Shown: positions 1 through 64,000 of the stretch, in pieces | Layout: every line of letters starts with the position of its first letter | Numbering within the stretch: the stretch's first letter is position 1 | Source of the DNA: Labyrinthula sp. Ha | Lineage: Eukaryota > Sar > Bigyra > Labyrinthulida > Labyrinthulaceae | Length of the DNA stretch: 64,000 nucleotides | Direction: 5' to 3' | Assembly (NCBI GenBank): GCA_015227615.1 | Contig: JAALGZ010000025.1 | Coordinates: 310,001-374,000, forward strand | Translations under genes and position numbers: made by a program | Notes under the pieces: model-generated | The model's input: the letters and a program-made list of their open reading frames with translations, nothing else | Database searches by the model: none | What the model was told of the DNA's origin: nothing

Positions 1-1300
1 ACAAGAACGTCATACTGCAAAAGTGCAGTTTGATTCCAATCATCTTAGCTGAGTCTGACTGCTGCAAGTCAAGAAAAGGGTTTCGAAAAATGGAGCATCT
101 GGGATAAAACGGCAAGAAGAAATTTTGCCGGTATATCGATGAAATATAATAATGAGTAAGAATTAAATCGCTAAACTAATTCATTGGCTATATTTTAAGA
201 AGAAGAAATTATATAATCTTCCTTTTCTCACGGAGGTTAAAATTTAGTACAATATAGACACATTGCTCTCAATTTTGATAAATAGGTACACATTATTAAA
301 AGGACTTTGATAATAGTTTAAAGCTCTCTAGGATTCACATACAGTGTAAGAAAATTTTGTTTCTTTAATACGTCTTCAATGGAAGCGCCGTGTGTAAATT
401 ATCCTTTCGGAACCTGATAATCTGAAAGAGTTGCACCTCTACAGCTGGATTAATACAAATAATTAGGTGTGACGTTTTCAACACACTTACTGCAGCATTA
501 ATAACTTTTTCATAAGATAACTATGTAGAGTTAAGAAAATACTAGAACCACAAATATATACGACCTCGAGGCCTGCTTACTAATAGCTTTGTCAAAATAC
601 CAAGATATAGAAATCTATGCATTAAGTATAGCTGAATTTGAGTCGGAAACTAATTTCCAGTTTCTCTTCTCTACTAGGTGATATTTTCCAAATGTTGAAT
701 TTAATGGCCCTCTCCAAACCGAAGGAATTTCTAGAGTCTCAAGTTACATTGAGCAGTTAGAGACATTCAACGTAAATATGGAACCTAAGAATATGCTTAG
801 TGCAGAACCATTTTTCTTCTTGAGATATATCCAAATTTATGAGAAAATATCTTGGCTTCTTAATTTGACTCTATTCTACACAATATAAAACCAGTTTATT
901 TGCCTTGGTATGTCAAAAATTTTCACGATTATTTAGCTCGTTTGACTGGGGCCATATCTCATTTGGGAAATGTACTTGACTCTTTTAGTAGCATATGGTA
1001 GAGCCTGTGCAGTGATACTCAAATGGGAATTTGTATACTTAGCGGTTCAACCAATCTGTGTGAATTTTGCCGAGGACACTAGAATGGGAGAAAAAACTAT
1101 CGATCGACTGTCAAGAGTGGAATACCCCAAAAGTTCCCGGGGTCGCCCGTAAATTGCTAAAAATAAACTAATTTTTTTAACAAACTGGACCTTTTTCTCA
1201 AGAGTTATATAGATCAAAAGGTTAAATTTGGGCTAAACTTTTACACAGTAATATGTATTTATATGAAGAAAAGATAAAACTTATTTAAGGCCCTTAATTC
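1..1300. other. AT-rich intergenic sequence, nothing recognised
   Basis: No convincing gene is visible. A 60-codon plus-strand frame near 970-1152 has no recognisable motif and looks like chance. The right part probably belongs to the 3' flank of the hAT relic that follows, but I could not find its terminal inverted repeat or target duplication. Confidence 0.5.
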
Positions 1301-3068
1301 TTATGCTGCTGCATCGCTATCCACATCCTGATCACAAGAATGAATTTCCTCAAGTGTCAACTCTTTTCTCTCTTCTTCTTCATTGTCTTACTCCATCTGT
1401 TCTTCCAGCTCTTCTTATTCGTTATCATCGAAACCTGGAATTTTCTTTTTCATAGCAACATAAATGTCTTGATCAATCAACTCATCATGATTCATCTTCC
1501 AAAAAAAACAAGCCTGTTAAAAGTTGCAGGCATCATCCTATTTCTCTTGTCCAAAAAATTAGCTCGCACTGGCTAAGCAATCATTCTACATTGCACAAAG
1601 TCACTGAAATAAAGCTCACATCTGCGTAACTACTCTTCATTGTGCTTTCTCTAGTCTTAGTAGCAAGCTTTGCAAGCATAGAATCATTGGGTGGAGTATT
1701 GGTACTCTCCTCATCAGAGTTCAGTTATAACCTAATTAGAACAGTGTGTGCACCTGCATCAAGATTATCTTCTTCTTTCCAGTGAAGTTTATAAACCCCA
1801 GTTTGAAAAGCACAAAACTCAGCTAAAATATCTGCATAATCTTCAAGAAACTGCAACATAACAGGATGATTGTCAACATCTCTTAAAAGATTTCCATCAA
1901 CGTTCTTACCTTGATCCAGGCTAAGCTTTCCTTTTTGACGAGAGATTGTGTAGCGGTTACAGACACTAAGAAACCTAACATATTTTGACAGAACTTTTCT
2001 TTCATTCTCTACCAGAATCAGAGCACTAACTTCATCATTATCAAGCTGTGCACAGAACATCCAAAATCTCAAGGTATCTTTTCATCATAAAAAATTTTCC
2101 ACTCCAACGCGTTATATTTGGAAGAATAACTACCTTGTTGGTAAGATTTCTAAGAGCTGCTATTAATTTCTTGGACTTTTTAATTCTACGAAAATTAATC
2201 TGCACCTTGTCTAAAGCCTGGTCAAAATCAGCATGAGACTTGATGTAAGCTCTTGCACTTAATGCTAGACAATGGTCAATGCAACCTACGAGTTCTATGC
2301 CGCGTTCTCTGCAAAATTTCTTATTCGTCTTTTAATTACTTGCAGTAATTGCAACAAGTCGATAATCATTGAGGCCAAAATTATGCATCAAATTGTTGAT
2401 GAAAGGAACAATTTCACTTGATGTCTGAGTCTCTTTTTCTAAGGAAAGCTGTCTAAGAAAGGGAAAAGTCTTCTTTTAGCTCTTTTTAAAGCATAAAAAG
2501 GCTGTATTAAAACTATACCCTTGATGAGCCCAACCATCGATGATCATGCAAAGTATTTCCGATTCGATTTCATCATGTGGTTTTTCAACAAAAAGGTATT
2601 CTGCTCGCTTCCTGTAAGTTCTCATGGTATTCTCACTAATAAAATTATCTGCAGTTCGTGTTCGTTTAAGCTCTTCACTACTTAACAAGCTAAATGGCAG
2701 GTTCGTCTTTAGTACAACATTGAGTACAGATCCTGTGTGAACTTCGATTTAATTACAGTTTATAGGTCGTAAAATGTCTATGATTTTTTTCCGCGTTTTA
2801 TTTTGTGCTCTTCTTTCAGTTCATCAATAGTTCCTTTGTTCAGGTGCATTTCTAACTACTCTATGAGATCACTATTGCCTTTTTTACTCCACCAAGTAAT
2901 TTCCCATGGGGAAAATCTACAAAGAAGTTTGAACAGTTGCTCTTTTTTTGTGAACTTAGCGTTTTGAACGTTGAAACTTTGTTTAATTATTGTAAATATG
3001 GTCGGATTTAGTCTTGTATAGTCGTAGTAGATGAATTTGGAGACAGACTTGGTCAAATCAATTCTCAA
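1301..3068 (-). pseudogene. Decayed hAT-family DNA transposase
   Basis: Read on the minus strand, this stretch holds the landmarks of a hAT transposase in order, in several pieces. About 2690-2480 gives 'PFSLLSSEELK' followed by 'IIDGWAHQGYSF', the usual diagnostic DGW segment. About 2300-2220 gives 'ELVGCIDHCLALSARAYI', the family's GC..H...L motif. About 2115-2060 gives 'NITRWSGKFFMMKRYL', the RWS..M..RY motif. About 1590-1480 gives the C-terminal dimerisation region, with 'DKRNRMMPATF' and a following 'KMNHDE'. An acidic tail ends at a TAA at 1301-1303. The copy is dead: there are stops near 1580, 1720, 2335 and 2476, a frame change near 2042, and another around 1500-1510. The upstream part (2856-3068) is coding-like but I could not assign it. 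Terminal repeats were not found. hAT is well supported by motif order; the subfamily is not known. Confidence 0.75.
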
Positions 3069-4556
3069 GTTAATCCGAAGTTGTGGTCTTAAAATATTTC
3101 ATAACAGTTCTAAAATTACCGGATAGGACATATAAAGAAAATAACAAAAACTTAAGGGCTCTGGCAACAAAAATAACCTCTAATCGTCCACTAACATGAA
3201 TTTTATGGAGGTTTATGGGATCGGAATGAGAAATCGGTTCTTAGCGGGTAGACAGAATTGAGCAGCGCTGTATCTAAGTGACATTGAACATGCACTGAGT
3301 TTTGGGAAAATTGTATGGTCATGTTTATATTGAGTAAGCCGTTGTGGTTCAGGTTTTTCGCACTAAAATTGAAAGCAATTTTTATTTATTATTAGTAGTC
3401 TAAGTCTCCCACTGAGAGACAAAGCAAGTTTGCTGACTATATATATATTGCCTACTCCTTAGAAGTAGACCAGAAGGCCTCAAACATAGATTATATCAAT
3501 AACTACATTGGATGCTGGGCAGTTTACATTCTTAGATTTTTATTTTTTTATTTGATGGCAGTACAACATTTTACAGTAAGGTAGTATAATGACTAGATTC
3601 AATTATCCATTTCATGTGAAACAACAAAAATTTCTAGAAATAAATCTCATGAAATATCGACGATAGTTCTAGTCTTCAGATCTTCATCACGTGTAGTGTT
3701 GAAAATGAGGCTTTTTCATGTTTCTATTACAGAAGATCTACTTAAAATGCCACGTTCATAAATAGCAGAGTATTTGCCATGGAAGAAGGGATGGAGAAGC
3801 TAGTCTGGTGAGAATCTAGAGGCTAGTCATCCAGCCTGTACTGAGTACTTTGAAATACTGTTTTTGTTGCTGAGGTAGCCTACTAGATTGGCTTAAATTA
3901 AAGTGAGACTTAAAGCGGTTTGCTTCTAAGAATGAACTTTATGTGGTATGATGAATTAATTCTGCTGGTAACCCACTTAAGATTTAGCAAAGGAAAAACT
4001 AATCTTCTTTCTTCTTGGAGGTATACGAGAGGCAAATTGCCTTTGACATTGACATGTGAAAATTACTTCAGGCTTAGCATAAAGCGTACAGATCATCAAG
4101 TAGCTGAACATCAATTATTACATTGAATTTAAGCAATAAAAATATATTAAACAAGTACAAAGTTTCACACTTACTGAACACAACTAACCTTAAGATCATT
4201 TTAGGCAGAAAATGAGCATCACTTACGACTTGGCAACTAAGATTAACTGATACACTAAAGAGGATAGTCAATATGATTGTTGTTATTTAAAATATGCACT
4301 CACAGATTGTGCTATTCCTACATTATACTCAAAGCGCTAAGAACCAGAGTAAGACAAACACCATGAGTCTGTAGGTTCTCAAACCCAATCTAAGTAAATA
4401 TTAGAGTTCTCTTTTAAGGCTCTACTTGGCAAAAATGTTGCAAAGCGTTACACACAAATGGTCCTTTTATTTACGAAAACATGTTGTCGCCAAATGCGGC
4501 ATTTCCGCTAAGATTCCCGAATTTAGACATATCGTACCTGGATTCAGTAAGATATA
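3069..4556. other. Intergenic, nothing recognised
   Basis: AT-rich sequence upstream of the isomerase gene. Two opposed frames of about 65 codons near 3920-4271 overlap each other and carry no motif. No promoter element can be assigned by eye. Confidence 0.5.
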
Positions 4557-6320
4557 ATGTCCGTTAAACCGAAATCAAAACATATCAACAAAAAACAGAA
4601 AATATCTACAATGACTGCATCCGATCTGACAAAGACTACTGAATGGGCTGCATTACAGAAGCATTATGATGATACGAAGGATGATCACATGAAGCACTTA
4701 TTTGAAGGTTCAAAAACTAGGTTTGAGGACTTTTCTTTGAAATTTGAAGACGTTCTTGTTGATTTTTCGAAAAACAGGGTTACGAAAGAGACAATGGATT
4801 TGTTGAGGGCACTTGCAGAGAAAACTGGGGTTATGGAAAAGGCTCAGAAAATGTTTTCGGGAGAGAAAATTAACTTTTCTGAAGATAGAGCTGTGCTTCA
4901 TGTTGCTTTGAGGAACAGATCGAACTCACCTATTAAAGTTGATGGTGTAGACGTTATGCCGGAAGTGAACAAGACTCTAGCAAGAATTGAGAAATTTGTT
5001 GGAAATGTGCGTAGTGGAGAATGGAGAGGATTTACGAATAAACCTATCAAATCAATTGTTAACATTGGGATTGGAGGAAGCGATTTAGGACCAGTAATGG
5101 TTTGTGAAGCTTTGAAACCATTCGCAAGATACTCCATGGGGGATAAAGCTCCATTAGAGATGCATTTTGTTTCCAATATTGATGGTACACATATGAAGGA
5201 AGCATTAAGTAAATGTCAACCTGAAAGCACGTTGTTTTTGGTCGCATCGAAAACATTTACCACTCAAGAAACAATGACCAATGCAAACACTGCAAAAAAA
5301 TGGCTATTGAAAGCAGTTTCAGCTGCTAAAGGAGACGCCTCAGATGCCGTTAAAAAGCATTTTGCAGCCTTGAGTACGAATAGTGAAAAGGTTTCAGAAT
5401 TTGGTATTGATGTTGAAAACATGTTTCCATTCTGGGACTGGGTTGGTGGAAGATATTCACTGTGGTCTGCAATTGGAACCTCGATTGCGTTGTTCATTGG
5501 TTTTGAGAACTGGGTTGAGATGTTTGAAGGAGCACATGCAATGGACCAGCATTTTTTGAATACTTCTCCAGAAGAAAATATCCCACTGACTCTTGGACTT
5601 CTCGGAATTTGGTATAACAATTTCTACGGGAGTCAAACGCTCGCCATTTTGCCTTATGACCAATATATGTCTAGATTCTCAGCTTACTTTCAACAAGGTG
5701 ATATGGAATCCAATGGAAAATATATTAACTCAGATGGTAACAGAGTGGAGACACAGACGGGACCTATTATTTGGGGTGAGCCAGGAACAAATGGTCAACA
5801 CGCATTCTATCAACTCATTCACCAAGGAACTAAGATTATTCCCTGTGACTTCATTGCTCCTTGTCAGACACACAATAATTTGAGCAAGGATTCTAGTTTT
5901 GAGGCAGAGTCTGACCATCACCCCATTTTGTTATCCAACTTTTTCGCACAGACTGAGGCTTTGGCATTTGGAAAGTCGAAGGAAGAAGTTGTTGCAGAAC
6001 TTGAGGCATCAGGCACTTCTGCTGCCGATATAGAGAAAATTGCACCACACAAAGTATTTGAAGGTAACAGACCCAGTAACTCAATTTTGTTTAAAAAGAT
6101 GACTCCTAGAGTGTTGGGTTCGCTAATTGCCATGTATGAAATGAAGATATTTGTACAAGGAGCAGTCTGGGGAATCAACAGTTTTGACCAATGGGGTGTT
6201 GAGCTTGGAAAAGTGCTTGCAAAAAAGATTTTAAGTGAATTAGATGATGTAGAACCTGTCAGTTCACACGATTCAAGCACGAACGGTTTGATCAACTACT
6301 ATAAAGCGAATAAGGAATAG
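4557..6320 (+). CDS. GPI: Glucose-6-phosphate isomerase
   Basis: Cytosolic enzyme interconverting glucose-6-phosphate and fructose-6-phosphate in glycolysis and gluconeogenesis. The 587-residue frame aligns with eukaryotic GPI throughout: '[20 protein letters not shown]' near 102-121, the SIS phosphosugar-binding segment 'GIGGSDLGP' near 171-179, 'SKTFTTQET' near 231-239, the signature 'GDMESNGK' at 381-388 with the catalytic Glu, '[10 protein letters not shown]' near 410-419 with the ring-opening His, and 'QWGVELGK' near the C-terminus with the active-site Lys. It is intronless and appears intact. The family is usually about 550-560 residues. The excess is mostly an 18-residue Lys-rich leader before a second Met (codon at 4611), from which the protein would start like other GPIs. 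Either start is possible; the first ATG also has an A at -3. Ends in TAG. The next gene starts 244 nt downstream on the same strand. Confidence 0.98.
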
Positions 6321-6564
6321 ACAAATATTTAATTTTTAAACTAAAGAGGTTCAACTTAACTTACTATTTGCAAATAATGTTATCTTATCTGTTAAAGTAA
6401 AAAATACTCACTTATTCTCCAGAATTGTTAAGACTTTCTAGGTTAGCAGCGAAAGAATCATCAGATATAAAAAGAGATAGAACTGTAATAGCTAGCAAGA
6501 AACCGTTAAGAAGGATATTAAATTAAAACAATACTGGTTTACTGTAGAAAAGAAGAGAGACAAG

Positions 6565-7809
6565 ATGATAAAAGGAGCATTTGTTCCTAAAAAGATTAAG
6601 AAGCCAGCAGCCTCTTCTGCTTATAAAGATAAATATGAGGAACACAAAGCAAGCATACGGCGGTTAAATAACGCATCCTATAATCTTGTCTCTTCCCAAC
6701 CTAAGGTATGCAGGAAAAGAAAGCCAAAGTTTCAAAACATTGTATGGGTTAACAAGAAAGGATCTAAAGAAACGAAACAATACTCAACGAGTCAAAATAA
6801 CAAGAATCAATATTCAAATGAAAATGATATCAAGAACGCGCATGGTTCTGAAGCAAAGGGTAAACCCGAAAACAAAGAAGTTGTTCTGGCAGAACAACTT
6901 TCTCTAGATAAAAGGGATTTTAGTAAAAAGACAAGGAGAAAACGAAAACGAAAAAGAAAGAAAAAATATACTGAAAATAGGCAAGTAAAGAAGCTTAAAA
7001 AGCATGAGTCTGTTTCAGAAGAGGAAGTGGTAGATCTAACAACCGCTGCTGCTCCAGAAGTGGATCTCACAAAGCAGAAAACCGAACCTGTTGTTAATTT
7101 TATACCCAAAAAGAGGCCATATTTTCACCCTGAAATAAAAAAATATCTTTCTAGTATTACTATATTCCTCGAACAAGATCATTCCACAAAACGAAGCTTA
7201 CGGAGATCTACTCGAAAAAACAATTTATATTCAGATTTCGTATCTTTCAAAACGAAGAATGAAAAACTACATAAGAAACAAAATTCTGAGAAAGTGAAGA
7301 AAAGAAAAAGAGGAAGAACATTCTTTCCAGAACCAGAAGAAACAGGGTTTAAATCTTCTTTTGATCGCAGTAGAAATGATGTTAAGTTAGACATGAATAA
7401 AGTCTACAGAGATGCTATTCATTTAGGTGAACAAATTAGAATAAGAAAACAAGAAAAACCTAAAAAGCAAGAGGAGATGTTGAACGAAGCTAAACTTCGT
7501 TTTCTTTTTCAAAGTAAACTGGATGAATTGACCCCAAAGTTTTCAAAAACCAATCGCAAATTCATTCATTTTATAAGAAAATATGGAAAGTTCAAGTTCA
7601 AGAAAATCTACGAGCAAATAACAGCAAACCCAATATCTGGTGTTGATTGTATGGAAATTTTAGGATTAAGGCACAGTGATTCTTCAAACACTATTAAAGA
7701 AAAAGTGAAGATCTTAAGATTTGTTTGTCATCCAGATAAGAATACTCATCCCGATGCTAATTCGTGGCTCTCTTCCATCAACGAAGCTTATTCTTCTCTT
7801 TGTGAATAA
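6565..7809 (+). CDS. Lys/Arg-rich protein with C-terminal J domain
   Basis: A 414-residue single-exon protein. The first 350 residues are very basic and low in complexity, with a KR-rich run near 121-136 that resembles a bipartite or polybasic nuclear localisation signal, and scattered acidic patches such as 'SEEEVVDL'. The last 55 residues form a J domain: 'CMEILGLRHSDSSNTIKEKV' in helix I/II, the HPD tripeptide in 'HPDKN' near 389-393, and 'INEAYSSL' in helix III. J domains stimulate Hsp70 ATPases. A J domain at the very C-terminus, rather than the N-terminus, is the arrangement of auxilin-like and other specialised co-chaperones, but no clathrin-binding motif is evident, so the client is unknown. 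Nuclear location is an inference from composition. The upstream gene ends 244 nt earlier; the lectin gene begins 62 nt after this stop. Confidence 0.85.
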   Translation: MIKGAFVPKKIKKPAASSAYKDKYEEHKASIRRLNNASYNLVSSQPKVCRKRKPKFQNIVWVNKKGSKETKQYSTSQNNKNQYSNENDIKNAHGSEAKGKPENKEVVLAEQLSLDKRDFSKKTRRKRKRKRKKKYTENRQVKKLKKHESVSEEEVVDLTTAAAPEVDLTKQKTEPVVNFIPKKRPYFHPEIKKYLSSITIFLEQDHSTKRSLRRSTRKNNLYSDFVSFKTKNEKLHKKQNSEKVKKRKRGRTFFPEPEETGFKSSFDRSRNDVKLDMNKVYRDAIHLGEQIRIRKQEKPKKQEEMLNEAKLRFLFQSKLDELTPKFSKTNRKFIHFIRKYGKFKFKKIYEQITANPISGVDCMEILGLRHSDSSNTIKEKVKILRFVCHPDKNTHPDANSWLSSINEAYSSLCE

Positions 7810-7871
7810 AAATATTATTGATTATTATAATACATTACAATTTAGCCGGTTAAGTTTGAAAAGTAAATGGA

Positions 7872-10137
7872 ATGAAAATGAAAAATTATGCTTTGTTTAT
7901 GTTTATTGTGGGAGCTTCAGCAACACAAAACTTTAGACTTCTTTCATGGGATTTTCAAAGCGAGTATCATAGTGAAGGCTGGGGGTTAAATGCTGATGTC
8001 TTGCTTGAATCACATAACTATGTGAAAAATGGAACTTTTCACATTGGGCCAACATCTGAACGTGTTTTAGTTTGCGCAAGGTGAATTTTAGGATTTAAAA
8101 GGATTAACTCTCCAGAGGTTCAAATGAAAATTGAAAAGGGTTATTATATTGTTGTTAAAGGTAGCTTTTTTTCAGCCGTTTTTGATGACAAAAGCAAGAT
8201 TAAGTTTGGAGTGGAGCTTTCTCCTGGATACAACAAAGACACAGTTTTTGTGCCATTCACCTCACAGCGTACCTTATTTCTAAAGCTTATTTTCAGCACC
8301 ACTGGATTCTGTAGAGCATGTGTTTTATGCTCCAATCTCGAAATATTTCAGTGGAATTCTGGAAAACTTTTCCATAGTTGCCTTCTATGAGAATGCGTCG
8401 CAGTGGTTGAGTTCAATTTCAATCGACTATGTGAAACTTCTGGTTCAACCTGTCATTACTGGAATTTCTGGGTGTAGTGACTATATTGACCAAATCTCTG
8501 AAGATTACAGTATAAGAAAGACTCATAATTGCCCCAGAGCAGTCTCCAGTAGTGGCAACGTTTATCTAGAGGTACTTGGATCTTTCTTTGGAGAACATCC
8601 TATTATAAGGATAGCCGGAAGCACCTGCAAGTTTAATAGTTTTCTTGATAACCTAAGAGGGGCTAATTGTTCGCTCCCTGAAGCCAAGTTAGTTGAATTT
8701 TCTCAATACGAAAATGTCAGTGTGATTGTTGTGAATGGTATGTTCGAAGAGCTGCAAGATGTGAAAGATTATTTATCATACTCGGTATACCCCAAGGTGA
8801 AAGTGGTGAAAGCCGAAGTTGATGAAGCTGGTGCGCATTATGCCAAACTTAATTACGATTTCAAAGGGACTGAGCTGGAAACTAAATCAATGGATGCGCT
8901 TCTAGTTGCTATCAAGCCATTCTATGTAGCAATGGATACTAATCTTACACTGTTGTCAAGACTAAATTACTTGGAGTATGTTAATGCGTTTGGTGTGCAA
9001 TTTCTTTTGTACGAAAAAGGAACTCAGTTAATTCTTACGGATCTTCTTGATGACACTGAGTACATTATTGCTGTTGCTCCAGTAAATCGCCAGCTTCATC
9101 CAAGTGAAAGGGCAGATTATGTGAAGAGTCGATGCTCTGTAAACTACTGCAAACTTAAATTTACTGGGAATGAACTGGTTGGAAATTTTATAACTGTAAT
9201 CCGTTTCCAAACGAGGGTTTCAGATCTTGCCTTTTCTGAAAGGAATAGGCTAGGAGAGACAAGTGTTGTGATAAATGGAGATGCTAAAGTTGATAATAGA
9301 ATAGTATTGACGACTGATAATGTATCTCTTTCTTCAACTGTGTTTTTTGACCGAAACGTTTATACACGGGAAGGATTTGAAGTAGAATTTAGTTTTAGTT
9401 TCCTTCACCCAAGGAGAAACTGTGGCTATTTCGGGAGAAGAGATTTGAGATGTTTCTATGAAGGAGCAGAAGGGATTGCTTTTCTATTAAAGACTCTAAA
9501 TGCATCTTGTTCAGAGCAAGTTAAGGGGATTATTGGAAAGGAAGGGGCTGGTCTAGGTTTTGATGGTTTATATAATACCCTTGCAATTGAGATTGATAAT
9601 ATGAGAAGTGAAAACAGAGGCGAGCACACCTTTGAGCATCAAATACGTGTTTTTTCAAGTAATAAAGATGGAGAGCCAGGACTGAATGTTTCGAATCAGG
9701 AGGAGTATACTCTGGCTACAGGTTCAGTTTCTATCGAGTATGCACGAGAGCATAGGGTACTGGTTAGGTATAGACCTCATATCTTTGATGATCTGAAGTT
9801 TATGTACAAGTATGATTTACGCAAACCTGAATCCACTTTTTTTCATTCTCGTATGATAAACAACCAATATCTTGAAACTACAGGTTTACTGGAAATATAT
9901 TTTAATGACTATGAAAGACCGGTGATCAGTACCTGGCTTAACCTAGAAAAGTTTATTCAATTTCCAGAGAAGCTTAATCAAACCTGTATAGGTTTTTCTG
10001 GTTCGACTGGAGATATCAATTTCCAAAGACAAGAAATAATTAGTCTAAGTTTTCGGAGCCTCAGAATCACCAGATTCAGCCATGATGAAGTGAATCTGAA
10101 ATCTAAACAAAACAAAGGACAATTTAATGACTGTTAG
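7872..10137 (+). CDS. Secreted L-type lectin-like protein, three exons
   Basis: Starts with a signal peptide ('[17 protein letters not shown]'). Two short introns are needed. The second is clear: 8269-8296, 28 nt, GTACCT...TTTTCAG, restoring frame exactly. The first is either 8062-8091 (30 nt, ends TTTTAG; preferred) or 8081-8101 (21 nt); either removes an in-frame TGA at 8082. With 30 + 28 nt removed the coding length is 2,208 nt, giving 735 residues. Residues about 173-275 resemble an IPT/TIG-like beta-sandwich ('[11 protein letters not shown]', then 'NCPR', '[14 protein letters not shown]' and 'ANCSLP'). Residues about 445-720 resemble a legume-type (L-type) lectin fold, with '[10 protein letters not shown]' and '[17 protein letters not shown]', the usual carbohydrate and metal-site strands. 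Many N-X-S/T sites fit an exported glycoprotein. The ligand is unknown. Its last 14 nt overlap the 3' end of the convergent ABC gene. Confidence 0.8.
8062..8091 (+). other. Predicted 30-nt intron in lectin gene
   Basis: GTGTTT donor and TTTTAG acceptor. Removal joins '...TSER' to '[10 protein letters not shown]' and bypasses the TGA at 8082. The alternative 21-nt intron 8081-8101 also keeps frame. RNA would decide. Confidence 0.5.
8269..8296 (+). other. Predicted 28-nt intron in lectin gene
   Basis: GTACCT donor and TTTTCAG acceptor. Removal shifts from the frame of the second coding block into the long downstream frame, giving '...PFTSQ' then '[11 protein letters not shown]', and avoids a TAA at 8281. 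Length matches the 28-29 nt introns of the Roco gene in this window. Confidence 0.75.
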
Positions 10138-12247
10138 TGTTAGCTCTTTGTTGTTGACGCCATAAGTCTGCGTATTCTCCGTTTAGTGAAATCAGTTCAT
10201 CATGTTTTCCCACTTCAACGACTCTACCTTTATTCAAAACGAAAATTTTATCTACATTCTGAATAGTACTCAATCTGTGAGCAATTAAAACCATTGTTCT
10301 ATCACGTCCAGCTTGGTAAATACTCTCCATAATCTCTTTCTCTGTTACAGAATCTAGAGCTGATGTTGCTTCATCAAACAAAACAATTCTAGGACTTTTT
10401 AACAAACACCTGGCAATTGAGACCCTTTGCTTTTCACCCCCACTTAACTTCAATCCTCTTTCACCAACTCTAGTTTCTAATCCTTGCGGCAGACTTGAAA
10501 CCAATTGATTTAATTTAGCTCTTTGTATAACATCAGCCAACTCTTCATCTGTCACGTCTAAATCTTGTCGACCGTAACTTAAGTTATGTTTTAGTGTATC
10601 ATTAAATAGTACTGTATCTTGTGGAACTACTGCAATCTCTTTACGTAAAGAATCTGCATCCAAATTTTCAATTTGGTGATTAAAAGCAGAAACAGTTCCA
10701 GAATTTGGATCATAGAATCTATACAGGAGTCTAAGAATAGTTGATTTGCCACATCCTGAATGACCAACAAAAGCAACTGATTCATTCCTGTTTATCTCAA
10801 AACTAACTCCATTTAGAATAGATCTAGTCGTACCTGGATAACTAAAATACACATCATCAAACTTGATCACAGGTTTATTTTTTTCTTTTTCAATAATCAA
10901 ATCACTTAGAACCAAAGCATCGGACTTCGACGTTATTTCTGGTTCAATCTGTCTTATCTTATATAACTCATCCATATCAACTAAAGATTGTCTTAAATCT
11001 CGGTAAACGCTTCCAACAAAATTTAATGGCACAGAAAGTTGAAAAAGTAGTCCGTTAACTAGAACTATGTCTCCTACAGACATAGTTCCAGAAATAATAT
11101 CATTAACTGAAAGACACATAATAGCAGCTAAACCAACAGAGAAAATAAAGTTTTGTCCAAAGTTTAATCCAGAGAGACTAATTTCAGTTTGCAAAGAAGC
11201 TTTTTGATATCCAGTTAAATATTTATCATACTGCTTTGTTTCAAAATCCTCATTATTAAAATATTTGACTGTTTCGAAATTTATCAGTGAATCAATAGCT
11301 TTATTACTTGCTTCATTTTCTAATCTATTCATTCTTTTTCTAATTTCAGTTCTCCATTGAGTAACAGAGATTGTAAATCCTCCATAAGCCAAAAGTGTAG
11401 AAACAGTAACAGCTGCGTACAAAGGACCGCAATTAGCAGCTAAGAGAGAAGAAACTAATCCAAGTTCTAAAAATGTAGGAAACACTCTAAATACAAGAGC
11501 GTTCATAACAGAGTTAATCGATCTTCCGCCTCTGTCAATAATCCTGGATAGTTTCCCTGTTTCTCTGTTCAAATGAAAGGTTAAATCTAAACTATGTAAA
11601 TGACGAAAAACATCTCTGGAAACTTTTCGTATTGCTTTTTGAGCAACTGAAGCAAAAATAGCATTTCTTAATTCTCCAAATCCAGCAGCTGCACTTCGAG
11701 TAACTCCGTACAAGATACAGAGAAGGATTGGTAAAGAAAGCTCAGCATGTTCAGAAAGTTTAGAAGTTATTTTTGTAAAAATTGATGCATCTTTTGGTGC
11801 ATCATGAGATTCTGGATTGTTTAAAGAGTTGACAAGATCTCTAAAAACAAATGGAACTTGAATTAAGACCAGTTTTGCAGAGACAAGGAGAAGTAGCGCC
11901 AAAGTGACTTTTGATTTTGTTTTAAGGGCCGATGAGGAGTATCCTTTAGGCCAAATGTAACCCCACATTTCCTTTATGATTTGTTTTGTACTGGAAGATT
12001 CTTTGGATTTTGCATGCGTTGAAAAATGCCGGCTGTTTTGAAACAAGCGTTTTGTTTCTTGCTTTGGAAAAGGTGTATGAACTAAACTTCTAAATCCATA
12101 TTTTTGATTCGAAAATACGATTTTTGAATATTTAGTCGAAGAATATTTGAGAGTTATCGAAGTGGAGTATAGGTTGGATAAAGTCTGTGCACTTCGACAC
12201 AGGAACATGATGTTTTTGTTTGGTGAAAATATTTGCGGTAATGCCAC
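10124..12247 (-). CDS. ATM1: Mitochondrial ATM1/ABCB7-type ABC half-transporter
   Basis: A 707-residue half-transporter in TMD-NBD order. ATM1/ABCB7 proteins sit in the mitochondrial inner membrane as homodimers and export a glutathione-linked sulfur or Fe-S precursor for cytosolic Fe-S protein assembly. The first 85 residues are Ser/Arg/Lys-rich and poor in acid, like a mitochondrial targeting sequence. The membrane domain (about 110-420) contains ATM1-like segments such as '[15 protein letters not shown]' and '[14 protein letters not shown]'. The ATPase domain has Walker A 'GHSGCGKST' at 495-503, Q-loop 'VVPQDTVLF' near 540, signature 'LSGGEKQR' at 601-608, Walker B '[12 protein letters not shown]' from 621 and H-loop 'AHRLST' near 656-661. 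Intronless and apparently intact. It converges on the lectin gene with a 14-nt overlap of coding ends. Confidence 0.95.
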
Positions 12248-15200
12248 ATTAAGTTATGATTTTTTAGAATGAACTCTTTCACTTTTGTATTATAAGAGGT
12301 AGTGTTAGATATACTAATAATATATTAAATAAGTTATAATATTTTTTAATTTAATATTAATATTAAAAATATTTCTCTCAGTTATTTTGAGTGAGTTTCG
12401 ATGTTATCATAGGTTCAATTTGAAGCATTAACCAGTTAGCTCAGTATCAATTGGTATAATGTGTTATATCAAGTATGCTCAAGTGTTATTTGAGGAATAT
12501 CAAAGTCAGAAATAAAATATAAAATTTAAATCTTTGGAAATATGATATTAGTTGTGATGTTTTATTATCAAACAGCACCTAAAAATATGTTATTTCTATG
12601 TTCAACAACTTGTTCATTGGCCTTGATTCTATACTTGATTTAGACTCTCTAAGCAAAAAAATATATATGAACAATCAATTGAAAATTAAAAAAAAAATTA
12701 AGTTAGAAAACTATTTACTAAGGATTTAACCCTATAATATTGACATTAATCTATTATAATTTGACACTAAGGCTTTATATCGGGTGTAAGCACACGATAC
12801 ATGACAGTTTTGGGTAAATTTCTCTTATGAAACAATATCTCGGTATATCCATTACCATTTATCTGCTCTACTGATAAACCAATATAACTGACGCAAGTGA
12901 TTTAACTTCATATTTACCACACTTCCCTCTTCGCTCCTATATTACCAAGAAGGACTGGCAGTTAATCCATTATTGAATCATTTGAAACGTATTGAGTTTC
13001 CAAATATAGTAAGATGCTAAGTAAACACCTTATTAAGCTTATCTCTAGTGCCAAGGATAATATTTAATTTCAATTTGGTGTAGATTATATCTGAGCCTTA
13101 GGTAGAAACAGATACTCCACATAGAAAATTAACTCTTTTTATTGGAAAGACTTAAATAGAGAGAGAGTTATAATCCTTTCACATAGAGGTACGGCCGTAG
13201 TCAAAATTTGTCCGCCTGCTATTATTGATCTACATCTTATCTAATATTATCTTTGTTTCGCTTCTTTATTAGATGTTGAAAGTTTCAAATTTTTCGTCTC
13301 AATAACTTTGACTCTTAAGTATTTTCTGTTTTTTTAGTTATTTGTCCTGTCTTGCTATTTTAAAGCGATTAGCAATATTATATTTTTTTAATTATACTGT
13401 TGTTTCAAAAGGATGAAACTAAAAAAAACATAGTATACATTAGATATTTCGATATTCAAACTTAAGGATTTAATTTTCAACTTCTTTAGTGCTTTGAAGT
13501 ATTTCTCATTTATTCAATTAATGTTCCTTTAGTGGTCTTTCTTGTTTATTTATAGCTGTCATTAATAACAACTAGAAATGGAAGAAGTAATTCGAGAAGA
13601 GCCACAAATCATATAACAAGAAAAAAATAAGCTCAATTACTTCTTTAATCAATTTTTTGTTTGATATGCTGTGTTTTATTATGTATCGAGGTTTGAGTAA
13701 CATTATATCGGCCCCAGGTAGCATAACAATGGGTATATTCCATAGTCATTTGAAACCTTTATAAAAAACGACCTCATTGGTGAATACTTAGACAGTATAC
13801 TAGAAATATTCATATAACACGTAAAACTTCCAACAAGAGTAGTTATAGTTTCCTTTTTGAGCACTTTATCGTACTACTTGTCCACGAAATAGGTATTCAT
13901 GTATAATCTTAGTTCCAAACACTTTAAATCAATCCAGTTTTTATATATGTACAAAATAATCAGCTAACCAGCTTGAACTCAATAAGAATAATTTATAAGT
14001 TCAAATATAGTATTCCTTAATTGAGGTTAAAACATCTGCAAAAAAGTATACAAATTATCAAGTTTTGGTATAAATGAATAAACTCAAATTAAGAGCCCTG
14101 ATGTGATACATTACAGAAATTTTTAATTGAATGATCTCGGAATTTCTTATGTGAAAGTCATTTCTTCCTAAAACCATGCCGAAGATAAGGCATAGATTAA
14201 GAGAAGTCATGACTTGTGTCGAGAATATATAATTATTTCTTAAAGATTCTGATTGGGTTAAGAATTTTTTAAGTATTTAATTTAGACAATAGTAATCAGC
14301 TTAACTCGTGCCTAATTTATTTAGTGTATCTCGAATGATATATCTCTAATAAGAAAATAAGAAATTTCTGAGGAACAGGTTACATGTATTCTTTGTTGAA
14401 CATATGATAAGACATTGATGCAAATTTTGAATAAAAGTGTTAGTTTGAGTAGATGAAATATAATTTCAAACTGGGAGGGGGTTTTAAATATAGTATCCGG
14501 GAACTTATCCATTAATCCTATTTACTTCTCTTTAACAATAAAATCATATTGACTCCGAGGTCAGATATTTTTTCTTAAGTGATTGGTTTGATGACAGTAA
14601 GGTAAATTCTCTAATATCATGTAATAATGCTTTGAGGAAGCAGAATACAAAACTAAATTTTAAAATACTATACTATTTATCTTAGGCAATATTAAAAACT
14701 ACGAAAAAAGAATCAAATAATAGAACTGGGTCATAGGAAAGATAAAAAAGAAAGTTATACTTCTCCACAGCTCACCAAGCTATTATTTAGGTATTCTAAG
14801 TAAGCCAAAGACCCAAACATTATTATTCCTAGGAGATTAGCCAAGAAAAATAATAAAATAGTATTAGACATATTTTGTTTCTTTTTTGCGTCTCCTCAAT
14901 GCCTTATGCAATCAAAATATATCATAATTTAATTTTAGAATGATCCAACACTATTTCAACCTCTTATAAAAACTTAGCATTGATCATGAAGCAAATTAGC
15001 TTGGATTCATGGATAAGTTATCAAACTGTAAAATTATGAAAAAGTTAAACCTCATCAATTCATTGAGTTTGTTGTAGCTAAGTTTGTTCCAGTAGTTGTT
15101 GAATACCCAGAGAATCTCTCGCAATATTTTTAATGTCTCGATTCTTAGAAATAGAGATAATTATAATCGGCTCCTCAGTGCCAAATAATAAGAATTATGA

Positions 15201-17574
15201 AGACTTGTTGAATTGTTGTGCTATCTTTTGGTCGGTAAATAGGATATTATAACCTTACACAGATAATACTCAGGTTTGATGACAGTTGTTATCGATACTT
15301 CATTTGCGATGCACATACAAGAAAAACTAGTACAACTCAAAATATGATATATCAGATTTTCTATGATCCTCCTGCTGTCACAAAATTTGCTTCAAAAAAA
15401 ATTTTTTACTTATAGTTGATTTCACTTGTATTTTTTTAGGTGTACTAAAAAAATTGAAAAGAGAAAATATTGTACGAGTCAGCGACATACCTAAACTCTC
15501 AAATACTCGATTAACTATATTGGATAGTAGCTCTACAACGAATAAGGTAGCAACAGACTTTAACACCATGTACTTAAAATTAAAAAAGTGTTCGCTAGGG
15601 TAGTTTTATATTCACATAAACGATTAAGATATATTCTTCTAGGAATACTTATGAAAACACAGGAAAACTGCAACTTCTGGTCTTGATTCAATTGATGGTC
15701 TGGGTAAATTTATTGCGATTAATTTAAAGATTATCTTAAACAGAAACAATTCAAGTTGCTTAGAAACTGATATATATATATATATATATTTATTTATATG
15801 TTTTTCTTAAGATTTCTTGGTAAATTCATTCTACTGTATAGTATGGAGATGATTTTACTTAGCGTTTCTTATAAAAGATTTTTTAGTTCACCCCTCTTTC
15901 AGGGAAGATAAATGTTCATCTAGTAAAGTGGTGGCCTTCATGTCTTGGCAAAATTATTTTACTTGTTTAATTTCTTTTTAGTAGTTTTATTATCTTTAGA
16001 TTCCAATTGGAGAAAATATTTGATCTAAGCAGAAATTAAATTTTCTGGCTCTTAAGTCAGAAAAAAATCTTTCGCACATTAAAGAATTTATTGATTAATA
16101 ATTTATTATTCTGACGATATAAAACAGAAATGTATAGTCAAAGAATGTGCATTGATTATTACCCAAAGAGATGAGAGAAGTTTTTAGGTTAAGAATCTAT
16201 TGGGATAACATAAATTACTGTAAGTATGATTTCAGTTCTAATAATTCAGATATCTTACCCCATTTTTTATTGGATAATTACATTTCCCCAGAAAGAGAAA
16301 ATGAAACTGGAAAGACCTAAATGAATCAGAGAGTGTTCAAATATTCATGAATGAAAGTAATCAAGATATTAACAAAGAAAAGTTACTAATTATTTTGTAG
16401 AAGATTTCAAGAGCGACATACAATATACCAGGAGATAATATATCAAAACTTCTAGATACATTTTCAAACCTGTTCTCAACAAAATTTTACATTGTTAATA
16501 GTTTTCTTATACAGATTTCGTTCTAACAAAGTTTCAGATGTAAAAAAATATGAGTTTAAAACAAATATTTTAATGGTTTTTTCCTTTTCGATCTGACTAA
16601 TATGAAAAAATTGAGATATTAGCTTTGAATTTGTTCTCTCAATAGGATAGTTAAATATGAAAAAAATAATTGCAAACAAAGTTTGAAACTGAAACTGATA
16701 GAAAATATAAAACCCTTTGAAAATAAAGAAAGAAGCATAAGTATGACTTAAAATGACAAATTGTATTTATTTCCTACATATTACTTAAAAGGAAAGGTGG
16801 ATACAGTATGATTGTCATGGCGATCTCTCTACTAATAGTTCTCTTATTGAAATAAGTGACGTGTAGCTATGTTGTTAAATTTTAGGAAGTTAAACAAGTT
16901 CCTATGTAATGTTGAAACGATAGAAGTATTTTTGGTAGGAGGGTTATAAACCAAAAATTTTTTGGTTACTAGCATCAATGGTGTATCTGTGCAAAAAAGA
17001 AAACTCGCAGATTTACATTGAGCCTAATAACAAACTAATCTGTTACCTTCTAGTAGTATGTTTCTGGGTTTTTCTTTCTGATGTAAGTTTTAACTTGTTG
17101 CTACTTCCTGTGACAGGGATAACTGAAAATGTGAGAAAACTTTACCTACGTTGCTATTAGGCACACCCAGCAGTCTGAGTACACGTGGGTTCACTTTCTT
17201 GCATTCTTCTACACTTTTAATTTCTTCTGTGGAAATTTCCCACAAGTAAGAAATATATATACATATCAATTAGATGTCTTAGATAATACCCTCAACATGA
17301 TGAGAGATTGGACATTGACCCTTAACTGTGACCAATTTATACTAGTAATATCATTTTCTTAATACTATTTCAATACAAGCCCATATTGGGAATGTTAATT
17401 AAAGTCAATTTGAGTAAGCAACTTTTCTATTCAAATAAAATTTCATTCGTCTATATATCAACCACATGCATTATCGCCAAAGGAGAAGTTAAGAAAAAAC
17501 CTCTAGGATCTAGTGCACTTTGAAAACAAGATCCCGCCCGCAACGCAGAATTCAAGATTTAATTCAAATTTCCG
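12248..17574. other. 5.3-kb gene-poor AT-rich stretch
   Basis: No reading frame longer than about 67 codons and none with a motif. Contains homopolymer A/T runs and a short (TA)n microsatellite at about 15772-15790. No tRNA-like box sequences or obvious repeats to the rest of the window were seen. Possibly old, unrecognisable transposon sequence. Confidence 0.5.
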
Positions 17575-18231
17575 TCAATCAAACTTTTCTGCAACAACAT
17601 ATTTATAGTTTTTTTCCATAGCTATGTAGAATTCAAGTTCTTTTTTGAATACCTGAATCATTTGAGTTGCTATTTCTCTGTTTGGTTCTATTTTATTCCT
17701 GATGAGCTCTATAAATTTAGATATGGATTCATGGTGACGTTTCTCTAGAGTTTGAAAACGATATTCCACTAGTTGTTCAGGAGGTTTAGGTTTCAGAAAT
17801 TGTTTGTGTCCCTTCTTTTGAAAATTGAATGGAGCAACTCAACTCTTTGGCTTAATCTGTGAGAAAATGTCAAAATTCTTTTGAAATGAGTCCATTATAT
17901 TCTTCTTTTCTTGATTATATAAATTTTTGATAGCTCTGCTCATACTCTCTCTGATAAATATGTAGCAATTTATCAAAATAGATTTAAAAGTATTCTCCTG
18001 ACTAGGATTTTTTTTTAATTTAATACTTAGAAGTAGTAGATATTTACCTGAAAGAATATTTGAAACTAAATCCAGTGGATTCGTAAAGTATTTCATATAG
18101 CAGGTGTGTGTAGTTTTTAATTCTGTTGCTGCATTAGCGAGAGACAAAGTTACAAAGCTGATTATTATAACGCGATGAGTTAGGACACGATTCCCGAGAT
18201 CATAAGCTATTTCAAAGAAATATATTTTCAT
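17575..18231 (-). pseudogene. Hypothetical secreted/coiled protein, interrupted by one stop
   Basis: Two coding-like blocks in the same minus-strand frame, 130 codons (18231-17839) and about 87 codons down to 17575, are separated only by a TGA at 17839-17841. The upstream block begins with a possible hydrophobic export segment ('RVIIISFVTLSLANA', about residues 20-34). The rest is Lys/Glu-rich and helical ('SISKFIELIRNKIEPNREI'). A 29-nt intron starting at the GTTGAG that contains the TGA would end the protein about ten codons later in another frame, so splicing does not join the blocks. Either the first block is a short gene or the locus is a recent pseudogene. No family recognised. Confidence 0.35.
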
Positions 18232-18540
18232 AAAGCCGCAGCCAACGTAGAAGGCTTGCGTAGAAATATATAAATAAAGAGATCTTCACCAGAGTTTGAT
18301 ATCCTGGAGTTCCATCATTCTTCCCGTAATACAATAAAATAAAAGTATTTTTTGACGCCACAGTAATTAAACAATATCCAAGGTATTTTCCTGTTAGAAA
18401 ACTATATTTTGAATATATTTCAAACTTTATTCCTACAATTAATTTCTTGAAATTTATATCAAGCTCCTCTAAAGAAATTTTGATGTTTAATTCAATTTTT
18501 GATGACTATACTTTAGAATTTTTTCGTAATATGCTAATTG

Positions 18541-18994
18541 ATGAAAAAATTAGTATTAGTCTTAATTATTCATTTGGTGGTATTTACTTCAGGCGAAACT
18601 CGATAAAACATATTTACCTAAATATTTTCTAACCTCCGATGTTTTTAAGTTCAATTCTGCCTCGACAACAATAGCTTTTTATGCAAATAAGGAATTAACT
18701 CTTATACACGATGAGGCTTTTTCAGATTTTGTTGGTGAAAATGTAGCTCTTGAGTTGGAAAAATGTGAAAACATAACGAACTTACCAAGAAGTATTATGG
18801 ATATCGATTTAAGGAGTATTGATATATCAAATACTGCAATTGAAGATTTGGAAGGGATTGACTTTTCTGGCTTTATAAATTTAGAATACGTGAAGACTGA
18901 GGAATCTCCTGTAAACCCAACTTGCGAAGAAGAGGAAAGTTTTAAGGAACAATATGGCATCAATGAAAATGTTCGCATTCGAACATGTACTTAG
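18541..18994 (+). CDS. Small secreted LRR/BspA-like protein (gene model uncertain)
   Basis: An ATG at 18541 opens a clean signal peptide ('MKKLVLVLIIHLVVFTSG') whose frame stops at 18604. A second frame, open from 18593 to the TAG at 18994, encodes leucine-rich, BspA-like sequence: 'LPKYFLTSDVFKFNSAS', 'LELEKCENITNLPRSIMDID', 'ISNTAIEDLEGIDFSGF', then a C-terminal cap-like end with 'PVNPTC' and a final Cys. The two must be joined by splicing or separated by a frameshift. Frame-compatible introns are 18580-18592 (13 nt), 18577-18592 (16 nt), or about 70-73 nt ending at AAG 18649. The coding character of 18593-18649 favours the very short choices. The protein would be about 127-147 residues and exported. 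A simple frameshifted pseudogene is the alternative. Confidence 0.4.
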
Positions 18995-21930
18995 GTAATG
19001 CATAAGTGCATTTACTGATGGAGAAAACATAGACCAATTTGAGAAACTACAGATGATAGCATTTCTCAGTACAAATTTTTTCTGTGTTATTTTCCAACTA
19101 ACACTAAACTGTGTAGGTTCTGTTCTTACTATTTCCTCCCAAGAACCAGTAATATATTTTCTTTCTTCCATTTTCTCTCTGTATGAAGATCTTTATATAT
19201 CCTTCTCTAACTCTTCCTCGACTGGCAAACCATAACTTTATTATTATTAGAGGAAATTTAGTCTAAGTGAAACTCTTCCACCTTTTTCTTCTTCACGTAT
19301 CTGTCATCGCTCAATTCCAAAGGACTTTTCGTATAGGCCTCAATCGCAGAAATATAATTTAACTAGATTTAGAAAGCTTTTTCTCCTACAAAAGTTTATT
19401 CACGGGATCTGATTCTTTTCGATGCGCCTCGAACTACCATTCTATGGATTATGGAAAACTCCTTAGTATAACAACTTTGGTTGATTTAACTCAATTGGAG
19501 TCTTCTTCCCTTTATGATCCTGCCGGTTTAGTTCATCAAAAGTTTTTTAAAATATTGAAAGCATCATCCCTCACGTTTTCTCTCTTTAGAATAATTTTTT
19601 TCTACTGTTTGATAATGTTACAATAATAAATAACTGATCAAAAATACAAATCCAGTTCTCCAAGCTTAGCAGGTAGGTATCTTTTTTCCTGCTGTCGATG
19701 TATCACAACTAAAGGCCATCTTACCAGCTCGAGCACCAGATATAAATCCTAAGTGAATCCAGTCTTTACGCAAGTTGCAATACTTCGCAATTGTGGAAAT
19801 ATGTAGAAGTTCTGTAGGTATTCGCGCTCGTAGGTTTTTGCATGACTGTTTTGCGGTTTAATATATTCACGAAGTCTGAAATTTGACATGTTGTAATTAA
19901 AGTGATGACGTGGAATGGTGAATGTAATCATTTGATGTGTATTTCAAGCTATAAATGCAATTAAATGGAATAGTACCGGTAAGGAGATGATAACAGAATA
20001 CAAGAAGTTGCAGTATAGAAACTAGAATATAATAGTGTATTAATTAGCTGTAGAATTTGATTCAGTTAGGAGTTTTAGAGCTAGTATTAAGCAGACACTA
20101 ACTTAACAGTTAAAAAGAAAGAAAAGAACTCGTGTCGACTTTTCCCAATGAATTCGAAGAGAAGAATCAGAAGATTTAGATCAAAATTTTACAACAATTA
20201 GAAGACAAAGAACACTTATAAGAAATTTATTTTAAATAATTAGAAACCTATACTAGCACTCCATACAATAGATCCTACCTAAGAAGTGTTCCCTCTAGTA
20301 ATCAGCAAAATATATTAAATTCAACTGCCTTGACCGCCTCATTAACTCGATCGACCAATAATATTTTTTTCTGCTGTTATTTTGAATTCCTGTCTAAGAA
20401 ACCATTTGTCTTTTCTCTTGACTCAAAGGCTAGCAGCGCTTCTACCATGTATTGAAAGTAATAGCCCAAGGATATATGTAATCTCCCCAGCTTAGTACAT
20501 TCAACCTAGTGAAATATATAAACTATATCCTTCCGATTCTTTTCCAGATACCCAAGAGTACTACATACAATCCTTTAAGTAATCCTGATTCCTAGAAAAT
20601 AAGATCCCATATTTTCAAAGCATATCTGCACTACCTCTTAATCCTTGCGTTTAGCGTATCGAGTGCGAATACCTCTCATGGCTTCAACATTCCCTTTGGC
20701 CATGCGGGATGAACTAGAAGAAGGTCTACATTCTCACCAAGCTATAAAGTCAAGGTATGATTACAATAAAATTATAATAAAATAAACTTATTTCCACTGG
20801 GAAAACACTTATTTTCACATAATGTAACCAGAGATCGCAGGTTAAAGGAAATATATCACCAAACTATATCTTTAAAACATAAACACCCTTATTTTTCATA
20901 TTCATAATAGTTTTCAAATCCGAGATTCCTTTTAAATATATCTGTTTTACCTAAAAGTCTTATGAAAGATCAATCCTAAAATAATCCTTGTATACCTCAA
21001 ATAAACAACGCCTCTCTGATACGAAAAGATAATCCTTCAAATAAAAAACTGGAGATGTTTCTCCAAAGCCCGGTTTCTTAGTCTTGGTTTTCGAGGTGTT
21101 TCTTTAGAGGGATAATAAAACATTTCTCTGTGTAAGAAAGTATCTGCATAGTACAGAGTTTCAGAACCAAGTCTTTTTGTCGATAAAGGGTATATGCTTT
21201 TTGAGATGTGAAGGTTAATGTAAAGTATTTCAGTTAACTTTGAGATCTAATCTATATTAATATACTTTTCCTTGAAGTTCATTTATTAGAATCTTAATAC
21301 TAAGTTATTGTTTTGCTTTTATTATACATCAAGAATTATATATAGAAATGTTTCAGAAGTTAGGGTTATTTGCTCGAATATATACTTGTTAACATTTGAT
21401 TAGTTATATTTTATGTTATTAGATCTTTAATACTACAGGGGGAAAACGCAATTCCTGGACATAATGAGGACAATTTCTCTATCTCAGAAAGTTATGATTA
21501 AAATGTCAGGTATAAAAAATGAATATTTCCAGGAATTATGAAGAATTTTCCATATGAAACGAGAAAGATATTTTAGAGAAGCCTTCTTATAAGTATGTTC
21601 TATATAAGGTATCAATGATCGTCACATATCACTCTAACCAAATCTTTTAAGTTTAAAAGGACCATTCAAAAATCCTGAGGACCCAATGAGATATTAAATT
21701 GTTTTATCTTGACATTTATTTTATTTATATGTCTTTGTTATGGCTATTTATGTTGGTTTCGATACTATGTGTATTAAACACTGGGCATGATTTCTCATTT
21801 ACCATTGAGTAAGTACTTTATCCTATTCCAAGTTAAATATGTTGAGGAATATACGAGATGCTTATGCGATTGAAATTTCTAAACCTGATGTTTTTCTCAG
21901 TATAAATTTATTTAAGTGTAACAATTTTTG
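18995..21930. other. Gene-poor AT-rich stretch left of the LTR element
   Basis: Only short frames without motifs. The region around 20640-20760 is less AT-rich and may be an old coding or transposon scrap, but I recognise nothing in it. No direct or inverted repeats to other parts of the window were seen. Confidence 0.45.
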
Positions 21931-22116
21931 TGTCGACACGCACACCAAACACTTTCGTTTTGGTTTCGTATTTGGAAATCTTTAGTTATACGTTGCCGGT
22001 ATTTATCCTTGTAATATATAACTGATATATTGTATAAGAGTTTGCAATACAATACACTTAATGGTTAATACCTAATCGATACATTCACAAAGTTTGAAAG
22101 GTTCTTAAGGAGAACG
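21931..22116 (+). repeat. 5' LTR of the Ty3/gypsy element
   Basis: About 186 bp, starting TGTC, matching the 3' LTR across its whole length with roughly 9 percent differences counted by eye. The exact right edge (22116-22120) is uncertain. Confidence 0.85.
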
Positions 22117-25100
22117 GCTAATCTCGAGATTAGTCACTATGAGTCAAACTAGTGATGCAAATTATGAACAAATTACAGAGCAGAAAGACAAGAAGCCAGA
22201 TTTACAGGCAGTACAAACGGACCCAGTACAATCGGAGGCTTCAGAAACTCCTACTTCTTCTAGGGCAAAGGGACGCAAATCACCAGGAAAGAAAGACAAG
22301 AAGTGTCCAAGGAGTCCAGTGGCAAGGGGGTAAAGACCCGAGGAACTTCAAAAGACTCGCTGCTGACGGCCCAAACCTTAGATGAGCTCAAGAAGAAGAG
22401 AAGGGAAGATAGCAGAATGACCACGTGGAACGCCAGATTGGAGGCATTGGATAGTTTAGCGAAGCAGTTTGAGAACTAAAAGGAGAAACTGGAAAGCCTG
22501 CAAAGGACCACGGTGGAAACTCAAGAGCTGCAGCAGGAACTAGCCAAGAAGATCATGGACCTCCTGACGAATAACGCTGAAACGAGCACCAATCCAAATC
22601 AGCAACAGCAGGAGGACAAGCCTGAGAGGGACAGCGACCTAAGAGAAGATGATAAAGAAACCATAGATTCGGAAAAAGAGCAGCAGGAACGGAATAAACA
22701 AAGGGGGGGGGGCAAGAGAAATACACAGGAGACGAAGCAGGTTCTCGTATTAGCGCAGTTGAATCACAGTTCTCAATAAAACGCGAACTTCCGTGATTCT
22801 TGGTTTCTCGGCTTGATCCGAAACGGCCAGTACGTACGTTGATAAGGAACAAAAGAAGAAATCGATGCAAAGAACGGTTCCTCCAAGGGCACCAGATGAA
22901 GTTCATAACGGAGGAATACCTTCGGTGCATTTTGACCCTCCTGTGAAGCTTACCGAGTTAAAATACGAGAGCCTATCAAATTTCATTCACGAATTCAACA
23001 ACGTCAAGGTTAACGTCCCGGGAGTTAGTGTGTGCGGCTTATTGTCAAAAAATGTTGCAGATACGCTGTATCTCAGGGGAGTACAAACAAATAGTTCAAA
23101 TGCAACATTAAGATATCTCCAGAGATACCTAGCGGCTTTTGAAAGGATGCAGAAGAAAAGAGCTCTCAAAAACCTTAAACAGAAACTTACGTGGGAGTCG
23201 AAGGATTTGAATGAAATTTAGCAAATATTTTTCTTCTTCGATCAGGTGGCAAGGAATTTACGTTTCCTGAATCAAGAGGAGTAAACAAAAATCAGAAGAA
23301 GATATTAAAGTTGGTGGTCAACAAGATTCCAAACATTTTCGACGTTGATATCGACGAGCTGGCTATTACAATGGACTGATTAAATTTGGATAAGTTGAAG
23401 ACTTATCTACTAAGCAGAATTTTTGTTATCAATAAGAAGGAAGAACCGATGCATAACAAGAAAAATAAGTTGAAAGGAATAAGAGTTGTTAAAGATATGA
23501 ATGGTATAAGATCCAAGGACAAAATCCCTCCGCCTAAGTTCGTCAGCAGGATCAAGTTGAGAAGATTGGGAAATGAAGCGAGAACCATTGGAATTATGCT
23601 CAAAGAAGATTATTCTGGGGAGTTTATCAAAGTGAAGGGCTTGGCCGACACAGGAGCAGATAGAAATGTGGGTAGTGCTCAAGCTATGGAGCGTTATAAG
23701 GTGGAAGTGGAGGATCATATTCTCATCAAAGAGATACAGTTGCCAGACAAGCCATTACGCAAAATGACCAAGGTCATTTCCGCTCATGTCAAATTAACCC
23801 AGGCGGGAGACCAAGTTGATATAGGCGTACAACGCTTCTTCTGCATCGATAATCCAGCTTGGGATGAAGTCATCCTCGGTAAGAAAACACTGGATTATTT
23901 CATCGATACTTTAGATTTAAAGGTGGCCAGAGTTAAGCAAAACAGAAAATAGGAAATAGACAAGGAGTTGAAAGAAACTCTGGGACCCGTTATTCGAAGC
24001 ACAAGGGCCCCACGAAAGCATACGATACTTGTGTTCGAGGAGCTCTCCAGAGCTGAAATCGACAGTGAGAAGCTAGGACTCTAAACTTCCGGATGCACGC
24101 TGGTTCTAGTAAATGTAATAAGAAGTAACTGACAGGAAGTATTCTCTTTGTTTGGATCTCTAAACCTCGAATTCATTGAATCGATAATCTTTCTGGGAGG
24201 GGAGAAAAGGAAATTAAAGTCACCTATTTTTCATATCTCCCACACGAGTTCAAGGTATCTTATCATCTGGAACAGCAAATTTGATAAGAAGGTAATACGC
24301 AATAAAACCTCTACAGATGTTATTCAAGAATTCATAGAATTATCTGAAGAGATGCAGAAGATCTTTATTAGCCTACTCAATGTGCCAGAAGTTGATATAG
24401 AATTCACTTCGAGGCTGACAGGATCTACTAGCAATAATATAGACGCCGATAGAACTGTGTCCTTAGCAAGAAGCTCAAAGTATTACCAATTGAAGAGGTC
24501 ACGTCAACCCGTTTTCAATATTTAGAGAATATAAATGATCAGCCAAGGTTACACCAATTGTAATAAGTAACCTGGTCGACGATATTCCCGAGGAACTGAA
24601 TGAAATAGGAATCGGTGAAGGAAATATCGAGAAGGTTGAAGAAAAGAAGCTAATCAAGAAGATGACAGTAGAAAAGTTGGAGGAGAGCACTCTTAGCTCA
24701 TTAAAAAAGGAACAGATGATCGAAACCATGAAGTCGTCAATGGAAACTTGGGGCCTGAAGCAATCAAATTCCCTGATGTCTTTATTAGACCCAATACACG
24801 TCGACCTAGTTAAAGATCACAAGATTTTGCGACCAGATGACTACCACCAGTCCCCAGAAGCTGAAAGATTCCTGGAGCTCAATTTTCGTTAGCTCCAAGA
24901 GGCTGGAATAGTGGAACCTGCAAAAAATCCACTATGGGGTCACCCGTTTTTGTGGTACCAAAGAAAATGAGTGTGCCTTCAAATTGATCGCAGATAGATG
25001 CAATGGAGAGAGCAGAGTGGAAGAAGTCTAACTTACTAAATTGTTTTAGGATGGTTTCTAATATGATAAGATTCAATAAGATTACTATACCGACGTCGCT

Positions 25101-28100
25101 AAATCTGTCCAACTTGGAGAGGCAGCTGCTTTCGATAAATGATTCTAAATATTATATCACTTTGTATGTGTTAAGCGGCTTTGATTTCATGCCTACTGAA
25201 GAAATCTCCAAAGATGTGTTTACATTAGTTACCAGGCGCTCAGCCTGGCGCATGAATGGTTCCCCATGGGCTGGAAGAATACACCAGTGTTATTTTTTGA
25301 TCGAATCATTAATCAGATTATAGATGGAGAGGACGGTCGATACTTTGCTGCGCCTGGAAATGAGGTGGTGGCCTGGTTAGATGACCTGTTTATTTATGCC
25401 AACACGTTTAAGAACCTACTGGAGATATCACACAAAATGCTGGAGTGCGCAAGGAAGCTTAAGGTACGTTTCAATTTGCGCAAATGCGGATTCAGCGAGG
25501 AAGTTACAGTATGGTGCGGCAGAGAGGTGCGCCAAGGACTTTGGAATTACTCACCTAAGTTTTTTGAGAAGATCTTATCCCTATCGAAACCTAAATATCG
25601 TCACGAAGCAGCGCAGTGGGTATACCTGGCGAATTGACTCAGTCCCAATATCCCCAAATTAGCTGAGTTGAAGAAGCCTTTTGCTTATTTTGCAAACCTC
25701 AAGTGCAGAAAACTAGCGGAGGTGGAGAAAGATATGGAACCGGTGAAGTGGAATGATGTTTTAGAGGAGGCGTATGAGAAGTTGAAGCTTGCAATCGTCG
25801 AAGCCTCTAAACGTTTTCTCAGCACCTACGACCACAAGATCCCGTTACTGTTATTTACGGATACCAGTCAGGATACCTGGTCACTGGCTCTATTCCAAGA
25901 CGAGTTGGAACAGATAGACAACGATGTTCGCGCTCTCAGGTCACGCCCGTTGATGTTCCTTTCTGGGGGGGGGGGGGGTCTCAAACTCAGAGATCCGGTG
26001 GCATATCTCTTCAAAAGAGTTATACCCGATAATTTACGCTTTTGAGCGAGTCGGATATTTACTACATACCCATTCCGGGGGTATTTTTGTCTATACGGAT
26101 CATAGGGCGCTCCTGAGCGTTATAAAAATCAAAGACAACGAGAAAAAAATATATTGGGATAGATTGTACCATTCGGTAATACGGCTGCAGTCGGTTGACC
26201 TAACGATATTTCATATCCCAAGCAGAGATAATTTTGTATCAGACCTGCTAAAAAGATGGGGAAAGGTGCAGAGTGATCCTACAATAAATGTAGCAAGATG
26301 TAGCCACGTTTTGGGTCGTTCTTCGAATAAGCCGGTCGAGAAAGCGGAGTTATGGAGCATAAGTTGCGCTGAAGGAGAATCAGATCCAGTTGACTTTATT
26401 AAGGACGAAGATGTCTATATTATAGAGGTTGGCAGATTTAGTTTCTATGATGAATTGGAAAGAGAAACAAAGATTGTGGTCATAACTTCCAAAATTTTGG
26501 AAAGGAAGGAAGAACACTACCAGTTCAAGGAAGCAGTCTAGCATTCTATTCCATAGGATCATGAGAAGTCAAGAAGAAACATATTTACACAGCACTCTTC
26601 TTATCTATCTCCCTTTTATGCAGGTGAACGTTTTCATGAATTGAATTTGGAGGCTTTGATTAAGATGCAAAAACGCGTCGATAAGGCATTTAGGTTCAAG
26701 TGAAAATTCAAAGACAAGATTCTGTATTTTGGAGATAAGCTGGTGATTCCAAAGAAGTTCTTTGTGCACGTTCTAGTCAAAAAACATGTGTTAATGGGCC
26801 ACCCGAGTAAAATTTCGGAGGCCAACGAGCTGTCAAAATATTTTTTTCACGGAGTTGATAACCATACTTACAATTTGTTGTTTCCGAGCTTCCGGGGTAG
26901 ATGTCTGCATTGTCAGCGTGGACCCCTGTTGATAAGAAGACCTCTACATTTAACGAAATTGGGAACCAAGTCGAGAAGGGTGCTTGGTGCTGACTATTTA
27001 TTTATCAACAGCACTGGCTATATTCTAGCCATCGTCGACACCTGTACAAGAAAAGTCCAACTCACTTTCTTTAAGACTCCAACAGTAAAAGGAATGACCG
27101 AAGGATTCGAGAGGTGGAGAGATAGTTTTGGATTTGAAAGTGAACTTGTTATTGTGACCGACAATGGATCACACTTTTAAAATATGTTACTACAGCAATT
27201 GTCGAAGTCCATTGGGTTTGAACAATATTTCGCAGTCACATATTTGCCCTGGACCAATGGGTTAACAGAGGTTATAAATGTAACTATCCTAAAATATTTG
27301 AGATCTTTGTTATCTGAATACCCAATGCATGAGTCGGAATGGCCATATTTAATACTATTAGTGGGGTACTTGATAAGCAACAAGCCGGTGTCTTCAAGAA
27401 ATGTGAGAATCTCAAACGATTTTTTCTTCTATTTTAGGCCTGCTATCGATGTATTCCTTAGAAATCTTGAACATTTTGCAGTTCGAGTCGAAGAGGACTT
27501 AAAGAAACCAGCAAGCGTTAAAGATATTGAGACTGCTACAAATGAAACACAAGATGAGTTTAAAAGAATCCAGTCACAAGCCTATGAGGTTACAAGGTTA
27601 AATAGAGAAGAAGAAAATGTAAGAAGAAACAAGAAGGCTGGTGCGGTCATCCAATATTCTCCCGGTGATTATGTCTTAGTCTCCGATAAAGGAACCCCAT
27701 TCGCCAGTAAAAAGACGCGTATATAATGGATCGGTCCCTATCATGTGCTGGAAATCTTATCCAATAACATGTATAAATTGGAAGCTTTAACTGGCACCAT
27801 AAGAATTGTTCATGGGAGTCGAATGTGGTTTTGCTCACATCAGAGGCCCATTGGTAACAAGAAGTTGAAATCTTTATTTATCCACAATTATCAATCGGTG
27901 GAAGTGGAGAAAATAGCGGATATCAAATTTTCGGAGGGGAATAATCCTATTTATTTGCTAAAGATTTGATCGCTGGGGTTTGATCCAGATTCGGATACGT
28001 CGGAACCCCTTATTTCTGTTTATCAGGATTTGCTATTCTTCTTAGAAGATATATTGAAGACGAACTGCTGGATGAAAGGTTTAAAAAGCATTTACTTTTA

Positions 28101-28679
28101 GTACTGGAAAAATCAGACAACAAAGAGTATGATCATCTCAAGAAAAATAAGACTCCAAGGTTTAGAAGAATCAACGCTATTTAGAATGTGGAGAAGATAG
28201 AGATATCTAACACTTTAGGCTGGTTCCAAGAAGAAAAGAAAATACTTGAACAATTGATTCATAAATTCGGTTCTGGTAAGTTTGCAAATTATGGAAATAA
28301 GTTCTTACCTTTTAGGAGCAAACAGTAGTTGTCAACGCAGTTACAGCGTTTAATGAACTTGCAGGATATAGGAATGTTCCATAGACTCTGATTCAAACCA
28401 GCAAAGGCAAAAGAATTTTTGAAGAATAAGTTTGGAATTAACGAGTTTCATCGTAATATTCCAGGGGGGGGAATTAACCGCAAAATAAAGCTTCCTCTTA
28501 GACATGTTCCAGAAGGAAGTAGTAACATACGTTCCCGCAGAAACTATTAATATTGATTATTTTAGGAGATTAGATGATCCTCGACACTTGCAGTTAATAT
28601 TAGAGGAGTTTGAACAGCCTCAATGTAAGCAGTTCCTAAGGTCTTTTGGAATACATTCAGGAAAGGATATATAGAGTAA

Positions 28680-29688
28680 ATTGAAGTCGTTTTCAGATTT
28701 TGTCAAAGAAGTTCTCAAAGATTCAGAACGTGTTTTATCCGATTTCGTTAAGAATATTCGAGCACATGTGAAGCTTTGGACATGTCTTGTTAGATTTTAC
28801 GCCAAGTCCCAATCTCACTCAAAAGATACCGATTATTTTAATGAGAAACACGAAAACCTTATTTTTGATTCAGCGGATCATATTTTATCCTTAACTGGGG
28901 AAAGAGAAGGTAAGGTTGAACTCAGCTTTTTCGACAAACAATGTGCAACGAAATATTGGATTACTTATTCTGGTGGTAGCATTTTTTTCATTTCAGGTAC
29001 AGAGGTCTCTATTTTCATTGAGCCGCCAGATGTCACTTTATATTTACGCAATGTTTTGGACTTAACTTTTCTACAACCTCGAGCTAAACGCAGTTGCTTC
29101 GACGTAGTGCTGTTGGATCCTACTTGGCCCATCGGAGCTAGCAATCTCATGCGTGGTGTAGCTCTCGATTATCCTACCATGTCATTTAGAGCCTTTTCAA
29201 AACTCACTCTTCCTGTCCAGAATTTTTCCTATGGCAGTGTCATGTTTATTTGGGTTACCAATTCTGTATATCAAGATGTTTTAAATTGGGCAGCTGGGCA
29301 AAATTGTTTCTTTGCTGATTTCTTTACTTGGGTTAAGAAGCACGCTTCGGGCAAATTCTCCAAAAGTTTGGGATTCTATTTTCAGCATTCCCAAGAAACA
29401 TGTTTGATGTTCGAAAGGCGCTCCTCCGCCTCCGTTGTTTATTCAGATATATTCCTGGAGAAATGCTTTGGCGAAGCGCCCTCTACTTTCTTGACCTTAC
29501 CCAGATTACCCTCCGCCAAACCTGAACAATTTTACTACATCATCGAGTGCCTCTTTCCGCACGGTAATAAGCTAGAACTCTTTGCTAGGTACAACAATAT
29601 TCGTCCTACGTGGATTAGTTGTAGCCTCAGTTTGATGCCTAACGCTCATGTTGTCTACACCTCGCTTAGTCCTACAAACCTCTCTTAA
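28680..29688 (+). CDS. MT-A70-type N6-adenine methyltransferase frame carried by the gypsy element
   Basis: An uninterrupted frame of about 335 codons lying between the integrase region and the 3' LTR, ending 10 nt before that LTR. It has the MT-A70 fold signatures in order: 'FDVVLLD' leading into a DPxW-type catalytic motif at about 146-149, 'RGVALDYPTMSF' near 158-169, 'MFIWVTNSVY' near 188-197, 'FFTWVKKHASGK' near 214-225, 'GFYFQHSQETCLM' near 231-243, 'SAKPEQFYYIIE' and 'LELFARYNN' near the end. These proteins transfer methyl from SAM to N6 of adenine in RNA or DNA. The RGV..DY and GFYFQH..E segments look to me closer to the MTA1/AMT1 DNA-6mA branch than to METTL3; this is from memory and uncertain. 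Coding-like sequence upstream (about 28.0-28.7 kb) may be the N-terminal part of the same cargo. It is part of a broken element, so present activity is doubtful. Confidence 0.8.
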
Positions 29689-29698
29689 GTTTGGGGGA

Positions 29699-29884
29699 TG
29701 TCCTCACCCACACCAAACAGTTTCGTTTTGGTTTCGTATTTGGAACACTTTAGCTATACGTTCCCGGTATTTATCCTTGTAATTTATAACTGATATATTG
29801 TATAAGAGCTTGAAATACAGTACACTTGATCTTTAATACCTAATCGATACATTCACAAAGTTTGAAAGGTCCTTAAGGAGAACG
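29699..29884 (+). repeat. 3' LTR of the Ty3/gypsy element
   Basis: About 186 bp beginning TGTC directly after a G-rich polypurine tract (about 29690-29698). Direct repeat of 21931-22116. Confidence 0.85.
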
Positions 29885-30834
29885 ACAATAGAAGGATGTG
29901 AATCAACTATTTATTGTAATTCAATAATATCTTCTTCTTCTATCTTTCTTGATTCGTAATGTCCTTAATATTTTAAGGCCTCTATTATTTTATAAGTTCT
30001 CAGGAATCTTTTAATAGCTGAAACAATAGTTTTATTTTGAATATCTTCATCAATACTAAAAACTCAATATTTTAATAAGAAATACCTTGTTCTTAGAATT
30101 GTTTTATTAAAAGTTAAGCATTTATATATAATATATATATATTTTCCACTGAGTTTGTTTTCATATATTCTAAATAATAATATAAAATATTTTTACCCTA
30201 TATCTTTTGTATTGATTGAACTCAATAAACTGCAAAAAGAATTCACTTCAGGAATATTACACTCAGTAAACCTAAACTAAACATATTAAAAAAAGATACA
30301 CTAATAAATTCAGTTTTAACATTTTAAGTTGTTGAAAGTTTTGAAAATTTTCATCACTGAATCTGCAATTCACAAAACTAAGATCAAGAAACTAAAATAA
30401 AATACTTGAGTTCTTTCACAGCTGGAAAACAAAGAATAAAATTTGTAAATATAGATTCGACAGCATAAAAAGGACAATATCCAAACCTAACATAAAGATA
30501 AAAGAAAATAGAATACAATATAGTAGACACTTCATTATTTAGTTGGAGCCCTTTTACAAACTCTTCTATCTCCCTTTTGAACTTGTCTGGGTTAATAGGA
30601 TTCTTGTTATTATCGTGCTTCCTTTCAATAATTTAGATAATTAAGATACCATTCAAAATAAAAGTATGTTTTAGAATCTCTTTCTTCATATTGTTGTTGA
30701 ATTGATTTCATAATTTTATTTTTTTATTGTTTTGTTTTTGTTATTTTAGTACATATATTAATTGCCCAAAATATTTTTTGTGTAAAAGTAATCATTGAAA
30801 AAAACCAAATGACGTTATTTAAAATCCTTTATCG
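29885..30834. other. Intergenic AT-rich sequence
   Basis: Very AT-rich, with a TATA-type simple run near 30125-30142. No gene or repeat recognised. Confidence 0.5.
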
Positions 30835-31390
30835 TGATTAACGTTAACTATCGGAAATGAAAATGGACAAATTTTGCTTACCGGTATTAACAGTACGGAA
30901 TCCTTACCGGAACAAAAATTAATGGAAATTTCCGTTAACCACGATAACCACAATAAGAAAAATGGCTTTTATTGTTCCCAAAATTTTTTAACAATTTAAT
31001 ATTTTGTCCGAAATAATATCTCCATTCTATTTTATATCTATATTCTTCCCTTAAAGAAATAAAATTGAAACAAAGGCTGACTTAGAAGTAACTATAACAC
31101 AAAATCAACATCATGTGCAAATTATTTTGTGTGAAAATCTTCTTATGACTACTAACATTATTCTTGAAGTCATCTCAATCCAATCTCAAAATGAATCGCT
31201 AGAGAGTAGAAAAATATTTCAAATACCTTTTCTAGGCAATTTCAAAGAGCTAATTCTATTCTATGAGAGAAAATGCAACTGAGAATATCGAGGTAATACC
31301 TCTGCCATAGCAAGAATTTTGCACAGTCTTCATCTAAAAATTCTTGTATCTTGGCTCAAACTCTTTTTCACAAAACTTGACATAGAACAA
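30835..31390 (+). repeat. Unclassified dispersed repeat, copy A
   Basis: Matches the reverse complement of 36300-36890 over several hundred bases. Shared blocks include the sequence around 'GTTAACGTTAA'-like motifs at the outer end, a block near 30990-31025 (TTTAATATTTTGTCCGAAAT in this copy), 'ATCAACATCATGTG', 'CTTCTTATGACTACTAAC', and 'TTTTGCACAGTCTTCA' near the inner end. The copies are clearly diverged, perhaps a quarter of positions. The outer part is full of short CCGTTAA/TTAACGG-type words on both strands. They could be long inverted ends of one roughly 6-kb element or two independent insertions. A further TTAACG-rich block lies at about 31740-31860. Confidence 0.6.
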
Positions 31391-31940
31391 CATAAAGTTG
31401 TAGTTCAGGAAATTTACTTGACATCATCTCAATACAATTGGAAAGTCTTATTTTGTTAAGCCCAGTCTTTGTGTTTCTTCTCTCAATCAAATACGTCTCC
31501 CAGACAGTTCAGCAAGGCAAAACTCTAACAAGTGAAAGACAGCTAGTTTTGAAGCTTCGACGATCAAATTATTCTTTGTTCATCTTTAAAAACTACTGTT
31601 ATTTCTCTTTGTATCACCTTTTTTGTTCACACAAGGAATTTTTTCTGGAGTTGTTTGGTTTTGACTATGAACAGAAAGAGAAAATTTGGTTTTTGTGGAG
31701 TTTCCAAAAATTTACCAGTACGTACCGTTATTTAACGTGCTTAGCAGAATTACCGTTAATTTTGCGGTAATAACGGTAAAAAAGCTGAAAATTTGCCTAA
31801 CGGTGGCAACGGTTCCAAAGTTAGCGGAAAATTAACGTTAACTATCATAAATTTCGTTATGTTAAGAAACCTTAGTTACTTGTCGGGAAATTTATTGAGA
31901 ACTTGATATTGACCCGGTTTTTCAACTGGAGTGTATCTAT
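31391..31940. other. Sequence following repeat copy A, with TTAACG-rich block
   Basis: No gene. A 110-codon plus-strand frame (31438-31770) overlaps repeat sequence and has no motif. The block at about 31740-31860 repeats the ATTAACGTTAACTATC word that is also present near 30838, so the repeat unit may be about 1 kb long with related words at both ends. Confidence 0.4.
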
Positions 31941-32055
31941 AATTAGGGGTGTTATTTGATAAAAAATTATCAATAATTATTTGATAATTGTTTGATAGAT
32001 TATCAATAAAAGAACTTCCATTTTGATTATCAAATAATAATCAATAAAAATTGGG
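31941..32055 (+). repeat. hAT-like terminal sequence with GATAAT/ATTATC words
   Basis: Begins TAGGGGTG, which resembles the end of many hAT elements, followed by alternating TTGATAAT and ATTATCAA words. A similar sequence lies in opposite orientation at about 56640-56730. No matching partner end was found nearby, so this is probably a one-ended remnant. Confidence 0.4.
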
Positions 32056-32163
32056 TTATATGGCCTAAGTCCCAAGAACATATTTTAATTCAGAATCCAA
32101 CTATAAATTAAACTGAGCTTTAAATTTTACGTGTTCGAGGAAAGAAATAACTGAACAAAACTA

Positions 32164-32349
32164 ATGAAAGATAGTATTACTGTGTTATTCTTGTTCGTGA
32201 CGATCCTTGCGGCAATAAATAGATCCTTGCTGCTACTCGTTGAAGAGAGGGAAAGGTGTAGATGCGAGAATGGTCAACAAGAACCCCCTTGTACAGGAAG
32301 TTTAACCTTTGTTTCGCACTTTTTACTTTCTTTTCTAACCTTAATTTGA
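32164..32349 (+). CDS. Possible small secreted protein or signal-peptide exon
   Basis: A 61-codon frame starting with a plausible signal peptide ('MKDSITVLFLFVTILAAIN') followed by a charged, Cys-containing stretch ('ERCRCENGQQEPPC') and a second hydrophobic end. Base composition is less AT-rich than its surroundings. No family recognised. It may be a first exon, a short gene or chance. Confidence 0.25.
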   Translation: MKDSITVLFLFVTILAAINRSLLLLVEERERCRCENGQQEPPCTGSLTFVSHFLLSFLTLI

Positions 32350-35300
32350 GGTAAACTAAGCTGTAACGTTCTGAGTTTGACGTTAATGTGTAAATGTAAT
32401 AGGTATTTTTAAACTTTTAGCATGAAAAGCATAAAAATCTCCACATAAATGTCCAATCTTCACCGTAAATTTTAAAACCTAAGTACTTGAAGGAGGAATG
32501 TAAACATGTGGGAAAAGAACCACCTATTTTATATACTTAGTTATTAATTATTGTCTTTAAATGATCTTTCTACTCCATCTGCTTTAGGTTCTAACATAAC
32601 TCACAATTCAAATAAAAGCAATTCTCCCTTAATTTAAGTTCTGAAACTTGAATAAAAAACATTTTACAAATACTTCGTTAATTTAAGTGTTAAAATGAAG
32701 TAAATATGTGATATTCTCAACTTATTCTGTTTTTCAATAATGAAGAATCAAACATAGCAAGATACCGAGCATTCTAATACTAAATCTTGATTCACATGTT
32801 ATATTTCTTATTGACAGTAGCGCATTTATCTTTGGCTAAGCACTTGTATGAGAAGTTGAATCCAAAACATCATCTATAGTACCAAGACCTTCAATCCCTG
32901 TAACTGTATCATTGAAGATATCGCCATCAGCACTACCATCCACGTTGACATCAAAGAGCTCTTTATTTTAATCCATAGTATAATTAATAAAATCTGCAGA
33001 GGAAAGAGGATATTCCTTTTTCAACTCAGTATTTCCAGCATTAGCAGCCTCGCAGGATTTTAAAAATACAATGTTTTCTCTTTTTTGTGAACAAGTGTAT
33101 CTTTGTTTTTCTTTAGAAGATAATTAGGAATCTTATCTCCAACAACATCACCAAGTTTACTTTCAAAACTGAACTTATAACGATGACATACTCTTTGTCT
33201 AGGTTATATCTCCACAACTTCATACTATATTGTACTTATATAGAATACATATCTATTGAAATCACAATGGGTGATTACCATATATATATAACACTAATAT
33301 ATCAAGAACCAACAGAATAAAAAAGAAATTATTCTAAAGTATATTCAGTTGTGAAGAACACAAAAACAACCAACTTTGGAACATCTAATCACTTAGGAAC
33401 TATTATATCGACGCTGTTTTTATTAAATCCTGCTTACATTTACATTTCAAGAAGGAAGTCTATTCTTAAAAGCATCTTTATTCAGCTACATCTTAACTAT
33501 ATTACACACTATCATTACTCTAGTGTAATATAAATCCAGTTGACGGTAAAGAATCTCAGCTAAGGAATAAATAAGTATACGTGAAAGACCTTTAGAAGCA
33601 GATAATTAAAGCTTACAAGACGTTGTTATAAGAGGATCACCTATAAAAGGTATTAGATCTTTATTTTAACGCACAAATTTCTTTCTCGAGCATTCTCAAG
33701 TCAGAGGAACATATTCTAATTCCGGGAGTATTAAATGCGCTTCTAGAGATAGAAAGGTTAAAAACTCTAATACCTTTGCATGTGCTCCAGGATATCTTTG
33801 ATATAAAATATTTATTTATTTTAGCCTATAGTGTTCCTTCTATGTTTTTATTTCCTTTGTTATCTAACTTTTTGTTTTTTTTTTCTAGGCTATCTACAGA
33901 TACGGAGATATCTTGGTCATTTCTTGATTTCTGTTGGTTCTATTGGATTGACAGTAATGTAATATTGAGTTCATGTTAGTATTGGAGAAATATGAAAATA
34001 TAAAAAAGTAGTAGATTTTTTAATTCAGTCAAACTTAGAGTTAGAATATATGAATACAACTATTAAAGATTAAATTTTTCTACTTAAAATAATACCAAAC
34101 ACGTTTTATAAAAACAACAGCAAGATATTTAACTTGTAAAAATTAAAATACCACTTTTTTCCATAAATACGCCAGAAAAACGACCGCGATAATACTTTTT
34201 TCCTAAAATAAAAACTATAGCTTCGTTAATTTGTATTGGTCGTATCCATAGTAATTTATATGTGCTCTTAAGCATTTATCGTATGTAAAAATAAAAAAAA
34301 ACATACTTTTTTATATAAGAATTTGCAATTATATGATAGAGATCTGTATAATAAAAATCAATAAAAATTTCAAGCTTTTAATTTTTCTTTTTTAAGTTAC
34401 ATCAAACTAGTTCTAGATAGAGTTAAAGTCAAATTTCTTGCTACTTGTCTCATTAAAAGCTCAGTTTTGGCTATTTTAAAGTCGAGTTCGGAGTAAAGCT
34501 AAATTAAGTCAAATACCTATTGCTGAGATTAATAGGGAAGTTCTTGGAGATTCAACAAATAAAATTCGGAGGAATCCTAAGACACCCATACATCTGGGCG
34601 ACAGTCATATCTGAGAATGTTTTGTTATTCGGTATCATCTCTTCAGGAATAGTTGACATTAAACGGTATCCTTTTATAGAGTTTTTGAGACCTTGGAAAT
34701 AGGATACGTTGTTATGAAGTCTATACAGAAAACCTCAATACTCAAATAGTGTTGTTTATTGAGTTAAAATCACCTGTTTTTTTTAGACTAGTGAGTTTGT
34801 TTAAGTTCTATAGGAGTATTGCTTGAGGCATTAAACGGATTGAAGCTTAGAAAATCTTTATTTTAGCCCAATATCGGCTTTTCTTAAGAAACATTAAACA
34901 TTTCCAAAAATTAGAATTTTTGGTACATATCATTTTTTTAGTTTTTGAGTGCTCCCTAGTACAACAATTTAGGGGATTATAGCAAGACTGAGTGATTTCG
35001 TATTCTCAGATGTGCAAATTTTCAACATTTGACTTTTCTGAGTAAATTTTAGCTCAGTTACAGTTAACTAGAGAAGAAAAATCATGAGAAATGGTTAGAA
35101 AAGCTAGGTATAGTCAATCTTTAGGGTCGAAGAAGAACCAGATCATCTATAGAGTTGTTCTTTATGATGTTAAGTTTGAATGTAGGTTTGTAGAGATCAG
35201 TAAGCTTAGTGAAAAGGGCCCTTAAACTCAGCCTTTTTCAGAGTTTAAATTACTCATAATTATCAAATACCTTGATAAAAAAATGTTTGAAATTGTTTTT

Positions 35301-36299
35301 TTTAACGTGAAACATATTGTGGGTAATAATATTGTATTTGACGAAGATTTCTTGACAAAAAAACAAATAATATATGCCTTATTTTTAGTAATCATGGTTT
35401 TTTTATGCTTTATATTGTTTTAATCCTCTAAATTTTTATATTAGTAAGTACTAAGTTCAGTTTTCTATATTTTCTGAGCTTTATAGAAGAGTTGAAAAGG
35501 TATTGTTGATTATATGGCCATTACACTGCGTTTCTGACAAAATCGCTGATAAAGTTTTCAACACCTTGTAAAAACGAAGATTATAAAACATTTTTGTTTA
35601 CCAATAGGCCTAATTTAAATATAAGGTCTAACCTTGAAAGTTTATAGAAGTAACCTAACCTTTTTCTTCGTTGTTTTTAAGTCGATATGAATTGGATTTG
35701 CTATATTTTTGTGGTATTTGGTGTTCTACATAAATATATTCATTTCAAATCTAATCTTATCCTATATAGTTCGAAGGATATATTAAGGAACTTTCAAAGT
35801 TTGTGCTTTGGTTGTCATAGCTAAAAAAAGCATTGAGAAATAAGCTTTGTGATTATACAGAAATTGTTCTAAAATATATGATTACGTGAAAAGAACAGAA
35901 TAGAAATTATCTTTCAGTCCTCAAAAACAAAAAAATTAAAAACCAGCGGCTGGAAAAAACGTCTAAGATAAATCTTATAGATTACAATAGTACTTTACAG
36001 AGAGATTGAGCGAGATACAATAGAAACAAAAATTCCATTTGAAATTGACAAAATATTTTCAAATATAGATTTAAGTAGTATAATCCTAGTATTTCCAAGT
36101 AAGGGAAAATAAAAAAGTCAAAATCTCTTAAAATCTAAAATTTAAAGCATTTTAAATTTTATTTGGCTTATAAAGAAGAATTATGGGCTGAGAAAAAATG
36201 CTTTTCTTTGTAAAATCTTCATATGCTAAATTTCTTTTTGATATTCGGATACTATAACGTATATGAATGGTGATTGACTTCTTGAAAAACTGGACTCCT
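32350..36299. other. Gene-poor stretch between the two inverted repeats
   Basis: No intact gene. On the minus strand at about 33240-32860 there are coding-like pieces in different frames ('YKFSFESKLGDVVGDKIPNY', then 'LKSCEAANAGNTELKKEYP' and 'DGDIFNDTVTGIEGLGTID') that look like a decayed protein of unknown family. Otherwise AT-rich sequence with short frames only. Confidence 0.4.
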
Positions 36300-36890
36300 T
36301 TCTTTGAGTGCATAGGAAACTAAAATCTCTTTTAAAAGGTGTATCATAGATTTTTTGAAAAGGATTTTGGACCAAGATATAACCATTTCTATTTGAAGAC
36401 TGTGCAAAACTCTTTCTATTGCCAAGGTATTACCTCTATTTTCTCAGTTGCATTTTCACTCAGAGAGTAGAATTAGTTTTTTAAAATTTTTTAGAAAATG
36501 TACTTGGAATATTTGGCCACTTTCCAGGAGCTATTTTAACCTTGGATTGAAATAACTTTAAGGGTAAGGTTAGTAGTCATAAGAAGATTCTTATATAAAT
36601 TAATTTTCACATGATGTTGATTCTATTTTGCATCTACTTTTGAGCCAGCTTTTGCTTCAGTTTTATTCCTTTACAGAAAAGGTATAGACATAATATATTA
36701 TGGAGATATTATTTTGGACAGAATATTTAATGGTTAAAAATTTTTGGAAACCCAAAAAGTTGTCGCTAATTTATTGGTAACGTTAATTTTCCACGAATTA
36801 ACGGAATCCTTAACGTTAAGAAAAATTTGAATATTTTTTCCGTTAATTACCGTTTTTAACGTAAAAAAAAACCAATTTGTTTATATTCAT
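36300..36890 (-). repeat. Unclassified dispersed repeat, copy B
   Basis: Diverged reverse-complement copy of 30835-31390. On the minus strand it starts with TTAACG/CGTTAA-rich sequence and runs through the same ordered blocks as copy A. The inner boundary near 36300 is where similarity fades. Confidence 0.6.
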
Positions 36891-37218
36891 TAATCTACTT
36901 GTGGTCAGAATTTGCATGACAGACAGTCATACGATTTCCAATACCAAATAGCACAATTTCATTGGTTGAACCCTGGAAACAGGAATTCAACTGAAAGTGA
37001 AAAAAAAGCAACACTCAAAATGAAATGAGTACTTTGGAGGTTGCAATAGAAACTAATAACTATCATATTTTTCGACATGACAAGTGGAACACAGAACTGG
37101 ATATAAATGCTTCGTTGGAGGCAAGATATGAACTCACATAATTGATGCACTTACTGGACTTGAGTTAGATCAAGAGGATCAAGGTGCCGCTGATGTTCTC
37201 TATATAGTTTAGAAGAAT

Positions 37219-37791
37219 ATGGAAAATAAAGAAGGCCAAAAGTTCTTCGTAAACCTTTTTCACTTCCTAATTGGTAAAACATTTCAATTCTTTAAGCATA
37301 AAGGAAATCATGGTCTCCTGAGTAAGAAAGGCTTCCTGAAAACATCAATCGAACTTGGCCAAGTGTTTATCTTTGACTGGTTTCTAGCTACCGGTTTTAA
37401 TCTTGATCAGGTTATCAACTTCGATACATGCTCCTTGAATCGCAATCTATTTTCTGAAGTACATGCGGATGAAAAAATCAGCTGTCATATTTACTTAAAG
37501 TCATTTGAAACAGAATCTGGTTATATATGTTCAACTTGTGAAGTACAAAGGTGCAAAGAGTGTTACTTTTTGGACAATGATAGAATTGTTACTACAGTTG
37601 AAAACTATTTGCTAAGCATGAAATTTCAGGATGATCAATTAATTTGTTTATCTTCTGGTGTATTTAACTTTGTTCGAAAGCCTTTGGGAAAAGATCTGTT
37701 TAACTGTATAGATAAGGATAATTCAATAATAAGAGGGAACGGAACAGACGTTATTATTCAAAATGCAAGAATGTTATTAGATTCTGGTTAA
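37219..37791 (+). CDS. Unrecognised 190-codon reading frame, possible transposon relic
   Basis: Coding-like frame with a Cys cluster ('YICSTCEVQRCKECYF', near 107-122) and a hydrophobic helical segment ('GQVFIFDWFLATGFNLDQV', near 46-64). Coding-like sequence continues past its TAA at 37789 for about 40 codons in the same frame, and upstream to about 37020 through stops, so it looks like part of a larger decayed gene. I considered a Merlin/ISXO2-type transposase because of the helical segment, but the usual catalytic motifs are not visible, so no function is assigned. It lies just beyond the C-terminal end of the Crypton relic, on the opposite strand. Confidence 0.35.
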   Translation: MENKEGQKFFVNLFHFLIGKTFQFFKHKGNHGLLSKKGFLKTSIELGQVFIFDWFLATGFNLDQVINFDTCSLNRNLFSEVHADEKISCHIYLKSFETESGYICSTCEVQRCKECYFLDNDRIVTTVENYLLSMKFQDDQLICLSSGVFNFVRKPLGKDLFNCIDKDNSIIRGNGTDVIIQNARMLLDSG

Positions 37792-37915
37792 GCTGATAAA
37801 AGGCTAATTGACTTACAAAGATATAAAGCTGAATTTGTACAAAGACAGTTTGATTCATTGTTAGCTAAACATGAACTAGTTATTTCTGTAACCCTGAAAT
37901 CAACTGAGGTTTATT

Positions 37916-40115
37916 CTATTCCCAAAGATGTTCATTTTGGTGTCTGGAATTTTCTATTCTAGTTAATTGCAACTGTTTTCCTTTTAATTTTACAAACGTT
38001 TGCCAACTTAATTCCTTTGTCCTTCTAGATCTCTTCATTAGGGTAAATTTTTTCACTTCAAGAACTTGTTTACATTCATCAAACCAAATTTGACTATCCT
38101 GAAAACTTTTAATTGATGTAGACATATTTTTCCTGCTTGCTTCATTCTCAAGTAAGTTCATCAAGAATTTTAAATCACTGAGTTTTTTCGATAATTACGA
38201 TTAGACATGTCAATTGGCGTGCAAGTGTTCAATGGTCGTAGGTTTTTTTCAGCATTGCCAAAGTTCCAAATCAACCAGGGAGAACGCGCAGTTTCTTTTG
38301 AAAATGAAAGCCCTACAGAGACAAGTATTAGAACATTATCTGGCCAAAGTTTTAAGGTGGAAGGAGGAGTCGAGTTTATCATATGTTAAATCTTTTCCGC
38401 TTCATTGCCATCATTGCCTGTAAGGGTTCTCATTCTTTCTACGACAAATTATGTTTCATGCTTTGCAAACGATTTATCTAGCATCTTTTTTAGTACAGAA
38501 TGTGTGATTACTCCAGATTTAGCATCACGTTCCTCTAAAACATCTTTAATTTGGGTAGAAATGATTGATCTGTCCTCAATTCTAGATCTTTCATTTCGTT
38601 GAACCAACTCATCTGTAACTCTTCCCACTTGATGAATTTTTGTTAAGATATCTACGTGTGAGGGAATTCATGTCGCCTGGAGACCACTTCCATCAGAGTT
38701 AGAAACACCGCAAATCGCTTTTTCTCTAAGAGTTTGAACTAGGCCTTTCTCCTGAAAAATTGGGGTGTTAGAAAGAAGATTATTTTCTGGTAACTCTTTT
38801 CTTAAAAAATTTCCTGGTACACCTTTGATGCTAAACAAAACTCCAGAATCAAAGAGATTTGTTTTGGAGCACTTGGAAACATCAACTGCTTAGTTCTTTC
38901 TACCTGGTCATCAGTAAACGTAAATCTTGGTGGTAATGTAGAAAACTTGTAGCTACTAATTGGTAGACCGCTTACAGTACGTCCCATGTAATGATCCCCA
39001 GCAGCTTGAAAGCAAAGGTAGACCTTTAATACAGTGCCCACTGACCACCCGGCACGTAACTTAACTGCAGCAATTTGAGGTGCATTAGTGTGACCTGAAG
39101 CACAAAAGGTTGCTACACCCTTTTTTTAGAGAATGACTTCCAAACTCCTAAGGAGTCAAATTTCTTCTCCTAAGCTCGTTCTCAACCTCATCGAGACTAA
39201 AAATTCTTTTCTGACCTTTTCTAAATCTGTCGTATTTATTGTTTCCACCAAAAAGAGAGGTACCATCTCCAAACCCAAAGTTTGACCTGTATATGTCAAG
39301 GGACAAAGCAGGACAAATTTCAGGTTATAGCAAAATAGAGTAAAAGTGTCTAGGATCTCCAGCTTTTCACCTGCTTGATCATTCTTCTGATGGCAGAAAA
39401 TGATGCAAAGGGCCTTTTCTTTCCAAGTTAAACGTCTGTAATGAATGTCGAAAGTGTTAACAGCTCTACACATTAAGTTCCAAGCGATTGTTAAAAATGT
39501 TTTGAAGAAAATAAAATCCTTTTTCTCTGTGTGCAACATTGCTAAACTGGGGATCTTGAACAAAGGCATTTAAAGAGGGTCTTTCCCACGTTTAATCACA
39601 CCTTGACCTGCTTGTTCTTCCGAAGCAACTTTTCTTTTTTAATCTCTAAAATGATTTTTTAAATCGTTCTCGAACTCAGAACTGAAACGAACTTTGTGTT
39701 GACGGTAAAGACTGTAAAGAGCAGAACGGTGAGTTGAGTAATTAAAAAACTGAGAAAACTACCATCACTTCTTTTCGTAGTTACAATCCACGACATAAAG
39801 GTTTCTATATCAAGCTCGTCAATTTTCAAGGGTGGTAAATTCGAAAAGGTTTAAATTGTTTTCCTAATGAGTTTTAAATTCATTGGCGCTTCAGCATCAC
39901 TTCCTTCCTTCAACTTGTTAAGAAAATCTTAAGCCAAAACATTGGGCTTGTTTTTTACGCACCAAGCTAAAAATTGGGTGTAGGAACCCTCGTACGAGCT
40001 CTGAGAGTTTTTAGCAATTGTGCTTGCTCTGATTTCAGAAACATGTTGTGAAATCTCTGCCCAATCCTCTTCATTCACTCGATCGTCAATTTTTCTTCGA
40101 ACTAAAAAAATAAGT
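37916..40115 (-). pseudogene. Decayed Crypton: tyrosine recombinase with GCR1_C-like domain
   Basis: Read on the minus strand the parts are in Crypton order. About 40110-39940 is the SAM-like core-binding region ('STIAKNSQSSYEGSYTQFL'). About 39500-39400 holds 'NLMCRAVNTFDIHYRRLTW' with the first catalytic-type Arg, and 'FCHQKNDQAGE'. About 39140-39000 holds 'GSHSLKKGVATFCASG', 'LRAGWSVGTVLKVYL' and 'AAGDHYMGRTVSGLP', the conserved catalytic block. About 39000-38930 holds 'FSTLPPRF'. About 38330-38170 is the W-rich GCR1_C-type DNA-binding motif ('PWLIWNFGNAEKNLRPL'). Several in-frame stops (for example near 39150, 38670, 38450 and 38390) and frame changes show it is dead. This architecture is typical of oomycete and fungal Cryptons. 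Cryptons have no terminal inverted repeats, so ends are not defined. Confidence 0.82.
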
Positions 40116-40831
40116 AGGAAACAGGTTCTAGCAACACTTTAGATATTAGGTGAAACATAAAATTACTTTTCCCCAATACAAACAAGAAAAGCAACAAAGG
40201 TTAACCCATTTTTTCTCTTCTATTGATTGCATTTTAGGCAAATAGTAAAGTCGCGTATCGTCAAAAAATACAGAAGATATCACAAAGTATTATATAAATA
40301 AAAGCAGCTTTAAAAGAGCTTTCCAACAAGCCAAAAATCGTTAAAAAAGACGAAATATTCGCCGAGTTTTACCTATTTCTTTTTTTTTGAGCACTCTTTG
40401 TTTGATTTGTGTTTGTTTTCATAAAACTAGAATTGTATGGTAATCCCCCACTGTGATTTTATCCGGTGTTCTCTTTTGCAAAGGTTCGCAAAACCAAAAG
40501 ACCTTTTCATTGGCTTTTTAAGAAAAGTATAACAGCTGTCATACGAATTCCTGTTAAAAATGGCTTAACTTTTACCTAGGAAAATTCTAGCACAAAATTT
40601 TGAAAAAATAAATTATGACTTAACGGAATTCGTTTGACCTTCTGTCATGCAAAAAACACAAATTTTGGGTAATTTTGTCATACTTTTTTCGGTTAATTTG
40701 GAATAAGAATCAGATCGGCTATTTTTTCACAATGAGAACTTTTTCAAACGGGATTCTCATTAATTCCCGAGAAAAAAATATATTTCTCGAATTTCAAATA
40801 TAAAAACTAAATTAAACAAAAAACGTAAAAA
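40116..40831. other. Intergenic between Crypton relic and Roco gene
   Basis: AT-rich, no frame or motif. Would contain the Roco promoter; no element can be named by eye. Confidence 0.5.
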
Positions 40832-43415
40832 ATGTCATTTAAAGCCCCATTAATTAAACAACAATTTGAGAACAGAAATCAAAGCAATAAGTTCATCATT
40901 CAATGGTTTATTTATTTCCCCTTCTAATTCATAGGTCTTATGATGAGAATTACAACTCAACTGAAGGTGAAAGGTTTAGAAGAGAAGCAGAAGAGTTTGT
41001 TATAAAAGTGAATATGAACAAAGAGATTACGAGGTTGAGGTATTCATATATCTTGTTTTATGGTTTAGTTTTTACTTCTGTCCTTTAGATTTTATTGGAA
41101 AAAGCCTTTCTATTTGGTTTGAAAAGTTTCCAAAGGTTAAAGAACTTCAGTATTTTCTTGTTTTGTTTTTATTTTAGGTTTTATTATTGTCATTTAAACA
41201 CCTTGAATTTTATTGGAATGGAAAAAATGAAAAAAAGACTGAATATTGAGTCAATAATGTATATTTTTTGTTGTTTTTATGTTTTAGTTTTAAATTGTGT
41301 AATATTCCAAAAGATAATTCTCTTTCTCAGTTTTTAAAAGGACAAAAAATAAAGTTAATAAAGTAAAACTTTATATTTATATTCATAATAGTCTTATTCA
41401 AAATAACATAAAAAAACAAACACTTTTTAAAATATTGAAGGAAGTTTCAAAAATGAATACTTTGATAAGTGTTTTGTATTCTCTCTTCTTTTCTTTATTT
41501 GTAGTATTGAAGAAGATAATTTGAGCTTTCAAAACCCAGAAATTACCAATTTAACAAAACAGTGTTTGGAAAATTTGCCTGTTTTGTTGAAGTTTATGTG
41601 TATTTTTGTTTTCTTTTGAGTTTTAGTTTGCGAGTTGCTGAAACAAATATTGAAGAAAACAAGAATGAAGTTCAAAATTTACTAGATAATCATTCTTCAC
41701 TTTTGTTATTTGAACTTGGAAAAAATAAATTCAATAGTAAAAAATTAGAAGAAAGAATGAAAAGTTATGTTTCATTAAAGCTAAAAGATAAATACAATAA
41801 CCGAACTATTTTAAATGAATGTCAAGTTTTTTTTATGGGTGATGGAAGAGTTGGAAAAACTTCTACCATAAGAAGTATATTTGACAAAAGGTTTTTACTT
41901 GAAAACAATTCAACCTTAGTTTTGAATGATATTGATATATTTTCAATAAACCCAGCCAATTATATCTGGAACTCAATATCTAAATATGAACTAAGTGTTC
42001 AACGAGTAAAAAATAGTCTTCCCCGTGTTGTTTATTATGATTTTGATCCTAATCAAGAAGTTGAAACAAAATATAAACTTGATTTTGAAAAAGAACTTCT
42101 TTCAAGAACAGTTTCTGATGAAAAGTTTATCGAGCAAATGAAAACAAGCTCTCCTGGTTTTGCTAAACGTGATGTTTATTTCCGTGTTTATGATTTTGGT
42201 GGACAAGAAATATTTTCTTCTGTTCATCATATTTTTATGAACTCAAATTCACTTTATTTTATAGTTTTTAATATGACTAAAATATCTCAAAATGAATTAT
42301 TTAGATTAAAATTTTGGTGTGAAAGTATTTTAAGAAATACAGAAAAAGCACCAGTTATTTTTATTGGTACATATTTAAGAAGATATAAAAGAAAGAATGA
42401 TGATACAAATCTAGAAAAAATACAAAAAAAACTTCAGGACTTTGTTGAAAATCTTTCTTCTGAGTTGAACATATTGAAAAATGATTTGAATATTTTCTTT
42501 CCTATTGAGAATTCAAAACTAGATTCTCAAGAGAAAAAAGATATAAAAGATAAAATAAAAAGTCTTACTTCTGGAGCAGCTGGAATAAATAAAGAAAATT
42601 TTCTTAATTTTAAAATGAGAACTGCACAAATTCTTTTCCTTGATAATTGTCGAGAACAAACAAATATTATGACTTTGAAAGAATTTGAAGATAAATCTTA
42701 TTCTTGTGGTTTTGAAGATTGGGAAGTTGAAGCTATGCTTAGAATATATTCAAAAGTTGGTTTAATTTGTTATTTTTCTTATTTAGATTTGGAAGTAGAT
42801 GAAAACTTTATATTTTTTACACCTTCTTATCTTGCTCAAGCTTTAGGAGCCTTTATTCGTGATCCAAATTTTCATGAACTTGCATTTAGAATTCCAAGTG
42901 ATAAATTTTCTTTATATAGAATTTATGTTGATAAAGGAAAACTAAATAAAGAACTTTTTAATATTTTATTAAAAGAATATTCTGATAAAGAAAAGAAATA
43001 TATATTTGAACTATCTCTAAAAAATCTTATTTTAGTAAGAGTTGAGAATGAAGCTGATAAATATATTCTTCCTGAATTACTTCCACCTATTAATGATAAA
43101 ATAAAACCTACTTTCACAAATGATATAGAGTTTAGTTTTAACTCTCCTTTAAGATTATCCATATTTGTTAAAGTAATCACTTTTCTTCAAAAAGAAGATA
43201 ATATATCTGATTGTTTTATTTTTAAATATTTTAGCAGATTTATTTTCAACAATAATAGAATAGTTGATATTTTTGTTAAGACTGAAAAGAGTATTGGTTT
43301 TAGTTTAGTTCAAGGTGGAAGTTTTGATTGGTTGAAAGAAATAGTTGGACGTGTTTCTATGGATTTGATACTTTTGGATAATAGTTTTATTCTTGTTCAA
43401 GTGAATAGTGTTTGA
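40832..43415 (+). CDS. LRR-Roc-COR (Roco) protein, eight exons
   Basis: Roco proteins are large GTPases in which Roc (Ras-of-complex) and COR act together, usually as dimers. Spliced model: exons 40832-40905, 40935-41039, 41069-41149, 41178-41258, 41288-41362, 41392-41475, 41505-41591, 41627-43415. This removes seven introns totalling 208 nt and leaves 2,376 nt, 791 residues. All seven introns are phase 2, and the internal exons are 75-105 nt, about one leucine-rich repeat each ('VKELQFYYCHLNTLNFIG', 'LPVLLNLRVAETNIEEN'). Roc: P-loop 'GDGRVGKTS' at 267-275, G3 'DFGGQE' at 385-390, G4-like 'IFIGTYLRRYK'. COR about 520-740, including 'DWEVEAMLRIYSKVGLICYF' and 'ILPELLPP'. There is no kinase domain, unlike LRRK2; the protein ends after COR with a TGA. 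Without splicing the first exons would be missed and the start placed inside intron 6. Confidence 0.88.
40906..41626 (+). other. Seven micro-introns in the Roco gene
   Basis: Predicted introns: 40906-40934 (29 nt), 41040-41068 (29), 41150-41177 (28), 41259-41287 (29), 41363-41391 (29), 41476-41504 (29), 41592-41626 (35). Donors are GTTTAT, GTATTC, GTATTT, GTATAT, GTAAAA, GTATTC and GTTTAT. Acceptors are mostly T-rich and end TAG. Each join keeps the leucine-rich repeat pattern and frame, and the total leaves a coding length divisible by three. Confidence 0.85.
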
Positions 43416-44809
43416 TATTGGTTTTATTAATTAGTAAATAAATATAATTTAAAGTATTATTGTTGAATTGGTTTATTTTTTTTCTCTTGAAGGGATAAAG
43501 TAATTGTTAAGATACAGTTTTTTCTACATTATTTTTCATATTGGAGAATGAAATAACTTATTTGAGAAGACCTTTATAGAAAAGGAAATTTACAGTAAAT
43601 TCTTTAAAAAAGAAGCGGAAATCACTTCAGAAATATATATCACACTAGGTTTAATTCTTTTCTTTAAGACTTTACGGACTTTGAGTTCTGAGCTTTTGTT
43701 ATACTTTTTATCCTGGTTAACTTTTTCACTAAGTTTTTAAATGATCCTGATTTACATACTTTGGTAATAGAATTTCAAAGTATAAGTTTCCAGAATATAG
43801 AAGATATATGGATATAGTTGTAGTTGCGTATATTCATTGGAAATAACTCTTGAGATTCTTTTTTCTCGAAGCACCTTTACATATGGCAATTTTGATAAGT
43901 TACACTTTTTCACTCAAAGGTTATACTTTTTGGCACATTTGCTGCCAGAAAAAATAAGAATGAATTGCCAAAATTTGTTTCATTTTGTGAGAGATTTTGA
44001 TTTTTACCTTGGATTTGAAGGCTACTTGGCTATAAAGCTTAGGTCGATGATGCTGTGTTTTTTAAATAGCTAAAGCAAAGGATATGGGATCTCAGCAAAC
44101 CACATATTTTTCCCAATCGTTTTGTAGAGAACATTTTTCCATTTCATTTCAAGCTAGTATTTTCTGTTTGCAAGATATTGAAAAAAATGAAGTCAAGTCT
44201 CATGATCCTGCTTATTCAGTTGAACTCAAAGATATTTGTAACAAGATTATAGAAAGACGAAAGACATTATGCGTAGCACACACCGGTAGACAACTATAGA
44301 AGTCTGGCATCCTCCTCCAACTCTAAACGTATACTGATTAATGTTGAAGCATCATATTTATTCCTCTTTTTCTCTCGCAACGTAACGAGATTATATGTCT
44401 AAACAAAGTTGGATTGTTTTCTTGAACAGTTTAAATTTCTTCCATCTTAGTCTGTATTTTCTCAACAATCGTTTGTCCCTGAATTAAACGGGTTAAAACT
44501 AATGAAAAGTACTTATAATTGCCCAAAATACATCGGACTCACCTTAATGTCCCGCGAGAGTAATCTATATAATTAAAGGGAATATTTTCTTGTCTCGTTA
44601 TTTATGAGATGCCTAGAATAGCCTATGAAGGTCTTAACAAGACACAAACTCAACGGGATATCCCGTAAATGTCTCGATTTTCAATTGACATCCCGATTTC
44701 AGACTTCGATTCCAATTTCTCATATTCACCTTAACGTATATAATTAATCGAAGAAAGAAGAAGAGAAAGCTAGGAAGAATATATTAACAAGGACCTACAC
44801 GCTTCATAG
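43416..44809. other. Intergenic with short unsupported frames
   Basis: Frames of 70-80 codons at 43837-44299 have no motif and cannot be joined by a frame-keeping micro-intron. A perfect 14-nt palindrome ACGGGATATCCCGT lies at 44653-44666, with other TCCCG words nearby, and CACCTTAA...TATATAATTAA is present twice (about 44550-44576 and 44730-44752), shortly upstream of the next gene. Confidence 0.4.
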
Positions 44810-47316
44810 ATGGTAGAAATTCAGTACTTGAATAATTTTTCAACATCCTACCAGCGAAATAACAAGTCTTCAGGAAAGAAAAATCTACGGTATTCGTATT
44901 TGCGTGTGTTTTATTCTTCAGATGTTTTCCTAGTTGTAGGGCAACAGGACACACTCCACGACAATTCTGCGGATCTGAACTTAGTGTAAAAATAACCTTG
45001 GAAGAAAATATTGGATATACACCTCAGGAATTATTCTTCTTTGGAGAGTTTGTGCAATACGACCTAAACTCAAATCAACATTCTATTCGCAAGAGCAAAT
45101 TAACGGACGAACTTGGCCTTGAAGACGTAACACGATTTGTAACCTCTGATGGAAAAAATCATGATGGTGTTTTTGTTGGTGATCTATTGCCAAATGTTAC
45201 TCAAGGACCTCTTGGTGCGTCGTGTCTGGTTGAGTTCAATAAAGGGAGACTGAGATGGCCTTATTCATGGGTTGGTACGAAAAACTCCGCGTCTATTCAT
45301 CATTCTTTTAGAACAGTTGTTTATTTTAAAGAGAACTCTATTTTGAAAGTTCTACAAGAAAAGCGTTCACCAAAATTTAGCATATATTCTAGAAGAAAAG
45401 CAAAGACTTCAAAAATACAACACCAAACAGCAAGAACAGTTGAGCTAGTACCTGAAATTTCTAAATATCAAAGTTTTTATCAGTCTACCCGAGTCAAGGA
45501 TTTGATAACTCTTGAGTTTGTAAAGGAATTTCAAGCGAATTATGCAGAAATTAGGGAAGAAGCTAACTTATTCATACGGCTGTTCAATTATTTGATTCAT
45601 CATTCAAAATATACCGCTTCTTTTCCAGGAGGAAACGATAACGAATCTATTTTCTCCTTTTCAAAGGGTCTGTTTAGTGGTTTTGATGCCGAACAGTTCT
45701 CGTTTTTTCAAGGTAGCGTAGATTTTGGACCTCCTTCTCTTATAAGAGAGGAAAAGCAACCTCAGGAAAATATAAGTTTGTTGACTTTAATTGAAAGAAT
45801 CCAAAGTGAACGCAAACTGTTGAACACCCATGTTAAAAATGAAGTAGATCTTGTAAGTGAACTGAAATTGTTGGATGAAATTGGTTCTGATGTTTTTAAC
45901 TTTTTCGTTCGTGAACCAGAAATTGATGAAATTTGGAGAGAACTTGGTCAATATTGGGCAGAACCTGGACGGTTACTCTCAGCAACAATTTTAAAAAGTG
46001 TTCACTTTTCTTTTATGGAAGTTAATCCTGATGTGGAGCTTCTAGTCCTTGATTTTTTTGTAATGTCCAAAATAGCCATGTACCCTTTGAATCAACTTCA
46101 AGAGTTTCATACTAGCTTCGATATTGCTATGACGGTGTACATTCTGCTCTTTGAGATTGTTCATATTCCAGAAGAAGGTCCACGGAATAGAAAAAACGCA
46201 AGGAAACTGTTTCAGGTAAAAAATATTCTGCAGTTCCTTGCATATGAAAAATTTATTCCCTTAGACCCTGAGTATCCACCTGCAACTTATTCTTTTGCGT
46301 TCATGTTGACGCAGCTAAAACAACACAATAATTTTTCATTGGAGAAGTTTTCTTCTCTTAACCTAAGCAATTTTCCTAAAGACAGCATCGATCAAAAACT
46401 ATGGGGAAGAGCCATTTGTTGCTTTTACCGGAATCTGTATCAAGAGGTAATGTTACTCTCTGCGCATATACTTAAAGAAAAAATAAAGGAAAATGCCCCT
46501 AGAATATCTATTATACCTTGCGGGAAAGAAATCTCTGGAGTAGATCATTTGCGAGGACGATGGGATCGGATGATAACACTTTCGGATGAAGAAGCGGAAG
46601 GCGGTTACTTAACGTTTGTCAATCAACTTTGGGGGCTTAATCTTGGAAGTGGATTTCATCTAATGTGTGAAGATAATATTTTGAAGGCCATGAACATACG
46701 ATTTGTTGGTCCAACTATTTATATAGACTTCAATGAGTTCCTGTTTTTCTCTTTAAAATTCGAGTTTATTCTTGATGGACAAGTTCACGATACTGATGTG
46801 TTGAATTTTCCTTTTAGCCCAAAGTTAGAGAACAAGAAATATGTTGGATGGGTAGAACGCCACTCTCATGAAAACAGTACATTCAGATTTGTTGTGGCAG
46901 CAACACTCAGTCATTATATTGCTAGCGCAAAACCCAGTTTTACTAATCGCATCAAAGAATATTTTACCAATGGATATGCAGATTGTGATAACTTGTCGCG
47001 TACTCTTTCACGTGCTGATAATGGTGTGTTTGTTCGGTTTGCTTTTGAAGTCAAGTTTGAAAATGCTGTTGCTGAAAGTAAGATAACTTTATTCTTTTTT
47101 GAAGGCGAAGAGGTTTTGACAACAGGTCAGCTGGGAAACAAAAAACAAAGACTTGGATTTCTGGGTCAACCTCATCAAAAAAAGAGCACAAACTTAGCGC
47201 CAAACTTGGGAAATATAGATAAATTGAATCTCCTATTTGGAGAAGATGAAACTTTAAAGCAGTTTGGAACTGAATTCGTTACCAGAAAACTCACGTATTA
47301 TAAAAGTGAAGGATAG
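44810..47316 (+). CDS. Large protein of unknown function, two exons
   Basis: The long frame has no ATG near its left end. An ATG at 44810 opens a short frame that joins it after removal of a 32-nt intron, 44890-44921 (GTATTC...TTCTTCAG, phase 2). The result is 825 codons including stop, 824 residues. I recognise no family. Visible: a basic Ser/Asn/Lys leader, a small Cys cluster just after the junction ('CFPSCRATGHTPRQFC'), then mixed alpha/beta sequence with a Gly-rich patch ('VGDLLPNVTQGPLGASC'), long helical stretches in the middle (about 190-470), and a beta-rich C-terminal third ('GGYLTFVNQLWGLNLGSGF'). No transmembrane segment is obvious. Good codon continuity argues for a real gene. 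It begins about 1.4 kb after the Roco stop and its stop lies 110 nt from the 3' end of the convergent ankyrin-TPR gene. Confidence 0.75.
44890..44921 (+). other. Predicted 32-nt intron
   Basis: GTATTC donor, pyrimidine-rich tract and TTCAG acceptor. It links the ATG-bearing first exon (44810-44889) to the long frame and avoids the TAA at 44987 in the first frame. Confidence 0.7.
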
Positions 47317-47426
47317 ATGTTAATTTTGTTAGTGCCTAGATGTGTCTTCATCAAATTCTTAACCCCTTCTCGTCTGTTTAGGATAGGCAGTGTATCTAAA
47401 TATTTATTTCCAGTTTTGTTTATACT

Positions 47427-48761
47427 CTATCGTTCACTTTGACTCCTTTTATGCTGAGCTTTTCCTTTTTTTACTGCATCTTGAAATAGTTTAAAATATA
47501 CTGCTCTTTCAGGAGAATCTTGTGCTAGCTTAGAATATACATCATAAAACTTTTGAGCAGCATCTGCATACATTTCAAGCTTCATATAACAAGTAGCTAA
47601 TCTATGCCAGGCTTTATGATAATCTGGGTTTAGCACAATAGCTCTTTCAGCTGTATCTTTAGCTTGATTGACTTTAGTGGGATCTTTCATTGAAAGAAGA
47701 GCCATACTCTTATTCGACAAGATAATCGCAAGCAACTCTTTCAAAGACTTCAACTTTATTCCATGACTTTCTTTAAATACAGGAAAATAAAGTGACTTTA
47801 ATGTTTCTTCTCCTCTAGAAACTAAATTCTCTCCTTTATCTTGAGCAGATGAATACTTCTCAACAGCCTCTAAAATGTTTCCAGCTTTCAGTTTTTCATT
47901 ACCTTGGGTTTTCAAATTTTCTAGTTCTTCTTTTACACTTGAAAAAGACTGATCAAACTCTTGAATTTTACTCACGTCATTTCCTTTTAGCTCTAATTTT
48001 CTTTCTTCAAAGTCAACTTTCTGATTCAAAATCAGTAAAAATTTTTCAAATAACTTATTATCTTCAGAAACAACTGTAAGGTTCAAAATTTCTTCATCCA
48101 CTTCGGCTCCACTTTCTATAAGAAGATCAACCAAGTATTCATTTCTCAGCCCAATAGCTACATGCAATGGTGTAACCCCATCTTGATCTCTAATGTTTAC
48201 ATTTATTTTATCTAACTGTAACAAGAACTTAACACAGGTTATATCTTTTGAAAACACAGCTCCATGAAGCGGAGATCCAAGGTTAGAAACCGTATTCAAC
48301 TCATTCAAAGCCTTTTCTTTGGTTTTTTCATTACTATTACAAAAAATTTCTTCTAAAACTTGAACATTTTGACAGCTGGCAGCGTTGAAGATCAAATCTG
48401 CATTAATTTCTTCTAGAAGGTTAAAACTCTTTCTTTGCGATAATAGCTTCATAATCTTGGTAGATCCATTTCTTACAGCAAAAAAATAGGGTGTAAACCC
48501 TTCTGAATCGGCCATTTGATAGTATTCAGGAAGATAAAAATGTTTTTCTATAAGAAATTCACATGTCAAAGCATTGTTTGCGAAAGAAGCAAAATGTAAC
48601 GCAGTTCTTTTTCTTCCATCCTTGTACATGGGAAGACCATTTAGTTGATTAGAGTTTATAAATTCTTTTAATTCATTCACAGTTCCTTTGGCAGCGAGAT
48701 TGAATAACTCTATTGCCAATTTTTTTTCACTTTCGTACAGTTTTTGATGGTCATTTTGCAT
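47427..48761 (-). CDS. Ankyrin-repeat plus TPR protein
   Basis: A 444-residue intronless protein. The N-terminal half has ankyrin repeats with typical T-A/P-L-H helices: 'GRKRTALHFASFANNALT' near 49-66, 'DSEGFTPYFFAVRNGS' near 85-100, 'LGSPLHGAVFSKDITC' near 160-175, and 'DQDGVTPLHVAIGLRNE' near 193-209. From about 285 to 430 it has tetratricopeptide repeats ('LENLKTQGNEKLKAGN', 'AERAIVLNPDYHKAWHRLA', 'MYADAAQKFYDVYSK'). Both are protein-binding scaffolds. TPRs opening with 'KTQGNEKLKAGNILEAVEKY' resemble Hsp70/Hsp90 C-terminal-binding TPR co-chaperones, so a chaperone adaptor role is likely but inferred. The C-terminus is basic. Converges on the preceding gene with a 110-nt gap. Confidence 0.88.
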   Translation of the reverse strand: MQNDHQKLYESEKKLAIELFNLAAKGTVNELKEFINSNQLNGLPMYKDGRKRTALHFASFANNALTCEFLIEKHFYLPEYYQMADSEGFTPYFFAVRNGSTKIMKLLSQRKSFNLLEEINADLIFNAASCQNVQVLEEIFCNSNEKTKEKALNELNTVSNLGSPLHGAVFSKDITCVKFLLQLDKINVNIRDQDGVTPLHVAIGLRNEYLVDLLIESGAEVDEEILNLTVVSEDNKLFEKFLLILNQKVDFEERKLELKGNDVSKIQEFDQSFSSVKEELENLKTQGNEKLKAGNILEAVEKYSSAQDKGENLVSRGEETLKSLYFPVFKESHGIKLKSLKELLAIILSNKSMALLSMKDPTKVNQAKDTAERAIVLNPDYHKAWHRLATCYMKLEMYADAAQKFYDVYSKLAQDSPERAVYFKLFQDAVKKGKAQHKRSQSER

Positions 48762-50572
48762 TTTTATTTATTTTGGGTAATATATTCTATTAGATGACGT
48801 GGCAGAAAATTCTGGATATTATTAAGAGTTCCCAAAATAAAATGAAGAACTGTATATTAATATAAATGGTTCAAAACAATTATTCGCTCACTTTACCAAA
48901 CTTAGATAATTTTAGGAGATATTTGAATAAGATACTGAATACAGTCTGGTATATCTTTAGGGAAAAGGATCACACTATATTTGGATGTTTTCTGTAGTAT
49001 GACTCATTTGTTGTGTTCTTGTTTAATTAAATTATCAAATCTTGTTCTTGGTCATGTTTTTAATTAAGTATATTAGAGTTGCGAATTTAATATTTGTTTT
49101 ATAGGTTGCCTATGGGACTCTGTCTCCACAACAGTACCCATTCTAAGTAGAGCAAAAATTTGTTATAGCAGAACATCAAAAGATAAGACCATGTGATGCC
49201 AGTAGCCATTAGCCAATAACCAGATGAATATAATGAAGAATACCCTTATATTTGTGCTATTTTACTTTTCCTAACATATTCATCAGTAAGTTGATTAAGT
49301 GGATCAGGTTCATGAATGGGGACTGGCTAATATATACATATTTCTCTGTTCCTTATATTCTGACTTGCTCACGAGCAAAATTTGATTGGCTTATCATCGT
49401 AAAAATAACAATAGTCAAATCTGAATTGTCAGTTGAGATGTATATTTAATTCTAGAAAACAATTATGGCCAGATTAGCGAACTCTGGGTGACCCAATGAC
49501 AAGAGTCGACAAACATCTTGTTTCTAAATTTCCTAATCATCTCGCAAAACCAGAGCAAACGAGAACAATTGATGTACTTCAAAATTTGGTCTTAAATCTA
49601 TTAAGTGTATTGTTCAAAATCATACAAGGGACTCTGATTATTTATAAAGTTTTCTCTAAGAGGAAACAAAACTTTTACTGGGTAAGTTAGCATAATTCAA
49701 AGTAAAAATTGATCGTTTGCTTTTAATACCATTGCCTTCTTTTGAAGAAAATGTTATATTATTAAATCAGATATGTCATGATGGAGATGTAAACTCGGTC
49801 ACCTCAAAGTTATTGGATTCTCAATAACAGTAACGTTTAACTGAGACTTTAAAAATAAGACCCCGTTGCTGTATCTCGATAAAACAGTCTTGTGGCACTA
49901 TGGATCGGGTTCACAGAGCCCGCCTCTAAAAGTAAATTGTGTTGTTTATTTTTATTAAGCTTAAGATTTTTCTAGGATAATGAACTATCAACATGGATAT
50001 CGGCAATCAACTCATTTATTTGACATATTTATTCTACCTACTTGACTGTTGCAGATTAAAAGAAAGAACCTTTATTTTATATTTTACTATCGTAAAATTA
50101 GTATTTAAATCAGAAGTTCTTTCTGTGTTAGGCAGTAGAAACTATATGTTCTCGGGGGTAGTTAAGAGCATGTCATCTGAGTTCTTCTGCATTGTATTTT
50201 TGCATGCTCTTAAGCAATAGTGTGAAAGTTTGATTTTGTAAAGAAGGAACAAACTACGTTCCTCAATACTGTTACAACCGTCATATTTTCTCTAAATATT
50301 GTGTCTATTACTTAATTAATTCCTTGACGACCTTCCAAAAATTCAATTTTAATTAGAATTTATCGAATAAGGGAGCTTGTTGGTCAAAATTTTACAGATT
50401 TTTATGTTATCTTAAAGCAAGTGGGATTAAATTAACCAACGAAAATTTTCTGGAGCTGGTGAAGGATGCTGTAAATCCCCGGGATTCAAAGCCCATTGAC
50501 TTTTAAAAATTTCTTGTGAGCAAGAAGAATTTCATGCGATTGATGCAGAGACATTTCTAAAACATTATCAAT
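48762..50572. other. Intergenic left of the copia element
   Basis: AT-rich with several 60-75-codon frames (49252-50220) lacking motifs or mutual frame compatibility. Nothing recognised. Confidence 0.45.
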
Positions 50573-50577
50573 ACTAG

Positions 50578-50715
50578 AGTTAGCATTTACAGATTTACAA
50601 GTTACAATTAGATATATATTTTGGGTAATTATCAATTAACTACTAAGACACAATACATAATACAAGAAATACTTTTAAATACTTACATTTTACACATTCA
50701 TACTTGATATTCACT
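50578..50715 (+). repeat. 5' LTR of the copia element
   Basis: 138 bp, with ends AGT...ACT rather than the usual TG...CA. Preceded by the target duplication ACTAG. Confidence 0.9.
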
Positions 50716-53700
50716 TGATTGCGACTGGTAAATGGTTCTCTACACTGTTAGATTTAAGGACAATACTATTCTCCCTCAAACTACGAAAGCTGTTAAACTA
50801 ATTCTCTCTGACGCACTTAAAAACAAGGTTTTGGACTTAAGAACGCAAGAAAACTTCATCACACTCAAAAGGTTCATTGAGATGTATATTAAGCAGCTGA
50901 ATCTTACCTGCGTAGAGTCTACTTACTCAAGTGATGGAACAGTAGTGGAAAACACAGAAAAAGCTGGTGAAGCTGTCCAACTTAACAAAGTCTGCAGAGA
51001 AATGGGAACAAAACACTTGGACTTACTGGTGGACTCAATCAACCCAGAGCAACTTCCTAACTTCTCAAATGTTACGAAAACGGATTATTTTGTCCTTTCC
51101 GAAGATGTGGACGAATTCATTTCCGATAATTTGATCACATTCTTTCCTGAACAAATTGACTACCTTACAAGTCTCACCTACCCTTACAGACTCAACAAAA
51201 TCATTCGAACTCTAGGTCACAGCTTTTACCTGTCACGTGACACGCAACTTTCTGCAATCTTTTCAACTTTCATGAACTTAAAATGGAAAAACGATGAAAG
51301 TCTAATGGAGTTCAATCAAAAATTCGACAAAGCTCTAACCTTCTGTACACAACATGGAATGTTTACGAAGACGCTGGACCAGGAAATGATTTACGTTTCA
51401 AAGATCAAGGAAATTTGAACTAGCAACAACATTCTACTTTCTACACTTAAAAATTTAGATTTAACAAGCACTGAAAAACTTAACACCGTTCAGTCTCAAA
51501 TCTCTTCTAAGGTCTACGCACACGATCCCAGAGGCATTTTACCACATGACGAAATTCTTACAGTAAACTTCACAAACTACCAAACTAACATTCAAAAGAG
51601 CTCAAATAACTTTAGACTTCTACAAAACACCTGCGTCTTGTGTGGTGAAAACTTTTCCAACGGATTCAACAACCATTACAGGAGTTGCAAAGCAAAGGGA
51701 AACACATGCTCATGTGGAAGAAGAAACCATTTGGAAAGCGTTTGTACCAGATTTGCCAGTGAAAGAAGGTTTCTACATAGTTTTAAAAACAGGAAAAACA
51801 GAACACCAAAAACTTTCAACAACACAGGCAAACAAACTCAATCCTCGAATGCAGCAACTTACGTCACATAAGACAAACCACTTGTAGCTCCTAAAACATT
51901 CGTCACTTTCTTTACAAACAAATATGCCTCCCAATCTTACCTGGATGAAAAAAATGTCAAGAACTCACAAACAGGAGGACAAAATTTGGCCTCTTGTGTC
52001 ATTGACACTGGTTCTAGTTGCAATGTTTTTAACGACCCATGCTTCTTTACTCATCTAAACCTTTACAAAAACGAAAACACGATTCAAGCTTTGAAAAACA
52101 AAGTGATGATCACAGGTGTTGGAACAGTTCGGATCAAATTTTCTGACACTAAAAAATCTCTAACACTTCCAGCTTACTACATCAAAGACGCAGAAACATG
52201 TTTACTTTCAAACAAGCTTCTCTACCAGTTGGGATGCAACATCAACTACGATCCTTCATATGGATCGATCAAGTTTGCAAATGAAGAGCACAGCAAGCTT
52301 CAGGACATTAATGGGATCAGTAAAGCTTGGATTGAACAGAGCACGGATACTTACTACACAACCCTGGATCATTCATCAGACTCGATCTGGCACTACAGGT
52401 TCATGCATGCATCAACAAACAAACTTTCTCACCTCGAGCTTTTTGAAAACGAAAAACTTACTAGCGCGGACTGTGAAACATGTGCCTTAACTAAAATGAG
52501 ACGAATGCCTTTGAAAACTGATTCGCTACTTAAGACTAAGGCACGGAAGAAAAACCAGGTTTGGCATCTGGACCTGCTGCTACCAAGCATACACCACACA
52601 GGATGCATGTTGGTAGTTGCTGACCAGTTTACACGATGGATTTGGAAATAGTTTTCACTCTCAACTAAATCATCTGACTTGAAACACAGCCTTAATAATT
52701 TACTTAGCCAAGCCAAAACTACTTGCAATCTTTTTGTTTTGGACATACAAACTGGATTCTTAACTACAGAATTTCTTAGCACACTTCATGAAAACAAAAT
52801 CCGTTTTAAACTTGCGACTCCGGAAAGACATGGAGAAACAAATGGTTTAGCAGAACGTTCAACTCTTTCACTTAGAGCACTTGCTAGATCTGCAATTAAA
52901 CATGCAAAACTCTCCACTGACTGGTGGAAATTTGCTTTCAACTACGCTTCCTTCATTAAAAACAGATTACCTCACATCGCCTTGGAAAACCCAACCCCTT
53001 TTGAAGTTTTTCATGGGTACAAACCAAAGCTCCAACATTTAAAAGTGTTTGGATGTTTAGCACACAAAATTGTGCCAACTCAGCAAAGAAAAGACAAGTT
53101 CAATGATGTTTCAATTCCATTGATTTTTCTTGGTTTCGATCCGCTTGGATCTTTCCTTACTTGTACCTTACTAAACAAGAGAACAAAAAGAGTCTCACAT
53201 GCACAATTACAAAATATTCATTTTGTTGAAACTAAATTTCATGACACGATTTCCAGAACAGAAAAGTTACCAATGATTAAAATTTCAAAGCACTCAACTA
53301 ATCTTTACGAAACTGACACTACAGAGAGTACTGACACTGATGATGATTCAAACACAGAACCAAGTCATTCTCTAACCATTGAAACAAGCAGGTCTAGTTC
53401 TGTACCAGTTGAAACGAACCCTCCGGAAGATGATGATGGAACAACCACAACTGTACCTGTTGAATCTAGCAACTTAGACACTGAAGGTACGCAGCAGCAC
53501 CCGATCTTTAAACAATCATACTCTCGAACAGGAAGAACACTTAAGCTTCCAAAAACGATTTGAAAATTCCTTAAACTACTTTGTTTACGAAACTTCAGAG
53601 TCAAAGAAACACAAGATTAAAAATTGAACTCCCAGACAAAAGGAAAAACTAAAAGAAATGATTTTAGACTCAAAACTTAAGCAACACCCGAGAATGTACA

Positions 53701-55303
53701 AAGACCTCGCCAACCATCCGCAAAAGGAAGAGTACGACAAGGCAATTCAGAAGGAGCTTCAGCAGATGCATTCTAGAAATGTTCTTAGCATCGTGAAACG
53801 CTCAGAAATTAACACAAATGACGAGGTTGGAAAATTGATCTTTGTTTTGACAGGAAAAAGAAGTAGTCTAACAAACGCTCGACTTGTCTTCAACGGATGT
53901 CATCAAAAGTACAAACTTCAAGCAGACTACTCTTCTCCTACTCTACACCTAGACAGCCTTACAACAGCTCTAACACTAGCTGCTCAACAGCAGTTTTCAT
54001 TCAGAACAGCAGATGTAGAAGCTGCTTTTCTCTGAGCACCTCTACCAAAAGATGTTAAACTTTTTGCAGAAATTCCTGAAGGACATCCTGACTTCTCACT
54101 TAGAAAAAATCACGTCTTACTAATTAAAAAAAACTCTACGGGTTACATGAGGCACCACCAATTTGGTGGAATCATTTTTCAAACATCATGAAAACATCAC
54201 TCAAACTTTACCAATCACAGTACGATGAATGTGTTTTCTTTGGAAAAGACATCTACATTCTTTCTTACGTTGACGATTTACTTTCACTGGGTACTCTCGC
54301 TAGAATTCAACATTGCACTCAAGCACTCAAGAAACATTTCAGGTTAAAAACTACTTAAATCAATCAAACGGTTGACTTCCTTGGGTGCGTGATTGAGAGA
54401 GATGAGCTTGGAAACTACTACCTTCAACAAGAAAGCTACTTGCGCAAGACTTTAAACAAATTTCAATCTTTCATCAAAATCTCTAACATTCCGATTCAAT
54501 CTGATTTTGACACACAACCAGTGGAAAAACTTAAGCACAAAGTGCCTTTTTGAGAGTGTTTGAGTAGCTTAGGCTTTTTGAGATACACAAGGTTGGACAT
54601 TTTGTTAGTTCTAAGTAAGATTGCAACTGGATCTACTGAACCATCAGTTAAACACCGGGTTGCACTTCAAAGCCTACTAGGCTATTTACAACAGAATCAA
54701 TCTTTTAAAAGAACCTTCAGAATGGAAGCAATTACTAAATTTCATCAAATTGTTGCTGTAGTTGACGCCTCTTTTGCAACTAACGCAATTTCTAGAAGAT
54801 CAACTTCAGGTAGGTACCTCTACCTTGACAGCACTTTAGTTTCTGCACATGCTTCAAACCAGGCAATCATTGCTACTTCTGCTCCTAATGCAGAGCTTTA
54901 CGAAGTGAACAGGGCAACTAAACATTTACTTTACATTCAAGGATTAGTTTCTGAAATGACACATTCAAACGCAAAGCTCGGCATTCTTACTGATTCAGCA
55001 TCAACTGTAAAGACATTACAAAGACCTTTAACACTAAGGTACAAGTTTGCAGCAGTACAGGTAGCATTCATTAAATCTCATCTCAAAAATTCTAACTTGA
55101 CTGTTGCCTACATCTCAAGACAGTTCAATTTTCAGATGCTCTTACTAAACCTTTAGAATTTACAACATTTAATAAGTTTTGGAAAGCTGCAACTTCAAAA
55201 TTTCAATGGAAACATACTCTAATCTAACTTACGACACAAATTAGGTTTTTTCTAATGGTTTTACCTTTTTTACCTAATCCCCGTTTACATTTTGCGAGCA
55301 CGG

Positions 55304-55441
55304 AGTTAGCATTTACAGATTTACAAGTTACAATTAGATATATATTTTGGGTAATTATCAATTAACTACTAAGACACAATACATAATACAAGAAATACTT
55401 TTAAGTACTTACTTTTTACACATTCATACTTGATATTCACT
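55304..55441 (+). repeat. 3' LTR of the copia element
   Basis: 138 bp, nearly identical to 50578-50715 (two differences seen, both near the right end). Followed by ACTAG at 55442-55446. Confidence 0.9.
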
Positions 55442-55446
55442 ACTAG

Positions 55447-57074
55447 AGCACTAGCAGCTTCGCTGACCTGATCACAATTCAGTGAAAAATCTTTAAACAC
55501 ATATATATAAAGTGGGGGTATTATTGCATAATTTATACCCTGGATAATACATTGCCAAAAAAAAAGGTTAGAATGAAACTTATTTCTTATCTTATCTAAC
55601 TTTTAATTATTTTGGTATCATACAGCTTTATAAAGATGCAGGTTTTAATGTAGCAATTAAATAATTAAACAGTATCGTTATGTACAAAATTGAGAAATAA
55701 CTTCTTGTGCAGTATAACTCTTAAGCCAGCAGAATAGTAACGATCTTTGAGGCAACTTAAAAAAAATAAATGCTTGAAGCCTTAAAAAATTGGTATTAAA
55801 TATTTAAAACTAGGTATTAAGGATTTAACTTGCGTTGTGCATACACTAAGACTATGGAAGAATGTTGTTCAATTGCTCTTTAATCCAATAGTTTTCCCTC
55901 TGTTCATACTTTGAAAGATCGTTCAAACTTTCTTTATAATGGCTTCAGTGGCGTTGAATATTTTTTATAATATAGTTAATTCCAAAGTTCTAAATGTCTC
56001 TGTTGTGTTGACAGCAGTAGAAACCAAGATTCGACTGCTTAACATATGTTGCATTGAGGTACTTCAAAGTCTCTTCAAACCAAAATTACGGACGGCTTGA
56101 TCTGAAAGGTGAAAATTGTAAGGTTTAAACATATCTTGTAGTTTTTCTTATTTTTTTAAAATTCAGATATTTGTTTTTTTCGTAAAGCTGCGGCTACATA
56201 CATAAAGTTAGGGCTCATTGGAGTCGCAACAAAATTTCTCTTAGTGATCGAGTTTTTTTTTACAAAACAGGTTTAGTGTCATGGATAGGTTTTGAACCTA
56301 TAATAACAGATAATAACGATTAATTAACCTTTTTCTGTGTCAAGACAACTCTAAGTTTTATGTGTTTGAGATAAGAATTAAATGATTTGGGTTTAGTGCC
56401 TGGTTAACATTTAAGTAATTGATTCGTAACATTCACACCTCTACATTAAATTAGTTAGAAAGGTTGTCATGAAAAGTTTATCTTTTTGTTTATGTGTTAG
56501 AACAAGGGTTAGAGCTTGTTTCGTTAATAATTTATCAATAAAAAGTGTGCCAATATTTTTCTTTTCGATTGGTTCTGATAGTTTCCCAACTATTTTTATT
56601 TATTTTTGATATTCAGCAGTTAAATAAAATTAAAACAGAATAATATGATATAAACGAAAGTCAAAATTCTCTTATTGATAATCAGAATCAAAATAATTAT
56701 TGATAAGTATTATCAATTCCCACCCCTAACTATAACAGCTCTTAGCATCACATGAACGTGTATCAAGCAAAACCAAGCAATATAACACTTCCTGAGTACA
56801 AGCCAATGTTCCTAGTAACCCAATTAAAACTGTAAAAGAACTACGCCCCTATCAATTCATTCCTTTTTCTTTTGCTCTTTACTCTCATATACCTTTTGAT
56901 CATTGAGCACCCATCTTTGTTAACTAATGTGTGTATTATTTAATTAATATGTAAAACTTAATGACGTGTCATATTTCTCACAGTAAACTTAGCCGTTTAG
57001 CAGTACAAAATATTCGTCTTCAGAACATAAAGAAACAAAATTGGAAGAGAAGTTAAAAAAGCAAAGAGAGAAAC
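55447..57074. other. Intergenic with a hAT-like end at 56640-56730
   Basis: No gene. The minus strand of about 56730-56640 begins TTAGGGGTGGGAATTGATAA and continues with ATTATCAA/TTGATAAT words, matching the style of 31941-32055 in inverted orientation. The rest is AT-rich. Confidence 0.45.
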
Positions 57075-57932
57075 ATGAAAAGAAAAATTGAAGGTGTTTA
57101 TGAGTGTATCGGAGTGAAAACAACTGTTGAACCTCAGAAGAAGGTGAAGTTAGTAAGTATGTTGAAAGATCCAAGAAGTTGCAACTTTCTCGAAAGCACA
57201 GAAGTAGAAAACTCTAAAAAGTTGGATTTTCTTCAGAAGAAAACTTCAAGAAAGGAAAAGTTTGAGCCTGATGAATTGAAGACTTTGTTTATTTTTGATT
57301 ATGATGATACTTTATTCCCAACAAAGGTGGTAACTTTCCTTACGAAACAACAGAAACTTATTTCTTGGAAAGATTTGCACGTGAATGAAAACTTACAAGA
57401 TTTCTTTGAAGTAACAGATTTACTTATAGTTGATATTTTAAATAAAACTCTTCATTTGAGTAACTTTGTAAAGGTTGTCAGTAATGGAACAATGAGTTGG
57501 ATAAAAGGTACTTGTAAGAAGTTTCTTCCTGAAACATATTCACTTTTATTTAAACAAAATAAAATAGAAGCTATTTCTGCTCAAGATTTATATTCAAATA
57601 AATTTCAAGATAGAAATATATGGAAGAAATTTTGTTTTCGAAATGTATTTGAAAGAAGTTTTGAAACTGAGTTACAAAGATTTAGAAGAGGTGAATCAGC
57701 TTTATTCTTGAAGAATTTTATTTCAATAGGTGATGGAAATCCAGAGTTCAAAGCAGCTGAAAGTATAAAAAATAGTTTTCCCCATCTTTTTGTCAAGTCA
57801 GTTATTTTAACTGGAAAAAAGAACTGTGAAGACTTTTATTATAGACTGGAAACTATTTTGGACCAACTTGATGAATATGAAGCTGCTGAAGAAAACAAAA
57901 TATTTTGTGTTCACTCTTCTTCTAACCAGTAG
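57075..57932 (+). CDS. HAD-superfamily phosphatase-like protein
   Basis: A 285-residue single-exon protein with the HAD catalytic loops: motif I 'FIFDYDDTLFPT' near 73-84 (DxDxT nucleophile and acid/base pair), motif II 'VVSNGTMSWI' near 134-143, and motif IV 'FISIGDGNPEFKAA' near 218-231 (acidic pair as D/E). Motif III Lys is not certain. The spacing and words such as 'AISAQDLYSN' followed by 'WKKFCF' resemble a protist HAD family seen in oomycetes and kinetoplastids, whose substrates are not known to me. The first 65 residues are basic and probably disordered. Most likely a soluble phosphatase. Its stop lies about 630 nt from the 3' end of the convergent FKBP/TPR gene. Confidence 0.82.
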   Translation: MKRKIEGVYECIGVKTTVEPQKKVKLVSMLKDPRSCNFLESTEVENSKKLDFLQKKTSRKEKFEPDELKTLFIFDYDDTLFPTKVVTFLTKQQKLISWKDLHVNENLQDFFEVTDLLIVDILNKTLHLSNFVKVVSNGTMSWIKGTCKKFLPETYSLLFKQNKIEAISAQDLYSNKFQDRNIWKKFCFRNVFERSFETELQRFRRGESALFLKNFISIGDGNPEFKAAESIKNSFPHLFVKSVILTGKKNCEDFYYRLETILDQLDEYEAAEENKIFCVHSSSNQ

Positions 57933-58557
57933 CTTGTTCAAGTAGTTTTAACCACATTATTGCTTTAAGTTTTTCAATTCATCATGAATTCACTATCTCT
58001 TTCCATTTTCTAAGCATTTGGATCATCTTCATAACTGTAGGAGTTCTACAAACTTCATCTCTTGGTTCAAAAACAACTAGTTACATAAACTACAAAACTC
58101 TTTCTTGTCATGTTCTTTGTTAAGACCACTATATTAGTCCTAACTTAAGAATTTGTTTTAGTCTTGAAATCCCCAAAGGCATTTTTAAATGAAATACCTT
58201 CAGCTATAGTAGCACAACGACTTATTCTTCCAAATAAGTTTGAAGCATCAGGTAAACTTCATATTTATTCGTAATCATTCTTATATTAGGAAGTTACTTT
58301 CATCTTGTGACCAAACTAGCTGTATAGTACTTGTGCTAATCACACCAAGAAAATTTAGATGTGTAATCAAACTTTAAATCTACTGGCCAGTAAATATATA
58401 AGAAGCTTGGAAATCGACTCTAATTCATTATAAGAGGAGAGATACAAACTTCTTTCTTGAAGAAACGTTATATTTTCGAAACAAGAACTCAACAAGTGAT
58501 AATAAGAAACACATTTGATAAAAAACTCCTACATCCTACACATGGATATCATAAAAA
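57933..58557. other. Intergenic, nothing recognised
   Basis: AT-rich spacer between two convergent genes; holds both 3' ends. No frame or repeat of note. Confidence 0.5.
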
Positions 58558-59754
58558 TCATACACTATTTTCTGAAAACTTCAATCCAGTTAAGTAAATA
58601 GTATAAAAAAGAAAATATAAGAGAATTGGAAGGAAGTACACACATAAAATCGAACAATTTTTATAGAACCAATGTATAGCTGGAGCTTCCTTCAATGAAG
58701 GAGGATTTGTCTTCTCTTCCTTGAGCCCATTCTTGGTTTGAGTTCTGTTATTATCAACTGAAAGCTCTTTTAGCTTTTCAAAAGCACCTTGAAATTTTTC
58801 TTTATCCTTCTTATTCTGACTTTGAATTCTTTTTTTTATCTTTGCTAACTCTCTCAAGATTCCGTCTTCCTTTGGAAATATTTTTAACATCTCAAGCAAA
58901 TATTCTTTACAATCACTCCAGCGTCCTAAAAATTGTAGATTTCTAGATTTTCGAATACAATTTTTTATTTTCAAAGATTTTATTTCATCCATCTGAGCGT
59001 CTTCAATTTCTTCTTCAAACTGTTCACAAAGTTTCAATACTTCATTATATCTTTTTTGTTTTTCGTATATCAAACTCAAATTAGACATAAATTTCAGTTT
59101 TAGCTCTATAAGCTGCATTATATATTTTTCAGACTCCCCATCCAACTGACGTCCTGATGAAAGCAACATTTCAGTGTATTGTTCAATAGATTTTCTACCA
59201 AAGGAATAACAAGTTGAAGCTTTTTGCAAGTTATCCGTATAAGTTTCATTATTGAAAAACTTGTTTCCTTTTTCTCTGTATTTTTTTATATTGTGAAGAT
59301 ATTTTTCCAGTTCCATTTCGAGTAAATTTTCTCTAAGACCTTTGTTTTCCAAAAGTCTTACTGTATGGATGACATCTTTGTTGTAAAGAGTGAATCTATC
59401 TTTTACTTTTACAAGAGATGTTTCACCTGGTTTCATTGATTTCAATGCAAGCATTATTCCATGATCAACTTCAAGTAAAACCATATCTCCTACAAGAACC
59501 TCAACGACCTTCGGAATTTGATTCCTTTCTTCTTCTTCTTGGCCAGAGACAGACGAAACCTCGATTTTCAATAAGTGACCCATTTCAACATTTGCATCAT
59601 CATCATTTCCTTCTACCAATATCTTTTTCCAGACTACATTAGGCATAAGTTCTTCCCATAAATCGTTGTTTTCGAAATCTTTTTCCATCTTGTGAACAAC
59701 CTTTTTTGGTTTTATTCCAGGGTAATGCTCCACTGTGTTAACAAGTTTAAACAC
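58558..59754 (-). CDS. FKBP8-like protein: divergent FKBP domain, TPRs, tail anchor
   Basis: A 398-residue intronless protein with three parts. Residues about 30-135 look like a divergent FKBP-type prolyl isomerase domain ('WKKILVEG', then 'VGDMVLLEVDHGIMLALKSM' and 'MKPGETSLVKVKDRFTLY', the end matching the FKBP C-terminal strands). Residues about 155-320 are TPR-like helices ('YREKGNKFFNNETYTDNLQK', 'FMSNLSLIYEKQKRYNEVLK'), the Hsp90-binding module of this family. Residues about 365-390 are one strongly hydrophobic segment ('CVYFLPILLYFLFYTIYL') near the C-terminus, fitting a tail anchor. This order is that of FKBP8/FKBP38, which sits on mitochondrial or ER membranes. Isomerase activity is doubtful because the active-site aromatics are not clearly kept. 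AIP-like proteins are the alternative, but they lack the anchor. Confidence 0.78.
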   Translation of the reverse strand: MFKLVNTVEHYPGIKPKKVVHKMEKDFENNDLWEELMPNVVWKKILVEGNDDDANVEMGHLLKIEVSSVSGQEEEERNQIPKVVEVLVGDMVLLEVDHGIMLALKSMKPGETSLVKVKDRFTLYNKDVIHTVRLLENKGLRENLLEMELEKYLHNIKKYREKGNKFFNNETYTDNLQKASTCYSFGRKSIEQYTEMLLSSGRQLDGESEKYIMQLIELKLKFMSNLSLIYEKQKRYNEVLKLCEQFEEEIEDAQMDEIKSLKIKNCIRKSRNLQFLGRWSDCKEYLLEMLKIFPKEDGILRELAKIKKRIQSQNKKDKEKFQGAFEKLKELSVDNNRTQTKNGLKEEKTNPPSLKEAPAIHWFYKNCSILCVYFLPILLYFLFYTIYLTGLKFSENSV

Positions 59755-60071
59755 AAGAATATAAAAAATAACAACTCAGTAAAAAAGTTAATTCTCTTTA
59801 TTAAACTTATGTTTCTTGAAAAAGATAAAAGAATAGTTTTCTCCTTAGCTTAGTTATGATTTACCTGTTTACATTAAGAAATATCTTTAAAATAATTGAA
59901 TTTAGCACAAAGAAACAAGAACTATATTATATCTCCTTTCGAACTCTACTCAAACATACTCATCTCAACAACTTTTCATTAAAAGACAATAAATTCTACA
60001 CAGCTTTTGGAAAAATATGTCTTCACATAACATCTAAATTACCAATGAAATTACTCTTAGTAATATTCTTG
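59755..60071. other. Short intergenic spacer
   Basis: AT-rich sequence between two minus-strand genes. A plus-strand frame here runs into the next gene antisense and is not supported. Confidence 0.5.
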
Positions 60072-60821
60072 CTATTCTGTCTCAACAATTATATTTCCCG
60101 AAACATCTTTAATAATATCAACTAAGTCCTGTGGAATAATAAAAGTTATACATCTATTTGCTTCTGTCAACTTAACTCTTTTCATATTCTTCCAACAAGA
60201 TTTTTTTACTTCTATCTGTTCAATTGTATCCCAACAAAATATTCTTTCAAAACAAATTATTTCTGGAATTTTTGGTATAATAGTCAAACCAAAGATTTGC
60301 ATTTCTATTTCCTCAAAACTATTACGATTATAAAATATTCCTATTTCAGAAATAAGTATTCTATTTGAAACCAAACGAACTCTATCTTCTTTTGTTTGTT
60401 CATCAACGAAAAAGGTTTCCAAAATACGAATCACTAAATTTGGGTCGAAGAAAAAACACATCTTAATAATTGCAAAAAGAATAACAAGAGTAGAAACAAG
60501 AAAACTTAAAAGATCATAAATAACTGAAACCAACAACAAAACAAAAAAGAGAGGCAGTGTTTTCAAGGAGAGATCAGATCTATCAGTCTCAAACAGTGCA
60601 GAATAACAAAGCCTCACCGTAAAAAAACAGGATCCACCTTCAAAATATTTAACTCTTTTGAAAAAACACAATTTTTTGTTCACTTTTGAGGAAGGTACAT
60701 AAATAGAAATAACATCGCTCATGCAAGTTAATATTTTCCGTTCATCACAGTGTCTAAAATATGAACGCAAAAGCTCTTCTCTAGATTCTGTATTTGTTGA
60801 AATTTGATGAAAATAACTCAT
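60072..60821 (-). CDS. Membrane protein of unknown function
   Basis: A 249-residue frame with a strongly hydrophobic central stretch, about 87-127 ('LPLFFVLLLVSVIYDLLSFL' continuing to 'VSTLVILFAIIKMCFFF'), long enough for two membrane spans or a hairpin. The N-terminal 85 residues contain several Cys, and the C-terminal 120 residues look like a soluble alternating beta domain ('RILISEIGIFYNRNS', 'CWKNMKRVKLTEANRCITF'), perhaps PH-like, which I cannot confirm. No family recognised. Intronless, same strand as its neighbours on both sides. Confidence 0.65.
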   Translation of the reverse strand: MSYFHQISTNTESREELLRSYFRHCDERKILTCMSDVISIYVPSSKVNKKLCFFKRVKYFEGGSCFFTVRLCYSALFETDRSDLSLKTLPLFFVLLLVSVIYDLLSFLVSTLVILFAIIKMCFFFDPNLVIRILETFFVDEQTKEDRVRLVSNRILISEIGIFYNRNSFEEIEMQIFGLTIIPKIPEIICFERIFCWDTIEQIEVKKSCWKNMKRVKLTEANRCITFIIPQDLVDIIKDVSGNIIVETE

Positions 60822-61176
60822 TTAATATTTGTTTTAGGTTGTATTTGCGACACACATCAATAGAACACATTTTTTTAATATCAACTTTTGTTCTTTTCTT
60901 ATTCGTAAAACAAGTAAAAAATTTTTTTTTGGGCAATTTTATATTCTACCGTAGAAGGTGAATATAAAATATAGAGAAACTATAGCATAATTGAAAGAAG
61001 AAGCTGTTTTATCTCATAAACAATATGGCTAAATATTCTTTGCTAGAACTAAAAAGGAAATGTTAATTAAAACTCACAAGTTTCATATATTGGGAATAAT
61101 GGAAGTCCAATAAGCAAAATGAACCATAATATTAAGTTTGAGATACAAATAAAACTACAACAATTTTAGTTTTAAA
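60822..61176. other. Short intergenic spacer
   Basis: AT-rich, nothing recognised. Confidence 0.5.
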
Positions 61177-62217
61177 CTAGAAAAAACATACTTTTATCGA
61201 GTTCTCGTTCTCGAGTAATATGACACCAAATCCTGTTTTTTGTTTCATTACCTTTTGTAATACAAGAAGGGCATTTTTACGAAAAGGTTCTTGCTGCTGA
61301 GGTTGGTTTTGTGGTGGACACATATTGAATATCCGAACAGATGCTACATCAACTTCAGATAATAATCCAGAAGTTAAAGCTTGATAATAAAGCATCGAAA
61401 AAACGCAGTGTTTGTAAAACTTGAAATACTGTAAACTAATTTGAGAATTTTCGACAGATTTCAAACAATGAAAAACTTTGGTAAACAAGTATTCTTCCCC
61501 AAGAAAATTACTATATTGAGCCCAATTCATTGTTAATTTGAAGTTTTTTACCTGTTTTAAAACTTTACACTTTGAAATACCATAAAGTAAAATAGCATCA
61601 TTTTCTATAACGCTTTTTGATAAAGTTAAATCTGTTAAATATTGAGTGTTTGCCAAAAAACCAATACTTGGAATACAAATGAAAGTTCTTTTAAAAATAT
61701 GAAACTCTTTTGCTAGCCAGCGAAAATAAAAATATACTTTCAGCTTTTTTATTGATTTAGATATATCTCTTGAAGCTTTAAGTTCATCAATTTGAACATT
61801 CTCCGCCGAAAATTGAGTTTGTAATATAGTTTGCAAAGTGTTACAAGCTTCAAAATTGCTTGATTGCATATTAATCCTCAAAATTTCTATATATTTCAAT
61901 ATATTATTGCATAAAAGCGCTTTTAATATTTTTATAATAGAAATTATTTCAACATCACCCTTAAAACAGATTCTTTCTACTGCAAAAAAAGTCTTGAGTC
62001 TGTTACAAATTAACCTCATTGTCTTTTCTTCTACTGGATCTTGAAAAGAACAAAATGATATAGTTTTAAAATTTCTGAACTTTTGCAATGTTTTATTCTG
62101 CTTTTTTATTAAAGCTTTAAATGATTTTTCAAAAATTGAAATGTGTAAAACTTCCTTTTTTCCTTCCCACTTGACTTCGTTCTTTCCCGCATTCCATATT
62201 TCCACATTAGCTTGCAT
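61177..62217 (-). CDS. Hypothetical protein with LRR-like character
   Basis: A 346-residue intronless frame, Lys- and Phe-rich. Parts have the rhythm of degenerate ribonuclease-inhibitor-type leucine-rich repeats ('NILKYIEILRINMQSSNF', 'TQYLTDLTLSKSVIENDA', 'LKQVKNFKLTMNWAQYS'), but there are too few clear repeats to be sure. The C-terminal 50 residues contain a Gln/Pro patch ('CPPQNQPQQQEPF'). No signal peptide or membrane span. Function not assigned. Confidence 0.55.
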   Translation of the reverse strand: MQANVEIWNAGKNEVKWEGKKEVLHISIFEKSFKALIKKQNKTLQKFRNFKTISFCSFQDPVEEKTMRLICNRLKTFFAVERICFKGDVEIISIIKILKALLCNNILKYIEILRINMQSSNFEACNTLQTILQTQFSAENVQIDELKASRDISKSIKKLKVYFYFRWLAKEFHIFKRTFICIPSIGFLANTQYLTDLTLSKSVIENDAILLYGISKCKVLKQVKNFKLTMNWAQYSNFLGEEYLFTKVFHCLKSVENSQISLQYFKFYKHCVFSMLYYQALTSGLLSEVDVASVRIFNMCPPQNQPQQQEPFRKNALLVLQKVMKQKTGFGVILLENENSIKVCFF

Positions 62218-64000
62218 TGATCAATTCAAAAAAACTGACTGAATTATCCTTAATAACAGTTTGTATACTATTGACAAATGTAATACAATCTTGTTGTGCT
62301 TTGAATTTGGTTGATGTTTTACTTCAACTGTTCCTTTGATAAAATTATTTTTGATAATTTATCATTTTATTTGATTATCGATAATATAATTATCAATAAT
62401 AGTATTTTAGGAAATTAAATGTAAATTAGTCTTCCGATATTGTTTCCTTATTTTGGAAACAATATAAAAGCTGAACTAACAGCAACTATCATTTAAACAA
62501 AATGAAGCACAGATAAAACCTCAATTCGAAATTATAAATCAACTTGACTATACTGAGAACCGTTTCACTCGCATTTTTATTATTTCCGCCACTTCCAGGC
62601 AAAATGGCTTTGTACAATGTAATACATAGCCAGCATTGGGTTAATATGAGGTATCACGGCTATTTATAGAGATTAGCACCTGAAGTGAAAAACTTGGTGT
62701 CCCTTTTTCTTGGTTGAGCATCTCATTTCTCGATAGTTAATTTCCAAGCAGATAAATGGGCTAGTTCCGCAACATGAGTTGTAACATAGTGCAACTCCAT
62801 TGCAGCTTCTTGAGTGGTGAAAGACATAGAATTCACCAAGTTCTTATAAGGTTTTTATACGAAATTGTTTTGCCTATGTATAATGGAGTTAACAGAGCTT
62901 CGACATCAGTACAGATAGAGTGCCAATGAAAATAATATTGTTGACTTTATGTAGAAATTAATGCATTGAGGACCTTAATATCTAGTTTTAAGCTAACATA
63001 GCTCATTATCCATATTAAATATTTAATACTTAGAGACAAAATTCCGTTTGAAAGTAACTCGGTAGTAGATATAGCTTCAGTTTCTTGATGAGTTAGTAGT
63101 TAAACAAATATATGTTGTTTAGAGGGCACCTTCCCTTGACTAGAGAAAAGAATGGAATTCAAGCTTGACTATCATTGATTTTAATCTTCCATGCAGATCG
63201 CTTAGCTAACTCCATTTAGCTTTTCAACATTGAGAATCTCAAAAGGCAAGTTATAATATAAGAGGAATCGCAGCATTTCTACAAGCAAAAAGTGCCAAAG
63301 CATGCGATACTAATCTCATATTATATAACCTTGAAACTTTTGAATTCCTTTAAAATTTTATATATGTTTAAAAAGGTGATTAATCTGGACACTTACTGCA
63401 TTATATATTGGCTTGTTTGGAATTAGCAATCCATATATTGTGGTAAGAAATCATTAAGAGTTTGATATCTCGTTAAGCTCCGTGGCAAATCTATCTCTAA
63501 AAATTAAAGTCTATAGCCAAGGTAAATTCAAACCTAGAGATAGCTTTTACAAAGGTTTTTAAAGATAAACAACTGCAAAATTTGGTCGTTAACTAATGGA
63601 ATTTCCTGCTTAATAATTTCAAAGGAGATGTTTAAGAATTAGTAAGGTTTCTTGCTTTGAACAAAGATTGCTCAAAATAGAACTTCTTCTGCTACAGCCC
63701 GAGGAGACTCTGAAGTATTACCAAATTATATTTACCTTCTCCTTGTAAGCTGACATATTTGACTTATTACTTATATACTTATCAGAAGAGTCTGGTATAA
63801 TTCAGTTTATACAAACATTTCTAAATTTCACCTGAATGCTGGATTTTGAAAAGTGATATTTAGCTCATTGGGTTATTGTTGCTGTATAAATTAATATAAA
63901 TATATATAAAAAGAGAGTTATGTCATCATAACTACAGACTGTTATATATTATTCGGATCCTAGTTTTCTTCTTGTGAAACATAAGAGCAATAAAAACCAA
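62218..64000. other. Gene-poor AT-rich right end
   Basis: No reading frame of note. At about 62332-62405 there is a cluster of GATAAT/ATTATC words like those at 31941 and 56640, but without the AGGGGTG end. Nothing else recognised. Confidence 0.5.

Follow-up and report, generated by a model that had tools for sequence, protein, structure and literature searches.

Ty3/gypsy elements of Labyrinthula with a p1-like domain and an AMT1-type MT-A70 domain at the end of pol

In a 64,000 nt stretch of the Labyrinthula sp. Ha genome (here the window; contig JAALGZ010000025.1, positions 310,001 to 374,000) an LTR element carries, 3' of its integrase, a frame resembling adenine methyltransferases, raising the question of whether a retrotransposon lineage has acquired such an enzyme and, if so, what the enzyme might do for it. 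The first-pass annotation had placed an MT-A70 frame inside the LTR pair, and had given the order of the preceding domains as protease, RT, RNase H and integrase; both points are borne out, with PF05063 matching the ORF at 28681-29688 (+, 335 aa) with E 5.6e-18 and 65.9 bits, compared with a Pfam cut-off of 23.9. The window copy itself is eroded, e.g. RVT_1 is above its Pfam cut-off (31.2 bits), whereas RNase H (24.7) and integrase (17 bits) are below theirs; the domains that are weak here are all clear or clearer in relatives. Its features, located in part by comparison with the nearest long relative (L032), are given in Table 1, and show it to be a decayed copy belonging to a large set of Ty3/gypsy elements that bear a chromodomain.

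Table 1. Layout of the element in the window (positions are those of the window).
Feature	Position	Strand	Basis or remark
5' LTR	21931..22116	+	186 nt; 16 differences from the 3' LTR
gag-protease, broken (frameshifts, 5 in-frame stops)	22139..23949	+	tblastn of L032 segments
Protease motif DTGAD	~23647	+	read from ORF
pre-RT, RT and RNase H, broken (5 in-frame stops, frameshifts)	23968..26046	+	tblastn of L032 segments; RVT_1 and RT_RNaseH_2 matches
RNase H end to integrase, broken (4 in-frame stops)	26176..27339	+	tblastn of L032 segments; weak rve match, ORF 26743-27180
Chromodomain remnant, limits approximate	27901..28062	+	by-eye comparison with L032; Pfam Chromo scored in relatives only
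p1-like (Myb/homeobox-like) putative DNA-binding domain, two in-frame stops	28206..28445	+	tblastn, 81% to the L032 domain
MT-A70 (AMT1-type) portion, C terminus of pol	28636..29688	+	open from 28675; DPTW at 29116-29127
G-rich stretch preceding the 3' LTR, probable polypurine tract	29689..29698	+	read from sequence
3' LTR	29699..29884	+	186 nt

The MT-A70 frame is open and its stop codon ends 10 nt short of the 3' LTR, as initially described, but it does not constitute a separate gene. An in-frame TAG (28672-28674) lies just 5' of the apparent start, and in long-frame relatives MT-A70 lies inside open frames as long as 2660 aa, at the end of pol in those that were read; a separate accessory ORF was thus rejected, the window frame being what is left of a pol C terminus.

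A search of the 50.8 Mb host genome located at least 236 MT-A70 sites after merging, and the window ORF alone has 120 scored genomic matches, counts well beyond what chance would give. MT-A70 follows downstream of chromodomain sites in 115 of 148 cases, of RNase H sites in 121 of 150 and, 465-1349 nt away, of p1-like sites in 133 of 150; controls are near zero. In five divergent Ty3/gypsy families it terminates a long polyprotein, with a chromodomain before it, and in the six long element loci scanned with Pfam it scores above cut-off (33.2-120.3 bits). The proposal that a Ty3/gypsy lineage acquired an MT-A70 adenine methyltransferase is thereby upheld, as is the expectation that other copies would carry the same gene at the same place. 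Nothing was found in favour of a host sequence having landed by accident between integrase and LTR, and the identical location in many copies and five families refutes this explanation, to which we give a negligible probability. Contamination was likewise rejected, since the sites are spread over many contigs, including the largest.

LTR pairs are present in the window copy, L032, L033, L034 and L067, and are identical in L033 (431 nt) and L067 (124 nt); no pair was found in the stretches examined for L031, L065 and L066, which are possibly cut. The Pfam order RT, RNase H, integrase is seen in L031, L033, L034, L066 and L067, and a Chromo match at the integrase C terminus is above cut-off in L031 and L067 and below it in L033, L034, L065 and L066. 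The position of the protease motif varies, being before RT in L031, L065 and L067 and after the p1-like domain in L033, L034 and L066. The sole candidate target-site duplication is a possible CACAT at L033. Pfam scans of the element proteins found the rve integrase, with no match to a tyrosine recombinase or to a C5-cytosine methyltransferase.

The stretch ahead of MT-A70 matches p1, which is the DNA-binding subunit of the MTA1 complex in Tetrahymena (profile A2, E 5e-20, 74.4 bits), the group-A profile aligning to p1 residues 3-205 (E 2.1e-8) and the L067 sequence alone reaching E 1.1e-9. Relatives of two subunits of a 6mA-writing complex are thus united in one element polyprotein, and the arrangement, spanning five divergent families, is old in this genome. 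The first-pass annotation had overlooked both the p1-like domain and the affinity of the MT-A70 domain described below.

In its sequence the element MT-A70 resembles AMT1/MTA1, a 6mA DNA methyltransferase, more closely than METTL3. MTA1 ranked top whenever an element sequence was used to query the PDB, exceeding METTL3 by 106.6 versus 38.4, 117.6 versus 66.6 and 132 versus 65.9 bits in three of them, and being near level with it for the family C query (25.6 versus 22.0 bits). A tree with METTL3 and MTA1 as references, and AMT2/5 absent, gave 53/8 for the AMT1 pair and 73/44 for the element clade, and does not point to a donor or separate one capture from several. Stand-alone AMT1 and p1 genes are also present in the host, and a METTL3 DNA pattern has no match anywhere in its genome. 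Across 65 element places the catalytic motif reads DPPW in 42, DPAW in 17 (all of one lineage), DPTW in the window copy and something else in 5. One member of the DPAW lineage, L033, has identical LTRs, meaning that a non-canonical motif occurs in at least one young lineage. Structure prediction for the window ORF, from a five-sequence alignment, returned a mean pLDDT of 48.2 and a pTM of 0.38, and was set aside.

Comparison of synonymous and non-synonymous change among copies, an approach proposed at the outset, indicates that MT-A70 and the p1-like block both evolve under purifying selection, the median dN/dS of the individual sets being 0.06-0.36. The MT-A70 tree has 7 of 7 splits in common with the integrase tree, and 4 of 7 with the RT tree. 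It had also been suggested that the window frame itself was kept by selection, or co-opted, and a host that had taken over this copy as a methyltransferase gene might indeed leave 335 open codons inside a broken element, with 89 synonymous versus 61 nonsynonymous changes unique to the window MT-A70. In-frame stops number 24 in 2048 codons outside the MT-A70 portion versus 1 in 349 within it, although this is weak evidence, the stretch having been picked for its openness. Relative to L032, however, dN/dS is 0.13 for MT-A70 and similar for the broken parts of this copy (gag 0.15, RT 0.16, integrase 0.13). The pattern is therefore a record of selection that took place before insertion, and much of the divergence between the window copy and L032 must predate that event. 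The catalytic motif, moreover, is altered to DPTW where sister copies L002 and L003 read DPPW, and the frame is without a start context of its own. Selection acts on the replicating family; co-option of the window copy is not supported, and we regard it as highly improbable.

What, then, might the module do for the family? The p1-like neighbour and the affinity for AMT1 over METTL3 together point to 6mA in DNA rather than m6A in RNA, and methylation of adenines in element cDNA, or at the insertion site, is the most likely activity. The module would be an adenine-N6 methyltransferase acting on double-stranded DNA, in which the p1-like part may grip DNA while methyl transfer, probably at ApT, would fall to the MT-A70 part. 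The element protease may release the module from pol, and integrase and chromodomain could bring it toward the insertion site, its substrate being either the cDNA of the element itself or the chromatin there. Since 6mA is a mark of transcriptionally permissive regions in eukaryotes that have AMT1, the likeliest benefit would be escape from silencing, new copies being born with an 'active gene' mark. The sequences suggest that these elements may write a DNA mark that hosts place on active genes. Taken as a whole, i.e. the observed pol ending together with double-stranded DNA adenine-N6 methylation and an anti-silencing benefit, this explanation seems to us somewhat better than an even prospect. 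Published work on the complex bears on it in both directions. p1 belongs to a DNA-binding, DNA-methylating complex (PMC9174199, PMC9852454), and in the accessible part of PMC12695648 co-occurrence of p1/p2 is restricted to AMT1; weighing against element DNA methylation, all four Tetrahymena subunits are reported to contribute to both DNA binding and activity (PMC9174199). The Pfam scans of element loci gave a single MT-A70 match per polyprotein, and no MTA9 or p2 counterpart was noticed in the elements, so either host partners or independence from them must be assumed. The DPAW lineage, the near tie in family C and the limited agreement of the RT and MT-A70 trees also weigh against this explanation.

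MT-A70 also covers the RNA enzymes METTL3/14, and element RNA is available in particles, so the module might instead place m6A on that RNA, to serve packaging, stability or evasion. Among the matches METTL3 stands second (38-67 bits), and in family C it is nearly level. However, MTA1 comes first in each PDB query, the adjacent domain is related to a subunit of a DNA complex, and Pfam matched no METTL3-type zinc finger beside MT-A70 in the scanned loci; an RNA substrate is in our judgement distinctly unlikely. Catalysis might also be dispensable, the module serving as a tether, with the p1-like domain and chromodomain steering integration, or as a decoy sequestering host MTA9/p2 or AMT1. Such roles are consistent with DNA binding by p1 and with the DPAW motif found at 17 places belonging to a single lineage, L033 and its identical LTRs among them; they are nonetheless unlikely given the retention of DPPW in 42 of 65 places and purifying selection over the whole MT domain.

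An extension of the DNA-methylation explanation, that a Ty3/gypsy p1 plus AMT1 polypeptide stamps new copies or sites with a permissive mark, and that element-borne writers shape the host 6mA landscape, is possible but doubtful; counter-silencing by 6mA of this type would be opposite in sign to cytosine methylation.

What appears new here is a predicted p1-like DNA-binding domain preceding MT-A70 in a gypsy pol. MT-A70 in an LTR element was not reported in the titles and abstracts surveyed, mostly open literature without bioRxiv preprints. Protein-database searches, which required shared 5-residue words, so that absence is not implied, returned no other species; the six matches are all EukProt entries that we take to be from the same organism: P0004 agrees with G000:C1:1598811 in both identity and position, and for P0001 and P0003 the scaffold numbering fits the contig order. 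When viral contigs were scanned with the group-A alignment, 33 pattern matches came up and none was confirmed. An adenine-methylation enzyme has apparently entered a mobile element in company with its DNA-binding partner, and has since spread to well over a hundred copies. If the elements gain by writing 6mA, they would constitute a natural experiment on its causal effect on expression or silencing in eukaryotes, and the natural p1 plus AMT1-type fusions may be simpler than the four-subunit complex.

Parallels can be drawn with several systems, as described in the accessible parts of the reports cited. Cytosine DNA methyltransferases have been captured by retrotransposons in dinoflagellates and charophytes (PMC5890265); as here, a polyprotein includes a host-derived DNA methyltransferase, copies are many and under purifying selection, and methylation of cDNA is suggested. 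By contrast with that one-subunit C5-cytosine enzyme, the Labyrinthula elements carry an unrelated adenine enzyme, plus a relative of the DNA-binding subunit that accompanies this enzyme in the host complex. DIRS1-like elements likewise have a putative adenine methyltransferase ending pol (PMC3266345; the domain is called DAM in PMC6338049), but it is Dam-like, not MT-A70, and they use a tyrosine recombinase without an LTR integrase; no p1-like domain is reported in the accessible parts of either paper. Ty3/gypsy elements of Phalaenopsis orchids have also captured an enzyme acting on N6-methyladenine, in that case an AlkB m6A demethylase, which is an RNA eraser in an additional ORF (PMC9289625). 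In bdelloid N4CMT a methyltransferase is joined to a chromodomain, as here, though N4CMT is a host gene captured from bacteria that writes 4mC outside any retrotransposon (PMC8885841). The resemblance to the MTA1 (AMT1) 6mA complex of ciliates, green algae and basal fungi extends to two components, catalytic MTA1 and DNA-binding p1 (PMC9174199, PMC9852454); in hosts these are separate proteins acting with MTA9 and p2, whereas in Labyrinthula their relatives are parts of one retrotransposon polyprotein.

The first-pass annotation had described an MT-A70 frame lying close to the 3' LTR of a Ty3/gypsy element, and a profile check of that open frame agrees, in that it matches PF05063 (E 5.6e-18) and stops 10 nt short of the LTR. 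The accompanying view of the MT-A70 as a gene of its own is not borne out; the frame continues pol, and a search of the source assembly (50.8 Mb, 153 contigs) for other copies with MT-A70 at the same place, as the annotation had proposed, reveals a family trait present at many sites. The window ORF matches at least 120 scored places (the best 120 of 415 candidates) and PF05063 at least 150 (the best 150 of 354); merged with 25 further rows, these give at least 236 distinct MT-A70 sites, host AMT1 counted in. Seven long element loci from five divergent families (A-E) were examined, and in all six scanned with Pfam (L031, L033, L034 and L065-L067) MT-A70 is the final domain, at 33.2-120.3 bits against a cut-off of 23.9.

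Features of the window (C72:310001-374000) and of related loci in the assembly (L, locus; C, contig)
Feature	Coordinates	Description
Ty3/gypsy element	window 21931-29884	LTR pair, 186 nt each, 16 differences
ORF with MT-A70	window 28681-29688	end of pol
GTPase-like frame	window 41562-43415 (+)	617-aa open frame, Roc/Ras-like GTPase domain
Ty1/copia-type pol remnants	window 51986-54032 (+)	Pol_BBD, SH3_retrovirus, weak RVT_2 match
L031		family A; 1891-aa pol frame: RVT_1, RNase H, rve, Chromo, MT-A70
L032		family A; sister of window element; several frames
L033		family B; single 2271-aa frame; DSGA at polyprotein residue 1896
L034		family B; single 2328-aa frame; DSGA at 1949
L065		family C; three frames, 445, 810 and 1133 aa
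L066		family E; frame of at least 2505 aa; DSGA at 2070
L067		family D; two frames, 573 and 1756 aa
L068	C91:220479-221282	stand-alone 327-aa open frame, AMT1-like
L071	C100:136084-136302	stand-alone 227-aa open frame, p1-like
Second p1-like frame	C1:1284473	384 aa

MT-A70 is linked in position to element domains. Of 148 listed chromodomain sites, 115 are followed on their own strand by MT-A70 at a distance of 727-1594 nt, compared with none upstream and five on the opposite strand; for RNase H (PF17919) the figures are 85 of 150 listed sites within 5.5 kb downstream, with controls of four and one, respectively. With the divergent family-C domain as query, 36 of the other 65 RNase H sites also prove to have MT-A70 downstream, for a total of 121/150, and both controls are 0. 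Twelve of the 29 sites still without MT-A70 are top-scoring PF17919 matches and may represent another lineage. Viewed in reverse, RNase H or a chromodomain is listed upstream of 148 of the 236 MT sites; many of the other 88, with neither among the matches listed, are fragments.

Some copies are young, as the LTRs of L033 and L067 are identical (over 431 and 124 nt, respectively); repeat identity is 98% in L034 and 99% in L032. Three family-D places (C2:883288, C37:14320 and C148:52942) have equal match scores and 1756-aa frames each, and could reflect either recent copying or duplication at the ends of contigs. The usual reverse transcriptase motif is YxDD; W[LI]DD occurs in L031, L033, L034, L065 and L066, and the pattern search gave no match in L067. 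In families B and E a single retropepsin motif (DSGA) was found, and instead of preceding RT it is placed downstream of both integrase and the p1-like domain, ahead of MT-A70; for L066 the stretch examined starts partway into the frame. At this site Pfam RVP is above cut-off in L066 (21.8 versus 20.7 bits) and below it in L034, and L033 has the motif only.

The five families have a common conserved block between chromodomain and MT-A70. In the PDB its profile scores highest against p1 of Tetrahymena, the Myb-like subunit of the MTA1 complex that writes 6mA (residues 23-96; E 5e-20, 74.4 bits). The profile scores 51.6 bits against c-Myb, as the sum of three repeats, ~25-30 against single-repeat Mybs and TRF proteins, and 26.8 against p2; among the 60 matches listed, the match ends at profile position 78 for p1, 74 for p2 and 62 or earlier for all others. 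Individually, 5/7 block members match Pfam Myb_DNA-binding at E <=1 (best 2e-6), L067 as lone query matches p1 25-143 (E 1.1e-9), and with the group-A profile the match extends over p1 3-205 (E 2.1e-8), MTA1 being matched as well. Published accounts place the homeobox-like domain of p1 at residues 25-71 and, at residues 152-183, an HTH that docks on the MTA1 N-terminal helix (PMC9852454), with DNA bound jointly by all four subunits (PMC9174199). A search with a Tetrahymena p1 fragment located 133 of 150 listed places 465-1349 nt (median 789) upstream of MT-A70, with controls of one (upstream) and none (opposite strand), 17 being without MT-A70. The domain is found in 70/71 loci plus the window, i.e. 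71 of 72 sequences, the sole exception being the host AMT1 locus, L068.

The top two places for that fragment, C100:136084 and C1:1284473 (69 bits; next 54), have no listed MT-A70 within 2.5 kb downstream, and the former, L071, looks by sequence like host p1. Identity to host p1 is 28-41% for the element domains, and to Tetrahymena p1 32-39%; the two p1 proteins share 45%. L068 looks like host AMT1, scoring 249.6 bits with MTA1, 126.8 with METTL3, 57.8 with METTL14 and 28.1 with MTA9. Similarity likewise supports an AMT1-type assignment for the element MT-A70, in a comparison made without AMT2/5 and AMT6/7: MTA1 versus METTL3 scores are 106.6 versus 38.4 bits for the window domain, 117.6 versus 66.6 for L067 and 132 versus 65.9 for the group-A profile (Methyltransferase-like protein 2, 7cv6, 40.7), with a near tie in family C (25.6 versus 22.0).

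In the MT tree, built from 37 of 68 rows after near-identical and short ones were removed, the window copy is joined to L002 and L003 with support 100/100; the base, with host AMT1 and MTA1, shows no resolved branching. Once L065 and L058 are removed, a branch sets the element domains apart with support 73/44, a value that speaks neither for nor against a single origin. For ten elements, the integrase and MT trees have 7/7 splits in common, weak ones included, and the RT and MT trees 4/7, a pattern consistent with acquisition long ago and mainly vertical inheritance since.

Both parts of the module show purifying selection. Nei-Gojobori dN/dS medians per set of pairs are 0.11 (45 pairs), 0.16 (36), 0.13 (10) and 0.27 (10) for the MT domain, with 0.36 (6 pairs), 0.09 (3) and 0.07 (1) in smaller sets; the p1-like block gives 0.06, 0.18, 0.10 and 0.21, then 0.34, 0.11 and 0.20, for sets of the same sizes. 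The window trio has an MT median of 0.15 (3 pairs), and L002-L003 a value of 0.50, from 14 changes. The catalytic motif DPPW is present in 46/70 loci rows, i.e. 42 of 65 element places once four place-repeating loci and the host gene are removed; DPAW occurs at 17 places, the window has DPTW, and five are changed or outside the match. The DPAW places form one lineage (L035-L051; L033 repeats one), which includes copies with identical LTRs.

The window copy itself is decayed. Compared with L032 (contig C143), its nearest long relative, it is shifted in frame within gag, pre-RT and RT and interrupted by in-frame stops, five of them in gag-protease, four in pre-RT, one in RT-RNase H and four in integrase; the 10 stops in the integrase-C/chromodomain/p1-like segment are a rough count, because integrase-C, which probably contains out-of-frame stretches, aligns at just 55% in one tblastn piece. 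RT and RNase H fragments can be recognised, and the integrase match is weak. The MT portion has a single in-frame stop, at its start. The suggestion that this frame was kept by selection after insertion finds no sign in its favour, since its dN/dS against L032 (0.13) is similar to that of other segments (gag 0.15, pre-RT 0.31, RT-RNase H 0.16, integrase 0.13, integrase-C 0.17).

The module would be expected to act on double-stranded DNA, because both halves are relatives of DNA-complex subunits and p1/p2 are described as co-occurring in eukaryotes only with AMT1 (PMC12695648). More tentatively, the target would be the cDNA of the element itself or the site where it inserts, by analogy with the proposal for DNMT-bearing elements (PMC5890265), and the gain might be a permissive-chromatin mark. 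Activity may need host MTA9 and p2, neither of which was noticed in the elements examined.

The literature searches turned up no retrotransposon described as carrying MT-A70 or p1. Retrotransposons with DNMTs (PMC5890265), DIRS elements with a methyltransferase domain (PMC3266345, PMC6338049) and orchid Ty3/gypsy elements with an RNA demethylase (PMC9289625) are already described; capture of epigenetic enzymes by elements is known, and what is new here is a two-subunit 6mA module.
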